Positions 1 to 64,000 are shown, counted from the stretch's first letter. The stretch: 64,000 bases of DNA from Emcibacteraceae bacterium (GCA_028281625.1 JANQJN010000078.1:1-64000), one strand, 5' to 3'. The notes: generated by a model from the letters alone, not told the origin. Program-made: numbers and translations.

Positions 1-439
1 CTTGTTTTTTAATAACCAGATTCACCCAAAAATGTGGGATTGCCAGTCCGACAGGAATACCCGGTGCCAAGCACGGAAGAAATGCCAGATCGCTTACGAG
101 AGCCAATATAAAGGTCGTGACAAAAGCGATAACAGCATTCGCGGTAATATACTGCTTGAAATTGATCTCATATCCTGTCTGACGCAGGCGCTTTCTTAGC
201 TGGTCTTTTTTTGGAATGATGCCATCCAGGAAAGATTTTTCCTCTTTTCTGAAAAGTGCCCGCTTCTGACTTTCAAGTTGTGCTTCTTTGTTGTGGCGGC
301 CTTTAATTTTTTGCAGCCGGTCCTTGGTCACCTTGTTTGCTTTGCCGAAAATACTCATGGCAAACATAACACTCGCCAGCAGGATAAGCACAGCGGCAAA
401 CACACCAAACATCAATATATTGGGGTTAGAAACGATCAT
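1..439 (-). CDS. tadB: TadB-like inner-membrane platform protein of the Tad pilus (partial)
   Basis: This reading frame starts with ATG at 439 on the minus strand and runs off the left edge, so only about 146 N-terminal residues are present. The product begins with a hydrophobic segment (residues about 8-30, ILMFGVFAAVLILLASVMFA), then a basic, charged cytoplasmic stretch, then a second hydrophobic region (AVIAFVTTFILALVS). This is the layout of TadB/TadC proteins of the type II secretion F family, which form the inner-membrane platform on which the CpaF ATPase acts. It follows cpaF by 10 bp in the same direction, which is the standard tad gene order. The family assignment rests on architecture and position, because the conserved T2SSF domain lies outside the window. 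Confidence 0.85.
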   Translation of the reverse strand, partial: MIVSNPNILMFGVFAAVLILLASVMFAMSIFGKANKVTKDRLQKIKGRHNKEAQLESQKRALFRKEEKSFLDGIIPKKDQLRKRLRQTGYEINFKQYITANAVIAFVTTFILALVSDLAFLPCLAPGIPVGLAIPHFWVNLVIKKQ

Positions 440-449
440 TGTCTTTTTC

Positions 450-2165
450 CTACAAGGCCTCCATCAATGCACGGTCAAGTCCATAATATTTGGCCTTATC
501 GATGAAGTTCGGACGCATGCCGGTGGATCTAAACTGTCCTAGCAGGTTGCCGTCTGCATCTTCACCAGTAAATTCATAAAGGAACAGTTCCTGCGTGGTG
601 ATCACGTCACCTTCCATACCGACCACTTCTGTTACAGACGCGCAGCGGCGGCCACCATCACGCATACGGGAAACCTGTACGATCAGGTCCACAGCACCAG
701 CGATCTGCTCACGCACCGCTTTTTGTGGAAGTTTAAGATCCGCCATTCCGATCATGTTTTCCATACGGGTGAGGGCCTCGCGCGGGTTGTTGGCGTGGAG
801 CGTACACATTGAGCCATCATGACCGGTGTTCATTGCCTGAAGCACATCAAACGCCTCAGGGCCGCGAACCTCACCCAGGATAATGCGATCTGGACGCATC
901 CGCAGGGCGTTCTTCACCAAATCGCGCATGGATATTTCACCCTTACCTTCGAGGTTGGCTGGTCTCGTTTCAAGTCTCACCACATGGGGCTGTTGCATTT
1001 GCAGCTCCGCTGTATCCTCAATGGTTACAACGCGTTCGCCCGTGTCGATCATGCGGGATAAGGCGTTCAACATGGTAGTTTTACCAGAACCAGTACCGCC
1101 GGAAATAAGAATGTTAAGTCGGCTCGCCGCAGAAATTTTCAGCACGGTCGCCATTTTGTGGGACATACTGCCAAAATCGATCATTTTATCGAGGGTGATT
1201 TTCTGACGTGCGAATTTACGAATTGAAATAGAGGCGCCATCAATGGCGAGCGGTGGAATGATAATATTCACACGGCTACCGTCTTTGAGACGCGCATCAC
1301 AAATCGGCGTGGTTTCGTCCACGCGTCGGCCAACAGCATTTACAATCCGTGTACAGATGTTCATAAGATGTTGGTCATCACGAAATACAACATCGGAAAG
1401 CTGGATTTTACCACTCTTTTCGATGTAAATCTGCTTCGGACCGTTGACCATGATTTCGGTGATATCTTCGTTATCCAGAAGCGGCTCAAGAGGGCCAAGG
1501 CCCAACATATCGTTGAGCAGCATGTTGACAAGTTCACGTTGCTCGCGAAGGTTCAGGTTGATTTTCTCTTGCGCCATCAGTTCATTGACGGCCTCACTAA
1601 CCTGATCGGCAAGATCGGAGCGATCCATTTCATTTGCGGCGGTCGCATCGATATATTCAAGAAGAAGTGGCTGCAGACGATCTTTAGCATCTATGATGCT
1701 TTCCTTACTGGCAAGTTGATCCTGCTCTGCTTTTTCTTTTTTTGCTTGCGCCTTGTTTTTTACAACAGTTGCTTCTTTATCTTCTTTCTTCGCGGGTGGT
1801 TCAGCAGTTGGATCAGAAGTACTCAGCAAATCATTCAATAAAACCGTGTTAAGGTCACGACGCTCCAGGTCATTGAGTTGTAGCCGATTCTTACCAGAAA
1901 CTTCTCGTACCATATCGTCGATGATTTCGACCAGTTCGCTGCGCTGTACATCGCTGATATCTTTGTCTTTGAAACGAGCTTCGACCCTTGGCTCAACCAT
2001 CTCGTAGACTTTGTCTACCAGACTCGCGTCCGATGTCATAAATTTCGTTTCGACAAGATGATCCGTTGACCTGCGGCCATCCTTCTTTTGAGGCTGACCA
2101 GGCTTTTTATTGCCTGCAGGCACTGGTGATTTCGATGCTAATTTCCGTCCGAATGCTGGTTTCAT
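450..2165 (-). CDS. cpaF: CpaF/TadA family pilus assembly ATPase
   Basis: Hexameric secretion ATPase of the GspE/VirB11 superfamily that powers Flp pilus extension at the cytoplasmic face. At 571 aa it is longer than usual because of a charged, Lys/Glu-rich N-terminal region (residues 1-180). The C-terminal half has the Walker A motif GGTGSGKTT near residue 357, an Asp box (VTIEDTAELQ), the Walker B region (RPDRIILGEVRGPEA) and the His box (GSMCTLHANNPREAL). The motif ITEIMVNGP is typical of CpaF. It lies between cpaE upstream and tadB downstream in one operon. All catalytic motifs look intact. Confidence 0.95.
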   Translation of the reverse strand: MKPAFGRKLASKSPVPAGNKKPGQPQKKDGRRSTDHLVETKFMTSDASLVDKVYEMVEPRVEARFKDKDISDVQRSELVEIIDDMVREVSGKNRLQLNDLERRDLNTVLLNDLLSTSDPTAEPPAKKEDKEATVVKNKAQAKKEKAEQDQLASKESIIDAKDRLQPLLLEYIDATAANEMDRSDLADQVSEAVNELMAQEKINLNLREQRELVNMLLNDMLGLGPLEPLLDNEDITEIMVNGPKQIYIEKSGKIQLSDVVFRDDQHLMNICTRIVNAVGRRVDETTPICDARLKDGSRVNIIIPPLAIDGASISIRKFARQKITLDKMIDFGSMSHKMATVLKISAASRLNILISGGTGSGKTTMLNALSRMIDTGERVVTIEDTAELQMQQPHVVRLETRPANLEGKGEISMRDLVKNALRMRPDRIILGEVRGPEAFDVLQAMNTGHDGSMCTLHANNPREALTRMENMIGMADLKLPQKAVREQIAGAVDLIVQVSRMRDGGRRCASVTEVVGMEGDVITTQELFLYEFTGEDADGNLLGQFRSTGMRPNFIDKAKYYGLDRALMEAL

Positions 2166-2202
2166 TGTTATACTTATCTATTGATATTCAACTTTTCTAA
2201 AC

Positions 2203-3444
2203 TTAACCTTTTGCCAGGCCGATTTTCTTAAGAAACCCGCCCTTCTCGTCTTCGCTTGTACCGCCGCAAATATCATCACACATTGTGTGAATGATTTTTG
2301 ACACTTTGCTGTGTTTGGCAGATTGCGAAAGAATTTTTCCACTTTTGGCAACCTGGATCATTAGTTTTGGCTCATTTGGGATTTCCCAATCAACTGGTTG
2401 CTCAATTGTGGCTTCAAAATCTTTTTTACTGACCTCAACTAAAGTAGGGCCATTTGATTTATTGATTAACACGCGTATCTTAACTTGAGGAGCCACTGAT
2501 TTACAAAATGCAATGAAGCGCACAACATCACGGGTTGCAGAAAGACTTAGGTCCGATACGAGTACCACTTCGTCGGTTTCACTAATCAGCATTGGATAGT
2601 CAGCGACAATCCCGCGTGGCAGATCAAGGATCACATTTTTAAAATTGTTTCTCATTTCAACCAGCAAATGCTGAAGCGCTGCCGGATCTGTGTAAGATGG
2701 ATCATTAAGCGGCGCTTCTGAGCCAAGAATAGAAAGATTGTCACTTTCCTTAATCATCGCCCGTTCGATGAAGAGCCCGTCCACACGGCTCGGGTTTTCC
2801 AGAGCGTCGGTAAGCCCGCGACCTGGCTCAAGATCAAATGTCAGTGCGCCGGTACCAAAATACATATCAAGATCCACAAGCGCTGTTTTCTGGTTCTTTT
2901 CGTTAGCAAGTATCCAAGCGGTATTAGTTGCAAGTGTGCTCGCACCTACGCCGCCTCTTACACCGATGAAAGATATGACTTTTTCTTTGTTCTCTTCCTC
3001 AGGAGATTCGGCAACTTCCGCTGGCGCACGCAACGTATGTTCAGCGGCCAGGAACGCCTCCCTAAGCTGGTCTGTTGAAACTGGCTTAACAAGATAATCC
3101 TGTACCCCCGCTGCGATCATACTGCGGTAGAAAGATACGTCATTAAGTTTGCCGATAGTGATAACCATGGTGCCAGGCTCACAAACTTCCGCGAGCGCAT
3201 TGATATCTTCTTCAGGATCAATCGAATTAGAGAGATCCACCAGCAGAAATTGCGGCGATCCGATTGTCGCAAGCGTACGGATGGCGCTTTCAATGCCGCC
3301 GGTTTTTACCTGGTTACTGTCCCATTCACGTTCACCAAGGATCGGTACAAGCTGTTGGGTGGTTTCATCGTCACATAGATAAGCACCAAACTGCTGATTT
3401 CCGCCTGATCTTGGACTTGTATTCATTAGCTTTTCTACACTCAT
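2203..3444 (-). CDS. cpaE: CpaE/TadZ pilus localisation protein, ParA/MinD-like
   Basis: A 413-residue protein with two parts. Residues about 20-140 form a response-regulator-like fold (QDYLVKPVS resembles the receiver C-terminus), and residues about 150-400 form a ParA/MinD-type P-loop domain. The P-loop reads GVRGGVGASTLATN, so the usual GKT/GKS lysine is replaced. CpaE/TadZ proteins are known for such atypical loops and act as polar landmarks for the pilus machine. The domain also keeps TALVDLDMYFGTGAL (the switch I-like region) and LDLPRG. The gene is 37 bp upstream of cpaF and 13 bp downstream of cpaD. Confidence 0.92.
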   Translation of the reverse strand: MSVEKLMNTSPRSGGNQQFGAYLCDDETTQQLVPILGEREWDSNQVKTGGIESAIRTLATIGSPQFLLVDLSNSIDPEEDINALAEVCEPGTMVITIGKLNDVSFYRSMIAAGVQDYLVKPVSTDQLREAFLAAEHTLRAPAEVAESPEEENKEKVISFIGVRGGVGASTLATNTAWILANEKNQKTALVDLDMYFGTGALTFDLEPGRGLTDALENPSRVDGLFIERAMIKESDNLSILGSEAPLNDPSYTDPAALQHLLVEMRNNFKNVILDLPRGIVADYPMLISETDEVVLVSDLSLSATRDVVRFIAFCKSVAPQVKIRVLINKSNGPTLVEVSKKDFEATIEQPVDWEIPNEPKLMIQVAKSGKILSQSAKHSKVSKIIHTMCDDICGGTSEDEKGGFLKKIGLAKG

Positions 3445-3457
3445 TTTTATTTAAACC

Positions 3458-4147
3458 TTAATTTTCAGTACTGCCTGTTGTTGCTGTTTCAACCACCACA
3501 GTTCGGCTGCGGTAACGTTCAACAGCACCTGCTGAACGCTCTGCATCTGCGGGTGCACCGTCAGCGCCAACAATCAGATCCCTTGGGCTCGCGACCATGA
3601 GACCAAGATTGGCCTGATTTGCGCATCCTAAATTGCTAATCGGTGCGTTTTCATAGTTTGGATATGATCTTTGTGACCAATCGCCGCATTCAGGTGTCGT
3701 TACCACATATTTGGAAATAAGCAGACGTCCGGTGCCAGCTGTTGGTTCCATACCATATGGCGTTATGGTTGCGGAAAGATATAAACCACTATCTTTAAGC
3801 AGGTTAGACATATAGGTTAGACGTTTTTGGTCCAGCTCGGATAGATTTCCACTACGATCAAGTGGGAAGTCCATGCTGAATTCATCGCCATAAGAAACAT
3901 CGGCTGCGCTCAGGAAATTATTCAGTTTCAGAATTTCCCGCCCCTCAAGTTCAATCTGATTAGCGGGAAATTGAATGCTGTAAGGGATGCGCACCATTTC
4001 AACCTGATTGCGGTTTTGTTGCTCCACACCGGTGTATTGGCTCATGTTTCCTGCGCAGCCCGCTGTCAGCAGGACACAGGTTGCACCAGCTAAAACTGAT
4101 CTAATAATGGTAGGAGTAGAAAATATATTTGTTGTTTTATGTGTCAT
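3458..4147 (-). CDS. cpaD: CpaD family pilus-assembly lipoprotein
   Basis: A 229-residue outer-membrane lipoprotein of the Tad secretion channel. The N-terminus is a lipoprotein signal peptide ending in the lipobox LTAGC (Cys at about residue 30). The mature part carries CpaD-like features: NNFLSAADVSYGDEFSMDFP, then a C-terminal block with CGDWSQRSYP and NLGCANQANLGLMVASPRDL. The latter is the most recognisable CpaD signature and holds two more cysteines. Known CpaD proteins help position or stabilise the CpaC secretin, whose gene is immediately upstream (9 bp). Confidence 0.92.
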   Translation of the reverse strand: MTHKTTNIFSTPTIIRSVLAGATCVLLTAGCAGNMSQYTGVEQQNRNQVEMVRIPYSIQFPANQIELEGREILKLNNFLSAADVSYGDEFSMDFPLDRSGNLSELDQKRLTYMSNLLKDSGLYLSATITPYGMEPTAGTGRLLISKYVVTTPECGDWSQRSYPNYENAPISNLGCANQANLGLMVASPRDLIVGADGAPADAERSAGAVERYRSRTVVVETATTGSTEN

Positions 4148-4156
4148 TACTCTCTC

Positions 4157-5590
4157 CTATTCCAATATAAAGCCGGCAGCGCCGTTCATCTTTTTACCGT
4201 TCGCGGCCTGGATTGGCTGTGGCACAAGTGGCGGCGTGCTCACATATGACTGACCATCTAGATACCTTTCTTTATCGTTTGGATATCTGAAGTTATCAGT
4301 CGGAAGATGCATTTGATCTTCGTTTGAAGGCTCTACAATATAGGGTGTTACAATTACCACCAGCTCTGATTCCTGACGGGTAAATTCGCTGGAGCGGAAC
4401 AAAGCACCAATTACAGGAATGTCGGCAAGCCAAGGGAATTTCGTAAGGTCATGTACGCCATTATTTTGGATAAGACCGGCAACAGCAAAACTCTGACCTG
4501 AGCCAAGTTCAACTGTTGTTTCCACACGGCGTGTGCTAAGCGCTGGAATGTTAAGCCCTTCAACAGTAATGGCACCAGAAGAGGTAATCTGGCTTACTTC
4601 TGGTCTTAGGTGAATGTTAATGCGGCCGCTGTCAAGCACTACAGGTGTGAAGTTCAATGCTACACCGAACTCTTTATATTGAATTGAAATACCGTCTCTT
4701 TGAAATACTGGGATTGGGTATTCGCCACCAGCAAGGAAGCTTGCGGTTTCACCAGAAAGGGTGGTCAGGTTTGGTTGTGCCAGAACCGAAATCACACCTT
4801 CTTCTTCCATGGCATCCACCAGAAAGTTCACATCCAAGTTTCCGATGGGAATACCGCCGACCAGATTTTTACCGTCCGTAATAAAGTTCCTTTGTGGGAT
4901 GGATGGATCAAAAGGGCTTGGTGTTATATTAAAAAAGTCTTTTCCTTGAGAAATTCCAAGAAATGTTCCGCCAGATGTATTAAGAATACTTTCCCAGTTA
5001 AATCCAAGCTGCTTCATGGTTTCGCGGCCAATTTCAGCAATACGTACACGAAGGTTCACCTGCACGGGTGTCGCGATATTCAGCTTATTGATAATGGTGC
5101 TTTCTTCACCAATAAATTCAGCGGCCATGCGCCGCGCTTCTTCCGCTTGCTCGGGATTATCCACGTGGCCAGTTAAAATGAGCAGGCCTTCATATGATTC
5201 AACGTTGATGCGGGTATCCGGCATTACAGTTTTAATGGCTGCTTCAAAGTGGCCAAGATTGTGGTTTACCGATACTTCACCATCGAAGACAACCTGGTCG
5301 TTTTCCGAAATTGCATATACGCTGGTTTGACCCTGCTTTTTACCAAAAACATAAGCAAGTGTAGGTGATTTTACCTGGATGTCCGCGATTGTTGGATCAG
5401 CGACAAATACGTTATTAACGGGCTGTGAAAAGCGAACTAGAGTGCCTTTGCTAACTTCGATCGTTATCAACTCTTTAGCGTTTGCAAAATTACCAAACGA
5501 TAAAGACATAATCATAGCCATTGAAATGGCCATGAAGCCCTTTAGGTACTTCGCAACATTAATCTGAAATGTTTGGTGAAAATGGGTCAT
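4157..5590 (-). CDS. cpaC: CpaC/RcpA outer-membrane secretin of the Tad pilus
   Basis: A 477-residue secretin that forms the outer-membrane pore for the Flp pilus. It has an N-terminal signal segment (AMIMSLSFGNFANA), a pilus-specific N-domain (residues about 45-115; VFVADPTIADIQVKSP), a BON-like domain (residues about 115-180; LLILTGHVDNPEQAEEARRM) and a C-terminal secretin domain (VLAQPNLTTLSGETASFLAGGEYPIP, then ALSTRRVETTVELGSGQSFAVAGL; given here in pieces of a longer conserved block). The C-terminus WLADIPVIGALFRS is a classic secretin signature. It is followed by cpaD and preceded by cpaB. Confidence 0.95.
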   Translation of the reverse strand: MTHFHQTFQINVAKYLKGFMAISMAMIMSLSFGNFANAKELITIEVSKGTLVRFSQPVNNVFVADPTIADIQVKSPTLAYVFGKKQGQTSVYAISENDQVVFDGEVSVNHNLGHFEAAIKTVMPDTRINVESYEGLLILTGHVDNPEQAEEARRMAAEFIGEESTIINKLNIATPVQVNLRVRIAEIGRETMKQLGFNWESILNTSGGTFLGISQGKDFFNITPSPFDPSIPQRNFITDGKNLVGGIPIGNLDVNFLVDAMEEEGVISVLAQPNLTTLSGETASFLAGGEYPIPVFQRDGISIQYKEFGVALNFTPVVLDSGRINIHLRPEVSQITSSGAITVEGLNIPALSTRRVETTVELGSGQSFAVAGLIQNNGVHDLTKFPWLADIPVIGALFRSSEFTRQESELVVIVTPYIVEPSNEDQMHLPTDNFRYPNDKERYLDGQSYVSTPPLVPQPIQAANGKKMNGAAGFILE

Positions 5591-5607
5591 ATATTTGCCT
5601 CTAACGC

Positions 5608-6522
5608 TTATTTATTTGATGGATCTGTGAAAACCAGATCTTCTGTTTCGCTTGCCCTCACAACTTTGACAGGACGTTTTTTGTTTACTCCCGGGCCGGT
5701 ACCATTTTGTTCGGCGACAACGCGGCTCACTTCGTCAGCATATGTAACCTGACGCCCATTGGTGACAAGTGTCTTAACCACTCCTTCGCTGCCTTCTTCT
5801 GTCTCAGTAGCCAGGCTTCTCAGGGCCAGTGAAAGGTCTCCCATCCTTGACATCAGGGCGATTTTTTCAGCCTGTTTTGGAAGCACTTCAAACGTAGCAA
5901 TTTTACCGATGTTCGGTGTGTTGGTGTCATTGGACATTTGGGTATCAATGGCAAGCACCCGAATGTCTTCAAGCACTGTTTCAGTGGCTTGGATCATGGT
6001 GGGTTCGCGATTGCTAACTTCCAGTTCCTGCACCTCATGTGTAAGAAGAATATCAACTGAATCGCCAGGGAAAATAAAACCGGAAAGGCCAGTACGAGCA
6101 CTGATATTGATGGATACCGCTCTGTAACCAGGCTGCAGCACTGCGGCCATGAAGCCTCTTGAGCCAGGTTTGACAACGCGACCATTAACAACTGGTTCAC
6201 CTGCAGCGATTGGCCCTTTGGCAACAGATCCCATGAATTCTTCCATTTGCCGACCAGCGTCTTCATCGGACGCTTTTACAGTATAGTTTTCATTGACGTT
6301 ATCGCCCGGCCAGGATTGCCAAGCCAGATCTTCCCTTTTTAGGAAATTACCAGTTTGAATATCCCTACTGGATACCAGGACCTGAACATCGGATGCCACC
6401 TGCTGCACAATGGTTGTTTGAGCAATTTCCGGTGTAGATACAAGGCTGCGTGCCAGAAAGGCAGTAATACCCGCAATTACGATGGCAGCGCTGATTAAAA
6501 TGATGCTTCGCGTGTTAATCAT
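5608..6522 (-). CDS. cpaB: CpaB/RcpC pilus assembly protein (SAF domain)
   Basis: A 304-residue protein with one N-terminal membrane anchor (residues about 5-27), followed by a SAF/flagellar P-ring-like domain (residues about 45-115; VLVSSRDIQTGNFLKREDLA) and an RcpC domain (GYRAVSINISARTGLSGFIFPGDSVDIL). In this family the protein is periplasmic and works with the CpaC secretin, possibly in binding peptidoglycan or modulating pilus assembly. It is 17 bp upstream of cpaC and 22 bp downstream of cpaA in the same operon. Confidence 0.93.
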   Translation of the reverse strand: MINTRSIILISAAIVIAGITAFLARSLVSTPEIAQTTIVQQVASDVQVLVSSRDIQTGNFLKREDLAWQSWPGDNVNENYTVKASDEDAGRQMEEFMGSVAKGPIAAGEPVVNGRVVKPGSRGFMAAVLQPGYRAVSINISARTGLSGFIFPGDSVDILLTHEVQELEVSNREPTMIQATETVLEDIRVLAIDTQMSNDTNTPNIGKIATFEVLPKQAEKIALMSRMGDLSLALRSLATETEEGSEGVVKTLVTNGRQVTYADEVSRVVAEQNGTGPGVNKKRPVKVVRASETEDLVFTDPSNK

Positions 6523-6544
6523 ATTCGTTGTCCTGTCTAAGGTC

Positions 6545-7078
6545 CTAATTTAGGGCCTGATAAAGCTGTAGGGTCACATAAAGACCACCAGCTGAAATTC
6601 CTATTCCGTAGGGAATGTTTTTTTCGTTACTCACCAACTCAGATGACTCTCGCACAGAAAAGTTTATATTTTCTGAAGATTTAGCCCTAGAAAGGTAACT
6701 TTTTAAGTATCTACAACATATCGTTAAGAGTGCGACTAGGCCGCCGCAAATCGTTGTAATTAAAAGAAATTCTAAGCTAAGTGCAGGTCCAGCCCACAGG
6801 AGTACCGCTGGGATCAATTTGACGTCCCCACCACCGATATAACCGTAAGCAAAAAGAGCGACGAGAATTGTAAAAGCTCCGGTGGCAATGGCGAAAGACC
6901 AACCGATATATTCCCAGCTCGGAGCAGAGCCGGTTAAAAACAAAGCAGTGACGAACACAAAGTAAAGGCCTGTGACGCTCAGGCACAGTTTGTTTGAAAG
7001 AATAAAAAACCTGAGATCAGAAATGGCCGCCCAGATCATTGTGGCGGCAAATACGAATAGAATGAAATTAATGATCAC
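6545..7078 (-). CDS. cpaA: CpaA/TadV prepilin peptidase (A24 family)
   Basis: A 177-residue integral-membrane aspartic protease that removes the prepilin leader from Flp pilins. Two catalytic aspartates are visible: one in the N-terminal AAISDLRFFILSN segment (near residue 22) and one in the GGGDVKLIPA motif, the GxGD signature of A24 peptidases. Several hydrophobic segments cover most of the length. The N-methylase domain of full PilD enzymes is absent, which is normal for TadV/CpaA. The gene lies between the pilin genes (112 bp upstream) and cpaB. Confidence 0.93.
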   Translation of the reverse strand: MIINFILFVFAATMIWAAISDLRFFILSNKLCLSVTGLYFVFVTALFLTGSAPSWEYIGWSFAIATGAFTILVALFAYGYIGGGDVKLIPAVLLWAGPALSLEFLLITTICGGLVALLTICCRYLKSYLSRAKSSENINFSVRESSELVSNEKNIPYGIGISAGGLYVTLQLYQALN

Positions 7079-7190
7079 TATAAAATCCAGCCTAAATTTA
7101 CTCTTTAAATGCTGGATAAATCATAGTGCAGGGGTATTAAGATACAGTAAATCTGAAACCTTTGAGACGTGTCAAGTAGTGTTAGACTAC

Positions 7191-7385
7191 TTATTCGCCG
7201 CCCTGTTCACCTTCTTGTTGAACAGAATCGATGCTGGTACTCACGGTATCAAGTGTGCCGTCTACTGTATTTCCAAAAGATAGCAGTACGCCAGTGATTG
7301 CCAGTGCGATGACTGAGACGATCAGACCATATTCTACGAGGGTTGCGCCTTTTTCATTTTTAATTAGTGATCTTATTTCCTTCAT
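7191..7385 (-). CDS. Flp family type IVb pilin, second copy
   Basis: A 64-residue pilin. The leader MKEIRSLIKNEKG ends at a processing site before ATLVEYGLIVSVIALA. The Flp signature is the Glu-Tyr pair near the mature N-terminus, followed by a single hydrophobic helix. Mature Flp subunits are about 50 residues, as here. It lies between the first pilin gene and cpaA, separated from the first by a hairpin followed by a T-run. The tail after the helix (SVQQEGEQGGE) is Gln/Glu/Gly-rich. It could be a minor subunit or a paralogue expressed at lower level. Confidence 0.93.
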   Translation of the reverse strand: MKEIRSLIKNEKGATLVEYGLIVSVIALAITGVLLSFGNTVDGTLDTVSTSIDSVQQEGEQGGE

Positions 7386-7430
7386 CTCAATCTCTCTTTT
7401 TGCTTGTTGTTAATATTGTGAGATAGAAAA

Positions 7431-7470
7431 AAAGGACCTTGGCTACAGAGTTATGTAATCAAGGTCCCTT
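7431..7470 (-). terminator. Intrinsic terminator or attenuator between the two pilin genes
   Basis: Read on the minus strand, an 8-bp perfect stem (GGACCTTG with CAAGGTCC, arms at 7460-7467 and 7434-7441) with an 18-nt loop is followed at once by a run of seven T. It lies downstream of the first pilin stop (7501) and upstream of the second pilin start (7385). Terminator activity is inferred from form. If it leaks, it would give much pilin mRNA and less of the downstream cpa mRNA. Confidence 0.75.
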
Positions 7471-7500
7471 CTTTAGATTAGTTTAGTCAAGAGGGGTTTA

Positions 7501-7710
7501 TTAAGAACCACCGCCTTCACCGCCACCTTCACCACCGCCAGTAGCAGTGTCAAGATCGCCTGAAACTGATTGGAATGTTGATTCTAGTGAACCACCAACA
7601 GCGCCCATGCCGCCGATCGCTGCAACAGCAACTAGTGCTGCAATCAGACCATATTCAATGGCAGTCGCGCCTTGTTCAGACTTACGTAGTTTAGCAAATA
7701 ATTTAGTCAT
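7501..7710 (-). CDS. pilA: Flp family type IVb pilin, probable major subunit
   Basis: A 69-residue pilin. The leader (MTKLFAKLRKSEQG) ends before ATAIEYGLIAALVAVAAIGG, which has the expected Glu5-Tyr6 pair and a hydrophobic helix. The C-terminus is unusual in ending with repeated Gly-Gly-Glu units (TATGGGEGGGEGGGS). It is the first gene of the Tad locus, with a GGAG ribosome-binding site about 7 nt before the ATG and an immediate downstream terminator, consistent with high-level expression as the main filament subunit. Confidence 0.94.
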   Translation of the reverse strand: MTKLFAKLRKSEQGATAIEYGLIAALVAVAAIGGMGAVGGSLESTFQSVSGDLDTATGGGEGGGEGGGS

Positions 7711-7965
7711 ATTCTTACTCCATTCATGTCTATAGTTTGCTGCGTTAAATATACAAATATCTTGTTTGCAGGAATCAGTATGGAGAAATAGTATGAATAA
7801 AAGGTTAACGATTTATATTTTTTCTGTTTATATAACAATGACTTACACGGATATTTTAAAATAAATTTAATTAAAAATTTATCTATTTGTCACGACCAGA
7901 TGTAAGATCAATACCTGATCGTTAGGGCTAAATCCTAAAAATATGAAGATTCTTAAGAGGTTAAA

Positions 7966-10191
7966 TTAAGCAGGGAAAGTGGAAATAGTGAAAACCACGT
8001 GTGTCACTTTTCCATTTTTAGACAGTGTTGAGAGCTCGCCTCCGATGAGTTTTGCAACATCCTGCGCGACTGATAAACCAAAACCAGAAGCAATTTTTGT
8101 TTCAAATTCACGGTTCACAGCTTTCTGATCTGAGCCACTGCCGTGTAAATTATAGGTTTTAACGAATAACTCATCAGCCTTTTCTTCGTCAATATTCTGA
8201 TTAAGTAGTGGTACTTCTATTCTGACCTGTGCTTTGCTGTTAACCAAAACAGAGACATGAAACTCATCACCCATATCCGCATTCTTTGTGGCGAAAGTGA
8301 TGATCTTGATAAGGCAAAGCACAATACAGTGTTTATCGTTATAAAGAATGACATCGATATTATCGTCTATTCCAGTGACTTTAAGTTCCTTACTTTCCAG
8401 AATCGGAGAGATTGTCTCAATTGCATCCTGGATCACCGACTTTAATGAAAATGATTCTGGCGAAGGTTCTATGAGACCCGCATCAAGTTTCGCTGAATCA
8501 AGGATATTATTGACGGCTTCCTTTAGATGATTGGCGGCATTTATGATGTCTTTGGTATTTTTCCTGTATCTCTCGCTTACTGGTCCCCACATTTCATTAT
8601 CGATCATTTGCGAAAAACCGATTATTGCATTCAGCGGCGTTCTAAATTCATGGGAGAGGTTGTGAAGTAGCTCTGACGCCACCTCATCCTGATTTTCTGC
8701 AGCTTTTAGATGATCGAGCGAATAATCTGTTTCGCTTTCATTTGCAGATGCATTTTTATCGCCATCTTCATCCAGCAAATTATCAGAAAATTCCGGACGG
8801 TGCGTTTCTTCGGATGTTGTATCCAGCTTTTCCACTAAAGGGGAGGTTAAAATGAGTTCGCTGTCTTCTTCTTTGACTTCTTCTTGTTGCTCGGAAACTT
8901 CATTGTCGTTGGTTTGCGCAATAGAAAAGATATCTGTACCGCTGCGGCTTAAGTGTGCGCTTCCGCGAAAGCCCGTAAAGCGGCCATTATCAAGATCAAA
9001 TGTTGCGATCGCGCTGAGAAGATGTGTCTGAAATATACCAGGCGCCATTTCAAAATCAAACTCTTCGTCTCTGAAGGGCTGACGCTTTTCAAAAAGGGCA
9101 ATAAAATCGTTCGGGTCGCTTTCGCTTGCCCCTTTGCGCCGCCAGAGGCAAAGAAAATCCTCGCCTGCCAAATCTTCCGGTGATTGCAAGAACACGCTTT
9201 CAGCATTTTCAGAGAGATACTTGATATTGCCATAGCGATCAATTTCCCAGAACCATTCATCAGCAATAGTCGTTGGTCCGCCTTGCGGCGCTTCATGTTC
9301 CAGAATGAGCTCTTCATCTTCTGGTTCATACACTGGGTCAAGTTGGTCATTGGCGCTTTGCAATTCATTTTCTGCAGGCTTCGACAGATCCGGCGCTATT
9401 TCTAGTGATGCATCCTCTTTTTCATCTGCAGCTTCTCTGGAAAGCTCATCTGTCTCAATAGCGGCTTCGGACTTTGTATCTTCCTCGAGCTTTTTTGAAA
9501 TGATCCTGGAAATAAGGCTTATCTTTTCGGTCTCATCTTCTGGATCTGTGAGAATCGGGTCTTCAGGGACCGGCTCTTTAACTGGTTCTTCAATATTTTT
9601 CTTGCCCCTTAGAAGTTCAAGAATATTGGCCGTCGCGTCTTCGTTGAGCTCAGTTGAGTTTTGTTCTGCTTCTTCAAGATCGTGTAAACTAACTTTAGAG
9701 GTTTCCGCCAGCGCGACCAATTCCTTAACTTCAGATTTTAGACGCCTTGAAGTTCTGGTTTGTTCATCAAGTTCGCGCCTCAAAAGAGGTGATAATCCGA
9801 ACCTGTCAGCGATATGCTCTCTGTGTTCATCAGACGCATATTTGATTAGATAGAGGAGTTGCTCATCATCGATCATCGCCTCCTCCAGCAGTTTTCCGGA
9901 CACTTCGACCACGTCTTCGCTGATCAGTTTGATAAGTTCTTCTGGCGGATTATCGATAGTGAGAAGGATGTCACATAGCTCCTTGCGGATGCTGATGTCC
10001 ACATCCGCAATAAGTTCGTTGATGATTTCGATGAGCATACGAACCTGGTTTTCAGACTCCATTGGTCGCTGCTGTAAAAAGAGATCACAAATATGGGAAA
10101 AGAGAAGGGTACGACTCTCAACAGAATTATCCTCTGCGAGCGATAGTAGGTTTCTAATTCTATCATCAAATTGTGCTTTATTCTGCACCAT
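7966..10191 (-). CDS. DUF2336-PAS histidine kinase, cytoplasmic
   Basis: A 741-residue soluble sensor kinase. Residues about 5-145 match the HEAT-like DUF2336 pattern of alphaproteobacteria (RKELCDILLTIDNPPEELIKL, truncated here to RKELCDILLTIDNPPEELI; later DEHREHIADRFGLSPLLRREL). Residues about 150-310 are acidic and low-complexity. A PAS-like domain follows at about 310-420 (DEWFWEIDRYGNIKYLSENA), then HisKA with the phospho-acceptor in LLHNLSHEFRTPLNA (His about 513), and a C-terminal ATPase domain. The ATPase domain is divergent: the N-box reads IKIITFATKNA and no DxGxG G1 box is visible, although GFGLSVAQDVAKLIGG (G2) remains. No membrane segment was seen. It lies about 255 bp upstream of pilA in the same direction. 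Confidence 0.85.
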   Translation of the reverse strand: MVQNKAQFDDRIRNLLSLAEDNSVESRTLLFSHICDLFLQQRPMESENQVRMLIEIINELIADVDISIRKELCDILLTIDNPPEELIKLISEDVVEVSGKLLEEAMIDDEQLLYLIKYASDEHREHIADRFGLSPLLRRELDEQTRTSRRLKSEVKELVALAETSKVSLHDLEEAEQNSTELNEDATANILELLRGKKNIEEPVKEPVPEDPILTDPEDETEKISLISRIISKKLEEDTKSEAAIETDELSREAADEKEDASLEIAPDLSKPAENELQSANDQLDPVYEPEDEELILEHEAPQGGPTTIADEWFWEIDRYGNIKYLSENAESVFLQSPEDLAGEDFLCLWRRKGASESDPNDFIALFEKRQPFRDEEFDFEMAPGIFQTHLLSAIATFDLDNGRFTGFRGSAHLSRSGTDIFSIAQTNDNEVSEQQEEVKEEDSELILTSPLVEKLDTTSEETHRPEFSDNLLDEDGDKNASANESETDYSLDHLKAAENQDEVASELLHNLSHEFRTPLNAIIGFSQMIDNEMWGPVSERYRKNTKDIINAANHLKEAVNNILDSAKLDAGLIEPSPESFSLKSVIQDAIETISPILESKELKVTGIDDNIDVILYNDKHCIVLCLIKIITFATKNADMGDEFHVSVLVNSKAQVRIEVPLLNQNIDEEKADELFVKTYNLHGSGSDQKAVNREFETKIASGFGLSVAQDVAKLIGGELSTLSKNGKVTHVVFTISTFPA

Positions 10192-10520
10192 TTGCCCAAC
10201 GTCCCCTATAAAATACTCTACCTAACAAACTGCCTTAAATATTTTGAACGAAAAGTAAGTTTAGATGTGTGTATTTCCTCGTGATTATTTATAACTTGCT
10301 GTTTAAGCCTTCTCCGCGTTCAATATAACCTGATATTAGGTTCATATCCAGTGAAAGCTATGGTTAACGGAATAAAAAATACAATATTTTTCTGTGCCTA
10401 AAATATTTTAATATTATTATGCAAATGGGCTCACAGATATTATATTATTTCAAGAAAAAGTAATATAGTTAGCGAATATTACAAACTTACCCATTAGGTA
10501 AATGTTAGAAAAGAAACTCA
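10192..10520. other. Intergenic region between the DUF2336 kinase and the Lrp gene
   Basis: An AT-rich divergent spacer of about 330 bp holding the presumed promoters of the minus-strand kinase and the plus-strand Lrp/AsnC gene. I see no gene, no long repeat and no convincing palindrome in it. Confidence 0.6.
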
Positions 10521-11018
10521 ATGCACCAAATAAAGCTTGATGAAATTGACCTGAAGATCCTGCAAGTTTTACAGGAAGAAGGCCGAATTACAAACGTGAA
10601 TCTTGCCGATCGTGTCGGGATCACTGCACCGCCTTGTCTAAGGCGAGTGCGGGCGTTGGAAGATGCCGGTTTTATCCGTGGCTATCACGCGGACTTGAAT
10701 GCGGCTAAACTCGGGTATGATCTGGTGGTCTTTGCAATGGTGGGGCTTCACAGTCAGGCTGAAGCAGATCTTCAGGCTTTTGAAGAGTTGGTGGGTGGCT
10801 GGCCCATGGTCCGGGAAGCTTACATGCTTAACGGTGAGATTGATTTTATTCTTAAAATCGTCGCGAGAGACCTAAATCATTTTCAAACATTTCTGACAAC
10901 TCATCTCACTCCGGCACCAAACGTGGCCAATGTGAAAACATCCTTAAGCATCCGGTGCGGCAAAGACCGGTCCGGAATTCCCTTTACGCCTGATGATGTG
11001 GTAATCGAAAGTCCATAA
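10521..11018 (+). CDS. Lrp/AsnC family transcriptional regulator
   Basis: A 165-residue feast/famine regulator. The N-terminal helix-turn-helix covers residues about 5-60 (DEIDLKILQVLQEEGRITNV, then LADRVGITAPPCLRRVRALE). The C-terminal RAM/AsnC effector domain covers residues about 70-150, with GEIDFILKIVARD typical of Lrp. Family members bind DNA as multimers and respond to amino acids, commonly leucine, but the effector is not evident here. The gene is single and ends at a strong bidirectional terminator. The neighbouring target genes cannot be named from sequence alone. Confidence 0.93.
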   Translation: MHQIKLDEIDLKILQVLQEEGRITNVNLADRVGITAPPCLRRVRALEDAGFIRGYHADLNAAKLGYDLVVFAMVGLHSQAEADLQAFEELVGGWPMVREAYMLNGEIDFILKIVARDLNHFQTFLTTHLTPAPNVANVKTSLSIRCGKDRSGIPFTPDDVVIESP

Positions 11019-11047
11019 AAAAAGCCGCTTGAGAAAGCGGCTTTGTA
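11017..11047. terminator. Bidirectional intrinsic terminator between lrp-type gene and greA
   Basis: A perfect 10-bp stem (AAAGCCGCTT at 11021-11030, AAGCGGCTTT at 11035-11044) with a GAGA loop. It has A residues on the left and T residues on the right, so it has a T-tract when read from either strand. It sits just past both convergent stop codons and should end both transcripts. Confidence 0.92.
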
Positions 11048-11065
11048 TTCTGCCGTGGGTCCACC

Positions 11066-11539
11066 TTAAATGAAGTCGATTTTCACGATTTCATAATATG
11101 TTTCTCCGCCAGGTGTTTTGACCTCTACCTCATCACCAAGGTTACGTCCGATAAGCGCACGGCCAATTGGGGAGCTATAGGATATTTTACCGGCAGAAAC
11201 ATCCACTTCATCCACGCCAACGATCTGATAAGTGCTTTCCTTATCATCTTCGTCCGCAATAGTTACGGTAGAGGCAAACACAACAGTATTGCCGGACAGT
11301 TCCCTTGGGTCAATTACCTCCGAACGGCTAAGGCTGTCCTCAATCATCTGAATACGACCTTCAATCATGCCCTGTTGTTCTTTGGCGGCATGATATTCAG
11401 CATTTTCAGAAAGATCTCCGTGGGCGCGCGCTTCTTCAATTGCTTTAATGACTGCGGGTCTTTCAACATGCTTCAGGTTTTTAAGCTCTTCCTCAAGTCG
11501 GTTGTGCCCCTCAATGGTCATGGGAACTTTTTCTACCAT
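11066..11539 (-). CDS. greA: Transcription elongation factor GreA
   Basis: A 157-residue factor that binds the RNA polymerase secondary channel and stimulates cleavage of backtracked RNA. The start chosen is the ATG at 11539 ([19 protein letters not shown]), which gives the usual GreA length; the frame is open 25 codons further upstream, but that extension has no GreA homology. The N-terminal coiled coil carries the key acidic tip [18 protein letters not shown] (residues about 38-55), and the C-terminal FKBP-like domain includes [18 protein letters not shown]. It is 109 bp downstream of carB in the same direction and may be partly co-transcribed with it. Confidence 0.96.
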
Positions 11540-11648
11540 TTTTATTTCTCTATCCAAAAAAGTATCAAAAAAATATTGGCACATTTGATCCGCGGATACA
11601 AATGTGGATTTCAAATAACCAAGATTTTCGCGTTAAATACTCAATCAA

Positions 11649-14600
11649 CTAAACATAAGATTGAAGGGGTTTAACTTCAAGTGAAGAAGATTTCAAGACT
11701 TTTATGGCTTCCATGGCCGAAATTGCCCCGCGGGACGTGGTATAATATGGAATATTGCCGACCAGCGCTGACCTTCTAAGTGTATAACTATCCTGGATCG
11801 ACTGCGCGCCTTCAGTTGTGTTAAAGATTAAATCAATCTCGTCATTCTTGATCGCATCCACAATGTGAGGTCGACCTTCCAGCACTTTGTTAATACGCGT
11901 CACTTCAATGCCATGTTCTTGCAAATATGCCGCTGTGCCGCCGGTCGCAACAACCGTGTAACCCATGGCAACCAGTTCGCGGGCAGGGGTAATCATTTTA
12001 GCTTTGTCACGGTTTTTAACTGAGATAAACACACGGCCCTTCATAGGAAGATGTGTGTTTGCCGCGATCTGGGATTTTAGGAACGCCCGTGGGAAATCAT
12101 CATCAAGGCCGATTACTTCACCTGTTGAGCGCATCTCAGGCCCAAGCAGAATATCCACGTCAGGGAAGCGATTAAACGGGAGCACCGCTTCTTTTACGGC
12201 CACATGTCCGGTCCGGTAGCTTGGAATGTCAAAATCTTTCAGTTTTTCACCAGCCATTAGTCGTGCTGCGATTTTGGCAACCGGTGCGCCGATGGCTTTA
12301 GCGACGAAAGGAACTGTGCGGCTTGCGCGTGGGTTTACCTCGATCAGGTAAACCACGTCATCCTTAACCGCAAACTGCGCATTCATAAGGCCACGTACAT
12401 TAAGTGCCAGTGCAAGCTTTCTGGTTTGTTCTTCCAGATCATCGATCACGCTGTCTTTAAGCGAATAGGGCGGAAGTGAGCAGGCACTGTCACCTGAATG
12501 GACGCCTGCTTCTTCAATGTGCTGCATGATCGCGGCAACGTGAACATCTTCACCGTCGGCAAGTGCGTCCACATCAATTTCTGTGGCGCCGCCCAGATAC
12601 TTATCAATAAGTACCGGACTTTCCCAGGATACGCTCACCGCTTCTTTCATATAGCGCTCAAGAGAAACCGTATCATAAACAATTTCCATAGCGCGCCCAC
12701 CCAGAACGTAGGAGGGCCGGATCAAAATCGGGTAGCCAATCCCTTCGGCGACTTCGACGGCTTCATCAGTTGTGGTGGCGATGCCGTTTTCCGGCTGCTT
12801 TAGATCAAGCTTGTTGACCAAATCCTGGAACCGTTCACGGTCTTCTGCCAGGTCGATGGAATCCGGCGATGTTCCCAGGATTGGAATATCGGCGGCTTCA
12901 AGGGCATGAGAAAGCTTTAGCGGTGTCTGACCGCCGAACTGGACAATCACGCCCACCACTTCACCGCTTTCCTGTTCCTTGCGGATCAGGTCAATTACAT
13001 TTTCTGCCGTGAGTGGCTCAAAATATAAGCGGTCGGACGTATCATAGTCTGTTGAAACCGTTTCCGGATTGCAATTGACCATGATGGTTTCGTAATTTTG
13101 TTCGCTCAAGCTAAAGGCCGCATGACAGCAGCAGTAATCAAACTCGATGCCCTGCCCGATGCGGTTTGGACCACCACCAAGAATCACCACCTTCTTACTG
13201 TCGGTAGGATCGGATTCACATTCGCTCGTTCCTGCTGCATCCCGCTCATAACTTGAATAAAGATAGGGTGTTTGCGATGCAAATTCGGCAGCACAGGTAT
13301 CGATCCGTTTGAAGGAGGGGCGAATGTCCATACTTAACCGCTTCGCAGTGACTTCCTTTTCTTCTAGGCCGGCAAGTTCCGCCAGTCGCTCATCAGCAAA
13401 CCCAAGGGACTTCAACTCAACGAAAGAGGCTTTGTCTTCGGGTAGGCCATTTTCACGGATATTCTTTTCTGCATCGATAATCAGTCTGATTTGTTCAATG
13501 AACCAGGGATCATATTTGGCGATTGCATGAATTTCATCTGTCGACATGCCCAGGCGTAGTGCTTGCGCCATTATAAGCAGCCGGTCTGCCGTAGGTTCAG
13601 CGAGTGCCGCGCGGACCGCGTTAATATCGCCTATCTCCGGATCATAGCCCGGCACAGGGACTTCATTTAGTCCGGTAAGATCCGTTTCCATTGAACGAAG
13701 CGCTTTTTGCAGGCTTTCCGGGAAGCTGCGACCAATAGACATGGCTTCACCAACCGATTTCATAGCGGTGGTAAGCGTTGGCGCTGAATCCGGGAATTTT
13801 TCAAAAGTAAAGCGCGGAATTTTAGTGACCACATAATCAATGGTTGGCTCAAAAGACGAGGGTGTTACGCCGGTAATTTCATTTGAAAGTTCATCAAGCG
13901 TATAGCCAACTGCAAGTTTTGCTGCCACCTTGGCAATCGGGAAGCCAGTCGCTTTGGACGCAAGTGCCGAGGATCGGCTCACACGCGGATTCATTTCAAT
14001 CACCACAAGGCGGCCATCGGCTGGGTTAACCGCAAACTGCACGTTTGATCCACCGGTTTCAACGCCAATGGCGCGAAGCACAGCGATCGATGCGTTTCGC
14101 ATGATCTGATATTCTTTATCTGTGAGCGTGAGCGCTGGTGCAACGGTAATACTGTCCCCTGTGTGAATGCCCATGGGGTCAAAGTTTTCAATGGAGCAAA
14201 TGATGATGCAGTTATCAGCCTTGTCGCGGACCACTTCCATTTCATATTCTTTCCAACCGATCAGGCTTTCATCGATTAGAATTTGTCCAACAGGGGAAGC
14301 GTCAATTCCACCTTTGACGATGGCTTCATATTCTTCACGGTTATAAGCTACACCACCACCGGTACCACCCATCGTAAAGCCGGGACGGATAATGGCTGGA
14401 AGTCCAACCTGATCCATCCGTTCTATTGCTTCGTTGATGCCGGTAGCCCGGTCATAGCCAATGATCTTACCGTCTTCATTTTTTATTTCTGGGGAGGAAA
14501 CAATAATCGCACGCGGGTTTTCAATCCCGATCTTGTCCATGGTGTCCCTAAACAGTTCCCGATCTTCTGCAAGGTTGATGGCATCAACCTTTGCGCCGAT

Positions 14601-14945
14601 CAATTCCACGCCATATTTTTCAAGAAGTCCTTGACGCTCAAGCTCAAGCGCGGTGTTTAGGCCGGTTTGTCCGCCCATGGTTGGCAGAATCGCATCGGGC
14701 TTTTCTTTTATAATGATTTTTTCGACCATTTCTGGTGTGATTGGTTCCACATAAGTGGCATCAGCCAGATCCGGATCGGTCATAATGGTGGCGGGATTAC
14801 TGTTTACGAGGATGACGCGGTAACCTTCTTCGCGCAGAGCTTTACAGGCTTGAGTGCCTGAATAATCAAATTCGCAGGCCTGGCCGATGATGATGGGACC
14901 AGCGCCGATAATCAGTATTGAATTTATGTCCGTACGTTTAGGCAT
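11649..14945 (-). CDS. carB: Carbamoyl-phosphate synthase large subunit
   Basis: A 1098-residue enzyme that makes carbamoyl phosphate from bicarbonate, ammonia (delivered from CarA) and two ATP, for pyrimidine and arginine synthesis. Two homologous ATP-grasp halves are visible, each beginning with a nucleotide-binding signature ([20 protein letters not shown] near residue 12 and [20 protein letters not shown] near residue 570). The C-terminal MGS-like allosteric domain starts near residue 950 ([14 protein letters not shown]). Length and order are normal for bacteria. The start codon overlaps the end of carA by 8 nt, implying translational coupling. Confidence 0.98.
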
Positions 14946-16110
14946 GTTTTAAAATCAAATCCATAAAGCGGTCAAAAAGGTAATGGCTGTCTTGTGGGCC
15001 CGGGCTTGCTTCCGGGTGATGTTGTACGGAAAATACCGGTTTACCCACCAGTTCAATACCGCAGCATGTTTGATCAAAAAGTGAAATATGACTGAGCTTG
15101 ACACCGTCAGGCAACGTGTCTTTATCGACCATGAAGCCGTGGTTCATGGATGTGATTTCAACTTTGTCAGTATTATAATCCATCACCGGGTGATTGGCAC
15201 CGCGGTGACCTTGATGCATTTTTGATGTTTTGGCACCTACAGCCAGTGCCAGCATTTGATGGCCGAGGCAAATTCCAAACAGTGGTATATTTGTTCTAAG
15301 CAGTTCCTGTATCACTGGAATCGCATATTCACCTGTTGCGGCCGGATCGCCCGGCCCATTTGAAAGAAAGATGCCATCAGGCTTGTGCGAGAGTATTTCT
15401 TCTGTAGAGGCATCAGCAGGCACAATTGTTACATTTGCGCCTACTGACGATAGACAGCGCAGTATGTTTCTTTTTATGCCATAATCAACTGCAACCACAT
15501 GAGCCTTTGGGTTTTCCAGCGTTTGATAGCCGTTTTCCAGGGTCCAGCGGATCTGGTCCCATTTATAGGTTTGTTTACAGCTGACTTCGATTGCAAGGTC
15601 CATGCCTTCAAGTCCCGGCCAATCATTCGCTTGTCTAACAAGGTCAGGAATGTCAAATGAACCTTCCGGATTAAAACAAATGACGCCGTTTGGAGCGCCA
15701 TTTTCTCTGATGTATCTTGTAAGCTTTCTGGTATCAATGCCTGAAATTCCAACAAGCCCCTGGCTGATGCACCAGTCATTGAGATGACCTGCTGCCCTGA
15801 AGTTAGATGGTTCTGTTATATTCTGGCGAACAACAAGGCCTCGGGCTGCTGTCTGGTTGGCTTCTTCGTCATCTACATTTGTTCCTACGTTGCCAATATG
15901 CGGGAACGTAAAGTTTATGATCTGCCCGGCGTAAGAAGGGTCCGTCAGAATTTCCTGATAACCTGTCATGGATGTATTGAAACAGACTTCGCCGACTGTG
16001 GTGCCAGTTTTACCCAGTCCGTATCCCCAAAAAACGGAACCATCTGCGAGCACCAATACGGCTGTAATTTTGTCGTGCGGTGGCATCTGGTCGGTTTTTA
16101 ATTCTGACAT
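14938..16110 (-). CDS. carA: Carbamoyl-phosphate synthase small (glutaminase) subunit
   Basis: A 390-residue subunit that hydrolyses glutamine and channels ammonia to CarB. The N-terminal CPSase_sm_chain domain (residues about 12-145) includes [17 protein letters not shown] and [20 protein letters not shown]. The C-terminal class I amidotransferase domain has the nucleophile in [12 protein letters not shown] (Cys about 275), and the His/Glu pair in [11 protein letters not shown]. It heads the carAB operon, and the minus-strand promoter should lie between 16111 and about 16300. Confidence 0.98.
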
Positions 16111-16341
16111 ATATAATAGACTTTACTAATGTATATTGAATGCGGCGATTTTCATTTGATCTAATCTCGAAATTTCAAGATCCGACCTAAATTGACCGGA
16201 CAATAATAAATAGAAATCTCGCAGTCAAGTGAATATCGATCGAAAATATCATAAAAAAAATCCTTTAAAATCAATAACTTAAAAGATAATTTGCAGTTGC
16301 ATTATTCTTCGATTTCGGGTAGAGTCTCCTTTTCCTGAAAT

Positions 16342-16383
16342 AAAAAGCCGACGGACCTTGAGATGTCAATTGTCGGCGTTTTT
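16342..16383. terminator. Terminator-like hairpin upstream of yqeY
   Basis: A 6-bp GC-rich stem (GCCGAC at 16347-16352, GTCGGC at 16372-16377) with a 19-nt loop. It is flanked by AAAAA on the left and GTTTTT on the right, so it looks like an intrinsic terminator from either strand. It ends only about 24 nt before the yqeY start, inside the spacer between divergent carA and yqeY. It may insulate the two operons or act as an attenuator in a leader RNA. No leader peptide was convincingly seen. Confidence 0.55.
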
Positions 16384-16406
16384 GTAAAATAAGGATATAA
16401 AACAAT

Positions 16407-16859
16407 ATGTTGCGCGACAAATTTAATACTGCGATGAAAGAAGCCATGCGTTCAAAAGACAGGCGTCGGCTTGCAACCATCCGGTTGATCATGGCCGCAG
16501 TGAAAGACAGAGACATCTCAGTACGTACCGAATCAGATAGTAAAGTTGGCGACCCTGAGATACTCGAAATCCTTTCCAAAATGGTCAAACAGAGAAACGA
16601 CAGCGTCAAAGCGTATGATGAAGCTGGTCGGGACGAGCTTGCTCAACAGGAGCGCGATGAGATCGAAATCATCAAAGAATTTCTTCCCAAGCAGTTAGAT
16701 GATGGTGAAATTGAAGCTGCTGTGAAAGGTGCGATCGAGCACACATCTGCTTCAGGCCTTAAAGATATTGGTAGAATCATGGCTAGGCTTAAAGGTGAGT
16801 ATTCCGGTCAGATGGATTTTGCCAAAGCAAGCGCTATGGCAAAGAATTTACTCTCTTAA
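16407..16859 (+). CDS. yqeY: GatB/YqeY domain-containing protein
   Basis: A 150-residue protein of the YqeY family, related to the tail domain of the amidotransferase subunit GatB. Typical features are MLRDKFNTAMKEAMRSKDRR at the start, LSKMVKQRNDSVKAYDEAGR in the middle and IGRIMARLKGEYSGQMDFAKAS near the end (written in part). The biochemical role of free YqeY proteins is uncertain; a link to tRNA-dependent amidation is only inferred from the shared domain. It lies 72 bp ahead of dnaG, as in many alphaproteobacteria. Confidence 0.93.
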   Translation: MLRDKFNTAMKEAMRSKDRRRLATIRLIMAAVKDRDISVRTESDSKVGDPEILEILSKMVKQRNDSVKAYDEAGRDELAQQERDEIEIIKEFLPKQLDDGEIEAAVKGAIEHTSASGLKDIGRIMARLKGEYSGQMDFAKASAMAKNLLS

Positions 16860-16931
16860 TCAGGGATTGTTTTGATTCCCTAATTATCCTAAAGTTTCCG
16901 CTTACGGTTTTTTGGGATTAAAGGTCCACTT

Positions 16932-18842
16932 ATGGGATTTGCGCCAGATTTTCTGGATGAAATTAGAAATCGTCTACCGGTCAGCGAGATCGTGGGGCGT
17001 AAGGTTCGGCTTGTGCGTAAAGGGCGTGAGCACCTTGGCCTTTGTCCATTTCACAATGAAAAGACCCCTTCCTTCACTGTAAATGATGATAAGGGCTTTT
17101 ATCACTGTTTTGGTTGCGGGGCCCATGGGGACGTAATTAATTTTGTACTCGAAACCGAAGGACTCTCCTTTCCTGAAACCATTGAACGGCTCGCCGGTCA
17201 GGCCGGCCTCCAATTGCCAGAATATTCGCCAGAGGATCGTCAGAAATCGAAAGTAAAGAAAACACTGTTTGATCTGATGGAGGCGGTCACACACTGGTTT
17301 GAAAGCCAACTTGCCGCCAAGATAGGAGAGCAGGGGCGAACCTACATTCAGAAACGGGGTCTCACTAATGAAACCGTCAGAAAATTTCGCTTAGGATTTG
17401 CGCCAAACAGCAAAATGGCTCTGAAAGAAGCGATGCTCGCCCGTTCAGAGTTTTCTGAAGAGATGCTGATTGAAGCAGGAATGCTCATAAAACCTGATGA
17501 TGGCGGGGAAAGTTATGATCGTTTTCGTGATCGTATTATGTTTCCGATTACCGATCGTCAAGGCCGAGTGATTGCCTTTGGTGGGCGTGCGCTTTCGAGT
17601 AACGCCAAAGCCAAATATCTCAATTCGCCAGAGACGCCTCTCTTTCACAAAGGGCGCCTACTTTATAATTTGAGTGGCGCGCGCAAAGCTGCCTTTGAAA
17701 AAGGCAGGCTTATCATCGCAGAAGGTTATATGGACGTGATCGCCATTTCCCAAGCGGGTTTTCCGGAAGCGGTTGCGCCACTGGGGACAGCAGTTACAGA
17801 AGATCAAATTCGCGAAATGTGGCGATTGGCGCCAGAACCGCTGATGTGTTTTGATGGTGATAAGGCGGGACAGCGGGCGGCGATCCGCGTGGTTGACCGG
17901 TCGCTTGGACTTTTAAAACCAGGATATTCGCTCAAATTTGTCTACCTTCCAGACGGTGAAGACCCGGACAGTTTTGTCGCTGGTTATGGCCAGCGTGCAT
18001 TTGAAGATCTTCTTTCCAAGGGTGTGCCGCTGGCAAACGTACTCTGGTCAGAACTTATCGGCGGAGTAGATGTAGATACTCCTGAACAGAGAGCGGGGCT
18101 CGAGCAAAAGATCGCACGCATATTATCAGAAATTAAAGATACGAAAATTCGCGGCTACTACGAAAGCGACTTTCAGAAACGCCTCAAAAACCTGTTTGGT
18201 GGTGAGTTTGTTCCGGACATTAATCTACACGAGCAAAATCAATATACGCAAAGCAAAGAGAATCACTCTGGTCAAGTTGCCAAAAACACTTATAGAAAGA
18301 GGTCTTACGACCGATATGAACAACGCGAGTCTATTGGAAATCTTAATAAAACAGAGATCGGAAAGAATGCCCTATTGTCGGTAAAAGACAGGGAAAGGCT
18401 TATTGTTCTAACGGTTATAGAGCATCCCTGGCTTCTGGAGCACCATGAAGAGCTGTTTGCGACCTTCGAATTCGAATCACTTGAGCTTGACAAGACCCGC
18501 AATGAAATAATACGTATAGCAAGTCGCGACTCGGACCTTGAAAAAGAAAACCTGAGACACCAACTGATAGAAAACGGATTGGGCCAGGTGGTTGAAACCA
18601 TATCCAGGCAAGGCGTGTTGACAGCCCAAAAATTTGTTGGGCAAGATTCTTCTGAGGAAGAAACGGAAGAAACCTGGTTGCATTCTATGGATCTTTTCCG
18701 TCTGGAAAAGCTTGAGATGGAAATTGCAGCACTGGGTTCTAAAGATTTGAACGAAGAAGACTTTGCGCGCTTGCAAGCCCTGTTGGAAGAACAGTCAGCA
18801 AGCAAAAAAAATATTAGCGATATCTTGGGTAAAGATACCTGA
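16932..18842 (+). CDS. dnaG: DNA primase
   Basis: A 636-residue primase that lays RNA primers at the replication fork. The N-terminal CHC2 zinc finger is at residues about 35-65 (LCPFHNEKTPSFTV ... YHCFGCGAHGD). The catalytic core has the TOPRIM motifs IIAEGYMDVIAI (near residue 262) and the acidic CFDGDKAGQRAA (near residue 310). The C-terminal DnaB-interacting region (from about 440) is poorly conserved, as is normal. It is in a probable operon with yqeY and rpoD, 40 bp before rpoD, a version of the macromolecular-synthesis operon. Confidence 0.98.
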   Translation: MGFAPDFLDEIRNRLPVSEIVGRKVRLVRKGREHLGLCPFHNEKTPSFTVNDDKGFYHCFGCGAHGDVINFVLETEGLSFPETIERLAGQAGLQLPEYSPEDRQKSKVKKTLFDLMEAVTHWFESQLAAKIGEQGRTYIQKRGLTNETVRKFRLGFAPNSKMALKEAMLARSEFSEEMLIEAGMLIKPDDGGESYDRFRDRIMFPITDRQGRVIAFGGRALSSNAKAKYLNSPETPLFHKGRLLYNLSGARKAAFEKGRLIIAEGYMDVIAISQAGFPEAVAPLGTAVTEDQIREMWRLAPEPLMCFDGDKAGQRAAIRVVDRSLGLLKPGYSLKFVYLPDGEDPDSFVAGYGQRAFEDLLSKGVPLANVLWSELIGGVDVDTPEQRAGLEQKIARILSEIKDTKIRGYYESDFQKRLKNLFGGEFVPDINLHEQNQYTQSKENHSGQVAKNTYRKRSYDRYEQRESIGNLNKTEIGKNALLSVKDRERLIVLTVIEHPWLLEHHEELFATFEFESLELDKTRNEIIRIASRDSDLEKENLRHQLIENGLGQVVETISRQGVLTAQKFVGQDSSEEETEETWLHSMDLFRLEKLEMEIAALGSKDLNEEDFARLQALLEEQSASKKNISDILGKDT

Positions 18843-18882
18843 GGTAGTTTGTTTGCTTTATACATATATTTGAGGTTTATAA

Positions 18883-20862
18883 ATGGCGGAAAAAGCCAGT
18901 AAGTCTGACAAAAGCACGGAAGCGGTAGATGCACCCGTGGTGGATAGCCAAAAAGCTGTCAAAAAAATGATCGCAGAAGCGAAGAAGCGCGGGTACATTA
19001 CGTACGACGCGCTTAATGAAGCGCTCCCACAAGATCAAATGTCATCAGAACAGATCGAAGACGTAATGACCATGCTTTCGGAAATGGGCATCAACGTGAT
19101 TGATAATGCCGATGCAGAGGTGGAAGAAGCTGCGGAAAAAGAAGAAGGTGCTGTTGCTACTCCAGAAAAGCCAGCAGAAAAGACGCCGGCAGACAGAACC
19201 GATGATCCGGTAAGAATGTATCTGCGTGAGATGGGCAGTGTGGAGCTGCTCTCCCGAGAAGGTGAAATCGCGATCGCAAAAAGGATTGAAGCCGGGCGCG
19301 AAACGATGATTTCTGGTCTTTGCGATAGCCCACTCACATTTAATGCGCTTGCCGCATGGGGTGAGATGCTTGAAGACGAAGAAATTCTACTTCGAGATGT
19401 AATTGACCTTGATGCCATGTATGGCAACGACCCGACCCAGGAATCAGATGCTACACCTGAAGCGGTTGCTGAAGATGAAGAACCGGAAGATGACGTCGCG
19501 AACACCGATGATGATGAGGAAGAAACAAACGGTGAAGAGGGCGAAGACGATCTGGATGATGGCGATGATGATGACGATGAAGATGATGGCAGCACCATGT
19601 CGCTGGCAACAATGGAAGAAGCTCTTCAGCCACGGGTCATGGAAACTTTCGCTGAAATTCGTAAAGTTCATAAGAAATTTGCGAAGCTTCAGGATCTGCG
19701 TCACGAATCCAATATCGGTAATGCGGAACTTTCACCAGCCCAGGAACGAAGATACCGCAAACTTAGCGATGAACTGATCGGACTTGTGAATAACCTGCGT
19801 CTGAATAATAACCGCATCGAAGCACTGCTCGAGCAACTTTACCATTCCAGTAAGCGCCTTATGGGTCTTGAAGGTAAGATGCTGCGCCTAGCCGAGCGTT
19901 ATAAAGTCAGCCGCAAAGCGTACCTTGAAAACTACTGGAGCCGTGAACTTGAGCCGGGCTGGGTCAAAGCAATGGCCAAGGACAAGGGCAAGGGCTGGGA
20001 TACATTTACCAAGAATGAAGCTGAAATTGTTCAGAACATGCGTGATCAGGTGGCGGAAATAGCTAAAGATGTAGGGCTCAATATTTCGGAGTTCCGTGTG
20101 ATCGTAAATAAAGTTCAAAAGGGTGAAAAAGAAGCGCGCATCGCCAAAAAAGAAATGGTGGAAGCCAACCTTCGTCTGGTGATTTCGATCGCTAAGAAAT
20201 ACACCAACCGCGGACTTCAGTTCCTTGATCTTATTCAGGAAGGAAACATTGGTCTTATGAAAGCGGTGGATAAGTTTGAATATCGCCGCGGCTATAAGTT
20301 CTCCACCTACGCCACTTGGTGGATCAGGCAGGCGATCACCCGATCAATTGCCGATCAGGCGCGGACCATCCGTATTCCGGTTCATATGATCGAAACCATC
20401 AACAAGTTGGTACGGACCGGCCGACAAATGATGCATGAAATCGGCCGTGAAGCGACGCCAGAAGAATTGGCCGCCCGTCTTTCCATGCCGCTTGAAAAAG
20501 TGCGCAAAGTGATGAAGATCGCCAAGGAGCCAATTTCCCTCGAAACACCGATTGGTGATGAGGAAGACAGCCACTTAGGGGACTTCATTGAAGACAAGAA
20601 TGCAATTCTTCCTGTGGATAGTGCGATACAGACAAATCTGCGTGATACAACGACACGAGTACTGGCTTCTCTGACACCACGTGAAGAGCGGGTACTGCGC
20701 ATGCGCTTTGGCATAGGAATGAATACGGATCACACCCTTGAAGAAGTGGGGCAGCAGTTCTCTGTGACCCGTGAACGTATCCGTCAGATTGAAGCGAAAG
20801 CCCTGCGCAAGCTTAAGCATCCAAGTCGTTCAAGAAAGCTCAGAAGCTTCTTGGATAAATAA
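18883..20862 (+). CDS. rpoD: Primary sigma factor RpoD (sigma 70)
   Basis: A 659-residue housekeeping sigma factor. Region 1.1 is at the N-terminus ([20 protein letters not shown]). Region 1.2 starts near [22 protein letters not shown] non-conserved, very acidic insert (about residues 185-240, rich in Asp and Glu) precedes the sigma-70 non-essential region. Region 2 includes [20 protein letters not shown] and the -10 recognition segment [20 protein letters not shown]. Region 4 has the helix-turn-helix [20 protein letters not shown]. All functional regions appear intact. Confidence 0.98.
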
Positions 20863-20882
20863 TCGCCGAAGGGGATTTTCAA

Positions 20883-21107
20883 ATGACCATGTGGGAAATG
20901 ATTGTATGGGTTGTGGGCCTTGGCACCATCGCCCATATCGTGCCAGAGTATCTAAAGGCCAGGGAAAAGGGCGTTTTTGATGAAGACAAAGGCAATGACA
21001 AAAATTATCTGGACCGTATCGAAAAACTTGAAGAGCGGATCAGAGTTCTTGAAAAAATAGCCACTGACAAAAGTAATAATCTTAAAGACGAAATTGACAG
21101 ATTGTAG
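20883..21107 (+). CDS. Small membrane protein with C-terminal coiled coil, PspB-like
   Basis: A 74-residue protein with one N-terminal membrane segment (MIVWVVGLGTIAHIV) and a charged C-terminal helix (YLDRIEKLEERIRVLEKIAT) predicted to be a coiled coil. Size, topology and the RIEKLEERIRVLEKI pattern resemble PspB, a regulator of the phage-shock envelope response. No pspA or pspC gene is next to it, so the functional link is tentative. It has a good AAGGGG ribosome-binding site and lies 20 bp after rpoD, suggesting co-transcription. Confidence 0.6.
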   Translation: MTMWEMIVWVVGLGTIAHIVPEYLKAREKGVFDEDKGNDKNYLDRIEKLEERIRVLEKIATDKSNNLKDEIDRL

Positions 21108-21126
21108 AGCTGAATTCACAATCTGA

Positions 21127-21170
21127 AAAAAATGCAGAGTGGGATCATTCTCCTCTGTATTCTTTTAAAA
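21127..21170 (+). terminator. Intrinsic terminator after the rpoD group
   Basis: A 9-bp stem with one G-U pair (AATGCAGAG at 21131-21139, CTCTGTATT at 21153-21161) is followed by CTTTT. It lies 20 bp after the PspB-like gene and before the tRNA, so it probably ends the yqeY-dnaG-rpoD transcript. Confidence 0.7.
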
Positions 21171-21201
21171 TAATCTGCTACTTAAAGCAGTCTTGTTTTG
21201 G

Positions 21202-21278
21202 GGGCCTGTAGCTCAGTTGGTTAGAGCAAACCGCTCATAACGGTTCGGTCGTAGGTTCGAGTCCTACCAGGCCCACCA
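21202..21278 (+). tRNA. tRNA with CAT anticodon, probably tRNA-Ile2
   Basis: A complete 77-nt cloverleaf with encoded CCA. The acceptor stem is GGGCCTG/CAGGCCC, the D-arm GCTC...GAGC, and the anticodon stem AACCG/CGGTT surrounds the loop CTCATAA (anticodon CAT). The T-arm is GTAGG/CCTAC and the discriminator is A. A CAT anticodon can be elongator Met, initiator Met or Ile2 (C34 changed to lysidine by TilS). The full G1-C72 pair argues against an initiator. The GGGCCTG acceptor stem resembles Ile tRNAs more than elongator Met, so Ile2 is favoured but not proved. Confidence 0.93.
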
Positions 21279-21542
21279 GCAAGGTTACGATCTTATCGGT
21301 CGCTCAGTCTCCTTGTGTATAGTGTTTATATATCAAAGGGTTACGGATTATACTTTGGTGAAATACAGGGTACAAAAGCGCAAATATAGCCATTTTCAAC
21401 ATCAAATAATCCAAAGTCTCTGAGTGAAGTCGAAGTGGCCTGTGTTTTCAGCTTGTGTGTTTTGCTGATTGAGTTGAATTTCTTGTGGCAAAAAGCTGTG
21501 CTTCTAGTAACCCTCTTTAAATATTTTTGTTCATTAAATCGA

Positions 21543-21580
21543 AAAACCTTATTAATGCTGTTGTAAATTGGTGGCTTTGT
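21543..21580. repeat. 38-nt dispersed repeat, copy 1
   Basis: This segment matches 58601-58638 at 33 of 38 positions without gaps. The shared ends are AAAACCTTATTAA and GGTGGCTTTGT. Here it covers the last codons and stop of the ABC-type membrane protein gene. The other copy lies in a non-coding region. Confidence 0.75.
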
Positions 21581-22454
21581 CAGAATGAGCAGAATTGTGC
21601 TCTTTATCCTTACCGTTAATCCGGTTCATTATTTCCGAAAGTCTTGACCAGTTTTGAAGAGCCATGGGAAGCACCAAAGAGGATTCAACAAATTCCCAAG
21701 AATAACTGATAATAGCAAATATAGTTCCGACAGTAATTTTAATATGAGTAACTGAGTACCAGAGATTAAAAACGATGAACCCGAGCAAGACCGCAAAAAT
21801 TGCGCCGTAGACATATGCTTCCGTATCTGAGATGCGAACCTCAAGTTTACGTACTCTATCCAAATGGGCAAAAATGCTGTTTCTTTTTCGTGTCTCGAGG
21901 ATGCTGACTTGCCGCTCTGTCTGGTGATTGAGATCTTCATTCAGACGGTAGAACCTTCCGTGACAAACACCATAAATGATTAACATTAAAATGGCCGCCC
22001 CCAGAGCGGCAGCGCAGAGCATAACATGGAAAGAGAATAATATAATCAGTGAAGCGATCAGTTGAACAGATGACGTCATTAGGACCGGCACTTCCTGTTC
22101 CAGGAAATCCACCAACTCCCGGCTCATACCCAATCTCGCATTAATATTCGATACCGGAATATTTTGAGATCTTTTAACAAGTTCATGACCGAGTTCAACG
22201 CGTATATCACCATATGCACGTGTGTCATAAATACGCCTTAAAACGCTCATACCGGTCAGACCAATTAAGATTGCGGAAAGCTGCCAAAGAGGAACTATGT
22301 CATCAGCCAAAAGCCCGTCAATGGCAAGGCCCATAAACATTGGGATGAGTACCATCAACACTGTCTCACAAAGTGTCAGAAACCATGTGACACTAATCGG
22401 TCCTGAAAATGTTTTGAGTAACGTTGTGACTGTTAGTGCTCTACCCCTGAACAT
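21552..22454 (-). CDS. ABC-type six-helix transmembrane protein without ATPase domain
   Basis: A protein of about 300 residues with six hydrophobic segments arranged like the membrane domain of type I ABC exporters (for example VTWFLTLCETVLMVLIPMFM, then VQLIASLIILFSFHVMLCAA). The nucleotide-binding half (Walker A, LSGGQ) is missing; the protein ends soon after the sixth helix, and no ATPase gene is adjacent. The chosen start is ATG 22454, 6 nt after AGAGG; an in-frame GTG lies at 22478. It overlaps the end of the RND gene by 14 nt and is therefore probably translated with it. Stand-alone six-helix ABC proteins are known as a family, but their role is unclear. Confidence 0.8.
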   Translation of the reverse strand: MFRGRALTVTTLLKTFSGPISVTWFLTLCETVLMVLIPMFMGLAIDGLLADDIVPLWQLSAILIGLTGMSVLRRIYDTRAYGDIRVELGHELVKRSQNIPVSNINARLGMSRELVDFLEQEVPVLMTSSVQLIASLIILFSFHVMLCAAALGAAILMLIIYGVCHGRFYRLNEDLNHQTERQVSILETRKRNSIFAHLDRVRKLEVRISDTEAYVYGAIFAVLLGFIVFNLWYSVTHIKITVGTIFAIISYSWEFVESSLVLPMALQNWSRLSEIMNRINGKDKEHNSAHSDKATNLQQH

Positions 22455-25400
22455 CTGCAACCTCTTTCCCTTTTTCACTTTTTAAAAGTGTTTTTAGGTC
22501 TTCGGTAATGGCGATCAGAACGGGTACCAGCAAAAGCATCAAGGCCGTACCAAATATTTCCCCAAAAGCCAGTGATACGGCAGCAGGAATAAGATATTGT
22601 GCTTGCTCCGATGTTTCTGTCAGTAGCGGTAGAAGACCAATAACCGTTGTCGCCGTAGTTAAAAAGATGGCTCTAAATCTTCCCATACCAGCATCCTGAA
22701 GTGCATCGGGTACAGATAGTCCCTGCTCACGGGCCTGATTATAACGGGTTATCAATACCAAACTGTCGTTGATCACAACACCCGTAAGGGCCATCATTCC
22801 GAAAAAAGACAGAACAGAAAGTGATAACCCCATCATAAGGTGCCCCACTGCAGCACCTATAAAACCAAAAGGAACGATGGCCAAAATGATTAGTGGCTGC
22901 CCATAAGATTTAAGTGGAACCGCCATCAACACATAAATCAAAACCGCTGCCAACAGCAAAGCGCGCTTCATTCCTCCCTGAATTTCGCCAATTTCTTCCA
23001 GTTCACCGGCCTTTTTGAAGGTTACACCGGGATATTTGGCGATTAAGACTGGAACGAGCTGACTAAAGACCGCCTGCCCGATTTCCTCAGGAGCGACCAC
23101 CGAGCGATCAATTGATGCAGCCACGGTGTTAACACGTTTGCCATTTTCACGGTGAACAACGCCGGAGATATAACCACCTTTAACGTCTGCAATTGATTGG
23201 AACGGCACCCATTCTCCCATATTGCTTCTTAAATAAGTGTGTTGCAGGTCATCAATCGTATCACGGGCACCAGTGGCATTTTGTACCATCACCCTGTATT
23301 CCGTACCGGATTTTCTGATTTTCTGAACCTCTGCACCGCCAAAAGAATTTCCCAGTTGTGATGCTAACGTCTCCGTATTAAAGCCGAGGGTGCGTGCTTC
23401 CGGTTTTAACGTTATTCCAATTTCTGGCTGACCTGCCTGAAGTGTATCGCGAACGCTGCTCACTCCGTCGATCTTGCCCAGGAAATCTCGCAGATCTTTA
23501 CTGGCCGAACGAAGAAATTCTTCATCTTTTGAATATACCTGGATCTGAAACCCGCCACCAAGTTCTTCGGAACCCGTAAACTGAAGTTCAGTTGTGCCCT
23601 CTACCTGCCCGGTTTGATCACGCCATTCTCGGGTGATATCAAGTATACCAACATCGCCCCTTTCTGATACAGGAGTCAATTCAGCATATATTTGTGCGGA
23701 ACCGGCGTTTGGCATCTGCAGAAACATTGATCTTATCGGTGGTTGGTCCAGGTCATTCAGCTCTTGAATGTCCCTGTTCAGGTTTTCACCAACCGTTCTG
23801 ATGTGCTCCAAATTTGCTCTGGTCAGTTGATAGGGTGCTCTTGCATCCATTTCTAGAGTGATTGTAATAATCTGTCCCGGCACTTCTGGAAAGAAAACAG
23901 ATTTTATTTTTCCCTGCCACATCAACCCTAGTCCCAATAGACCAGCCGAAATGAACAGAATAAGAGCGGAGTAGCGGTACCTTACGGCGCCATTCAGCAC
24001 CGGCTGATAAATTCTGTCACGAAACCGATTTAAGTATCGCTGTGCGATCTTTTGAATTTTTCCCCACCACTGTGCGATTACAAAACGCGGGCGCTGCTCT
24101 ATATCTGTGTGGGCAAGGTGAGCCGGAAGAATGAACTTGCTTTCTATTAAGGAAAAAACAAGTGCGAAAATCACAATCCCGGAAAACCCGGCGAGAACCT
24201 TTCCCAGCGGATTATCAAGCAACAGCATCGGAAAGAAAGCCGCTATTGTTGTAAGCACGCCAAAAACTGTTGCCACCGCAACCTTAGCCACGCCTTTTTC
24301 GGTGGCACGGAATGGATCGCTGTTCTTCTGACGTGCTTCATATACACTTTCACCAACGACAACCGCATCATCCACCAAAATCCCAAGCACAATAATCAAA
24401 CCAAATGTGGTGACATCATTAAGGGAGTAATCCACCCATTTCGATCCGGCAACTGCGATGGCTCCCGCAATGGAAACCGGGATACCCAGAGCCACCCAGA
24501 AAGCCAGACGTACATCGAGAAATATTGACAGCATCAGTATGACCAGCAACAAACCCTGAATACCGTTATTTTTCAGAAGCTCAAGCCGCTCAGATATATA
24601 GTCTGCGCTATCTCCCCAAATGGTTATATCAACATTGGAAGGAAGTTGATTTTTAAAGGAAGCGACAACATTGTGCGCCACTTCAGATACATGAAGAAGA
24701 TTTTCCTTCTGGCCGATAAGTATCTCCATACCGGCAGTTGGGTCACCATTAAAGCGGTAGAGGTAATCTCCTTCTTTAAATGTATCTCTGACTGACGCAA
24801 TATCACCCAGCAGAATAGATGTTCCATCAGCTCTTTCAATGATTGGAATTCGCGCATATTCCGTAGAAAATTTAGCCCTGTCATCTGCTTTAAGGTATAT
24901 AAAACCACCATTGGTTTTTAACGTGCCTGATTGATAATCCAGTGAACTGGCACGGATCTGACTGACCACATCCGCCACCGTCAGGTTTAACCTTTGCAGC
25001 ATTTGCGGTTCCACCTCAATTTTCATTTCTCTTTCAAATAATCCCCAACTATTCAGTCGGGAAAGCTCCGGTTGCGCGAGAAGCTCTTCTCTAAGACGCT
25101 CGGAGAGTTTTTGAAGTGTCGCGGGATCAGTCTGGCCATGAAGGTTCAGATACAGGGCAGGAAAATCGAAGCCGCTGTCATCAATTATTGGACGTTTAAC
25201 AACTGCAGGGAAGTCAACAATTGCATCAATCCTCAAGCGCACTTTATCAAGCAATTTTTGCAGATCCTGTCCGCCCGCTCGGCGCACATATATAGTGGAT
25301 ATATCATTTGTGGACTGAGACGTAATGCTGCGCACGCCTTCCAGACCTTCGAGAGCTTTCTCGATCTTTTGCGTGATATGCTCGTCGACCTGAGCGCCGG

Positions 25401-25566
25401 AAGCGCCGGGGTAGAAGGTTGAAATAGTTACATTTTCCGATGGCATTCTGGGAAAACCTTCAATACGCATATCGGATATTGTGAGAAACCCAAGAAACAG
25501 AATGAAGACCATCATCAAGTTCGCAGCAACAGGGTTTCGGATGAACCAGGCGGTTAAAAAATGCAT
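22441..25566 (-). CDS. RND family efflux pump inner-membrane transporter
   Basis: A 1041-residue proton-driven exporter of the AcrB/HAE-1-like superfamily. It has the expected two-fold layout: helix 1 near residues 12-30, a large periplasmic loop, helices 2-6 near 335-480, then a repeat of this plan. The proton-relay Asp pair is in LGILVDDAVVVGESVYEA of helix 4. The second half holds GVVINDSLVLITRYNQAREQ. It follows the membrane fusion protein gene by 3 bp and overlaps the ABC-type gene. No outer-membrane factor gene is adjacent, so a TolC-like partner would come from elsewhere. The substrate is unknown. Confidence 0.95.
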   Translation of the reverse strand: MHFLTAWFIRNPVAANLMMVFILFLGFLTISDMRIEGFPRMPSENVTISTFYPGASGAQVDEHITQKIEKALEGLEGVRSITSQSTNDISTIYVRRAGGQDLQKLLDKVRLRIDAIVDFPAVVKRPIIDDSGFDFPALYLNLHGQTDPATLQKLSERLREELLAQPELSRLNSWGLFEREMKIEVEPQMLQRLNLTVADVVSQIRASSLDYQSGTLKTNGGFIYLKADDRAKFSTEYARIPIIERADGTSILLGDIASVRDTFKEGDYLYRFNGDPTAGMEILIGQKENLLHVSEVAHNVVASFKNQLPSNVDITIWGDSADYISERLELLKNNGIQGLLLVILMLSIFLDVRLAFWVALGIPVSIAGAIAVAGSKWVDYSLNDVTTFGLIIVLGILVDDAVVVGESVYEARQKNSDPFRATEKGVAKVAVATVFGVLTTIAAFFPMLLLDNPLGKVLAGFSGIVIFALVFSLIESKFILPAHLAHTDIEQRPRFVIAQWWGKIQKIAQRYLNRFRDRIYQPVLNGAVRYRYSALILFISAGLLGLGLMWQGKIKSVFFPEVPGQIITITLEMDARAPYQLTRANLEHIRTVGENLNRDIQELNDLDQPPIRSMFLQMPNAGSAQIYAELTPVSERGDVGILDITREWRDQTGQVEGTTELQFTGSEELGGGFQIQVYSKDEEFLRSASKDLRDFLGKIDGVSSVRDTLQAGQPEIGITLKPEARTLGFNTETLASQLGNSFGGAEVQKIRKSGTEYRVMVQNATGARDTIDDLQHTYLRSNMGEWVPFQSIADVKGGYISGVVHRENGKRVNTVAASIDRSVVAPEEIGQAVFSQLVPVLIAKYPGVTFKKAGELEEIGEIQGGMKRALLLAAVLIYVLMAVPLKSYGQPLIILAIVPFGFIGAAVGHLMMGLSLSVLSFFGMMALTGVVINDSLVLITRYNQAREQGLSVPDALQDAGMGRFRAIFLTTATTVIGLLPLLTETSEQAQYLIPAAVSLAFGEIFGTALMLLLVPVLIAITEDLKTLLKSEKGKEVADVQG

Positions 25567-25569
25567 AAC

Positions 25570-26784
25570 TTAATACTCCCTTTCCTGTGCTCGAACTATT
25601 TGACCCGGTAAAAAAGAAACAAGCGGCGTGGTGGCAACTCGCCATTTAGCTGTTTTTTCTTCTGTTTTAATTATTACCCGGTCTTGACTGCGAAAAAGAA
25701 GGTCTGGTGTCGTACGTTGTAAGCGATCCTCCTGGTCCAGATACCAAATATAGCCCTCCTGGGTATATGCTGATTCCGGTATATCGAGTGCATCCGTGAT
25801 GCTTATACCAGGAAGTGAAACGCGAACAAAATCGCCGGAAAGAACGTCTAAGGAGGTGTTATTACTTATCTCCAGAAAAACTTGATACTGACGTGTTGCT
25901 TCATTGAGGAAACCTCCGCCCATTCGGACCTTCGCTTCTGCAATCATGTTATTGTTCTGATCATAGATCTGAGCAATAGAGCCGCTCAGTGGTTTCTTAA
26001 GCAGGTTCCAGTCCTTACGGCTAAGTTGAGCAATCAACTCAAATGTCCTGTTATCAGAAAGTCTGACAAGCGGATCTCCTGGATTAACCGCCGCACCAAG
26101 GCTTACAAAACGTTCCGTTATGAACCCGGAAAATGGTGCCGTTATTGTTGTATCCTTCAATTGTTTTTTAGCTGCTGCTACACGTGCTTCTGCGGATAAA
26201 ACCGAACTTCTGGCGATTTCCAGTTGTGGCAGTTTAAGCGCCAGATCATTTGGCGGTGTAATCCCGTTTCTTTCAAAATCCCTGCTGACAACTTTTGTTG
26301 CATTTTCAGCATGTAAAAGAGCGAGTTTTGTCTCCTTTAACATCAACTCAGCTGCCGCGAGCTCTGCAGCATACTGACTGTTTTCAAGTTCCATCAGTAT
26401 GGTGCCCGCCTCAACAAATTCACCTGCAAATGCATGATCTGTGACCCGCACAATTTGACCGGATACAGCAGCACGCAGCTCAGTGGACCAGCGTGGCCGC
26501 ACTTCCGTAAAAGAATTTATGATTGCGGTTTGCGGACCTGTTGAAATATGTTCGACAGATACCAATTGTGGGAGTGCCGCTTCCTTGCGTTCCTCTACAT
26601 CAACGGTATCTTCTATCGAACCAAGAAAAAAGATCACCGCCACAAATACAAATAATGAAGATATGATCCAACGGCGGCGTACATTCTTCTTATCAGATAA
26701 CAAAGATTGTTTGACATTGCCGTCGTCCGGCGAACGTCTTTCTGGTTTGCTATTTTCGATGACATCACGGTTTTTATCAGACAT
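25570..26784 (-). CDS. RND efflux periplasmic adaptor (membrane fusion protein)
   Basis: A 404-residue HlyD/AcrA-type adaptor linking the RND pump to an outer-membrane channel. A single N-terminal membrane anchor is at residues about 38-56 (WIISSLFVFVAVIFFLGSI). A lipoyl-like half-motif (VSGQIVRVTDHAFAGEFVEA), an alpha-hairpin region (residues about 140-190; AAELAAAELMLKETKLALLH) and a second lipoyl half (TITAPFSGFITERFVSLGAA) follow in the usual order. It is the first gene of the operon, with an AGAGGTGA ribosome-binding site, and its promoter faces the TetR gene across two palindromic operators. Confidence 0.94.
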   Translation of the reverse strand: MSDKNRDVIENSKPERRSPDDGNVKQSLLSDKKNVRRRWIISSLFVFVAVIFFLGSIEDTVDVEERKEAALPQLVSVEHISTGPQTAIINSFTEVRPRWSTELRAAVSGQIVRVTDHAFAGEFVEAGTILMELENSQYAAELAAAELMLKETKLALLHAENATKVVSRDFERNGITPPNDLALKLPQLEIARSSVLSAEARVAAAKKQLKDTTITAPFSGFITERFVSLGAAVNPGDPLVRLSDNRTFELIAQLSRKDWNLLKKPLSGSIAQIYDQNNNMIAEAKVRMGGGFLNEATRQYQVFLEISNNTSLDVLSGDFVRVSLPGISITDALDIPESAYTQEGYIWYLDQEDRLQRTTPDLLFRSQDRVIIKTEEKTAKWRVATTPLVSFLPGQIVRAQEREY

Positions 26785-26820
26785 ACACTATCACCTCTGG
26801 ATGTAGATATATAAATATTT

Positions 26821-26875
26821 ATGAAACACACTTGTCTCATAGCGCAAAATATATTATGATACAAGTGTGTTTCAT
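26821..26875. promoter_or_regulatory. Pair of palindromic TetR-type operators between efflux operon and tetR
   Basis: Two 20-bp imperfect palindromes of form ATGAnACAnnnnTGTnTCAT lie at 26821-26840 and 26856-26875. They are also mirror images of each other: an 18-bp perfect inverted repeat joins 26818-26835 and 26861-26878. Their centres are 35 bp apart, and both lie in the 110-bp gap between the divergent MFP and TetR starts. The obvious inference is that the adjacent TetR protein binds both sites and represses both promoters. Confidence 0.85.
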
Positions 26876-26894
26876 AAAAAAGAGTGGAATTAAT

Positions 26895-27473
26895 ATGAAA
26901 AATCCAACTGATAAACGTGCGCAGCGTTCCAAAAAAGCCTTATTACGTGCGGGTTTAGAGCAACTTAATGTTAATCGGGAAGCCTCACTTTCTGACATAG
27001 CTGCTCATGCTAAAGTCGGGCGGGCGACATTGTATCGACAATATGAAAACCGCGAATCATTGATAAAAGCTGTGGCAATATATTGTTTTGACCGCTTTGA
27101 TGAAGTGACGTCAGATCTTGAGAGTGAAGCTCAATCCGGAATGGATGCCATTCGTATTATATTTAAACAAGTTATGCCCCTTACCGAAGAATTTCAATTT
27201 CTGATTAATTTGGAAAATTTCATCGATGATTACCCAGAAATTGATGAAATGAACAAAAAAATTCAGCGGGAAATGTTTGAACTAATCGAGTATGCAAAAA
27301 ACGAAGGGAGTGTCGATAAATCTCTGCCTACCGATTGGATTGCTCATTTTATAGATGGTTTGTTTGTTGCGGGCTGGCTTCAGATAAGAAGTGAAAAATA
27401 CACCGATGAGGAAGTTTCAAAGTTGGCGTTTCAAAGCTTCCGAAAAGCAGTAAGACCATCTATTCCCACTTAG
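26895..27473 (+). CDS. TetR/AcrR family regulator of the adjacent efflux operon
   Basis: A protein of about 192 residues starting with ATG at 26895 (MKNPTDKRAQRSKKALLRAG). The frame is open further upstream, but that extension would run through the operator palindrome and shows no homology. The N-terminal helix-turn-helix covers residues about 10-55 (ASLSDIAAHAKVGRATLYRQ). The C-terminal ligand domain is variable, as is usual. It is divergent from the MFP-RND-ABC operon, the standard arrangement for a local repressor that is released by a pump substrate. The ligand cannot be guessed from sequence. Confidence 0.92.
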   Translation: MKNPTDKRAQRSKKALLRAGLEQLNVNREASLSDIAAHAKVGRATLYRQYENRESLIKAVAIYCFDRFDEVTSDLESEAQSGMDAIRIIFKQVMPLTEEFQFLINLENFIDDYPEIDEMNKKIQREMFELIEYAKNEGSVDKSLPTDWIAHFIDGLFVAGWLQIRSEKYTDEEVSKLAFQSFRKAVRPSIPT

Positions 27474-27532
27474 TAACTTAATAATTTAGACGTAGTAATT
27501 ATACGAAAATTTCCTACGTGATGAGGATTATA

Positions 27533-28186
27533 ATGAAAAAAATATTTTTTGGTTTTTCAATAATATTTGTAACCGCTCAATTCATTTTCTCAATTTCTCA
27601 CGCTGAAACCCGCAACTATGAGGTATTGGTAGATGATAAACTAGCCGGTATGTTGCAGGAAGAAGTAATATTTAGCACGGATGGTCAAACAGAAGTAAAT
27701 TCATTTTTTCAGGTAAAGTTTAAATATCTTTTATGGTCAGTTTCTCTTTCTGAAAAGACTAGCGCTATTTACAAAAATAACTCGTTGCTTTCTTTCAGTG
27801 TTGAAGAAGAAATAGATAATGAAATACGAACTTTCAAAGGAGAGATAAAGGATAAAGTGCTTTCTATAAGAAGCACAGAAGATAAAAATGAGATAAAACA
27901 AACTTTCAACACAGATGATTTTCAGCTATCCAGCCTTAGTTCCGGAAAAACACAATATAACGTTATGAAGAACTTAGTGGCAGGAGATACTATTAAAACA
28001 CTGTTTATATCTGAAATGAAAATTTATCCGATTATAATTAAATCTGTTTCTAAAGAAGCGCGCGAGTCAGGTGATGTGCTCAAAGTACGTCATTCGGGTG
28101 AAAACGGGGATGTTTACTATGAGTTAAGTAGTGAAGGAATTTTGCTTAACTACGAAGAAGACGGAATGAGGATTATTCTAAAGTAA
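27533..28186 (+). CDS. Secreted protein of unknown function, DUF6134-like
   Basis: A protein of about 217 residues with a clear Sec signal peptide (KKIFFGFSIIFVTAQFIFSI, cleavage after SHA near residue 24). The start is ATG 27533, placed 6 nt after AGGA. The mature part is rich in beta-type segments (RNYEVLVDDKLAGMLQEEVI; later SEGILLNYEEDGMRIILK) and looks like a periplasmic beta-sheet protein. The pattern, including a final short sugar-like or lipid-like binding fold, resembles proteins labelled DUF6134, but I hold this assignment loosely. It lies 59 bp after tetR on the same strand. Confidence 0.55.
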   Translation: MKKIFFGFSIIFVTAQFIFSISHAETRNYEVLVDDKLAGMLQEEVIFSTDGQTEVNSFFQVKFKYLLWSVSLSEKTSAIYKNNSLLSFSVEEEIDNEIRTFKGEIKDKVLSIRSTEDKNEIKQTFNTDDFQLSSLSSGKTQYNVMKNLVAGDTIKTLFISEMKIYPIIIKSVSKEARESGDVLKVRHSGENGDVYYELSSEGILLNYEEDGMRIILK

Positions 28187-28336
28187 TGTATTTTAAGGTC
28201 GAGGGGCAATTTGCTAACAGGCATACAAGCTACTAACATACAATTTGGCGCATTTTTATGACCTCAAATAACCTCTTAAGTTATTGAAATATAACTACTG
28301 AACGACTAAAATCGAAGCTCTCCGAAGGTAGAGACC

Positions 28337-28364
28337 GTGAGTTCGAATCTCGCCGGGTGCGCCA
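28337..28364 (+). other. 3' fragment of a tRNA gene (T-arm, acceptor 3' strand, CCA)
   Basis: The T-arm GTGAG-TTCGAAT-CTCGC is followed by the acceptor strand CGGGTGC, discriminator G and CCA. No matching 5' acceptor strand GCACCCG or anticodon arm precedes it, so this is not a working tRNA. The CGGGTGC-G-CCA end is like that of tRNA-Arg genes. Fragments of this kind are typical attachment-site remains left by tRNA-targeting integrases, but no integrase or second copy is seen in the window. Confidence 0.8.
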
Positions 28365-28430
28365 GTTTACCAACCATAATTATTACTTAATTGATTTATT
28401 ACGATGATCGTCGTTAGGGTAATCTCAAGC

Positions 28431-28461
28431 AATGATTACTATCGACCCGAAGCGGACATTC
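28431..28461 (+). repeat. 31-bp dispersed intergenic repeat, copy A
   Basis: This copy begins AATGATTACTATCGACCC and ends AGCGGACATT. It shares the core (CTATCGACCCAAAGCGGACA with 2 changes: T for C-like positions near the start and G in place of one A) with three other intergenic sites. Confidence 0.8.
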
Positions 28462-29058
28462 ACGTTAAGTCTAAATTTGAACAAACATATTGTTACCTAA
28501 CAATGCTAGCATTTTTACCCATTTCAAACTCTTGAGCAAAGCTAGAAAAAGGAAATAGCGACAGCATAATGGCCAATATTGGTTTTTCCAATTGATAATT
28601 TGATGGTCCTCATTGTTGTTAAAACGTTATCACAATTATACGTAAGCAAAATTTGATCATACAAAACAAGCAAATTTTCACTATCTCATTTCGTGCAGCG
28701 TGAACTTAGCACGTGCTTCGTGAAGTGATGAAGTTGTGTCCTATTCTTTATCAGTTTTGCGCAATATATTGTAATCCTCATTGGGTTGCAGCCGATCAGA
28801 AGTTGGAGTGCTGGTTAACAACTCAAAGCAGAGATTAAGATTATACGAGAGTAAGAGCTCGAAATCATAAACTTATATGGTAATTAATGAGCTATTGAAC
28901 CTTATAATTTAAGACCTTATAATTCCGTTTATAGATGCTTCCATAGGTCCTAATATTATAACTCATAGGCAAAGTTCTTGCGCCATAAAATATTGCCATC
29001 TAGATTACTTACTCAGGGCGAGCGGAAATCAACTTCCAACTAAAACAAGGGGAGTGTT

Positions 29059-29886
29059 TTGCAAGACAAAAAAATTGGACTAGCATTGGGTGGAGGCGGT
29101 GCAAGAGGCCTAGCACATATCCCTGTACTTGAGACAATCGATAAGATGGAGTTAAGCATAAGCCAACTTTCAGGAACTAGTATCGGAGCGATAATAGGTT
29201 CTTTTTATGCGTGTGGGCTTAAGGGAAAAGAAATCCGAAAAATACTTGATACCATATTGGCAGAGGATGAAGAATTCTGGAGCAGGTTTTTTGAAAAACG
29301 CAGTTCGTTGAAATGGTACGAACTTCTTGCCCCTCAAACAACCGGACCCGGGTTAATCAATGTCGATAAATTCCTGGATTTTCTAAAGGAACACCTGCCA
29401 GTACATTGATTTGAAGATTTAAAAATCCCATTCAAAGTTGTTGCAACAGACTTTTGGAATAGAGATGAAGTTGTGTTTGAAAAAGGAGACCTGCTAGAAG
29501 CGATACAAGCGAGTTTTTCATTAACAGGGCTATTGCCACCAGTACTAAAGGGTCAAAAAGTATTGGTGGACGGGGGAGCGGTTAATCCAATCCCGTTTGA
29601 CATAATTGAAGATTGCGATATTACGATCGCAGTTAATGTATTGGGCACGAAGACGCCAAAGGGAAGTCAACTTGAGCCAGGTATTTTTGACGCAATATTC
29701 AATACATATCAGATCATGGAAGAGAGTATTATTCGTCAAAAAATGCTATTAAAACGGCCTGATATTTATTTAAAGCCTGACATTAGAAATGTGAAAGTGC
29801 TCGAATTTCACAAGACAAAAGAAATATATGAACAAACTCAAGATACTGTCGATGAACTGAAAAGTGAATTGACCAAACTTTTGTGA
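29059..29886 (+). pseudogene. Patatin-like phospholipase interrupted by an in-frame TGA
   Basis: One continuous frame of 276 codons, including the stop, encodes a patatin/RssA-type acyl hydrolase. It has the oxyanion motif LGGGGARGLAHIPVLE, the nucleophile elbow GTSIG (Ser near residue 43) and the catalytic Asp in VDGGAVNPIPFD. It starts at TTG 29059, 5 nt after a strong AAGGGGAG site. A single TGA at 29407-29409 splits it after PVH, and the frame then continues with FEDLKIPFKVVATDFW, which is normal family sequence. A CGA-to-TGA or similar nonsense change would explain this. Translation readthrough or a sequencing error are alternatives. Confidence 0.8.
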
Positions 29887-29894
29887 GATGAAAA

Positions 29895-31340
29895 TCAAAG
29901 ATAAGGCGTCAACATTCTGGCAAAGCCACCTCGAAGTTTAACGAATATGCTCCGTTCATCATGATCTTCAAGAGAATACAAGTCGGATTGTCTTTTTTTA
30001 CTTTCAAATGCTTCAATTAATGAACCCGCTAACTGATCACTGGAAACTTCTACGTTCATTTCGAAGTTTAGTCTGAAGCTCCTAACATCCCAATTTGCGG
30101 AACCAAGTGAAACGTATTCTTCATCAATAATTAGAAACTTCGAATGGTCAAATGGTGCGGGTGATAAGTAAATATTGCAACCTCTTACAAGCAAATCAAA
30201 TAGGCTGGCCATTTGGGCCCATGTCGTAAGCCTACTGTCAGTACTTTCGGGAATGATTATGTCAACTTTTACGCCGCGCAAAGAAGAATAAATAAGCGCA
30301 CTTAATACTTCTTTTGAAGGTAAGAAATAAGGTGTCACAATTCTGATGGTTTTTTTTGCACTGTTTACTGCGCTAATAAAATGCCATTGAATTTTTTCTG
30401 TGTTCTCTCCAGGTCCACCAATTACGACACGCCCAAAAGCTTGTGGTGTAGCATTTGATTGAACTATTGTAGACCCAATTTCATTATCTAGGTTTTCACC
30501 TGTTGCAAACAACCAGTCATCTACAAAAACAGCTTGAATATATGCAGAAATCTCGCCTTTTAGCATAAAGTGAAAGTCAAGAACGTGATCGTCACCTGCC
30601 TTTTCTGGCCAATAAGCTTGAGCGATGTTAAGCCCCCCTGTAAATGCTACCTCATTGTCAATGATAAGTATTTTGCGGTGGTTCCTCAAATTCGCAAAAT
30701 GTAAATTCCAGATCACAGGTAGAAATATCGCAAATGATATTTGGGCTCTTTCAAGTTTTTCTTGCAGCCTGTTCAATGTCGCTTTTGACCCCACTCCATC
30801 AACCAAAACTCTAACCAGCACACCTCTTTCTTTGGCTTTGATAAGGGATGAAATGACTTCGTCTGTCGCTCCATCAACTTCAAATATATAGCTGTAAAGG
30901 TAAATTGATTTAGATGCCTGATTTATCGACTTAATCATCGCAGGATACGCCTGATCGCCAGTATTCAAAGGAGAGATTTGATCTATCGAACATATTGGTG
31001 AGTATGCTAAGTTTTCACCAACTGTTAAAATATTTTTGTATTCCAGTTTTCTGTCATTGCGAACTGGAAGTTGTTTGATGTTCAGACTTTTTTTAGGGTA
31101 CAAAGCGTCAAATCTAAGCCCTTTTCTTTGAATTCGGTTTAATCCAAATAAGATATAAAACAGTGTTCCAATGATAGGAGCAGCGACAATAAAGGCAAAC
31201 CAACCAAGAGCGGCACGAGGCTCGCGTTTGTAAATAACCGCGTGGCAGGCAGCAGTTATTCCAATAATAAAAACACCAAAAATAAACAAATAACTGAAAA
31301 AGCTGACTGAGCTAAATGATAATATAAGTGCTTCTAACAT
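29895..31340 (-). CDS. cls: Cardiolipin synthase (phospholipase D family)
   Basis: A 481-residue membrane enzyme that joins phosphatidyl groups to form cardiolipin. Two N-terminal membrane helices (residues about 10-35 and 42-65) are followed by two PLD catalytic motifs: NLRNHRKILIIDNEVAFTGG (near residue 220) and FDHSKFLIIDEEYVSLGSAN (near residue 405). Both HxK pairs are intact, and the length is typical. It is convergent with the patatin pseudogene, 8 bp away, which may be a chance pairing of two phospholipid genes. The gene appears monocistronic. Confidence 0.93.
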   Translation of the reverse strand: MLEALILSFSSVSFFSYLFIFGVFIIGITAACHAVIYKREPRAALGWFAFIVAAPIIGTLFYILFGLNRIQRKGLRFDALYPKKSLNIKQLPVRNDRKLEYKNILTVGENLAYSPICSIDQISPLNTGDQAYPAMIKSINQASKSIYLYSYIFEVDGATDEVISSLIKAKERGVLVRVLVDGVGSKATLNRLQEKLERAQISFAIFLPVIWNLHFANLRNHRKILIIDNEVAFTGGLNIAQAYWPEKAGDDHVLDFHFMLKGEISAYIQAVFVDDWLFATGENLDNEIGSTIVQSNATPQAFGRVVIGGPGENTEKIQWHFISAVNSAKKTIRIVTPYFLPSKEVLSALIYSSLRGVKVDIIIPESTDSRLTTWAQMASLFDLLVRGCNIYLSPAPFDHSKFLIIDEEYVSLGSANWDVRSFRLNFEMNVEVSSDQLAGSLIEAFESKKRQSDLYSLEDHDERSIFVKLRGGFARMLTPYL

Positions 31341-31531
31341 TCTTAATGCTGTCGTTCGATCTCAACAGCCTCCAGTATATATTTTGACAAACTTTTCGAC
31401 AAAAACATTAATTATAATTTGTGAATTCGATAGCTTAACCTAATATTTCGTTTCTAATGCAATATTATTTTACTGGAAGCATCAAACGTTTGCGAAAATC
31501 ATAAAGTTCAAAACGAAAAAACACTATTTCG

Positions 31532-31572
31532 AAAAAAGTCCGGGTACGCGAAATCGACACGCACCCGGAAAT
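31532..31572 (-). terminator. Intrinsic terminator after the aldehyde dehydrogenase gene
   Basis: Read on the minus strand, a GC-rich stem pairs TCCGGGT (31563-31569) with ACCCGGA (31539-31545), with further pairing inside, and is followed by CTTTTTTC. It begins about 20 nt beyond the aldehyde dehydrogenase stop codon. Confidence 0.85.
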
Positions 31573-31588
31573 TTCTTGAAAATCCCAG

Positions 31589-33019
31589 TTATCTTAAAAA
31601 TACGGAACGAAGCACTTTGAATACAAAGTCTCTGTTTTTAAGAATAAATCTGTTTTTAGGTAGCCATGCGGGGGAATGAAGCACAGTTTTTGCCTTCGAA
31701 AATGTTTGAAAGCCTTCTGGTCCGTGGTAGTGACCAATTCCTGAATTGCCTACACCACCAAATGGTGCGTCATCGGCCATAACATGCATAGCTGTATCAT
31801 TGATGGATACTCCGCCACTGTGAGTATTTTTGAGCACGCGATCAATGAGTTTTTTGTTGGTTGACATAATGTACAGGGCCAATGGACGTGGGCGATCGTT
31901 AATATAGCTGATCACTTCATCAAGGTTACTATAGGTCAGCACCGGAAGAATGGAGCCAAAAATCTCCTCCTGAAGAACACTCATATCCTCAGTAACATTT
32001 GTCAGTAGGTGTGGGAAAATTAGACGTCCATCTCCCTCTTCACGCTCTTTGACCGCGTGCACTTCAGCTCCTTTTATTTTAGCGTCTTTGAGGAATCTAT
32101 CCAAACGGTCGAATTGGCGATCAGAAACGATCTGAGTTTGAGTATTGGTATTGTTTCCACTCAGATGATACTCCTTGTATCGCATCAGGAAGGCGTCAAC
32201 AAATTCCTGCTCTCTGTTTTTAGGAACAAACACATAGTCAGGCGCAACACAGATTTGCCCGGAATTGGTGGACTTACCAATAATGACAGCGTCAACAGCT
32301 GCGTTGATGTCAATATCGTCATCGATAATTGTTGGCGATTTACCACCAAGTTCTAAAGTGATTGGTGTTAAATTATCAGCCGCTGTTTTTGCAACTAATT
32401 TGCCAACTGCTGCAGATCCTGTGAAAATCAGATGATCAAACGGTAGAGCTGAGAATGCCGCTCCCATTTCTGCTTCGCCTTCAACAATGATGACATGATC
32501 AGAAATAGGTTTAACAACTTCCCGGATCATTTGGTTTGCGTGAGGGGTAAACTCACTCATTTTAATCATGACACGATTACCAGCGGCCAGCGCCTGAATA
32601 GCTGGGCCGAGCGCCAGGAAGAAAGGAAAATTCCAGGGTGTTATCACACCGACCACACCAAGCGGCTGGTAGTGAACTGTTACTGATGAAGGGGCTAATA
32701 CTAGCCCTGAGTGACGCTTGGACGGTTTCATCCACTTCTTTAGATTTTTCAGCGCGTAATCTATTGCCGCTACACTCGGCATAACGTCTGAAATCAAAGT
32801 ATCGAACTCACTGCGATAACCATAATCGTGTTTTAGTGCATCATAGATGCCTTGTTCATTCTCGATCAATGAATTCTTAAGCTTTGTGAGTACTTCCTTA
32901 CGGTCATTGTATGTTGGTGCAGGTTTACTAATATACGCATTTTTTAAGGCCTCAAAATCAGCTTGCATCTGCGCTTGAGGATCAACTTCTACATCGTTTA
33001 ATTTTACTACGTTGGTCAT
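31589..33019 (-). CDS. Coniferyl-aldehyde-type aldehyde dehydrogenase
   Basis: A 476-residue NAD(P)-dependent aldehyde dehydrogenase. Visible family motifs are VITPWNFPFFLALGPAIQAL (cofactor-binding region), ITLELGGKSPTII with the general-base Glu (near residue 216), and NSGQICVAPDYVFVP with the catalytic Cys (near residue 250). The start (residues 15-45, QMQADFEALKNAYISKPAPT) and the membrane-prone C-terminus (FVFKVLRSVFLR) match the coniferyl aldehyde dehydrogenase subgroup, although members also oxidise other aldehydes. It is the last gene of an operon with an alcohol dehydrogenase and TetR regulator, suggesting two-step oxidation of an alcohol to an acid. Confidence 0.88.
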   Translation of the reverse strand: MTNVVKLNDVEVDPQAQMQADFEALKNAYISKPAPTYNDRKEVLTKLKNSLIENEQGIYDALKHDYGYRSEFDTLISDVMPSVAAIDYALKNLKKWMKPSKRHSGLVLAPSSVTVHYQPLGVVGVITPWNFPFFLALGPAIQALAAGNRVMIKMSEFTPHANQMIREVVKPISDHVIIVEGEAEMGAAFSALPFDHLIFTGSAAVGKLVAKTAADNLTPITLELGGKSPTIIDDDIDINAAVDAVIIGKSTNSGQICVAPDYVFVPKNREQEFVDAFLMRYKEYHLSGNNTNTQTQIVSDRQFDRLDRFLKDAKIKGAEVHAVKEREEGDGRLIFPHLLTNVTEDMSVLQEEIFGSILPVLTYSNLDEVISYINDRPRPLALYIMSTNKKLIDRVLKNTHSGGVSINDTAMHVMADDAPFGGVGNSGIGHYHGPEGFQTFSKAKTVLHSPAWLPKNRFILKNRDFVFKVLRSVFLR

Positions 33020-33060
33020 TGTTTCTCTCCAATAGGAATAATTATAATTAGGTATTAAGA

Positions 33061-33618
33061 TTAGTTTTCTAAGTCTAAGGTGCTCTTGAGAATGATTTCC
33101 ATGTCCTCAAGAAATGTTTCTCTTGATGTCTCTTCTAATAGAAGGCCTTTTCCAGCAGATATTAGGGCGAAGGCAACTCCAGTAGACTTTTCATTTGAAA
33201 CGTAATTTTTTCTTTCAATAAACTCGGCCAGTCTTGCTCTTAAACGCAATTGCCAGTCTTCCTCGGAATTTTTTGTTGCATGCAACGCGTCGTCCAATAT
33301 CTCTGTACCGTGAGGGTTACTGACGATTTCGATTGCTTCACCAATAAGGATGTCAAAAACATCCAGGAGAACTTGGAAAGGGGGCAATTCATCATTGTTC
33401 AAAGCGGAAAAAATGCGACCATACATGTTTGATAGGTAAGTGTTTATTGTCCACTGATAACATTTTTCCTTGGAACCAAATTTCTTGTAAATTGATTGTC
33501 TTGAAACCCCGGCAGCCCGACCGATATCATCCATAGATGTTTTCTGAAATCCGTATCTCGCGAATGTCGCCAAAACATCTTGAGCGATTTTGTTTTCGTC
33601 TCTTACAATATTAAGCAT
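33061..33618 (-). CDS. TetR family regulator inside the alcohol/aldehyde dehydrogenase operon
   Basis: A 185-residue regulator with an N-terminal helix-turn-helix (residues about 10-55; FQKTSMDDIGRAAGVSRQSI, then YKKFGSKEKCY). The C-terminal ligand-binding part is not conserved enough to suggest an effector. It lies 41 bp before the aldehyde dehydrogenase gene and 18 bp after the alcohol dehydrogenase gene, all on the minus strand. It probably controls its own operon, with the GTTTACA-rich region ahead of the alcohol dehydrogenase gene as a likely target. Confidence 0.9.
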   Translation of the reverse strand: MLNIVRDENKIAQDVLATFARYGFQKTSMDDIGRAAGVSRQSIYKKFGSKEKCYQWTINTYLSNMYGRIFSALNNDELPPFQVLLDVFDILIGEAIEIVSNPHGTEILDDALHATKNSEEDWQLRLRARLAEFIERKNYVSNEKSTGVAFALISAGKGLLLEETSRETFLEDMEIILKSTLDLEN

Positions 33619-33636
33619 TATTTGGTCCTTTCAATA

Positions 33637-34848
33637 TTAAGCAAACGGCAGGTCGCGCTGACCGCTTTTGACAGAGTAAAGTATTGCTTCAACCTCTTTG
33701 CGGCGCATCACCTTCGGAACCGCGTAGGAACTCCAGGCTTCACTCGCAGCATCCTTAGCGATTTTCTGGTAGTCCTTTTCTTTAAGTTCATCCAATTTAG
33801 TTGGTATGCCTACTGTGTCAGCGAGAAGATCAACTCTTTGAATAAACTTTTCAGCAAGCAATTCGGTATTTTCTGAGCTATCCCCGCCTAGTAAGACTTC
33901 TAGTTTTGCATAGCGATCAGCACATGCTTTCTTGTTGAAACGTAGCACTCTTGGAAGTATTACGGCATTAGCCAGTCCATGTGGCGTGTTATAATGCGCA
34001 CTGATTTGATGTGATATAGCGTGAACGTAACCAAGGCTGGATTTTGTGAATGCGTATCCTGCTAGAAAAGCAGCTTGAGATACCAATTCACGAGCTCTCA
34101 AATTACCACCATCTTCATATGCAACAGGAAGATATCCAAATAGTAACTTTATCGCCATGGCCGCATCTCGATCAGTATCATCAAAATTGTTTCGTGAAGT
34201 GTACGCTTCGATCGCATGAGTAAGTGCATCCATTCCTACTGCCGCTGTCATCTGCGGCGGCAAGGTTTTTAGAAGCTGTGGATCAAGTGCAGTTGCAATC
34301 GGAATATATTTGGGATCTACAAAGAACTGCTTCTTGTGAGTTTTCGCATCGCCAATAACAGCAGCGTTTGTGACTTCCGAACCGGTACCCGACGTAGTTG
34401 GAACTACATAAAATGGTAGCGGCGCTTTTTTAACTTTCAAAATACCCGCGAGTTTTTTCAGATTAGCATTATTTGTACTAGCCGCAGCAATAACTTTAGC
34501 GACATCGATGACAGAGCCCCCACCAATAGCGAGTACGCTATCACAATTTTTATCTAAACTTAGCTGAAGGCCTTCAGCTACTTCAGCAGTTGTTGGGTTG
34601 GGAATTGAACCATCGAATATGGTCACCTCACAGCCTTGCCCATCCAACTGCGCAAACAAAGCATCAAGCTTATTATTTTCTAATAAGAAGCGATCAGTTA
34701 CCAAAAGAGGACGTTTCTGACCTGCTGCTACCATCAAGTCTGCCAGTTTTTGTGTTGAGCCAGAACCGGACAATACAAGCGGCTTTTGTACAGGATAAAA
34801 AGTTGAAAGCGCTTTAAGCGCATAGGTAACAGGTGTTGCTAACATCAT
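33637..34848 (-). CDS. Iron-containing alcohol dehydrogenase (group III)
   Basis: A 403-residue NAD(P)-linked dehydrogenase. The cofactor signature is AIGGGSVIDVAKVIAA (near residue 105), with TTSGTGSEVTNAAVI following. The metal ligands are in GMDALTHAIEAYTS (Asp and His) and in GYVHAISHQISAHYNTPHG (His residues). The length is as usual for this group. The first gene of the operon, it has GGAGAG ahead of tandem ATG codons. Paired with an aldehyde dehydrogenase, it may turn an aromatic or aliphatic alcohol into a carboxylic acid. The substrate is inferred only from the partner. Confidence 0.92.
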   Translation of the reverse strand: MMLATPVTYALKALSTFYPVQKPLVLSGSGSTQKLADLMVAAGQKRPLLVTDRFLLENNKLDALFAQLDGQGCEVTIFDGSIPNPTTAEVAEGLQLSLDKNCDSVLAIGGGSVIDVAKVIAAASTNNANLKKLAGILKVKKAPLPFYVVPTTSGTGSEVTNAAVIGDAKTHKKQFFVDPKYIPIATALDPQLLKTLPPQMTAAVGMDALTHAIEAYTSRNNFDDTDRDAAMAIKLLFGYLPVAYEDGGNLRARELVSQAAFLAGYAFTKSSLGYVHAISHQISAHYNTPHGLANAVILPRVLRFNKKACADRYAKLEVLLGGDSSENTELLAEKFIQRVDLLADTVGIPTKLDELKEKDYQKIAKDAASEAWSSYAVPKVMRRKEVEAILYSVKSGQRDLPFA

Positions 34849-35162
34849 TTCTCTCCAAAATGTAAATCATAAATTAACAGTTTAATTCATATTTGTAATT
34901 AATATGTTTACATTATTTACAAATATTCCAATAAATGTCAACTAATAAGTTTACATTAATATATACAATTGTAAACTTCACTGAGATAGACGTTTAAAAT
35001 CAGTGCCTTGTCGACACAAAGAAATTGTGTTAGTGCGGTAATCAGTGCCGATTTCAGCATGTTAAATTTGCTTAAAAGCAATTTTTCTGTGCGAATTAAC
35101 TTAAAAATTGGAACTGATTCCTTCTAGGTTATCAGCAACGAATAACTGAGCGCCGCATTGAC
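34849..35162. other. Divergent promoter region, alcohol dehydrogenase operon and symporter gene
   Basis: A 314-bp AT-rich spacer. The half next to the alcohol dehydrogenase gene holds the TGTAAA-type boxes described separately. The half next to the symporter shows no clear repeat, and its ribosome-binding site is weak. Confidence 0.6.
34861..34978. promoter_or_regulatory. Cluster of TGTAAA/TTTACA boxes upstream of the alcohol dehydrogenase operon
   Basis: Within about 120 bp there are at least six boxes close to TGTAAAC or its complement GTTTACA. A 9-bp perfect inverted repeat joins AAGTTTACA (34947-34955) to TGTAAACTT (34970-34978), and a second, 8-bp pair (ATTTGTAA/TTACAAAT) lies nearer the gene. 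This looks like a multi-site operator, most simply for the operon's own TetR protein. Confidence 0.6.
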
Positions 35163-36485
35163 ATGAATTCTACTCAAAATCGCTTACGTCGGGACTTCGA
35201 AACTATTTCGATATTGGTTCGAAGTAAGCTTTGGTTACAAATTTTATTGGCAATGTGCTCTGGGTTGTTTATCGGCATATTGCTCTCGGCTGAAGGGGGC
35301 GCCGCAGTTTCATCTGAAACCAGTTTGATAATAGCGTCGTGGTTAAAACTCCCTGGTACAATTTTTTTGAACCTAATTCAAATGGTTGTTATTCCACTTA
35401 TTATGTCGTCGATAATCACTGGAATTAGTTCAAGCGGCAGTACGGACTATTTGAAAAATGTTGGTTTGCGGATATTTCCTTATTTTCTTTGTACGACAAC
35501 AATAGCGGTCACTATTGGCTTAACAATTGCGATGTTGATTAAGCCGGGCAATTATATTGAGGCAGACATTGTCGAAGTGGGTACCTCGTCTATTGAGGCT
35601 AACGTTAACGCGATGGATCAATCAACGGTGCCGGATCGAATTGCCGCGCTGATCCCAGCGAATTTTGCCGAAGCGAATGTAAATCAAAACATGCTACAGG
35701 TTGTCATTTTTTCCATTATTATTGGAGTGGCGATTATGACACTTTCATCTGAACGAAAACGAACACTTCTGTCGATTGCAGATGCTATTCAAGATGTTGC
35801 ACTAAAGGTTGTTAGTTGGGCGATGTTGCTAGCTCCCTTGGCAGTTTTTGGCTTACTAGCAGACATTACGATAAGGGTTGGGTATGAAGCAATAATTGGT
35901 ATGTCCGTTTATGTAGGCACTGTAATTTTAGGTCTTATGCTTCTGCTAGTGGTTTATTTGTTAATCGTGAAATTAGCTACAAATTCAAGTCTCTCGTTGT
36001 TTGTAAAAAGTGTTCGTGACGTTCAACTGTTAGCGTTCTCTACCTCAAGTTCAGCGGCCGTCATGCCACTTTCAATAAAAACCGCTATAGAAAAATTGGG
36101 AGTGAAACCCGCAATATCAAAATTTATTGTGCCTCTTGGAGCAACCATCAATATGGATGGCACGGCTCTGTATCAAGTGGTTGCTGCTTTGTTTCTTACG
36201 CAAGTCTACGGCGTCGATTTAACATCTGGAGAAATTGTTTTGTTGGTTGTTACGACTGTCGGAGCTTCAATTGGTTCTCCAAGTACACCGGGTGTTGGGA
36301 TTGTGATACTGGCCGCAATATTACAAAACATTGGAATTCCTCCCAGTGGAGTTGCTTTGATCATAGGAGTGGATCGAATTTTGGATATGTGTCGCACAAC
36401 TATCAACGTAACCGGTGATTTAACAGCGTGCGTTGTTATGAACAATTGGCTCGAATCGTCAACTCTTGAGGAAAGTAAAGTTTGA
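35163..36485 (+). CDS. Sodium:dicarboxylate/glutamate symporter (DAACS family)
   Basis: A 440-residue membrane carrier of the GltP/DctA type. Eight or so hydrophobic segments are seen. The family signatures include the Ser-rich hairpin AFSTSSSAAVMPLSIKTA (residues about 292-309), the NMDGTALYQ motif (near residue 330) that helps bind Na+ and substrate, and GVALIIGVDRILDMCRTTIN near the C-terminus with the substrate-contacting Asp and Asn-Val-Thr-Gly-Asp stretch. A C4-dicarboxylate or acidic/neutral amino acid is the likely substrate. It is divergent from the alcohol dehydrogenase operon and precedes a PAS kinase by 182 bp. Confidence 0.92.
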   Translation: MNSTQNRLRRDFETISILVRSKLWLQILLAMCSGLFIGILLSAEGGAAVSSETSLIIASWLKLPGTIFLNLIQMVVIPLIMSSIITGISSSGSTDYLKNVGLRIFPYFLCTTTIAVTIGLTIAMLIKPGNYIEADIVEVGTSSIEANVNAMDQSTVPDRIAALIPANFAEANVNQNMLQVVIFSIIIGVAIMTLSSERKRTLLSIADAIQDVALKVVSWAMLLAPLAVFGLLADITIRVGYEAIIGMSVYVGTVILGLMLLLVVYLLIVKLATNSSLSLFVKSVRDVQLLAFSTSSSAAVMPLSIKTAIEKLGVKPAISKFIVPLGATINMDGTALYQVVAALFLTQVYGVDLTSGEIVLLVVTTVGASIGSPSTPGVGIVILAAILQNIGIPPSGVALIIGVDRILDMCRTTINVTGDLTACVVMNNWLESSTLEESKV

Positions 36486-36667
36486 TAGTGCTGAGACCTA
36501 TAACAAAAATGTTGAAATGCACTAGAATCACCTTGCTTAGAAACCAGACCCACTTGCCATTTGATATTTTTGCCAAGGTTGACTAGGTATCTTTTTTTAC
36601 CTAACATTTTGCATAGTCTAATTTGATAACGCAGGCATACGTCCAAATAATTAACCTAGGCTAATAA

Positions 36668-37798
36668 ATGTCAAGATATGATCCGTTAGTATACAAAGCT
36701 TTGTTCGAAGCTGCTGAAGATCCAATGTGGGTGATAGTGGACAATAAGTTTAGTTTCTGTAATACAGCAGCAGCTAAGTACCTTGGATATACCGATGAAA
36801 CTGAACTGGAGGGTGTCCGACCCACTCAGGTCTCACCAGAATTGCAGCCAGATGGTGAGCTATCCACAGTAAAAGCAGAAAGGTATATTGAGGATACATT
36901 AAGCAATGGATTTCACAAATTCGAATGGACGTTAAAACGAAAAGATGGAAGTGAGATTTCTGTTGAAGCCACACTGACCAAAGTTAAATACCATCACTTG
37001 AAATTTATATTTTGTATTTGGCGAGACATTAGCAAAAGAACGCAGTTAATCACTGATCTCATCGAAGAAAAGAACAAAGCGAACAAGGTCATAGAAGCAA
37101 AAAATTCGTTCGTTTCCAACATGAGCCGTGAATTGCGAACCCCGTTAAATGCAATCATAGGATTTTCTGATCTGTTGTTGTCAGGTGTCGCTGGAGAAAT
37201 AGCATCCCGAAAACAAGAAGATTACATTAAAGATATTAAATCAAGCGGAGAACACCTCGCCAGCCTGGTCAAAGAGATATTAGATTTGTCCGCGATGGAA
37301 AAAAACACGTTTGAATTGACTGAAGGTGAGTTTGATTTTGATACATGCATTAACGACGCAATCTTGTTTGTTGAAGAAGACGCTAATTTAAAAGATATTG
37401 CGATAGACTATGCTGATGGATCACCAATTACTTTCTTTGGTGACCAAATGGCTTTTAAAAGGGCTGTGGTAAATCTACTGACCAATGCTATCAAGTTTAC
37501 TAACACAAATGGTAATATTGAACTCAAAAGAACGATTTCAAACAGTGGGCAATTACTATTTGAAATCATAGACTATGGAACAGGCATTAGCGCCGAGGCC
37601 TTAAAGCGCATATTCAAGCCATTTGAACAAGGTATAGGCAATCACGAACTTCAAGAACTAGGTGTCGGGCTTGGGTTAACAATTGTAAAAAGTGTTATAG
37701 AGCTGCATGGTGGCATAATTGAACTCAATAGTGTTCCTAATGTGGAGACACGTGCTCTAATCACAATGCCTGCTAACAGGATTTCCGTTACAGTCTAG
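36668..37798 (+). CDS. PAS-HisKA-ATPase protein lacking the phospho-acceptor histidine
   Basis: A 376-residue soluble protein with a PAS domain (residues about 8-125) and a histidine-kinase core (about 145-370). The H-box reads NMSRELRTPLNAIIGFSDLL: the phospho-acceptor His at residue 154 is Arg (codon CGT at 37127-37129, one base from CAT). The ATPase domain looks intact: N-box NLLTNAIKFT, G1 DYGTGIS, F-box FKPFEQG and G2 GVGLGLTIVKSVIELHGG. It therefore might bind ATP but could not autophosphorylate in the usual way. It may be a pseudokinase, a partner that acts in trans on another kinase, or a recent loss-of-function mutant. No response regulator is adjacent. Confidence 0.88.
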   Translation: MSRYDPLVYKALFEAAEDPMWVIVDNKFSFCNTAAAKYLGYTDETELEGVRPTQVSPELQPDGELSTVKAERYIEDTLSNGFHKFEWTLKRKDGSEISVEATLTKVKYHHLKFIFCIWRDISKRTQLITDLIEEKNKANKVIEAKNSFVSNMSRELRTPLNAIIGFSDLLLSGVAGEIASRKQEDYIKDIKSSGEHLASLVKEILDLSAMEKNTFELTEGEFDFDTCINDAILFVEEDANLKDIAIDYADGSPITFFGDQMAFKRAVVNLLTNAIKFTNTNGNIELKRTISNSGQLLFEIIDYGTGISAEALKRIFKPFEQGIGNHELQELGVGLGLTIVKSVIELHGGIIELNSVPNVETRALITMPANRISVTV

Positions 37799-37930
37799 TC
37801 GTTTGTCGTGTAACCGCTGAGCCGTATTTTCTCTATCACAAAATTAATCCATTAGATTATTCTTCGCAATGGCTAGAGATTTTCATGTTTCTTCGTCTAA
37901 TTGATTTTTAAACTAAATTGTCAATAAACA

Positions 37931-38665
37931 TTAATTGCCACCTTGGTTAAAGTGCTTCGCTTCCTCTCTCAGCGGTGGGACTTGAAAAACCATCTCGTCT
38001 TCGCTCGGTAGCTGCCCAGCACAAGCTTTAATGACATCAGTGCTATCTGTCGGTTTTTCCACATCGGCGATAAAAAATCCAAGTGGTCCATACGCATTTA
38101 CATAAGGAAGGCCATGATTGGCATACTGCGTATCACGATCATATCCAATATCTTCGGGCTTTGTATAAGGTGCTGTATACATGACATGAGCTGCTACCCG
38201 ACCATAACGTCCATCAGGGGCTTGCCGATAATTGTAATTGGAGGCCATATAAGAAACTCCGGTTTTGGTTGGCACCTGATAAATGCCTTCCTCAAACCCT
38301 TCCTTGCGTTCTTCAGCTATCTCAGCAAAAGATTTACCTTCCCGAAGTTTCCGCCCTTCATCCAGGTAAACTGGCAGGTGAGATTTTTGTGTTATTTCAT
38401 CCAAACATTGTGGAGAAAGCCCAATACCGGGGCGCCTAGGAACAATACATATGAAATTATTTTTTTTCTCCTTTACGAGTTCAAACTTTTCTGGCCCCAG
38501 AATATAAACACCCGCACCTTCACGAATGTTTTTTGGTCCTCCAGCCAATGCAAGGGCCGTTTCACATTCAGGCGTCAGCGCAATAAGCTCCTCTTGCGCG
38601 GTGGCGGTTTGGTTTGCGCCCAATAAGCCCAGCGCCATAACTGCTTTTAGGGTAATTTTGCTCAT
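37931..38665 (-). CDS. Secreted protein of unknown function
   Basis: A 244-residue protein with a Sec signal peptide (MSKITLKAVMALGLLGANQT, cleavage after ATAQ near residue 24). I do not recognise a family. Four cysteines are present in the mature part (in ALTPECETALAL, NFICIVPRRPG, LSPQCLDEI and VIKACAGQLP), which would allow two disulfides. A motif block AAHVMYTAPYTKPEDIGYD and NAYGPLGFFIADVEKP is striking. It lies 50 bp after a TetR gene and, further upstream, a DsbB-like gene, all on the minus strand, so disulfide formation in this protein may be the link. Confidence 0.7.
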   Translation of the reverse strand: MSKITLKAVMALGLLGANQTATAQEELIALTPECETALALAGGPKNIREGAGVYILGPEKFELVKEKKNNFICIVPRRPGIGLSPQCLDEITQKSHLPVYLDEGRKLREGKSFAEIAEERKEGFEEGIYQVPTKTGVSYMASNYNYRQAPDGRYGRVAAHVMYTAPYTKPEDIGYDRDTQYANHGLPYVNAYGPLGFFIADVEKPTDSTDVIKACAGQLPSEDEMVFQVPPLREEAKHFNQGGN

Positions 38666-38715
38666 TTTGTAATCTCCATATTTGAGCCTAATTGGCTACT
38701 TGATAAATTAGTTGG

Positions 38716-39309
38716 TTAATTTTTGAGACTTTTAATTGCAGTATCGATGGAACGTTGAACGTTTTCACGATCGATGCCAGATTTATACAAAACGGAAATA
38801 GAAATAAATTGTGCTTCAAGAAATGACGTCAGACTATCGACATCAAATCCGTCAGGCAAAAGTCCGTTTGCTTCCACTCGTTCGAGGTAATGTCTAAAAT
38901 AGTTGAACCGCTCCTGGCTGAATTTTCGAGATAGTTTCTTAAGTTCAGGGGCGCTGTCAGAACTTTCTACAATTGTATTAACCGTCATGCATCCTTCAGG
39001 CGTACTGTTATCATAAGTTCTGTCCGCCACTGTCGTAAGAAAATTTCTGATCCCTTGATCAACCGGAATATCATCGCGCAAAGTTTCTCTAGAGATTGGG
39101 CGACCCACGGTTTCTACATAATGTTCCAAGGCTTTGGCGAAAATTTCCATTTTGTTACCAAACGCATGATACAAGCTGGGTTTGACTAGCCCAGTAGCTT
39201 GCTCGAGATCGCTCAGCGTGGTTCGCTTAAAACCTTTTTGCCAAAACAACATCATAGCGGCATTCAATGCTGTTTCTGGGTCTTCTTTTCTGGGGCGTCC
39301 TCTAGTCAT
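38716..39309 (-). CDS. TetR family regulator
   Basis: A 197-residue regulator. The helix-turn-helix is at residues about 8-52 (FKRTTLSDLEQATGLVKPSL). The ligand domain has PEGCMTVNTIVES, close to the conserved Gly-Cys motif of AcrR/NemR-like members in which Cys can sense electrophiles. That role is inferred by analogy only. It lies 69 bp after the DsbB-like gene and 50 bp before the unidentified secreted protein, all on the minus strand. Confidence 0.9.
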   Translation of the reverse strand: MTRGRPRKEDPETALNAAMMLFWQKGFKRTTLSDLEQATGLVKPSLYHAFGNKMEIFAKALEHYVETVGRPISRETLRDDIPVDQGIRNFLTTVADRTYDNSTPEGCMTVNTIVESSDSAPELKKLSRKFSQERFNYFRHYLERVEANGLLPDGFDVDSLTSFLEAQFISISVLYKSGIDRENVQRSIDTAIKSLKN

Positions 39310-39378
39310 GATTTTCCTTCTAATGCAATTCAGTGTAAAAATTCACAGCCTTACATTAATGACGTTTTTGATCGCTTA

Positions 39379-39777
39379 CTATTTGTTTTTATTTAAGAAT
39401 ATAAGCCACGTCTGTGCGACCATGATACAGATGGCGAAGAATGACAAAATCCAAGGATCTATCCACCAGCTTTCAATCCAAAAGCCTCGCTCTTCTCTTT
39501 GAATGGCGACCCAGCCTCGAAAGTGCTGGTTGCCCGCAACTATTAATCCATAGCCAGCCAAGATACATGTGATATATCTAGGGATAAAATGTTTGGTATG
39601 GGGCAGCATCATAAAGATGCCGAGGATTGCAATGACGGTTCTTTGTGCACGACAGAATGGACAAACATAAACCCAGTCCATCCAGTCCATTACCCAGGCG
39701 CCCATGCCTACGATAAAAGCGATCAATCCTAAAATTCTAATATTGTCTAAGTAAAAATCTAATTCGAACAGTTTCAT
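39379..39777 (-). CDS. DsbB-like small membrane protein with one CxxC
   Basis: A 132-residue protein with four hydrophobic segments. The second region has YVCPFCRAQRTVIAILGIFM, close to the CxxC-plus-Arg signature of DsbB (CPLCIYQR type), which relays electrons from DsbA to quinone. The second periplasmic cysteine pair of DsbB is absent: the loop GNQHFRGWVAIQREERGFWI has none, and the other two cysteines are in membrane segments. So a classical four-cysteine relay is not possible. It could be a reduced DsbB homologue or a membrane protein with a different redox role. Confidence 0.65.
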   Translation of the reverse strand: MKLFELDFYLDNIRILGLIAFIVGMGAWVMDWMDWVYVCPFCRAQRTVIAILGIFMMLPHTKHFIPRYITCILAGYGLIVAGNQHFRGWVAIQREERGFWIESWWIDPWILSFFAICIMVAQTWLIFLNKNK

Positions 39778-39909
39778 TTAACCTTCCTTTTGTGCATTTG
39801 CTAGCTCCCGCGACAATGACAAAAACCAACAAATAAAGAAGGTTCATTGCGCTTATTAGCTTTTGTTTTTGATAGCGACGTAGAATTTAACAACGTCACC
39901 ATATTTTTT

Positions 39910-39970
39910 TATACTGTTGGGTATAAAATTAAAATGGGATACATGTCAAGAAATTATACTGAATAGTATA
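39910..39970. promoter_or_regulatory. Two TATACT-type palindromes upstream of the DsbB-like gene
   Basis: Two 16-bp sites are TATACTGTTGGGTATA (39910-39925, imperfect) and TATACTGAATAGTATA (39955-39970, arms fully paired). Centres are 45 bp apart. They lie 133-193 bp upstream of the DsbB-like start and could be operators for the TetR regulator next to it. Confidence 0.6.
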
Positions 39971-40111
39971 AAAATCTACTTTATGTCATAGAAATAGCAA
40001 TGAGATTGGATATCTTAGTGTCCGCTGTTTTGAAAATGCGAAAAATTAACGTTGTTGCCTTTCGATAACATTAGATTATCGAAAGTAATTTGCATATAAC
40101 CGCAATTTCCA

Positions 40112-40142
40112 AATGACTGCTATCGATCCAAAGCGGACAGTT
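40112..40142 (+). repeat. 31-bp dispersed intergenic repeat, copy B
   Basis: This copy begins AATGACTGCTATCGATCC and continues AAAGCGGACAGTT. It has one change (T for C in CGACCC) in the shared core and the same orientation as copy A. Confidence 0.8.
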
Positions 40143-40187
40143 AACAATAGATTCTGAAGGTTATATAAATTATTAGTTGCAATTAAG

Positions 40188-40206
40188 AATGATTATTAAT
40201 AATAAT
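40188..40206. promoter_or_regulatory. Possible Fur box upstream of the TonB receptor operon
   Basis: The 19-bp site AATGATTATTAATAATAAT matches 13 of 19 positions of the classic AATGATAATCATTATCATT pattern. It lies about 150 bp before the receptor start. In this AT-rich region a match of this kind can arise by chance, so support is modest. Confidence 0.35.
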
Positions 40207-40355
40207 GTGTCGACATTGATTCATATTAATAAAATTTTAGCCATGCCAGCAATAAAACGAGTGCAGAATCTTTAGTTCGTTCGAACAACACTCATTCAAA
40301 TAGCGAGCAAGCCATAATTAAATCTCCCGAAAATCGGGAATTGAGGAGTTTGCTC

Positions 40356-42491
40356 GTGAAAAATTTACACGGTATATCAAGATTGGCGCTTATGTCTGTG
40401 CTCGCGCTATCTACACCAACTTATGCACAAACCAGTGATGCACAGGAAAATAATGAAGATCAGGATAATACAGATACAATCGTTGTAACAGGACGGTTCC
40501 AGCAATCCTTGATTGACCGCATTCCAATCGCACCGCAAGAGCTTCCTTTTTCATTGGATGTCATTAACCGTGAACTGCTTGACGAACTTAACTATACGCG
40601 TCCGCTCGATGCGCTAACAACGTTGCCAAACGTTACAATCATCACGGATAGGCTTGGAACAGGTACGCCACGTTTCTTTGCCCGTGGTTTTGAAGCACCA
40701 ACATTGGTGGATAACCGCCAGCAAAATTCATTTCGTGGTTCAGGAGCGCGGGACGATTCCTTCGTTGATCGCTATGAAGTCCTTCGAGGCCCGGCGTCAA
40801 TTACTCTTGGTCCAGTGGGCAGCGGTGGTGTTTTTAACACCATTACCAAAAGCCCTGAGAATGAAGATTTTATCGCAGGTAAGCTTCGTTTTGACCATTT
40901 TGGTTCAATGGGCGCAGAATTTGACATAAATGGTGCCGAACTATTTGGCTCTGATGTCATCTCCGCGCGCATGAGCGGTGCTGTGCGCGATTTCAACTAT
41001 GATGCTGAACTGGCGCAACGAAAAAACTATGCCATTCGCCCGGTTGTTGTTTTTGATTTTTCAGAAGATACATCAGCAAAATTCAGTACATCTTATGTTC
41101 GGCAGGATGCCAATCCAAACAGGGGTTTTCCACTAAACGCTGATGGGTCAATCCCGATGGAAATTACAACCAAATCCTTTACCAGTTATGCAAACGGTGA
41201 CGGGCGTACAGAAGACCTTTATGTGGATGCTAATCTGGAACATAATTTCCTTGATAATCTGAAGCTCACATTGCGTGGTAGCCATCAGGATACAGACTTC
41301 AACTATCAAAATACCTCTGGTCTTTATAAATATCGCTTTGGTTTTACCTCAGCGGATGATCGCGACGCCTATGCGTACAGCCAACGTGCAGTTACCAAAA
41401 GCAAAAATACTTTTATTGATGCGCAACTCGCTGTGGATTTTGATTGGGGCGGCCGGGAACAAAATTTTGTAATCGCTGCGTCTTATAATGACGACTCATT
41501 TAACCGTATGTTCTCTGATTACACCTATCAGGCATACAACCTTGCTGATATCGATGTCCCTCGTTTTGGTGATGCAACGGCAACTGATGAAGTATTCCCG
41601 CATACGGAGTCCGAAGGCACATTATACTCTGTACTTGCAGAAGCAGCATTACGACCAGCAGATTGGGTAACCTTTGTTGGTGGAGTACGCTATGACGATG
41701 TCGATCAAACCTTTACCCGCTTTAGAGGTGGTAACGCATTTGAATCCGGCCTAAAAGACGACAGCATCACTTTCCGTGTTGGCTCAAGCGTTGCACTTAA
41801 CGAATCCTTTAATGTCTACGCAAGTTATGCGGAAGCCTTTACCCCACAATCTGGTAACCGGCTGGATGGATCCCCTGTTGAGCCAGAGACAACAGAAGGT
41901 TTTGAGATCGGCATCAAGGGTTCGGCCATCGAAGACCGACTTTCATTTACGGCAGCATATTTCAACACTGACCGTTCCAACGTTGCAGTGAGCTTCTTTA
42001 CACCAGAAGAAGCCGTTTACTATGAAACAATTGGTAAGGCGCGTGCGCAAGGGTTTGAAATTACAACAAACTTTGAGCCGTTTTCTGGCTTTAACATGGG
42101 TGTGAACTATGGTTACACAGACAGCGATGTTATTGAAGCGGGTGACTTTGGCGATGTAACTTCAACAGCATTTCCAAAACACACTGCAAGTGCGCATTTC
42201 TCCTACGAAGTGCAAGATGGTGCTCTCGAAGGCCTCACGCTGGGTGGGAATGTGCGCAATGTCGGCTCACGTGAATCCATTGTTGCGGATGCAATTTTTG
42301 ATGGCTACACGGTAATTGATCTGAATGCATCAATGCCCATTGACGACAACTTTAACATCGCGTTGAACGTCATTAACCTGGGTGATAAGCTGTACCTTGA
42401 AAGTAATGGTGAAATTACCGGACGCGTGACAGGCCTATCAAGACTTGGCGCGCCGCGGACAGTTGTTGCCACTGTTAGCGGAAGGTTTTAA
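40356..42491 (+). CDS. TonB-dependent siderophore receptor
   Basis: An outer-membrane receptor of about 711 residues. The start is taken as GTG 40356, 7 nt after GAGGAG; an upstream in-frame TTG at 40341 overlaps this site. A signal peptide (LMSVLALSTPTYA, cleavage before QTSDA) is followed by a TonB-box-like DTIVVTGRF, the plug domain (residues about 60-170; YEVLRGPASITLGPVGSGGV) and a 22-strand-type barrel ending in aromatic-final RTVVATVSGRF. The plug pattern is that of siderophore receptors. It leads an operon with a TPR-sulfotransferase (42 bp) and a PepSY protein. The ligand is unknown. Confidence 0.92.
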   Translation: MKNLHGISRLALMSVLALSTPTYAQTSDAQENNEDQDNTDTIVVTGRFQQSLIDRIPIAPQELPFSLDVINRELLDELNYTRPLDALTTLPNVTIITDRLGTGTPRFFARGFEAPTLVDNRQQNSFRGSGARDDSFVDRYEVLRGPASITLGPVGSGGVFNTITKSPENEDFIAGKLRFDHFGSMGAEFDINGAELFGSDVISARMSGAVRDFNYDAELAQRKNYAIRPVVVFDFSEDTSAKFSTSYVRQDANPNRGFPLNADGSIPMEITTKSFTSYANGDGRTEDLYVDANLEHNFLDNLKLTLRGSHQDTDFNYQNTSGLYKYRFGFTSADDRDAYAYSQRAVTKSKNTFIDAQLAVDFDWGGREQNFVIAASYNDDSFNRMFSDYTYQAYNLADIDVPRFGDATATDEVFPHTESEGTLYSVLAEAALRPADWVTFVGGVRYDDVDQTFTRFRGGNAFESGLKDDSITFRVGSSVALNESFNVYASYAEAFTPQSGNRLDGSPVEPETTEGFEIGIKGSAIEDRLSFTAAYFNTDRSNVAVSFFTPEEAVYYETIGKARAQGFEITTNFEPFSGFNMGVNYGYTDSDVIEAGDFGDVTSTAFPKHTASAHFSYEVQDGALEGLTLGGNVRNVGSRESIVADAIFDGYTVIDLNASMPIDDNFNIALNVINLGDKLYLESNGEITGRVTGLSRLGAPRTVVATVSGRF

Positions 42492-42533
42492 CTCATCGCG
42501 CCGCAACCAAACCATAACAACCCGAATTCACCA

Positions 42534-43994
42534 ATGACCTCAGAAGATTGGTTTGAAAAAGGAAATGAATTTAAGCGCACTGGCAATCTTGCTGGTGCGC
42601 TTGACGCATATCGCATGTCCATAAAAATGAATGGTCATGTAGCGGCGCCTTGGATTGGGCTCGCAACTGTGTTGGAGGCGAATAGCCAGTTTGAAGATGC
42701 CAGGGAATGTTTCCGACGCGCTACTTTGGCGGATCCCAACCACGTTGCGGCTCGCCTTTATCTTGCGACATCCCATAAGAATCTTGGTTATGTGGAAGAT
42801 GCAGAAATAGAATATCAAAAAGCGCTTGAGCTTGATCCGCAGTCTTCGGACGCGTTTTTCGGACTTGGGGAGCTTTATGAGGATCTCGGTAAACCTGAAG
42901 AGGCCGCGAACGCTTATCGCAAAGCCATATCCATAGATGCCCCCAATTGCGATGCTCTTGCCAACCTTCTTGGTTTAGGTCGCCATATTGATATAAGCGC
43001 TGACATTGATGAAGCGAAGCGCCTTCTGGATAACTTGGATAAAAGGGAAAAAGCCCTTGTTGGCTACGGCCTGGGCAAAGCATATGAACAGAATAAGATT
43101 TATGATAAAGCCTTCGAAGCATACGCGATAGCCAATGCCGCCCGCAAAGAAGAGGCGGGTGCCTTTAATCATGCTGTATTTGATAGTCGCATCGAAAAGC
43201 TGATAGATGTATTTTCTGAAAAGCTTTTTACTGATCGTTCGGATTGGGGAAATTATTCGGACAGACCAGTTTTCATTGTTGGCCTTCCGCGCTCCGGCAC
43301 AACGCTGACGGAACAAATTATTGGCTCGCACCCTGAATGTTTTGGTGCGGGAGAGCTTAATGTTCTGACCGATTTGGCAACCGCGACACCTGACAGACTT
43401 AACGATCCAAATACAAGATGGCCTGAGTGCGCAAATGAACTAAGTGAAACGCTGATATCCGATATTGGTCGCGATTATGTTTCCGCTTCTAGTGTACAAG
43501 CACCTTTTGACGTACGTCGCATCGTTGATAAACAACCCCTTAATTTCTGGCATTTGGGACTTGTGGCACTGGCGCTCCCAAACGCCCGCATTATTCACTG
43601 TTCGCGCGATATTCGGGATTGCGGCTTTTCGATATTTTCTCAGAATTTCAATTTGCAGCAGCGCTGGGCAACCGATTTGAGCGATATTGGCCACTATTGG
43701 CAAGGTTACTCCCGACTGATGGAGCACTGGAAAAATGTGACGAACCTAGAAATATTGGATGTTTCGTATGAAGAAACAATCAATGATACTGAAGCTCAGG
43801 CTCGCCGAATTTTGGAGTTTCTTGGTTTATCTTGGGATGACAGAGTTCTGGCTTTTCACGAAAATGAAAGGGCAGTTCAGACGCCTAGTCGTTGGCAGGT
43901 TCGCCAACCTATCTACACAAGCTCAAAGGCAAAATGGAAACGCTTTGAAGCGCATCTTGGGCCACTCATTAAAGCCATGGAAAAACATCAATGA
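42534..43994 (+). CDS. TPR-repeat sulfotransferase family protein
   Basis: A 486-residue protein. Residues about 1-215 hold TPR repeats (for example AWIGLATVLEANSQFEDARE-type units, ALELDPQSSDAFFGLGELYE). The C-terminal part is a sulfotransferase domain with the PAPS-binding loop FIVGLPRSGTTLTEQIIGSH (near residue 245) and the later RIIHCSRDIRDCGFS segment, which matches the 3'-phosphate-binding Arg/Ser motif. Such proteins would move sulfate from PAPS to an acceptor. The stop overlaps the next start (ATGA). The acceptor here could be a siderophore-like molecule, a peptide or a surface component; this is not shown by sequence. Confidence 0.9.
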   Translation: MTSEDWFEKGNEFKRTGNLAGALDAYRMSIKMNGHVAAPWIGLATVLEANSQFEDARECFRRATLADPNHVAARLYLATSHKNLGYVEDAEIEYQKALELDPQSSDAFFGLGELYEDLGKPEEAANAYRKAISIDAPNCDALANLLGLGRHIDISADIDEAKRLLDNLDKREKALVGYGLGKAYEQNKIYDKAFEAYAIANAARKEEAGAFNHAVFDSRIEKLIDVFSEKLFTDRSDWGNYSDRPVFIVGLPRSGTTLTEQIIGSHPECFGAGELNVLTDLATATPDRLNDPNTRWPECANELSETLISDIGRDYVSASSVQAPFDVRRIVDKQPLNFWHLGLVALALPNARIIHCSRDIRDCGFSIFSQNFNLQQRWATDLSDIGHYWQGYSRLMEHWKNVTNLEILDVSYEETINDTEAQARRILEFLGLSWDDRVLAFHENERAVQTPSRWQVRQPIYTSSKAKWKRFEAHLGPLIKAMEKHQ

Positions 43995-45127
43995 AGTTTC
44001 GCTTACGTCCCACTCTTGTTGTCTGGCATCGCTGGTTTGGTTTGCTGGCAGCCATCTGGCTAATTTTAATGGCCGTTACAGGTTCAATCATTGTTTTTTA
44101 TGGCGAAGCCGATACCGCGCTGAACCCGGAAACAAGAACAGTGTCCACTACGCAACAGGGTTATGCACCGCTTGATGATGTTGTATCCAGTGCTGAAAAC
44201 GACGTACCGGGGTCCTACGCAAGCTTTATCGATTTTCCTGAAGATCCAGAACGATCGCTGACGATTTTGTTAAGGGCGAAGCCAGGAGAGGAAAGCGAAG
44301 TCCGCGGCGCCCTTGAAGTTTTCCTCGATCCTTACAGAGCAGAAGTACTTGGGTATCGCGATCAAGGGAGGCCTGAGCTTAATAAAAATTTCATTATGGG
44401 AATCCTTTATCAACTTCATATTGATCTATTACTTGGGACGCCAATGGTGATCTTTCTGGGGGTGGTTTCATTCTTTTGGTTTTTGGACCATTTTGTTGCG
44501 CTAATCTTGTCGTTTCCGACCCTCGCTAAATGGAAAAATAGCTTTATGGTCCGAGGCTCCAGACGAGGTCACAAGTTTAATTTCAGATTACACAGAGCTT
44601 CTGGTATTTGGCTGTTTCCAATTACGATGATGTTGTCTTTTTCGGGGGTTTACCTCAACCTGTATGAACCCGTTGTGCATGTGGTAGAGGTCTTTTCTCC
44701 TATTACGCCTCGCTATGTTTGGCGTACCCCCGAACTAGAGCAGCCGGTTTTTGAACCGCAAGTATCCTTTGAGCAAGCTTCGGATATCGCAACCGACTAT
44801 ACTGGTGAAGGCCTTGATATGGTGCATTATTTTCCGGGACATGGTGTCTATCAATTCCGTGCGTTCAGCGAAGAATTGGATATGGATGGCATGGGGCGTC
44901 GTTATATTATTGTTGATGCGACGAGCGGTGATATTCTTGATGATGCGCATGCCAATGCCGGAACAGGCGGCGACAAATTTGTCTTATGGCAGTATGCACT
45001 GCACTCCGGTCGAGCATTTGGTTGGACCGGAAGGATCATCATTTTCCTATCCGGCATTGCGGTCACAGCACTTTGTGTCACCGGGATATTAATCTGGTGG
45101 AAAAAGAAAAAAGCCAGAAGCAGCTAG
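43991..45127 (+). CDS. PepSY-associated transmembrane protein (PiuB-like)
   Basis: A 378-residue membrane protein with four helices: residues about 12-37 (GLLAAIWLILMAVTGSIIVF), 140-170, 200-225 and 345-370. It has the conserved start VVWHRWFGLLA and a second LHRASGIWLFPITMM block, both with the His residues typical of the PepSY_TM family. Members often accompany TonB receptors for iron complexes and may reduce ferric siderophores in the periplasm or inner membrane. It is translationally coupled to the sulfotransferase. Confidence 0.88.
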   Translation: MKFRLRPTLVVWHRWFGLLAAIWLILMAVTGSIIVFYGEADTALNPETRTVSTTQQGYAPLDDVVSSAENDVPGSYASFIDFPEDPERSLTILLRAKPGEESEVRGALEVFLDPYRAEVLGYRDQGRPELNKNFIMGILYQLHIDLLLGTPMVIFLGVVSFFWFLDHFVALILSFPTLAKWKNSFMVRGSRRGHKFNFRLHRASGIWLFPITMMLSFSGVYLNLYEPVVHVVEVFSPITPRYVWRTPELEQPVFEPQVSFEQASDIATDYTGEGLDMVHYFPGHGVYQFRAFSEELDMDGMGRRYIIVDATSGDILDDAHANAGTGGDKFVLWQYALHSGRAFGWTGRIIIFLSGIAVTALCVTGILIWWKKKKARSS

Positions 45128-45715
45128 TGGTAACTAGTGGACAGGTCCTCAGCCCTCTGGAGTATAATATAAACATCAAGACAACGGACCGCGAATGTCC
45201 GCTTTGGGTCGTAAGCAGACATTCGTCAATTAGCTAAAAACCGCAGCGATAAACATTACTTTTGGGACGTTTGGGCGAAGAGGAGATTAGTTCGAATTCA
45301 CTACGTGCCACCATCCATTCTCCTGCTAACCATGGTGTTTTTATCTCTATATGCTTAGTGCCTAAGTATCAATGGGACAGGGCGTATACTTCAGAGAATT
45401 AGCGGATGGAGACGGTTATATTTTTTGGGTTTAACTGCATTCTCACCCAAAGTCTCTGTGGGTATTCAAAGTGCCCGCTGTTTTTAATTGAAATATAACT
45501 AACACTGATTTTTGTTTGCAGTATTTCTTATACAACATAAAAAAGTAGTTTTTATACAATGGTTTATCATCTTCAAGGATAGAGGTATCTATTATATAAA
45601 GCTGTAACAGTTCGTTTTATGTATAAAGTCACTAAGGTGCACCTGTAAAACTCAGCAATTGCGTAACAATTTTTATTCGTGCCAGATGTGTCATTATTGA
45701 GGATAAATTTAAGGT
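45128..45715. other. Intergenic region before the sarcosine oxidase operon
   Basis: A 588-bp non-coding stretch between the PepSY gene and soxB. It holds the third copy of the dispersed repeat (45193-45223). The remainder is AT-rich and should include the sox promoter, but I see no clear operator or terminator with a T-run. Confidence 0.6.
45193..45223 (-). repeat. 31-bp dispersed intergenic repeat, copy C (hairpin form)
   Basis: This copy is in the opposite orientation and reads GAATGTCCGCTTTGGGTC then GTAAGCAGACATT on the plus strand. It can fold into a stem of GAATGTC/GACATTC plus GCTT/AAGC with one mismatch and an 8-nt loop, using the following C at 45224. One base is missing in the loop compared with the other copies. 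Confidence 0.8.
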
Positions 45716-46975
45716 ATGAGCGATTACTCAGCGTTCTCACTGCTAAAGAATGCTTTTAGTGGACATAGAAACTGGAAGTCTGCCTGGCGCAAACCCGAGC
45801 CACGTGAAAACTATGAAGTGGTTATCATTGGTGGCGGTGGGCATGGATTAGCCACAGCGTATTATTTAGCAAAGATCTATGGTGTCAGAAACATTGCTGT
45901 CCTTGAAAAAGGTAACCTTGGCGGGGGCAATGTTGGAAGAAACACAACAATAGTTCGCTCCAATTATCTACTGCCTGCAAACATTCGATTTTACGAATAT
46001 TCAATGAAGCTTTGGGAAGGACTATCCCGGGAAATTAATTACAACGTCATGTTTTCTCAAAGAGGTGTATTAAATCTGGCGCATACGCCTGGTCAGCTGG
46101 ATGAGTATGCGCGCAGAGGGAATGCGATGCTCATGGAGGGCGCCGATGCGGAGTTATTAAGTAGAGAAGAGATCAGTAGAAGGATACCTGGCCTTTACAC
46201 AGGTCAGGATACTCGATTTCCGATTTTGGGAGGATTAAACCAACCGCGTGCTGGAACAGCACGTCATGACGCCATTGCTTGGGGTTACGCGCGTGCGGCA
46301 GATCGACAGGGCGTGGACATTATTGAAAATTGTGAAGTTATTGGATTTATCAAAGATGGCGATACCGTCACGGGTCTTAATACAACTCGAGGTGAAATAT
46401 CGGCCGCAAAGGTTGGTGTATCCGTTGCGGGGAGCACGTCTAATGTTATGAAATTGGCAGGAATTGATAAGCTTCCGATCGAATCCCATGTTCTGCAGGC
46501 ATTTGTGACAGAGCCCTTAAAGCCGTTGATTGATACAGTGGTTACTTTTGGTGCAGGACACCTATACATTTCGCAATCTGATAAAGGTGGATTGGTTTTC
46601 GGTGGAGATGTGGATGGTTACAATAGCTATGCCCAGCGAGGGAATTTACCGATATTTGAACATGTCGCGGCAGCGGCGGTAACAATGTTTCCTAATTTGT
46701 CACGCTTGCGCCTTCTCAGAAACTGGGGAGGAATTGTCGACATGTCGATGGATGGAAGCCCAATTATCTGCAAAGGGCCATTGCCAGGATTATATCTTAA
46801 CGCAGGCTGGTGTTACGGTGGTTTTAAGGCGACACCTGCAGCAGGACACTGCTTCGCCCATACCATTGCCAAAGATGAGCCCCATGAACTTAATTCAAAA
46901 TATACGCTGGACCGATTTTTTAATGGCAACGAACTTGATGAAAATGGGACCGGACCAATACCGGCGCTTCATTGA
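45716..46975 (+). CDS. soxB: Sarcosine oxidase subunit beta
   Basis: A 419-residue flavoprotein subunit. The FAD-binding dinucleotide fold is at residues about 36-70 (EVVIIGGGGHGLATAYYLAK, then VAVLEKG-like NIAVLEKGNLGGGNVGRNTT). SoxB carries the covalent FMN attachment site in heterotetrameric enzymes, and the conserved early region is present here. The enzyme oxidises sarcosine (N-methylglycine) to glycine, passing the methyl group to tetrahydrofolate with formation of hydrogen peroxide. It is the first gene of soxBDAG, 19 bp before soxD. Confidence 0.96.
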   Translation: MSDYSAFSLLKNAFSGHRNWKSAWRKPEPRENYEVVIIGGGGHGLATAYYLAKIYGVRNIAVLEKGNLGGGNVGRNTTIVRSNYLLPANIRFYEYSMKLWEGLSREINYNVMFSQRGVLNLAHTPGQLDEYARRGNAMLMEGADAELLSREEISRRIPGLYTGQDTRFPILGGLNQPRAGTARHDAIAWGYARAADRQGVDIIENCEVIGFIKDGDTVTGLNTTRGEISAAKVGVSVAGSTSNVMKLAGIDKLPIESHVLQAFVTEPLKPLIDTVVTFGAGHLYISQSDKGGLVFGGDVDGYNSYAQRGNLPIFEHVAAAAVTMFPNLSRLRLLRNWGGIVDMSMDGSPIICKGPLPGLYLNAGWCYGGFKATPAAGHCFAHTIAKDEPHELNSKYTLDRFFNGNELDENGTGPIPALH

Positions 46976-46994
46976 TGAGGGTTAGGAACTGATT

Positions 46995-47276
46995 ATGAAG
47001 ATAAAGTGCCCCATCTGTGGAAAAAGAGAAGCGAGTGAATATACTTATATTGGTGACGCTACTGTAAAACGCCCCGATGTAAATAATACGGATGAACAAA
47101 GTTGGTTCGAGTATGTTTTTCAAAGGAGAAATCCACGTGGTGATCATGAAGAGCATTGGCAACATACCGCGGCTTGCCGCTCCATCTTAAAAGTTAAGCG
47201 CAATACGGTAACTCATAAGATTTCATCGGTAGATTTAGAAGGCCCGTGGCAGGGTCAGGGCGAGGAAAATAATTGA
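46995..47276 (+). CDS. soxD: Sarcosine oxidase subunit delta
   Basis: A 93-residue zinc-binding subunit. The start KIKCPICGKREASEYTYIGD carries a CxxC pair, and the later HEEHWQHTAACRSILKVKRN supplies His and Cys ligands. Family members bind one zinc and stabilise the complex. The stop overlaps the soxA start by 4 nt (ATGA), so the two are translationally coupled. Confidence 0.96.
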   Translation: MKIKCPICGKREASEYTYIGDATVKRPDVNNTDEQSWFEYVFQRRNPRGDHEEHWQHTAACRSILKVKRNTVTHKISSVDLEGPWQGQGEENN

Positions 47277-50254
47277 TGAGTGGGTATCGGTTGAAAGACA
47301 GTGGTATCTATATCGATACTGCTCAAGAATTACGCTTCGAATTTGATGGGAAAAAATATGTCGGCTATCAAGGCGACACACTTGCTTCGGCGTTGCTGGC
47401 GAATGGCGTTACATTATTTGCGAGATCATTTAAATATCACCGACCGCGTGGTGTTTATACAGCGGGCCCTGAAGAACCAAATGCACTGGTGTCATTAAGG
47501 ACAGGAGACCGACACGAACCAAATTGTCATGCAACCACCGTTGAACTTTACGATGGGTTGGTTGCGAGAAGCCAGAACGCCTGGCCGTCTTTGAATACAG
47601 ATTTCATGGCAGTTAATCAATTTTTTGCGCCTCTGCTCATAGCAGGATTTTACTACAAGACATTTATGGGGACAGGGCAGAAGTTCTGGCATTTTTGCGA
47701 ACATTTCATTCGTCGTGCCGCAGGAATGGGGCAGGGTGGTCTGAGCGCCGATCCGGATAAATATGAAAAAACAAACCATTTCACAGATGTGTTTATCATC
47801 GGAGGTGGCCCCGCGGGCCTGCTGGCAGCGGATACACTTGCCAAAATAGGCGCAAAGATAACTCTTGTGGAAGAGAGTAACAATTGGGGTGGGTCGTTAT
47901 CGGAAGAAGAAGGGCTGATCAACGGCGAACCCGCTCTATACTGGGCTAACAATGTCGTTAAAATACTCACTAAAAATGAAAAGGTTACAGTACTGCCGCG
48001 TACAACTGTCTATGGTTATTTCGATGATAATACACTCGGTGCAATTGAACGCGTTTCCGATCATAAACAAATGCCCAAAAACAACGAGCCAAGACAGCGG
48101 CATCATAAAATATTCGCAAAAAGAGTGATTATTGCGACGGGTAGTGTTGAACGTCCGATTGTGTTTGAAGGTAACGATATTCCTGGCGTAATGCTGGCTA
48201 ATTCAGCGCTCCGTTATGCAAAAAGATATGGTGTAGCGGTTGGCAATAAAGTGGTTGTTTTTACGAACAATGATGACGGTTATCATAGCGCAATAGAACT
48301 CAAAAAGATGGGCGTGAATATCATTGCTATGGTTGATCCTCGTTCAACACTGGATCCTGAACTTAAAACGCAAATCGAAGAACAAAATATTGAACACCAT
48401 CCGGGTTGCATGGTGACTTCAGCTAAGGGCGGCAAATCGCTTAACCATGTAAATATTGCTCACTTTAGTCGAGATAGCGGGTCTTCAGGCTCATTGCAAA
48501 GAATAAATGCTGATGTGTTGCTCATCGCAGGTGGCTATACGCCAACTATTAACTTGTGCAGTCAAATTGGAACTAAAGCTGATTTTGTAGAAGAAATTCA
48601 ATCTTTTGTTCCAGGTGAGTCAACACAGCCTTTTGTTGCTTGTGGTGCAGCAAAAGGGCAACTTGATCTTGAATCTACATTGTGTGGTGCTGTTGAAGCG
48701 GCAGTTCAAACGGCAAAATATCTCAATCTAGATATCGATACACATCCTTCAATAAAAGTAGAAAAAGCAAACCGAAAAGCCATACCGTTTCCATTAACAG
48801 ACATTCCATCGACTAATTCGAGCGCTAAAAAATTCATTGATCTTCAGCATGATGTAACGGTCAACGATTTAAAAATTGCTCACCGTGAAGGATTTAGCAG
48901 CGTCGAGCATCTTAAACGCTATACTACAATGGGTATGGCGGCGGATCAGGGCAAGACTTCAAATATGAATGCGCTAGCCTTAATAGCAAAAGAGCGAGGG
49001 ATATCTATCCCTGAAGCGGGAACCACAAGTTTTCGTGTGCCAAGTAAACCTGTGGCACTGGGGGCGCTTGCGGGTCGTGATGTTGGCAACCATTATCACG
49101 CACTTAGAAGAACGCCAGTGCACGAATGGCATATCAAAAATGGTGCAGAAATGGTGGATACAGGAGGTTGGCACCGGCCACGTGTATATAAAAAGGCGGG
49201 AGAATCATTATTCGAGGCATATTCGCGCGAAGCAAAGGCAGTGCGCAACAATGTTGGTATTGTCGATGTAACCAGCCTGGGAAAAATAGATGTTCAGGGG
49301 CCAGATGCAGCCGAATTTCTCGACCGGGTTTATGCCAATTCCTTCCAAAAGCTGCCTGTTGGAAAAGCTAAATATGGGATTATGTTGCGAGACGACGGTT
49401 ATATTTTTGATGACGGTACAGTTTGGCGGCTCGGCGAGACACAGTTTTTGATGACCACGACAACGGTAAATGCAGCAAGGGTCTTATCCGAGCTGGAGCG
49501 ATTGTTATCCCTGTATTGGCCGGAATTAAAAGTGCATGTAAGTTCGCAATCTGATCAGTGGGCTGGAATGGCGGTTGCTGGTCCAAAAAGTCGCTCGGTT
49601 CTTGAAAGCATTATAACTGATATGAGTTTCTCGGAGGAAGATTGCCCGGTAATGTCAGTACGAAAAGGTCGGATTGGAAAATGGCCTGTTATGGTGGCAC
49701 GTTTATCTTTCTCGGGTGAGCGTGCCTACGAAATCCTTACTCCGAGGAATTACGGCTTGGACGTTTGGGAAGCGATCATGGATGCTGGAAAGCCTTTTGG
49801 GATTACTCCATATGGAACGGAATCGATGGGGGCTCTCAGGATTGAAAAGGGACATATTGGCGGTCCAGAAATGGATGGACGGACTACATTGGGTGATGTG
49901 GGAATGGAGCGTCTGTCTTCCAAAAAGGGATCTTATATAGGTTCGGTGCTCAAAAATCGACATGGCTTGAAAAGCGATGATCGAAAAACAATGGTCGGAT
50001 TAATATCGGATGGCATTAAACCATTAAGACCTGGTTCGGTGGTGTTGAAAAATAATGAAATTGTGGGGCACGTAACATCCGCAACATTTAGCCCTATACT
50101 CGATAAGAACATAGCACTCGCCTTAGTAAGAAAAGGCAAAAAACATATTGGAGAAAACCTTCAGGTTGTGTTTCCATTAAAAGATGAAGCATACAATGTA
50201 AGGGTGGTTGACCCCTGTTTTTATGACGCAGAAGGAAAACAATTATATGCCTGA
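47273..50254 (+). CDS. soxA: Sarcosine oxidase subunit alpha
   Basis: A 993-residue multi-domain subunit. The N-terminal 2Fe-2S-like fold (residues about 15-95; FEFDGKKYVGYQGDTLASAL) is normal for the family and lacks a cluster in known enzymes. An NAD-binding dinucleotide fold follows (FIIGGGPAGLLAADTLAKIG near residue 177). The C-terminal half (about 600-990) is a GcvT/aminomethyltransferase-type folate domain (VGIVDVTSLGKIDVQGPDAA and the C-terminal YIGSVLKNRHGL). It is translationally coupled to soxD on one side and overlaps soxG by 8 nt on the other. Confidence 0.96.
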   Translation: MMSGYRLKDSGIYIDTAQELRFEFDGKKYVGYQGDTLASALLANGVTLFARSFKYHRPRGVYTAGPEEPNALVSLRTGDRHEPNCHATTVELYDGLVARSQNAWPSLNTDFMAVNQFFAPLLIAGFYYKTFMGTGQKFWHFCEHFIRRAAGMGQGGLSADPDKYEKTNHFTDVFIIGGGPAGLLAADTLAKIGAKITLVEESNNWGGSLSEEEGLINGEPALYWANNVVKILTKNEKVTVLPRTTVYGYFDDNTLGAIERVSDHKQMPKNNEPRQRHHKIFAKRVIIATGSVERPIVFEGNDIPGVMLANSALRYAKRYGVAVGNKVVVFTNNDDGYHSAIELKKMGVNIIAMVDPRSTLDPELKTQIEEQNIEHHPGCMVTSAKGGKSLNHVNIAHFSRDSGSSGSLQRINADVLLIAGGYTPTINLCSQIGTKADFVEEIQSFVPGESTQPFVACGAAKGQLDLESTLCGAVEAAVQTAKYLNLDIDTHPSIKVEKANRKAIPFPLTDIPSTNSSAKKFIDLQHDVTVNDLKIAHREGFSSVEHLKRYTTMGMAADQGKTSNMNALALIAKERGISIPEAGTTSFRVPSKPVALGALAGRDVGNHYHALRRTPVHEWHIKNGAEMVDTGGWHRPRVYKKAGESLFEAYSREAKAVRNNVGIVDVTSLGKIDVQGPDAAEFLDRVYANSFQKLPVGKAKYGIMLRDDGYIFDDGTVWRLGETQFLMTTTTVNAARVLSELERLLSLYWPELKVHVSSQSDQWAGMAVAGPKSRSVLESIITDMSFSEEDCPVMSVRKGRIGKWPVMVARLSFSGERAYEILTPRNYGLDVWEAIMDAGKPFGITPYGTESMGALRIEKGHIGGPEMDGRTTLGDVGMERLSSKKGSYIGSVLKNRHGLKSDDRKTMVGLISDGIKPLRPGSVVLKNNEIVGHVTSATFSPILDKNIALALVRKGKKHIGENLQVVFPLKDEAYNVRVVDPCFYDAEGKQLYA

Positions 50255-50825
50255 GTTAAATTTTGCGGCCAATCAATTACAAAATCCCTATTTAGATCTA
50301 ATTGATGAGGTAAATAACAATTGTGTAAAGCTGAATGAAGTGCAATTTGGTTTTGGTGTGTTGGTGAAAGCATGGCCGGACAGCTTTACTAAAGTGCAAG
50401 AACTATTGACGTCGTATCTGAAAGTGCAAGAAGTGCCGAGGCTGCGCAACTTTGTTAATCGACACAACATTTACTGTGCATTCCTGGCCCCGGGTCAATT
50501 TATTATATTCGGTCACGAACCTAATATGATCGAAGAAATAGCGAACTTATTTGAGGCCGACATTGCTTCAGTATTGGATATCTCCCATTCAAGACGCTGT
50601 TTTAGATTGTCTGCTGCAAAAAGTACTTTAGTTCTGAACAAAGGACTACCGATTAATCTTGAAGATGAAGAATTCGGAATTGGAAAAGCTTTTCAGTCAA
50701 CCATTCATTCAATGGGAGTTATAGTTTTCAAGACTGGTGCCGATGAATTTCTGATCTTCACTAGCGCAAGTTATTCAGTGAGTTTCGTTGAATGGTTATT
50801 TGAAGCTTCAGCCGAGTTTGGATAA
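50247..50825 (+). CDS. soxG: Sarcosine oxidase subunit gamma
   Basis: A protein of about 192 residues starting at ATG 50247 (MPELNFAANQLQNPYLDLID), within the end of soxA. An upstream in-frame ATG at 50208 is less likely. The chain resembles the GcvT-like fold of SoxG (RNFVNRHNIYCAFLAPGQFI, SHSRRCFRLSAAKSTLVLNK). It completes the soxBDAG order. The C-terminus is less conserved, as is usual for gamma subunits. Confidence 0.88.
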   Translation: MPELNFAANQLQNPYLDLIDEVNNNCVKLNEVQFGFGVLVKAWPDSFTKVQELLTSYLKVQEVPRLRNFVNRHNIYCAFLAPGQFIIFGHEPNMIEEIANLFEADIASVLDISHSRRCFRLSAAKSTLVLNKGLPINLEDEEFGIGKAFQSTIHSMGVIVFKTGADEFLIFTSASYSVSFVEWLFEASAEFG

Positions 50826-50875
50826 TACAACTCGACTGATTGAAATAGTGCAGTAATGAATTCAATCGAACTTGG

Positions 50876-52606
50876 TTAATAGCCTATCGCTGCTGCCCCA
50901 GGGCGCCTTGGGTCCGCTGAACCATAAAATGTGTCACCTACTTTCATGATGGTTTGGGTACTTCCCATGGTAAATGGTGTTGGCTCTATATCGTGACCTT
51001 TGTTTCGCAATATGTTCAACGTATCTGCGCTTATGCCAGGTTCAATATACACTTTATTTGGTAGCCATTGATGATGAAAACGCGGTGCGTGGGTCGCCGC
51101 TGCTACATTCATATCATGGTCGATAACATTCATTAAAATTTGCAAATTTGTGGTGATAATGCGGCTTCCTCCCGGACTGCCTGTTGTGAAATAAGGCTTG
51201 CCGTCTTTCGTTACAATCACGGGTGTCATGGAACTAAGTGCTCTTTTTCGTGGCGCAATGGAATTTGCCTCCCCACCTATCAAACCAAAACCATTAGGTG
51301 TACCTGGCTGCGCTGAAAAATCGTCCATCACATTGTTAAGAAGGATGCCTGTTCCTTCAGCAATAATTCCTGAACCATAGGTATAGTTAAGTGAATATGT
51401 ATTGGAAACGATGTTACCCTGGCTATCCATTACTGAGTAATGAGTGGTGTCCGGACTTTCAGTTTGCGGTGCCATTCCGGGATTTACATCCTTCGAATCC
51501 CGTGCGTGATCTAACGAAATATTTTCAACCGTTTCGTTTGCATATTCTTTGCTCATCAGCCATTGCATTGGAATGTTATTAAAGTCCGGATCGCCTAAAT
51601 ATTTACTTCGGTCTGCATATGCCTGACGCATGGCTTCCGTCATAATATGGATTGTCGCCGCGCTGTTATGGCCCATTTCCTTGATGTTGAACTTTTCAAA
51701 TATATTCATCATTTGAATGATATGCACGCCACCAGAGCTTGGGGGTGGCATAATTGTAAGATCGTAACCGCGATAAGATCCTTTTACCGGCTCGCGTTCC
51801 GCAACAACATAGTTTGCCATATCATCCATTGTTACAAGGCCGTCATTCTTTTCCATATCGGCCGCTATCCGTCTTGCAATTTCACCTTTATAAAAAGCGT
51901 CTGCGCCATGCTCGGCAATCTGTTCAAGTGACCAGGCCAGATCTTCCTGTACCAGCAAATCGCCAACTTTTAATGTTTCGCCGGCTTCGTCAAAAAATAT
52001 CTTCCGCGCTTCTGCGTCCCTATAGAGCTTTTCTTTCGCAAATATCAGTGCGCCAGCCAGTCCTTCTGTTACCTCAATTCCCTCTCGTGCAGCTTTAATC
52101 GAAGGTGCGAGAACTTCTCGCAATGTCATGGTTCCATGATCATCCAGCGCTTTTGCAAATGCTGCTACAGTACCCGGAACGCCAAAACCTTTTCTGGTGA
52201 AGCGAATTGCATCAAAATCAACTGTACCGTCTGATTTGATATACATATCCCGGCTCGCCGCAGCAGGCGCCATTTCCTTATAATCGAGCGCGACAAATTT
52301 ATTTTCTTCAGCAAGATAAATAAGCATAAACCCACCGCCTGCGATGTTCCCGGCGCGCGGCAACGTGACTGCTAATGCAAAACCAGTCGCCACGGCTGCG
52401 TCAACGGCATTGCCGCCCTTTTCAAGAATGTCCGCTCCTATTTGACTGGCCAATGTCACCTGTGAAGAAACCATGCCATTTTTGGCGCTTACGGGATGGG
52501 TAATGCTGGCAAATTCAAGGAGCGGGGAATTAGCCTGTTGACTGTTAGCAGACAGGGTTAGCATTACTAACACTGCGATGATTCTGAATATGTGATTTTG
52601 CTTCAT
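50876..52606 (-). CDS. ggt: Gamma-glutamyltransferase (glutathione hydrolase)
   Basis: A 576-residue periplasmic N-terminal-nucleophile enzyme that removes or transfers the gamma-glutamyl group of glutathione and similar compounds. A signal peptide (IIAVLVMLTLSANS) starts the chain. The processing site and catalytic Thr are in SPDTTHYSVMDSQGNIVSNT (near residue 395). Substrate-binding features include the NNVMDDFS and TGSPGGSRIITT segments. The mature enzyme is expected to be a heterodimer made by self-cleavage. It lies downstream of a GltS-type carrier gene, 134 bp away, in the same direction. Confidence 0.95.
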   Translation of the reverse strand: MKQNHIFRIIAVLVMLTLSANSQQANSPLLEFASITHPVSAKNGMVSSQVTLASQIGADILEKGGNAVDAAVATGFALAVTLPRAGNIAGGGFMLIYLAEENKFVALDYKEMAPAAASRDMYIKSDGTVDFDAIRFTRKGFGVPGTVAAFAKALDDHGTMTLREVLAPSIKAAREGIEVTEGLAGALIFAKEKLYRDAEARKIFFDEAGETLKVGDLLVQEDLAWSLEQIAEHGADAFYKGEIARRIAADMEKNDGLVTMDDMANYVVAEREPVKGSYRGYDLTIMPPPSSGGVHIIQMMNIFEKFNIKEMGHNSAATIHIMTEAMRQAYADRSKYLGDPDFNNIPMQWLMSKEYANETVENISLDHARDSKDVNPGMAPQTESPDTTHYSVMDSQGNIVSNTYSLNYTYGSGIIAEGTGILLNNVMDDFSAQPGTPNGFGLIGGEANSIAPRKRALSSMTPVIVTKDGKPYFTTGSPGGSRIITTNLQILMNVIDHDMNVAAATHAPRFHHQWLPNKVYIEPGISADTLNILRNKGHDIEPTPFTMGSTQTIMKVGDTFYGSADPRRPGAAAIGY

Positions 52607-52740
52607 AAGCTTACTTTCTAAAGGTCATAATATTGGCTGACATTAAGGTCATTGAACATATTCTGTAAGCAGATTGTAGAATTTACAAGACAATAGCTTT
52701 TGTGTTTTAAATTTGATATCTACTATCAGTAATTCTTATA

Positions 52741-54102
52741 TTAGCTGGCTTTTCGCCAATTCAATAAGAAACTCAGAAAGATGATTGTTGCCAGATAAAA
52801 TAGCATTCCGGATAGGGCTTCAATGCCGTAGCCAGCCATGATCAATGTTGGTACAAATGAAACTAAAATTATGTCGACAATTGACCCTGGAATATAAGCG
52901 ATCGCGTAATCTTCGAGGATGCCATTTTTACCCTTGGGGTCAGCGATCCTCAATAACAGTATACCCATAGCAACAGTTCCAGTCATCCAGCCCCAGGAAA
53001 AAATACCTTTTTCAAACCAATGATTACCCAACATTCGTGGCGCTACAAAAAATAGCAGAAACAAGCAAAGTAACATCCCCATCAGCATAAGGAGTAAAAA
53101 CGGCAAAGCATAAGATATAAGTACCGTAATTTTTATCGACGCAATTCCAAATACAACCAAATAGTCGGTTGCTGCTCCAGCGCTAAAAGAAAATAGCCGG
53201 TTTTCGAAGTGTGGAATTGCGCCGGTTCTTTTCATGATAGCCCGCACTAGGCAGCCAATAAGAAATGCGCAAGCAAATACAGGAATAGAAACAAATTCAT
53301 AAAAGTCGGAAATAAAAGACGATAAGTAGTAGGCTGAAGCAGTCACAATACAAATCAACGATATATGAAGCGTAAATACGTTGACAGAAGAAGAAGCAAC
53401 CGTTTCTTCACCGATGCTATTTCTTTCTGCCTTTGGGATAAGTCCTTTTCGAAAATGAAGTTCCATATCCTTGAAACGCGTAACATTCTGAATTAACCCC
53501 AATCGCGCACCGATATTTACAATTATCAGGCCACCTAAAACAGAAGCAAAAATTCCGAAGGTTGCTGAAGTCAGGGCAAGTGTTAAGGCATCTTCCCAAC
53601 CTAAACTTATTAAGCTATTGCCCACTGCTGCTGCGGTACCGTGTCCGCCCATAAATCCAGCCGGTAGGATAACGCCAAAAGATTCTGAAATATCATTTGC
53701 GAATATTTTTAATATAAATAGCCCTGAGACAGCGGCCAATATCCACTGGGATATGGTGATAGTCTGATTATATACAAACAACTTTCCTGTTCTGTTTACA
53801 AGCAATGAAATCTTGGGAAATTCTGTTGATAGTCCGATTGATCCAAAAATAACTGCGATAAGAACACCACCATAACTCGAGGCGATGTTTGAAAATGAAA
53901 AAAGTTCAACCCCATTTTGACTGAATAAGAGACCGAACAGTCCTGCAAGTAGCGCCACAGGGATATACAATCTTTGAATTATTGTTACGGTGGTTCGGAT
54001 ATATTTCGCAATTAGTATTAATGCGCTTGCTATTCCAAAATCAGTTGCTAATTCCCAAATCAATGCTGGCTCCATTTCGAGAAGTTTTCTTATTTTGTGC
54101 AA
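52741..54102 (-). CDS. Sodium/glutamate symporter, GltS-like
   Basis: A 453-residue carrier with about twelve hydrophobic segments. The repeated GltS signature GGHGTAAAVGNSLISLG is clear (near residue 155). The second half has a weaker equivalent (near SWGWMTGTVAMGILLLRIAD). GltS proteins import glutamate with Na+. Lying upstream of ggt on the same strand, it may take up glutamate released by the periplasmic transferase, which would make the pair a small utilisation unit. Exact substrate is inferred. Confidence 0.88.
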   Translation of the reverse strand: MHKIRKLLEMEPALIWELATDFGIASALILIAKYIRTTVTIIQRLYIPVALLAGLFGLLFSQNGVELFSFSNIASSYGGVLIAVIFGSIGLSTEFPKISLLVNRTGKLFVYNQTITISQWILAAVSGLFILKIFANDISESFGVILPAGFMGGHGTAAAVGNSLISLGWEDALTLALTSATFGIFASVLGGLIIVNIGARLGLIQNVTRFKDMELHFRKGLIPKAERNSIGEETVASSSVNVFTLHISLICIVTASAYYLSSFISDFYEFVSIPVFACAFLIGCLVRAIMKRTGAIPHFENRLFSFSAGAATDYLVVFGIASIKITVLISYALPFLLLMLMGMLLCLFLLFFVAPRMLGNHWFEKGIFSWGWMTGTVAMGILLLRIADPKGKNGILEDYAIAYIPGSIVDIILVSFVPTLIMAGYGIEALSGMLFYLATIIFLSFLLNWRKAS

Positions 54103-54491
54103 ATCAACTTATCAGATGACCGAGCAATATTAAGGTCTCGACACATGTACTTTATATCCCAATCTTAAGCTTATAGTTAATATCATCTTTGCTTAACTTA
54201 GCCACATACTAAATTTGGGGGTTAATTATAGTTAGTGAATTATATGTATTATTTTCAATAAGTTATATTGCTTTTGGTTTGGGGGGTAACTCGCCTGAGA
54301 AATGTTCAAATTTGGTTTTCCGCTTGGAGGATCGATTGACAGTGACAGCGCTAATCGTCATTCGTGGTTTCGAGTTTTTAGAAAACAGCAATTGAAGTCT
54401 GCGTTAAACGCCTTCTTTAAGCAACAACAATACAAGCCAGTGTTTGTTTCTCTAATAACTTGAACATGAAAACCGATATTAGGAGGAAACA
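54103..54491. other. Divergent intergenic region, GltS-like gene and TonB receptor
   Basis: A 389-bp non-coding stretch ending in a perfect AGGAGG ribosome-binding site (54481-54486) before the receptor ATG. It should hold both divergent promoters and possibly a LysR site, but I see no clear palindrome. Confidence 0.6.
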
Positions 54492-57173
54492 ATGGTGAGT
54501 TTAAGTGAGAACCTACCAACTAGAAAATTCAAAAACACTGTATCAGCTACTGCTTTAATAATTGCTATGACGACTATTCCGACCACTGCAGCTTTTGCGC
54601 AGCAAGCGGCTACACCGGTCAACGTGTTGCAAGATGATGATGTTGATACGATAGTAACCATTGGTACAAGAAGACCGGGAAGAACAGCTGTAGACAGTAA
54701 TGTTCCTGTCGACTCAATTGATGCCGAAATACTTTCAACCACTGGATTTACTGACATTAACAGACAATTGCAGGGGGTGTTACCAAGCTTTAACTATCCA
54801 CAACCTTCTGTTGTGGATGGTACAGAACATGTAAAACCTGCATCTATCCGCGGATTGGCGCCTGACCAAACATTGGTGCTGATCAACGGTAAAAGGCGAC
54901 ACTCAAGTGCGCTACTTAACCTTAATGGTTCTGCAGGGCGGGGATCCGTTTCTGTTGATCTGAACTCAATCCCTTCAATGGCCATACAGCGTGTTGAAGT
55001 GCTTCGTGACGGTGCTGCTGCTCAATATGGTTCAGACGCAATTGCCGGCGTTATCAATATTGTGACCAAAACTAAGCAGGAAGGTGGTTCAATAACAGTT
55101 AAGGGTGGATTTCATCGAACCACATTGGATGGTGTTCCGCAGTTACTAGGCATTCAAGAAGGGCCAAATGGGTATCCTGTACAAAATGGTGGTTCTCGAC
55201 TTGCACGTATTAACAGCGACGAAGATATTTCACGCACAGACGGCGAAACATTAAACGTGGCAGCAAATTACGGTCTCCCAATTGGCGAGAACGGATATTT
55301 TAACATCACTGGTGAATATAACCTGGCCGCTCGAACCAACCGCGGGGGACAGGACGACGGCGATACTTATCCTCTACTAGGAAATGGCGAACGTGACCCA
55401 CGTGAGTTAACTGTGGATCGGAACCGTTACTTTTATGGTAATCCTTCGAGTGAGGCGTACACTGCTCTCGCCAACGCGGGTTACGAAATTAGTGATGCAA
55501 TTGAATTATATGCAACGACCACCTTTCAGAATCGTGATGCGACATCTGGGGCTTTCTACCGTGAAGCGTCAGATGAAGCGTTTGGTATTCAGTCTATTTA
55601 TCCCGATGGATTTACACCTCGCATTCAATCAAGAATTGATGATCTCTCTATTTTAGGAGGGGCAAGAGGCATGATTGGCGAATGGAATTACGACCTTAGT
55701 GGCGTGTGGGGGAAAAATAAAATTTCCTATAATAATATCAATACTGCCAATATCACTTTCCTGGAAGCGACGCCAACAGAATTCTACGGTGGGTTTTTGG
55801 AACATAGTCAAACGACCATCAATGCGGATATGTCCAGATTGATTGATGTGCAAGGATTATCTTCGCCACTGTCTATTGCTTTCGGAGCGGAATATAGAAA
55901 AGAAAACTATGGTATAGGTGCCGGGGATCGTGCCGCTTATACAAATCAGCCGCTTCTTGACGCCAATGGTGATTATATCCTTGATGCCAATGATAATATT
56001 CAATTTGGAGATGCGCTTTTGCCTGTTGGGTCGCACTTGTTTGCTCAGGGCTCCCTGTACTTTAGCGATAATGATGCAACCAGTCGAAACAGGGATTCAG
56101 TAGGCATTTATGCAGAAGTTGATGCTGATGTTACTGACAGATGGAACATCACTGTAGCAGGTCGATTTGAAGATTATTCTGATTTTGGTAGTACCACCAA
56201 CGGTAAAATCGCGACAAGATATAATCTCGCCGATACATTCGCGGTTCGTGGTTCATTCAGTACTGGTTTTCGCGCGCCATCATTGCATCAGCAGCACTTC
56301 ACGTCAACAGTTACGCTGTTTACCAATGGAATACCATCTGACGTTGGTACATTGCCTGCGACAAGTCCGGCTGCAATGGCATTGGGTGGGACACAGTTGC
56401 AAGCAGAAAAATCGAACAACATCAGCTTAGGTTTTACCTGGACACCCACTGATGAATTTACGGTTACGGTTGATGCATACCAAATCAATATTGATGATAG
56501 AATAGTGTTGTCCGAAACATTAGGTAACAATGCAGAGGAAGCGGCAATCGTGCAGCAGGTGTTTGCACAAGAAGGTATCGTTGGTGTTGGCTCTGCTCGT
56601 TTCTTCATCAATGGTGTTGATAGTAAAACGGAAGGGGTAGACGTAACTGCTGTTTATTCTACGGAACTTGGTGATGGTAGTGATCTTGGAATTACGGGTG
56701 GATTTAACTATACAAAAACCGAAGTTAGTGACGTTATCGCAACGGTAGGGCCAGCCTCCCTTTTTGCGCCGGAAGTACTTTTCTCCAGACGTGAAACTAA
56801 GAGGTTGGAAAACGCCGCTCCAAAAACCAAAACTAACTTAACTGTAACCTGGGACAAAAATGATTTTGGAGTTGTGCTGCGTGGAAATTATTATGGCAGC
56901 GTTACACAGCCAGGTACCACAGAAGTTGGTGACGTGACCATAGATCCAGCACTTATTTTTGATGCGGAAGTAAATTATCGCTTTAATGAAACTTTTAGCG
57001 GTTCATTGGGTGTAAATAATTTATTCGACAAGTATCCAAAATCCGCAGTGCAAAGATCTATTGAAGCCGGGAATTCTCCGTCTCAATTTAACTATATTTT
57101 CCCATATGCAGGCTTCTCGTCTTATGGTTTCCAAGGCAGATATATTTATGGAACTGTAACAGCAGATTTCTAA
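54492..57173 (+). CDS. TonB-dependent receptor
   Basis: An 893-residue outer-membrane receptor. A signal peptide (TALIIAMTTIPTTAAFA, cleavage before QQAAT) precedes a TonB-box-like segment (DDVDTIVTIGTRRPG), the plug domain (residues about 70-190; IRGLAPDQTLVLINGKRRHS and RVEVLRDGAAAQYGSDAIAG) and a long barrel ending YIYGTVTADF. Its plug type is common among receptors for organic compounds and peptides in proteobacteria, so the ligand need not be iron. It is divergent from gltS-ggt and next to a LysR gene, suggesting a role in uptake of gamma-glutamyl compounds. Confidence 0.92.
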   Translation: MVSLSENLPTRKFKNTVSATALIIAMTTIPTTAAFAQQAATPVNVLQDDDVDTIVTIGTRRPGRTAVDSNVPVDSIDAEILSTTGFTDINRQLQGVLPSFNYPQPSVVDGTEHVKPASIRGLAPDQTLVLINGKRRHSSALLNLNGSAGRGSVSVDLNSIPSMAIQRVEVLRDGAAAQYGSDAIAGVINIVTKTKQEGGSITVKGGFHRTTLDGVPQLLGIQEGPNGYPVQNGGSRLARINSDEDISRTDGETLNVAANYGLPIGENGYFNITGEYNLAARTNRGGQDDGDTYPLLGNGERDPRELTVDRNRYFYGNPSSEAYTALANAGYEISDAIELYATTTFQNRDATSGAFYREASDEAFGIQSIYPDGFTPRIQSRIDDLSILGGARGMIGEWNYDLSGVWGKNKISYNNINTANITFLEATPTEFYGGFLEHSQTTINADMSRLIDVQGLSSPLSIAFGAEYRKENYGIGAGDRAAYTNQPLLDANGDYILDANDNIQFGDALLPVGSHLFAQGSLYFSDNDATSRNRDSVGIYAEVDADVTDRWNITVAGRFEDYSDFGSTTNGKIATRYNLADTFAVRGSFSTGFRAPSLHQQHFTSTVTLFTNGIPSDVGTLPATSPAAMALGGTQLQAEKSNNISLGFTWTPTDEFTVTVDAYQINIDDRIVLSETLGNNAEEAAIVQQVFAQEGIVGVGSARFFINGVDSKTEGVDVTAVYSTELGDGSDLGITGGFNYTKTEVSDVIATVGPASLFAPEVLFSRRETKRLENAAPKTKTNLTVTWDKNDFGVVLRGNYYGSVTQPGTTEVGDVTIDPALIFDAEVNYRFNETFSGSLGVNNLFDKYPKSAVQRSIEAGNSPSQFNYIFPYAGFSSYGFQGRYIYGTVTADF

Positions 57174-57200
57174 CAACCTCCCATCTAAGCATCAAATTGG

Positions 57201-57240
57201 AAAAGCGAGCTACTTATTGCAGTCTCGCTTTTTCTTTTTA
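57201..57240 (+). terminator. Intrinsic terminator after the TonB receptor
   Basis: A stem of AAAGCGAG/CTCGCTTT (57202-57209 with 57224-57231) and a 14-nt loop is followed by TTCTTTTT. It lies about 30 nt past the receptor stop and just before the convergent LysR stop. Confidence 0.85.
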
Positions 57241-57269
57241 GGAAGATTGATACATTCTTCAGTATTCAT

Positions 57270-58244
57270 TCATCTAGTGTTTGAAAAGTCGAATTTGAAA
57301 CTGTCAGATAGCCAGTCAAATCTTTCAACGAGTGACGCCACACTTTCGTTCCGAAGTATCTTTTGGCAACTATTTGCGATCTTAGCTGCAATTACGTGGT
57401 CCTCTTTCTTTCGTGCAAGTAAATTTATTTGCCGCGAGAAAGACGCACGTGGCAGCGGCACTAACCTTACATTGCTATAAATTTCCGCTAAGTTTGTAAA
57501 ACATAGCGGCGTCGTGAGCCCAAACCCTTTACCCGAATTTATAATTTTCATCTGCCCAATTACAGACTCTATCTCAATCCACCTTGGCGGAGACACATTC
57601 ATGCGGTTTAATTGCTGTTCGATCCTTCTTCCTGTCCGCGAATTTAAACCGTACCTGATTAGCGGTAACTTGCGGGCTATGGCTTCAATATCTATCTCAT
57701 TCTTATAGTTAGCTGGAAGCGCAAGTACGTAGGGTTCACGCATGAGTTCGAACCTATCTATGTCTTGTTCACCTTCGAGCATCTCGTCAATCGTGATGAC
57801 CATGTCTACTCGGCGTTCAAGAAAAAGCTCGATGTGGTCAGGTGTGATGCCCGAAGATATTTTCCATTGGCTTGCAAGTTCGCCAAATTCGCTAACTAAT
57901 TTAGGGGCAATCGTTTCAGCGCAACTGTTTGCCATGGCAATATGCAGGCGCGCAACATTGTTTCCTGACAGATCTCTTACCGCACCAATTGTTTCATTTT
58001 GTAAAGCGAGTATTTTCAGAGAATAATCGTAGAATATTTCACCTTGACGGGTTAAAGCCAGTGGCCTTCTGTTTCGTGAAAGTAAAGTCACTCTAAGTTG
58101 CTCTTCTAAACTTCGAATAGTTTGGCTCACCGCAGACTGCGAAATTCCAAATTGTTTTGCCACAGCCGACATGGACTTTGTTTCTGCCACAGCGACAAAT
58201 ATCTTTATGTATTTCGCATCTAAGAAAGTGTCTAGGTCGGTCAT
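57270..58244 (-). CDS. LysR family transcriptional regulator
   Basis: A 324-residue regulator with an N-terminal winged helix (residues about 8-67; KSMSAVAKQFGISQSAVSQT, then LEEQLRVTLLSRNRRPLAL) and a C-terminal substrate-binding-like effector domain (residues about 95-300). It is convergent with the TonB receptor gene and not adjacent to a divergent target gene on its own 5' side, where a 0.9 kb non-coding region lies. The simplest target is the receptor/gltS/ggt group, but it could regulate elsewhere. Confidence 0.93.
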   Translation of the reverse strand: MTDLDTFLDAKYIKIFVAVAETKSMSAVAKQFGISQSAVSQTIRSLEEQLRVTLLSRNRRPLALTRQGEIFYDYSLKILALQNETIGAVRDLSGNNVARLHIAMANSCAETIAPKLVSEFGELASQWKISSGITPDHIELFLERRVDMVITIDEMLEGEQDIDRFELMREPYVLALPANYKNEIDIEAIARKLPLIRYGLNSRTGRRIEQQLNRMNVSPPRWIEIESVIGQMKIINSGKGFGLTTPLCFTNLAEIYSNVRLVPLPRASFSRQINLLARKKEDHVIAAKIANSCQKILRNESVASLVERFDWLSDSFKFDFSNTR

Positions 58245-58600
58245 ACTATCATAGTACTAAAATAGATTGTTTCAGCAAGCAGAAGGTAGAGTGTCAAGTG
58301 CGGTAAGTTATTTGTGTATCAGTGAAACGGGAAATTTATGTACTAATTATCGAGTTAACATGTTGTGTTAAAACATCGTTTAAAAACATCATATTTGCTT
58401 ATAGTATTAATAAGAACATCTTATTTTGAATTTTATTATTTCATCTATCCAACCAACACGACTTCCCCAAGACTAACTCTATTAAATAGTAATAAATATA
58501 ATGTCGCAGTTTTTTAAAGTTGTACTGCTAGATTAGGATATATTTTCTTGCAAGTGGTAGTGAGGTCCACCTCAGAGCGTTGCTTTGTTCATTACATCAC

Positions 58601-58638
58601 AAAACCTTATTAAAATTATTGTAAATCGGTGGCTTTGT
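58601..58638. repeat. 38-nt dispersed repeat, copy 2
   Basis: This segment matches the 3' end of the ABC-type membrane protein gene (21543-21580) at 33 of 38 bases without gaps. The similarity stops abruptly on both sides. No homologous coding frame surrounds it here. Confidence 0.75.
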
Positions 58639-58776
58639 AAGCTTTATGGCTTTTGATCTACAGGCTCAAATGGGAGTAGTAGTTTTGGTTAACGGCACAA
58701 GATATTTTAGTGATTTAGCCTTAAAAATTTTAGATCCTACCTATCCACTTCGGGATGTTAAGTAAGGGAGCCTATC

Positions 58777-58804
58777 TTGCCGCTTTGGGTCGATAGCAAT
58801 CATT
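58777..58804 (-). repeat. 31-bp dispersed intergenic repeat, copy D
   Basis: This copy reads TTGCCGCTTTGGGTCGATAG then CAATCATT on the plus strand, the reverse orientation of copies A and B. The 5' end (GAATGT of copy C) is replaced, so it is the most diverged of the four. Confidence 0.7.
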
Positions 58805-58862
58805 TAGAGATTGCCTGTTATTGTCTTCTTGCGTGATCAAATTCCCAATGGGTAAGTTTGTA

Positions 58863-58980
58863 TTCCCTGTTCTTGAGTCAGGGAAAAATTATGTAGAAAG
58901 ACAGATTTTATGGGCTTTTTGACGCGAAAGAATGAATAACTGGATCAGATTCTTGCAAATTCCCTGTATTTTAGGGAATT
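58863..58980. other. Two related TTCCCT hairpins about 90 bp apart
   Basis: The first is TTCCCTG/CAGGGAA (58863-58869 and 58879-58885) with a 9-nt loop. The second is AATTCCCT/AGGGAATT (58958-58965 and 58973-58980) with a 7-nt loop and perfect pairing. They share the TTCCCT core and lie in non-coding sequence. They could be ends of a decayed repeat element or part of a small RNA. No open frame explains them. Confidence 0.5.
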
Positions 58981-59181
58981 ATGTCAGAGACGGGTTAGCC
59001 GTAGACTGCCCACACCACCACTCCCTTCTAAGTTTTATCATTAATTTATACAGAGTTGACAGCAACCGCAGAACAATATTGAAAGAATTTGATTTTTTTA
59101 TGTATTGATGAAATCGTATTGATAAAGAATATACAGAAATAGTGTTTTCGTCATAAACTGAAATCCTCTTCAGGAAACATT

Positions 59182-61359
59182 GTGATCATTATGAAACAAG
59201 CGAAGGATACACAACCCTCAAGGCCAGTAAATCTATTCACATATTTTTTAGATATTAAAGTATCAACAAGATTGATTTCTGGTTTTACAATTATTGCGCT
59301 TATCGGTGTAATTGTTGGCAGTTCAGGGCTCTACTATATCTACAAAATTGATAATAATCTAAACCGGATTACCGATATAACGGCACCTACGGTGGAAACG
59401 GCAGATGATCTTATTGCCAACATATGGGAAGCAATGAAAGTAGCAGAAGAGGTTATTGCTAATGAAGAATTGCAGCAATTGCCTGCGTTGGTATTAGAGT
59501 TTGATAAACTGAGTGATGAATTTCAACAAACGTATGTAGAACTTACAACCATTGTTATCGATGAAAATCTGCTGGATGAATTGGAGGCGGTAAAATCCGG
59601 GCATGTAGAGTTTATCAGAGCCGCGCATGAAATGTTTGAAACTCATTCATTGGAACTTGAACAAATAGAGAGTGCGGACCAATTACTTATAGATTTTGAT
59701 ATTCAAGGGATCGCATTAATTACATCGCTTGATGAGTTTGCAGCAGATAACCAACTGGAAATGGCAAATGCGGAGGAGGAGGGCGATCGCTTGGAACGTT
59801 CGGGGGCTAGCGCCGGGGACGTAAACCGTGTCCTTGGCGGACTATATGATCAAGATTATCCAGTAGTTGAAGCTTCGTTTAAATTTCAGCGTTTAATCTT
59901 AGAAATGCAGGACAGTGTCAGAGAGTATATGGTCGAAGAAAGTCCAGAAAAATTAACCGAGATAAGAGGCAAATATGAACAAAATAAAAGGCTTGCAACA
60001 CCATATCTAAATTTGATCAAGCAATTGTCGGAAACTGAAAAGGAGTCGCAAGATATAAATCAGCTGGAAGCCCTCTTTAACAACTGGATATTGCTCGCTG
60101 AGCAGAATGAAGGATTGTTTAAAATTCATCTAAATTACCTTGATGTTGAAAATACAGCGGACAATTTAGCGGAAAGATTGGATTTGGATGCTGATAATAT
60201 GGCGGGTATTCTGAACCAAGTTGCTGATTTCGCTGATGCTATTAATGATGGTGCGGATGAAGAGACAGCGGCGGTGGTGGAACAGGCGAGAAATGTCGTA
60301 GCAGTTTTATTGTTCCTAACAGTTCTTTCTTCAGCGTTCTTGATTGCCATGGTCATAAAAACAGTTACCCGGCCAATTCAAACTTTGACGCGTACCATGG
60401 CTAGCTTGGGAGCGGGTGATGAGCCAACCTCTCTATCAGAAGAGCAAGTACGAAATGACGAAATTGGTGAATTGGCGTCAACATTCAATACATTAATTTC
60501 CCAACTTCGTGCGGCTACTAAGAATCTGGAGGATCAAGTTCAAAATAGAACAACAGAACTTTATACCGTAAACAAAAACCTTGAAGAAGAATTGGAACTT
60601 CGACGTTCCTTGGAAAGCCAATTGGTTCACGCGCAGAAACTGGATAGTTTGGGAACGTTGGCCGGTGGCGTTGCACACGACTTTAACAATATGCTTTATG
60701 TTATTTCGGGAAGCAATCAACTTGCGCAGGATTTGGTCAAACCTGACAGTGAAATTGGAAAACATCTGAAGAGAATAGGCGAGGCGGCAGATCGTTCACA
60801 CGAGATAGTCAGTCAAATTCTCTACTTTAGCAGGCAGGAAAGGTTAGACCGCAAACCAGTCATGGTCGCGAAAGTCATAGATGATGCCATTAAACTGGTT
60901 CGCGCAGGCTTGCCATCTACTATAAAACTGGATGTCAGTATTTCAGATAAATGTGGATCTATCTTGGCGGATGAAACCCAGATCCATCAGTTAATCGTCA
61001 ATCTCACCACTAATGCGTTTCATGCGTATCAAGAAAGTAAGGGTACGGTCAGCGTATCTCTCATACCGATAAATATTAGTGAAAAATCTGCCAGAAAACA
61101 TGTCGGGTTACGTTCGGGTACCTATGTAAAGTTAAGTATTCAGGATGAGGGTATCGGGATCAAGGAAGAGCATTTTACCAAAATATTTGATCCGTTCTTC
61201 ACAACAAAAGAAGTAGGAGAAGGAACGGGCTTGGGCCTCGCTGTTGTCCACGGAATTGTAACTGCGCATGATGGTGTTATAATGTTTGAGAGTACTCCTT
61301 GTGTGGGAACGCAGTTTGATGTGTATTTACCAGAGATTGATGATGAGAACATCAAGTGA
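59182..61359 (+). CDS. Membrane sensor histidine kinase with HAMP domain
   Basis: A 725-residue sensor kinase. The start is taken as GTG 59182, six nt after AGGA; an ATG lies three codons on. Helix 1 is at residues about 32-56 (GFTIIALIGVIVGSSGLYYI). A long, largely helical periplasmic sensor region rich in Asp and Glu follows (about 57-370), then helix 2 (NVVAVLLFLTVLSSAFLIAM), HAMP (RPIQTLTRTMASLGAG), a coiled coil, HisKA with LGTLAGGVAHDFNNMLYVIS (His about 497) and ATPase motifs NLTTNAFHAYQ, DEGIGI and GEGTGLGLAVVHGIV. It is 58 bp before a response-regulator gene and probably forms a pair with it. Confidence 0.93.
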   Translation: MIIMKQAKDTQPSRPVNLFTYFLDIKVSTRLISGFTIIALIGVIVGSSGLYYIYKIDNNLNRITDITAPTVETADDLIANIWEAMKVAEEVIANEELQQLPALVLEFDKLSDEFQQTYVELTTIVIDENLLDELEAVKSGHVEFIRAAHEMFETHSLELEQIESADQLLIDFDIQGIALITSLDEFAADNQLEMANAEEEGDRLERSGASAGDVNRVLGGLYDQDYPVVEASFKFQRLILEMQDSVREYMVEESPEKLTEIRGKYEQNKRLATPYLNLIKQLSETEKESQDINQLEALFNNWILLAEQNEGLFKIHLNYLDVENTADNLAERLDLDADNMAGILNQVADFADAINDGADEETAAVVEQARNVVAVLLFLTVLSSAFLIAMVIKTVTRPIQTLTRTMASLGAGDEPTSLSEEQVRNDEIGELASTFNTLISQLRAATKNLEDQVQNRTTELYTVNKNLEEELELRRSLESQLVHAQKLDSLGTLAGGVAHDFNNMLYVISGSNQLAQDLVKPDSEIGKHLKRIGEAADRSHEIVSQILYFSRQERLDRKPVMVAKVIDDAIKLVRAGLPSTIKLDVSISDKCGSILADETQIHQLIVNLTTNAFHAYQESKGTVSVSLIPINISEKSARKHVGLRSGTYVKLSIQDEGIGIKEEHFTKIFDPFFTTKEVGEGTGLGLAVVHGIVTAHDGVIMFESTPCVGTQFDVYLPEIDDENIK

Positions 61360-61417
61360 ACTGGGCAAATTTGTTTATAATTATTATCTTTCATACTTCA
61401 ATTTATAGAGGTTTATA

Positions 61418-61786
61418 ATGGCAAGAATTCTTATTATTGACGACGAAGAATTGATTTGCGGAATGCTGGAAACATTATTCGATAGAGCCGGTCATGAGGT
61501 TGATACAGCTCACGATGGGATAATGGGGCTTGAAATTTATCAGGAGAAACCGGCTCAGGTCGTAATAACAGATATTATAATGCCAGAAAGTGATGGTTTG
61601 GAAACTATTAAAAACCTGAAACAGATCAATCCTGATGTCAAAATTATTGCTATTTCCGGAGGATCAAGAATAAAACAGGTTGATTTTCTAGAAGTTGCAT
61701 CTGATCTGGGGGCTGATCATGCATTTTTTAAACCGCTGGATCACACAAAATTAATGCAAGCCGTTGATAGTTGTTTGGTATCCTAA
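61418..61786 (+). CDS. Single-domain response regulator
   Basis: A 122-residue receiver without an output domain. Acidic residues are in LIIDDEELI, and the phospho-acceptor Asp is in VVITDIIMPESDG (near residue 53). The Ser/Thr switch is in IIAISGG, and the conserved Lys is in HAFFKPLD. It is likely phosphorylated by the kinase just upstream and then acts by protein contact, as CheY-like proteins do. A chemoreceptor gene lies about 850 bp away, which makes a motility-related role possible but unproved. Confidence 0.93.
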   Translation: MARILIIDDEELICGMLETLFDRAGHEVDTAHDGIMGLEIYQEKPAQVVITDIIMPESDGLETIKNLKQINPDVKIIAISGGSRIKQVDFLEVASDLGADHAFFKPLDHTKLMQAVDSCLVS

Positions 61787-61813
61787 AAAATTAGTGACAG
61801 AATTATCTTTAAA

Positions 61814-62416
61814 TCAATTCTTGTCTTCGGGTGTCATTGGGCCATGTTTTGGGCATAACGGCGGTCCAACTTTTTCGATCCATTTGCGTGAAACACGTGC
61901 CACGTAACCGCATTCATTGCAGGATACCTTTATTAGACGTGTAGTTTGTTTACCAGACCGAACATAATTCTGTGTCATCGTCTCCGACTCTGGTATAGAG
62001 CCAATAGTTTTTTCTATTGGGCGGAAGAGTTCTTTAAAAACCTGTCCCGGGGGTGTCTCAAATTTCTTTCCTCGTAGACCGATCGATATAGCGAGATGTT
62101 GAAACAAATGGCCGAACTGATCTTTAGGACCAGCAGCGATGCTGCATAGCTGTTGTGCAATGGCGGCGCCAACGGTAAGGGAGTCATTTTGATCGGGCCT
62201 AACAATTAAAACAAAACTTGCGCCATTATCGTGTGTCCAGGATTCAGCCACGGTATTACTGCGCTGGCCGGAACTTGGAAAACCGCTTTGAATTTCATAT
62301 TTGGGTAGAGGGAAGCCAAGATCATCGTACCAGCTCGACATCAAGTTAGCAGCTTTCTTGAGCCATTCTTCTCTAGTCGTAGAGTTTTGACTATTTTCCT
62401 TTTCTGACTTTGCCAT
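61814..62416 (-). CDS. SprT-like zinc-ribbon protein lacking the HExxH protease motif
   Basis: A 200-residue protein that follows the plan of SprT-like proteins: an N-terminal TREEWLKKAANLMSSWYDDL region, a SGFPSSGQRS segment, a central helix, the block GLRGKKFETPPGQVFKELF and a C-terminal zinc ribbon (TRLIKVSCNECGYVARVSRK, later GPPLCPKHGPM). In the usual family the central helix carries HELxHA with zinc-binding His residues and a catalytic Glu. Here this helix reads AAIAQQLCSIAAG, and the later His-Gly position is also changed. The metal-ribbon cysteines remain. It therefore looks like a pseudo-protease, perhaps kept for nucleic-acid or protein binding. Confidence 0.7.
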   Translation of the reverse strand: MAKSEKENSQNSTTREEWLKKAANLMSSWYDDLGFPLPKYEIQSGFPSSGQRSNTVAESWTHDNGASFVLIVRPDQNDSLTVGAAIAQQLCSIAAGPKDQFGHLFQHLAISIGLRGKKFETPPGQVFKELFRPIEKTIGSIPESETMTQNYVRSGKQTTRLIKVSCNECGYVARVSRKWIEKVGPPLCPKHGPMTPEDKN

Positions 62417-62587
62417 AAATAAGAATTTCTTGAATGCTTGTTCGTCGTTGAACTTTCTTCGTAAATTCTACACATCAAAAACTTTTAAGCAAGCATCTCA
62501 AGGCGTTCTGATAACAACTGAAATACTAAATTGTTGGAATATCTAATTATTCCACAATTTTAATATAATGTTTACTTTACTGATCTA

Positions 62588-62620
62588 TATGTTTAAACAA
62601 AATAAAATTGTTTAAACATA
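62588..62620. promoter_or_regulatory. 13-bp inverted repeat just upstream of the chemoreceptor gene
   Basis: Perfect arms TATGTTTAAACAA (62588-62600) and TTGTTTAAACATA (62608-62620) flank a 7-nt AATAAAA spacer. Each arm contains the self-complementary GTTTAAAC. It ends 16 nt before the chemoreceptor ATG, so it may be a protein-binding site or an mRNA hairpin close to the ribosome-binding site. No T-run follows. Confidence 0.7.
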
Positions 62621-62636
62621 GTTACAGGTAATGCAT

Positions 62637-64000
62637 ATGGATAAGTTTAAGTTCATTTTTAGAATCTCGGGTCGATTATCAGTTGGCATAGCATTTCTAA
62701 TTTCGATGATGATTATAATTTCTGGAATAGGATTGTTTTATTTGTCTGCGCTCAATCAACGTGTTGAAGAGATGTATTACGAAGATTTGGTTCCGATAGA
62801 GGATCTGGATAACATAAAGTCTGCTCTCTACAGTATTCGCGGAGATGTAGTGGAACATATTCTCGCTGATGATCCGGAAGAAAAACTAGATCATGAAAAA
62901 CTGATAAGAGAAAACGAAAAAATAATTCAGAACCTCCTTTCTTCTTTTCAATCGGACCGCTCAATGGGCGAAAAAGGTGAATTATTAATTCAATTTGATA
63001 AGCATCTTTCTCAGTACCTTGCGATCCTGGAAGAGGATGTACTTCCTCTCAGTGGTTCTGGTGATCCAGTTTCTGTCACGGAGGCGGAAAGAATAGCACT
63101 GGGTGCGGCCTTGAGCTCTTTCCATCAGGCGCAAAATTCAATGACTGATCTTATGAATTATTCCGTCACTCGTGCGGAGGAACATATTAAACATTCAGAG
63201 GCTGATTATCAGTCAGCAAAGTGGAAGCTTATCATTTTTGGTGGTTTAATGGTGTTGGTAGGATGCACTGAAGGTTTTTTGACCGCACGCAGTATTATCA
63301 ATCCAATTAAATCCATTACAGATGCTATGTATAAGCTTTCTCAAGGTGAAATGGATACACCAGTTCCTGCCCTTACGCGCAAAGATGAGGTGGGAGAAAT
63401 GGCTAAAGCGCTTGAGTTATTTAAAAATAGCCTTATCCAAATGGATAAAATGAGGGCAGAGCAAGCGGACCTGGAGAAAAAGTCAGCTGATCAACTACAA
63501 AAATCCGCCGATGAAAGAGAAGCAAATCGTTTACGGGAAGAAGAACGAGCGACAAAAGAAAAACTGGAAGCAGAGCGGCGTGCAGAGAAAATTGAACATC
63601 TTTTGGCGGGTTTTAATGCAAAAGTTACGAAAGTAATCCAATTAGTGGATGATGCAGCTAACGAGATGGAAGAAACAGCACAGTCTATGGCAGAAGTCGC
63701 GCAGTCAGCAAGTAGTAAAACTGAAACTTCGGTATCCGGTGCTGATCAGGCGACCTCAAATGTGCAGGTAATGGCTGCAGCAGCGGAGGAGCTATCCGCA
63801 TCTGTTTTTGATATAAGTCAGCGGGTCAAGGAATCTAGTATTGCGGCAACTGATGCAGTCGCGCAGTCAGAAGAAGCAAGTAAAACGATTGGAAAACTTG
63901 AGAACGCAGCTAAAAAGATTGGCGAAGTCGTAGAGCTTATTGATGACATTGCCAGCCAAACAAATTTACTTGCACTCAATGCGACGATAGAAGCCGCGAG
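62637..64000 (+). CDS. Methyl-accepting chemotaxis protein (partial at window end)
   Basis: The frame starts at ATG 62637, with AGG about 8 nt upstream; an in-frame ATG two codons earlier (62631) is too close to that site. It stays open to the right edge for about 454 codons. Helix 1 is near residues 15-40 (GIAFLISMMIIISGIGLFYL). A four-helix-bundle-type sensor region follows, then helix 2 (WKLIIFGGLMVLVGCTEGFL), HAMP (NPIKSITDAMYKLSQGEMDT), a long coiled coil and the start of the signalling domain, ending at DIASQTNLLALNATIEAA. This last block is a hallmark of MCPs. The conserved tip and methylation sites of the returning helix are beyond the window. Confidence 0.94.
   Translation, partial: MDKFKFIFRISGRLSVGIAFLISMMIIISGIGLFYLSALNQRVEEMYYEDLVPIEDLDNIKSALYSIRGDVVEHILADDPEEKLDHEKLIRENEKIIQNLLSSFQSDRSMGEKGELLIQFDKHLSQYLAILEEDVLPLSGSGDPVSVTEAERIALGAALSSFHQAQNSMTDLMNYSVTRAEEHIKHSEADYQSAKWKLIIFGGLMVLVGCTEGFLTARSIINPIKSITDAMYKLSQGEMDTPVPALTRKDEVGEMAKALELFKNSLIQMDKMRAEQADLEKKSADQLQKSADEREANRLREEERATKEKLEAERRAEKIEHLLAGFNAKVTKVIQLVDDAANEMEETAQSMAEVAQSASSKTETSVSGADQATSNVQVMAAAAEELSASVFDISQRVKESSIAATDAVAQSEEASKTIGKLENAAKKIGEVVELIDDIASQTNLLALNATIEAA

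Follow-up and report, generated by a model that had tools for sequence, protein, structure and literature searches.

RND pumps draw their substrates mostly from the periplasm and the outer leaflet, and the route by which cytoplasmic compounds reach them is a long-standing question. Their operons often rely on an outer-membrane channel encoded at another locus. A small membrane partner of such a pump is known in AcrZ, which accompanies AcrB and consists of one short helix, about 49 residues in all. ABC-fold transporters that work without ATP are represented by SbmA and BacA; to our knowledge, SbmA has no link to RND pumps. SbmA has neither a nucleotide-binding domain (NBD) nor coupling helices and is proton-driven (PMC13316013). 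In SbmA and BacA, conserved glutamates harness the proton gradient, and SbmA is an importer of its substrates (PMC13316013).

The window, that is, the whole stretch of 64,000 nucleotides analysed here, carries an RND efflux operon together with the gene of a stand-alone six-helix protein of the family PF13748 (ABC_membrane_3), hereafter ABC6TM. Compared with HAE1 RND pumps of the AcrAB-TolC type, the RND permease and the adaptor are of the usual kind, whereas the operon lacks an outer-membrane channel gene and has the extra six-helix ABC-fold gene, which overlaps the stop of the RND gene. As in the peptide transporters SbmA/BacA (SLiPT), the transmembrane (TM) domain of ABC6TM is ABC-exporter-like, without ATPase or coupling helices, and conserved acidic residues in the TM helices are common to both. 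In contrast to SbmA/BacA, however, ABC6TM was not matched by the SbmA_BacA Pfam model at E up to 1, and it has six long helices and a short N-terminal one, whereas SbmA has eight with a peripheral TM0 domain. With the Type IV ABC exporters TM287/288, BmrA, MsbA and TAP it shares the fold of the TM domain, but it has no NBD and no coupling helices, and its intracellular part is shorter. The likeness to AcrZ is one of concept only; the two proteins are unrelated in sequence and fold. By analogy, SbmA/BacA is the closest mechanistic precedent for ABC6TM, whose mode of action is probably that of an SbmA-type secondary transporter, although it is not assigned to that family.

In the literature searched, neither a PF13748 member of known function nor a paper on a pairing of PF13748 with RND pumps was found, and no solved structure of the family had been reported as of 2022 (PMC9408558). 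In tobramycin-evolved Stenotrophomonas maltophilia, the 'ABC transporter six-transmembrane domain-containing protein' SMD_2317, whose name is of the PF13748 type, carried R287Q, one among many mutations in a population in which the RND adaptor gene smeD was also changed (PMC11047544). This change is suggestive at most.

Organization of the operon

The features of the locus are summarized in Table 1.

Table 1. Features in and around the pump operon of the window.
Feature	Position	Strand	Remark
ABC6TM (stand-alone PF13748 six-helix protein)	21552-22454	-	300 aa from ATG 22454
ABC6TM, longer version	21552-22478	-	308 aa from in-frame GTG at 22478
Overlap of RND stop with ABC6TM start	22441-22454	-	14 nt
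RND permease (HAE1/AcrB-type)	22441-25566	-	1041 aa; ACR_tran, E 7e-150
Periplasmic adaptor (membrane fusion protein, MFP)	25570-26784	-	404 aa; TIGR01730 above cut-off
Divergent TetR-family regulator	26832-27473	+	Diverges at 26832
Secreted DUF6134 protein beside TetR	27518-28186	+	Candidate part of the system
tRNA-Met (CAT), downstream of rpoD	21202-21278	+	Context only, outside the system

The adaptor gene precedes the RND gene by 3 nt on the minus strand. An overlap of 14 nt between the start of ABC6TM and the RND stop had been reported in the first-pass annotation and was obtained again from the ATG at 22454. A GAGG-type motif resembling a ribosome site lies 6 bases before this ATG, within the RND gene (GGGAAAGAGGTTGCAG-ATG). 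The sequence of the RND permease shows the proton-relay DD pair (GILVDDAVVVGE), and the two genes by which an HAE1 RND tripartite pump is recognized, an ACR_tran permease and a periplasmic adaptor, are both present. No candidate for an outer-membrane channel gene was found among the ORFs of the window's operon; the channel is presumably encoded elsewhere in the genome. TetR genes adjoin the operon in most alphaproteobacterial relatives.

DUF6134-type secreted proteins, next to TetR or pump remnants, were observed in three loci: the window, locus L230 (9915-10826) and locus L200 (7820-8624), the latter two being described below. The DUF6134-type protein is possibly a further part of the pump system.

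Family membership and the missing ATPase

ABC6TM matched PF13748 at profile positions 4-237 of 237 (E 3e-58, 197 bits; the cut-off is 27 bits), and a Pfam search gave only a weak match to PF00664. PF13748 genes were collected from order-, class- and phylum-wide genome samples. The family is rare, being found above the cut-off in 16 of 385 genomes of the class sample and in 20 of 399 of the phylum sample. Genuine members are mostly 280-315 aa long and have no ATPase domain, and ABC6TM agrees with them in full-length match, length class and lack of ATPase. A fused ATPase was absent from all of the approximately 59 family members. Some PF13748 matches that do carry an ATPase (L025-L028 and L044-L046) were rejected; they scored about 20-28 bits and resemble ordinary exporters.

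The third gene of the operon had been described in the first-pass annotation as only the six-helix half of an ABC exporter, with no ATPase gene nearby. Both points were borne out, since the match covers PF13748 in full length, six helices were modelled, and PF00005 (ABC ATPase) had no match on the 105,769-bp contig C110 that carries ABC6TM, the total in the genome being 46. The fused or adjoining NBD of a Type IV ABC exporter is thus missing. According to the same annotation, a truncation would be indicated if relatives carried a complete exporter, ATPase domain included, in this place; a fused ATPase was looked for and found in no family member. ABC6TM as a truncation or pseudogene was therefore ruled out by the full-length match and the lack of any relative with an ATPase. 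ABC6TM is a full-length PF13748 protein, not a truncated exporter. Judging from the sequences, every genuine member examined is ATPase-less, and ABC6TM is not an exporter minus its other half.

The reading frames are intact in nearly all relatives of ABC6TM. In a Vibrio genome (locus L186, 1574-2466; G862), ABC6TM is broken into two ORFs by a frame break or a sequencing error, and the rest of the operon is intact.

Across 51 PF13748 rows, down to 23% identity, 12 columns are invariant. E30, R73, D77, E119, N176, E180 and H197 of ABC6TM (numbered from the ATG at 22454) are invariant in the family, and R107, E113, D210, E212 and R278 are nearly invariant; all of these residues lie within helices. 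The acids E30, D77, E113, E119, E180 and E212 of these two groups lie in TM helices. Several conserved acids are located near the cytoplasmic helix ends and may have a structural role.

Predicted structure

The single sequence of ABC6TM gave no match to solved structures, and a profile gave only weak matches to ABC exporters. An AF2 model of ABC6TM was built from 51 sequences, two rows from plasmid records being left out, and had a mean pLDDT of 93.3 and a pTM of 0.85. It consists of six long helices (residues 17-49, 54-95, 101-142, 144-188, 191-237 and 242-297) and a short N-terminal helix. A Foldseek search with the model found ABC exporters (TM287/288, BmrA and TAP) with TM-scores up to 0.74, and the six-helix TM fold of Type IV ABC exporters is accordingly present.

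The coupling helices that such exporters have in the TM2-TM3 and TM4-TM5 loops were not seen in the model. The cytoplasmic turns comprise 5 residues between TM2 and TM3 and 2 residues between TM4 and TM5, so that there would be no space for the two helices that dock the ATPase. The TM4-TM5 spacing is identical in 50 of the 51 family rows, and that of TM2-TM3 stays within 24-29 residues. About 40 additional residues were required on the exporter side when the PF13748 and exporter profiles were aligned. An ABC exporter encoded in this genome was modelled as a control, at modest confidence; its TM4-TM5 segment has 28 residues (195-222) with additional short helices. The ATPase-docking parts thus appear to be absent from ABC6TM in its predicted structure, which strengthens the earlier proposal that the protein does not act as an ABC transporter.

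Linkage to RND genes

In the class sample (385 genomes), 8 of the 16 PF13748 genes outside the window's genome adjoin an RND gene. The probability of such adjacency, computed for 8 of 17 under an assumed 1% chance per gene, is P ~1e-12. The gene order is adaptor-RND-ABC6TM in Alphaproteobacteria and ABC6TM-adaptor-RND in Vibrio; in the Vibrio loci examined, the gene after RND groups with AraC-type regulators. The RND-ABC6TM junction is an overlap of 4-14 nt in most alphaproteobacterial loci, with a 37-nt gap in L083, and the ABC6TM-adaptor junction is an overlap of 11 nt in most Vibrio loci. No NBD gene was seen in the RND-linked ABC6TM operons examined.

The linkage was also analysed from the side of the pump, by searching the window's RND protein in 289 class genomes, 80 Vibrio genomes and 229 genomes of Gammaproteobacteria. 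The five RND relatives at 65-72% identity in the class sample all have ABC6TM adjoining; the relatives tested at 34% identity or less have none, and a sharp gap separates the two groups. In a tree of 97 RND rows, the linked pumps fall in one clade of 30 rows, 29 of which are linked, against 0 of the 67 rows outside, where the neighbourhood test spanned 1.5 kb on each side for most unlinked RNDs and a farther gene would escape. The same span revealed the Vibrio order in 17 of the 18 Vibrio-clade loci, and the eighteenth, L126, has no ABC6TM gene in a wider stretch either. The lone unlinked row of the 30-row clade is the Vibrio locus L185. A second RND tree (mixture model, 39 rows) agrees with one linked clade.

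Since the pairing recurs in other bacteria, the PF13748 protein probably works with such pumps, as far as gene neighbourhoods can tell. The first-pass annotation had suggested looking for the gene beside RND genes in other genomes, and it was indeed found there, in two orders. Its claim that ABC6TM acts with the RND pump gains from the clade-wide linkage, from these two orders and from the linkages to a distant RND and a MacAB-like pump described below, but is qualified by the frequent occurrence of the family without any RND.

Recruitment, other pumps and solo members

In the ABC6TM tree, solo members separate the RND-linked proteins of Alphaproteobacteria from those of Vibrio, so that two groups result, and a single clade of RND-linked proteins was rejected (p-AU 3e-7). 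A single recruitment of ABC6TM to RND fits the RND tree but was discarded on the basis of the ABC6TM tree. This result suggests either that ABC6TM was recruited repeatedly or that solo genes escaped later.

A third linkage was found in L090, where an RND gene distantly related to that of the window is followed, about 20 nt on, by an ABC6TM gene of a remote branch. In L230 (2226-10826; G1122 contig C18), a PF13748 gene lies inside a MacAB-TolC-like operon that also holds an FtsX/MacB-type permease, a beta-lactamase-family protein, an ABC ATPase, an adaptor and an outer-membrane channel. This is the one case in which an ATPase gene shares an operon with ABC6TM, and the ATPase is accounted for by its own FtsX/MacB-type permease. 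The partners of PF13748 are tripartite export systems more generally, RND pumps being one kind of them. A divergent TetR gene and a DUF6134-like gene accompany the L230 operon.

The gammaproteobacterial locus L200 (6111-8624; G1057 contig C73) contains a short adaptor and a broken DUF6134-like gene; of its RND only the C-terminal quarter is left, at 55% identity, and ABC6TM is absent there. The locus has the look of a degraded operon related to that of the window.

Many PF13748 relatives have no pump alongside. Among the neighbours of the solo genes are regulators of the TetR (L053, L061, L063, L073 and L077), AraC (L050 and L065) and MarR (L059) families and MFS transporters (L050, L055 and L082). 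The TetR-adjacent L053 is a second PF13748 copy in the window's own genome. In three cases a fatty-acid hydroxylase (PF04116) is encoded directly upstream (L056 8766-9647, L079 8581-9528 and L089 6631-7542), which may be a hint of lipid-like substrates. Since many relatives stand alone beside regulators, ABC6TM is not an obligate RND subunit, and the PF13748 protein is probably a transporter in its own right, not only a pump accessory.

Possible functions of ABC6TM

Our favoured explanation, to which we give slightly less than an even chance, is that a tripartite RND efflux pump is encoded here together with an ATPase-free ABC-fold secondary-active transporter that feeds the periplasm for the pump. 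Two ABC6TM chains would form a dimer enclosing a central cavity. The proton gradient, not ATP, would drive alternating access via the conserved charged residues E30, R73, D77, R107, E113, E119, E180, H197, D210, E212 and R278, in a manner comparable to the glutamate ladder of SbmA/BacA. An amphiphilic compound present in the cytoplasm or the inner leaflet would be moved by the dimer to the periplasmic side, and the co-produced adaptor and RND pump would collect it there and carry it out through the outer membrane. The gene overlap would hold ABC6TM and the RND protein at a fixed ratio. Export to the periplasm and handover are proposed because of the place of the gene beside export systems. Against this reading stand the missing SbmA_BacA match, the six helices in place of eight, the conserved acids near cytoplasmic helix ends, which may be structural, and the direction of SbmA, which imports. 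Gene linkage, moreover, is no proof of a handover of substrate.

ABC6TM might also transport independently of the pump, perhaps as an importer or as a lipid/fatty-acid flippase, and be merely co-regulated with it by the same compounds. The TetR, AraC or MarR regulators that adjoin solo genes, the fatty-acid hydroxylase upstream in L056, L079 and L089, and the import of substrates by SbmA (PMC13316013) are consistent with this. Co-regulation alone, however, hardly accounts for a gene that has kept its place in the operon, mostly with overlapping starts, in all but one of the 30 rows of one RND clade, and we regard this explanation as rather unlikely. Tight linkage with one RND clade, overlapping genes and the retention of two different gene orders would also suit a non-transporting accessory that, like AcrZ, binds the RND trimer or the adaptor within the membrane and tunes substrate range or stability. 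Such a role is unlikely, given that ABC6TM has all six helices of a transporter-like domain and charged residues invariant family-wide, that many PF13748 members have no RND nearby, and that the family also occurs in the MacAB-like operon, whose permease is unrelated to RND.

A true ABC permease using an ATPase encoded elsewhere could find its partner among the 46 ABC_tran matches of the genome, some of which are possibly unpaired, and the ATPase gene within the L230 operon may be read in the same way. The coupling helices missing from the AF2 model, the RND-linked operons without an NBD gene and the FtsX/MacB-type permease that explains the L230 ATPase make this very improbable. For a decayed, non-working ABC exporter that lost its ATPase part, only the short length relative to a complete exporter can be cited; with a full-length match, a family ATPase-less throughout, invariant residues and frames that nearly all relatives have kept intact, it is hardly credible.

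A wider form of the feeder reading is put forward more tentatively: PF13748 would be a second family of ATP-free ABC-fold transporters beside SbmA/BacA, and one RND clade would act as a two-stage relay, in which a secondary-active exporter of ABC fold fills the periplasm and the RND pump encoded beside it empties it. If true, the very few ABC-fold proteins known to work without ATP would be joined by a second, far less studied family. A motorless ABC-fold gene kept in one RND clade, apparently after repeated recruitment, makes a feeding step from cytoplasm to periplasm testable.

Genomic site

PF13748 had no match in 13 same-genus genomes. The segment from rpoD to tRNA-Met is conserved in same-genus genomes, and the sequence after the tRNA differs among those read. 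The pump operon is an accessory piece at this variable site beyond tRNA-Met. A second copy of the tRNA-Met 3' end was not found in the window. Integration of a mobile element at tRNA-Met was therefore not adopted, and only a variable site is shown. Beyond the operon, two patatin-like ORFs (29059-29409 and 29473-29886) lie in one frame with an in-frame stop between them and are perhaps one interrupted gene.
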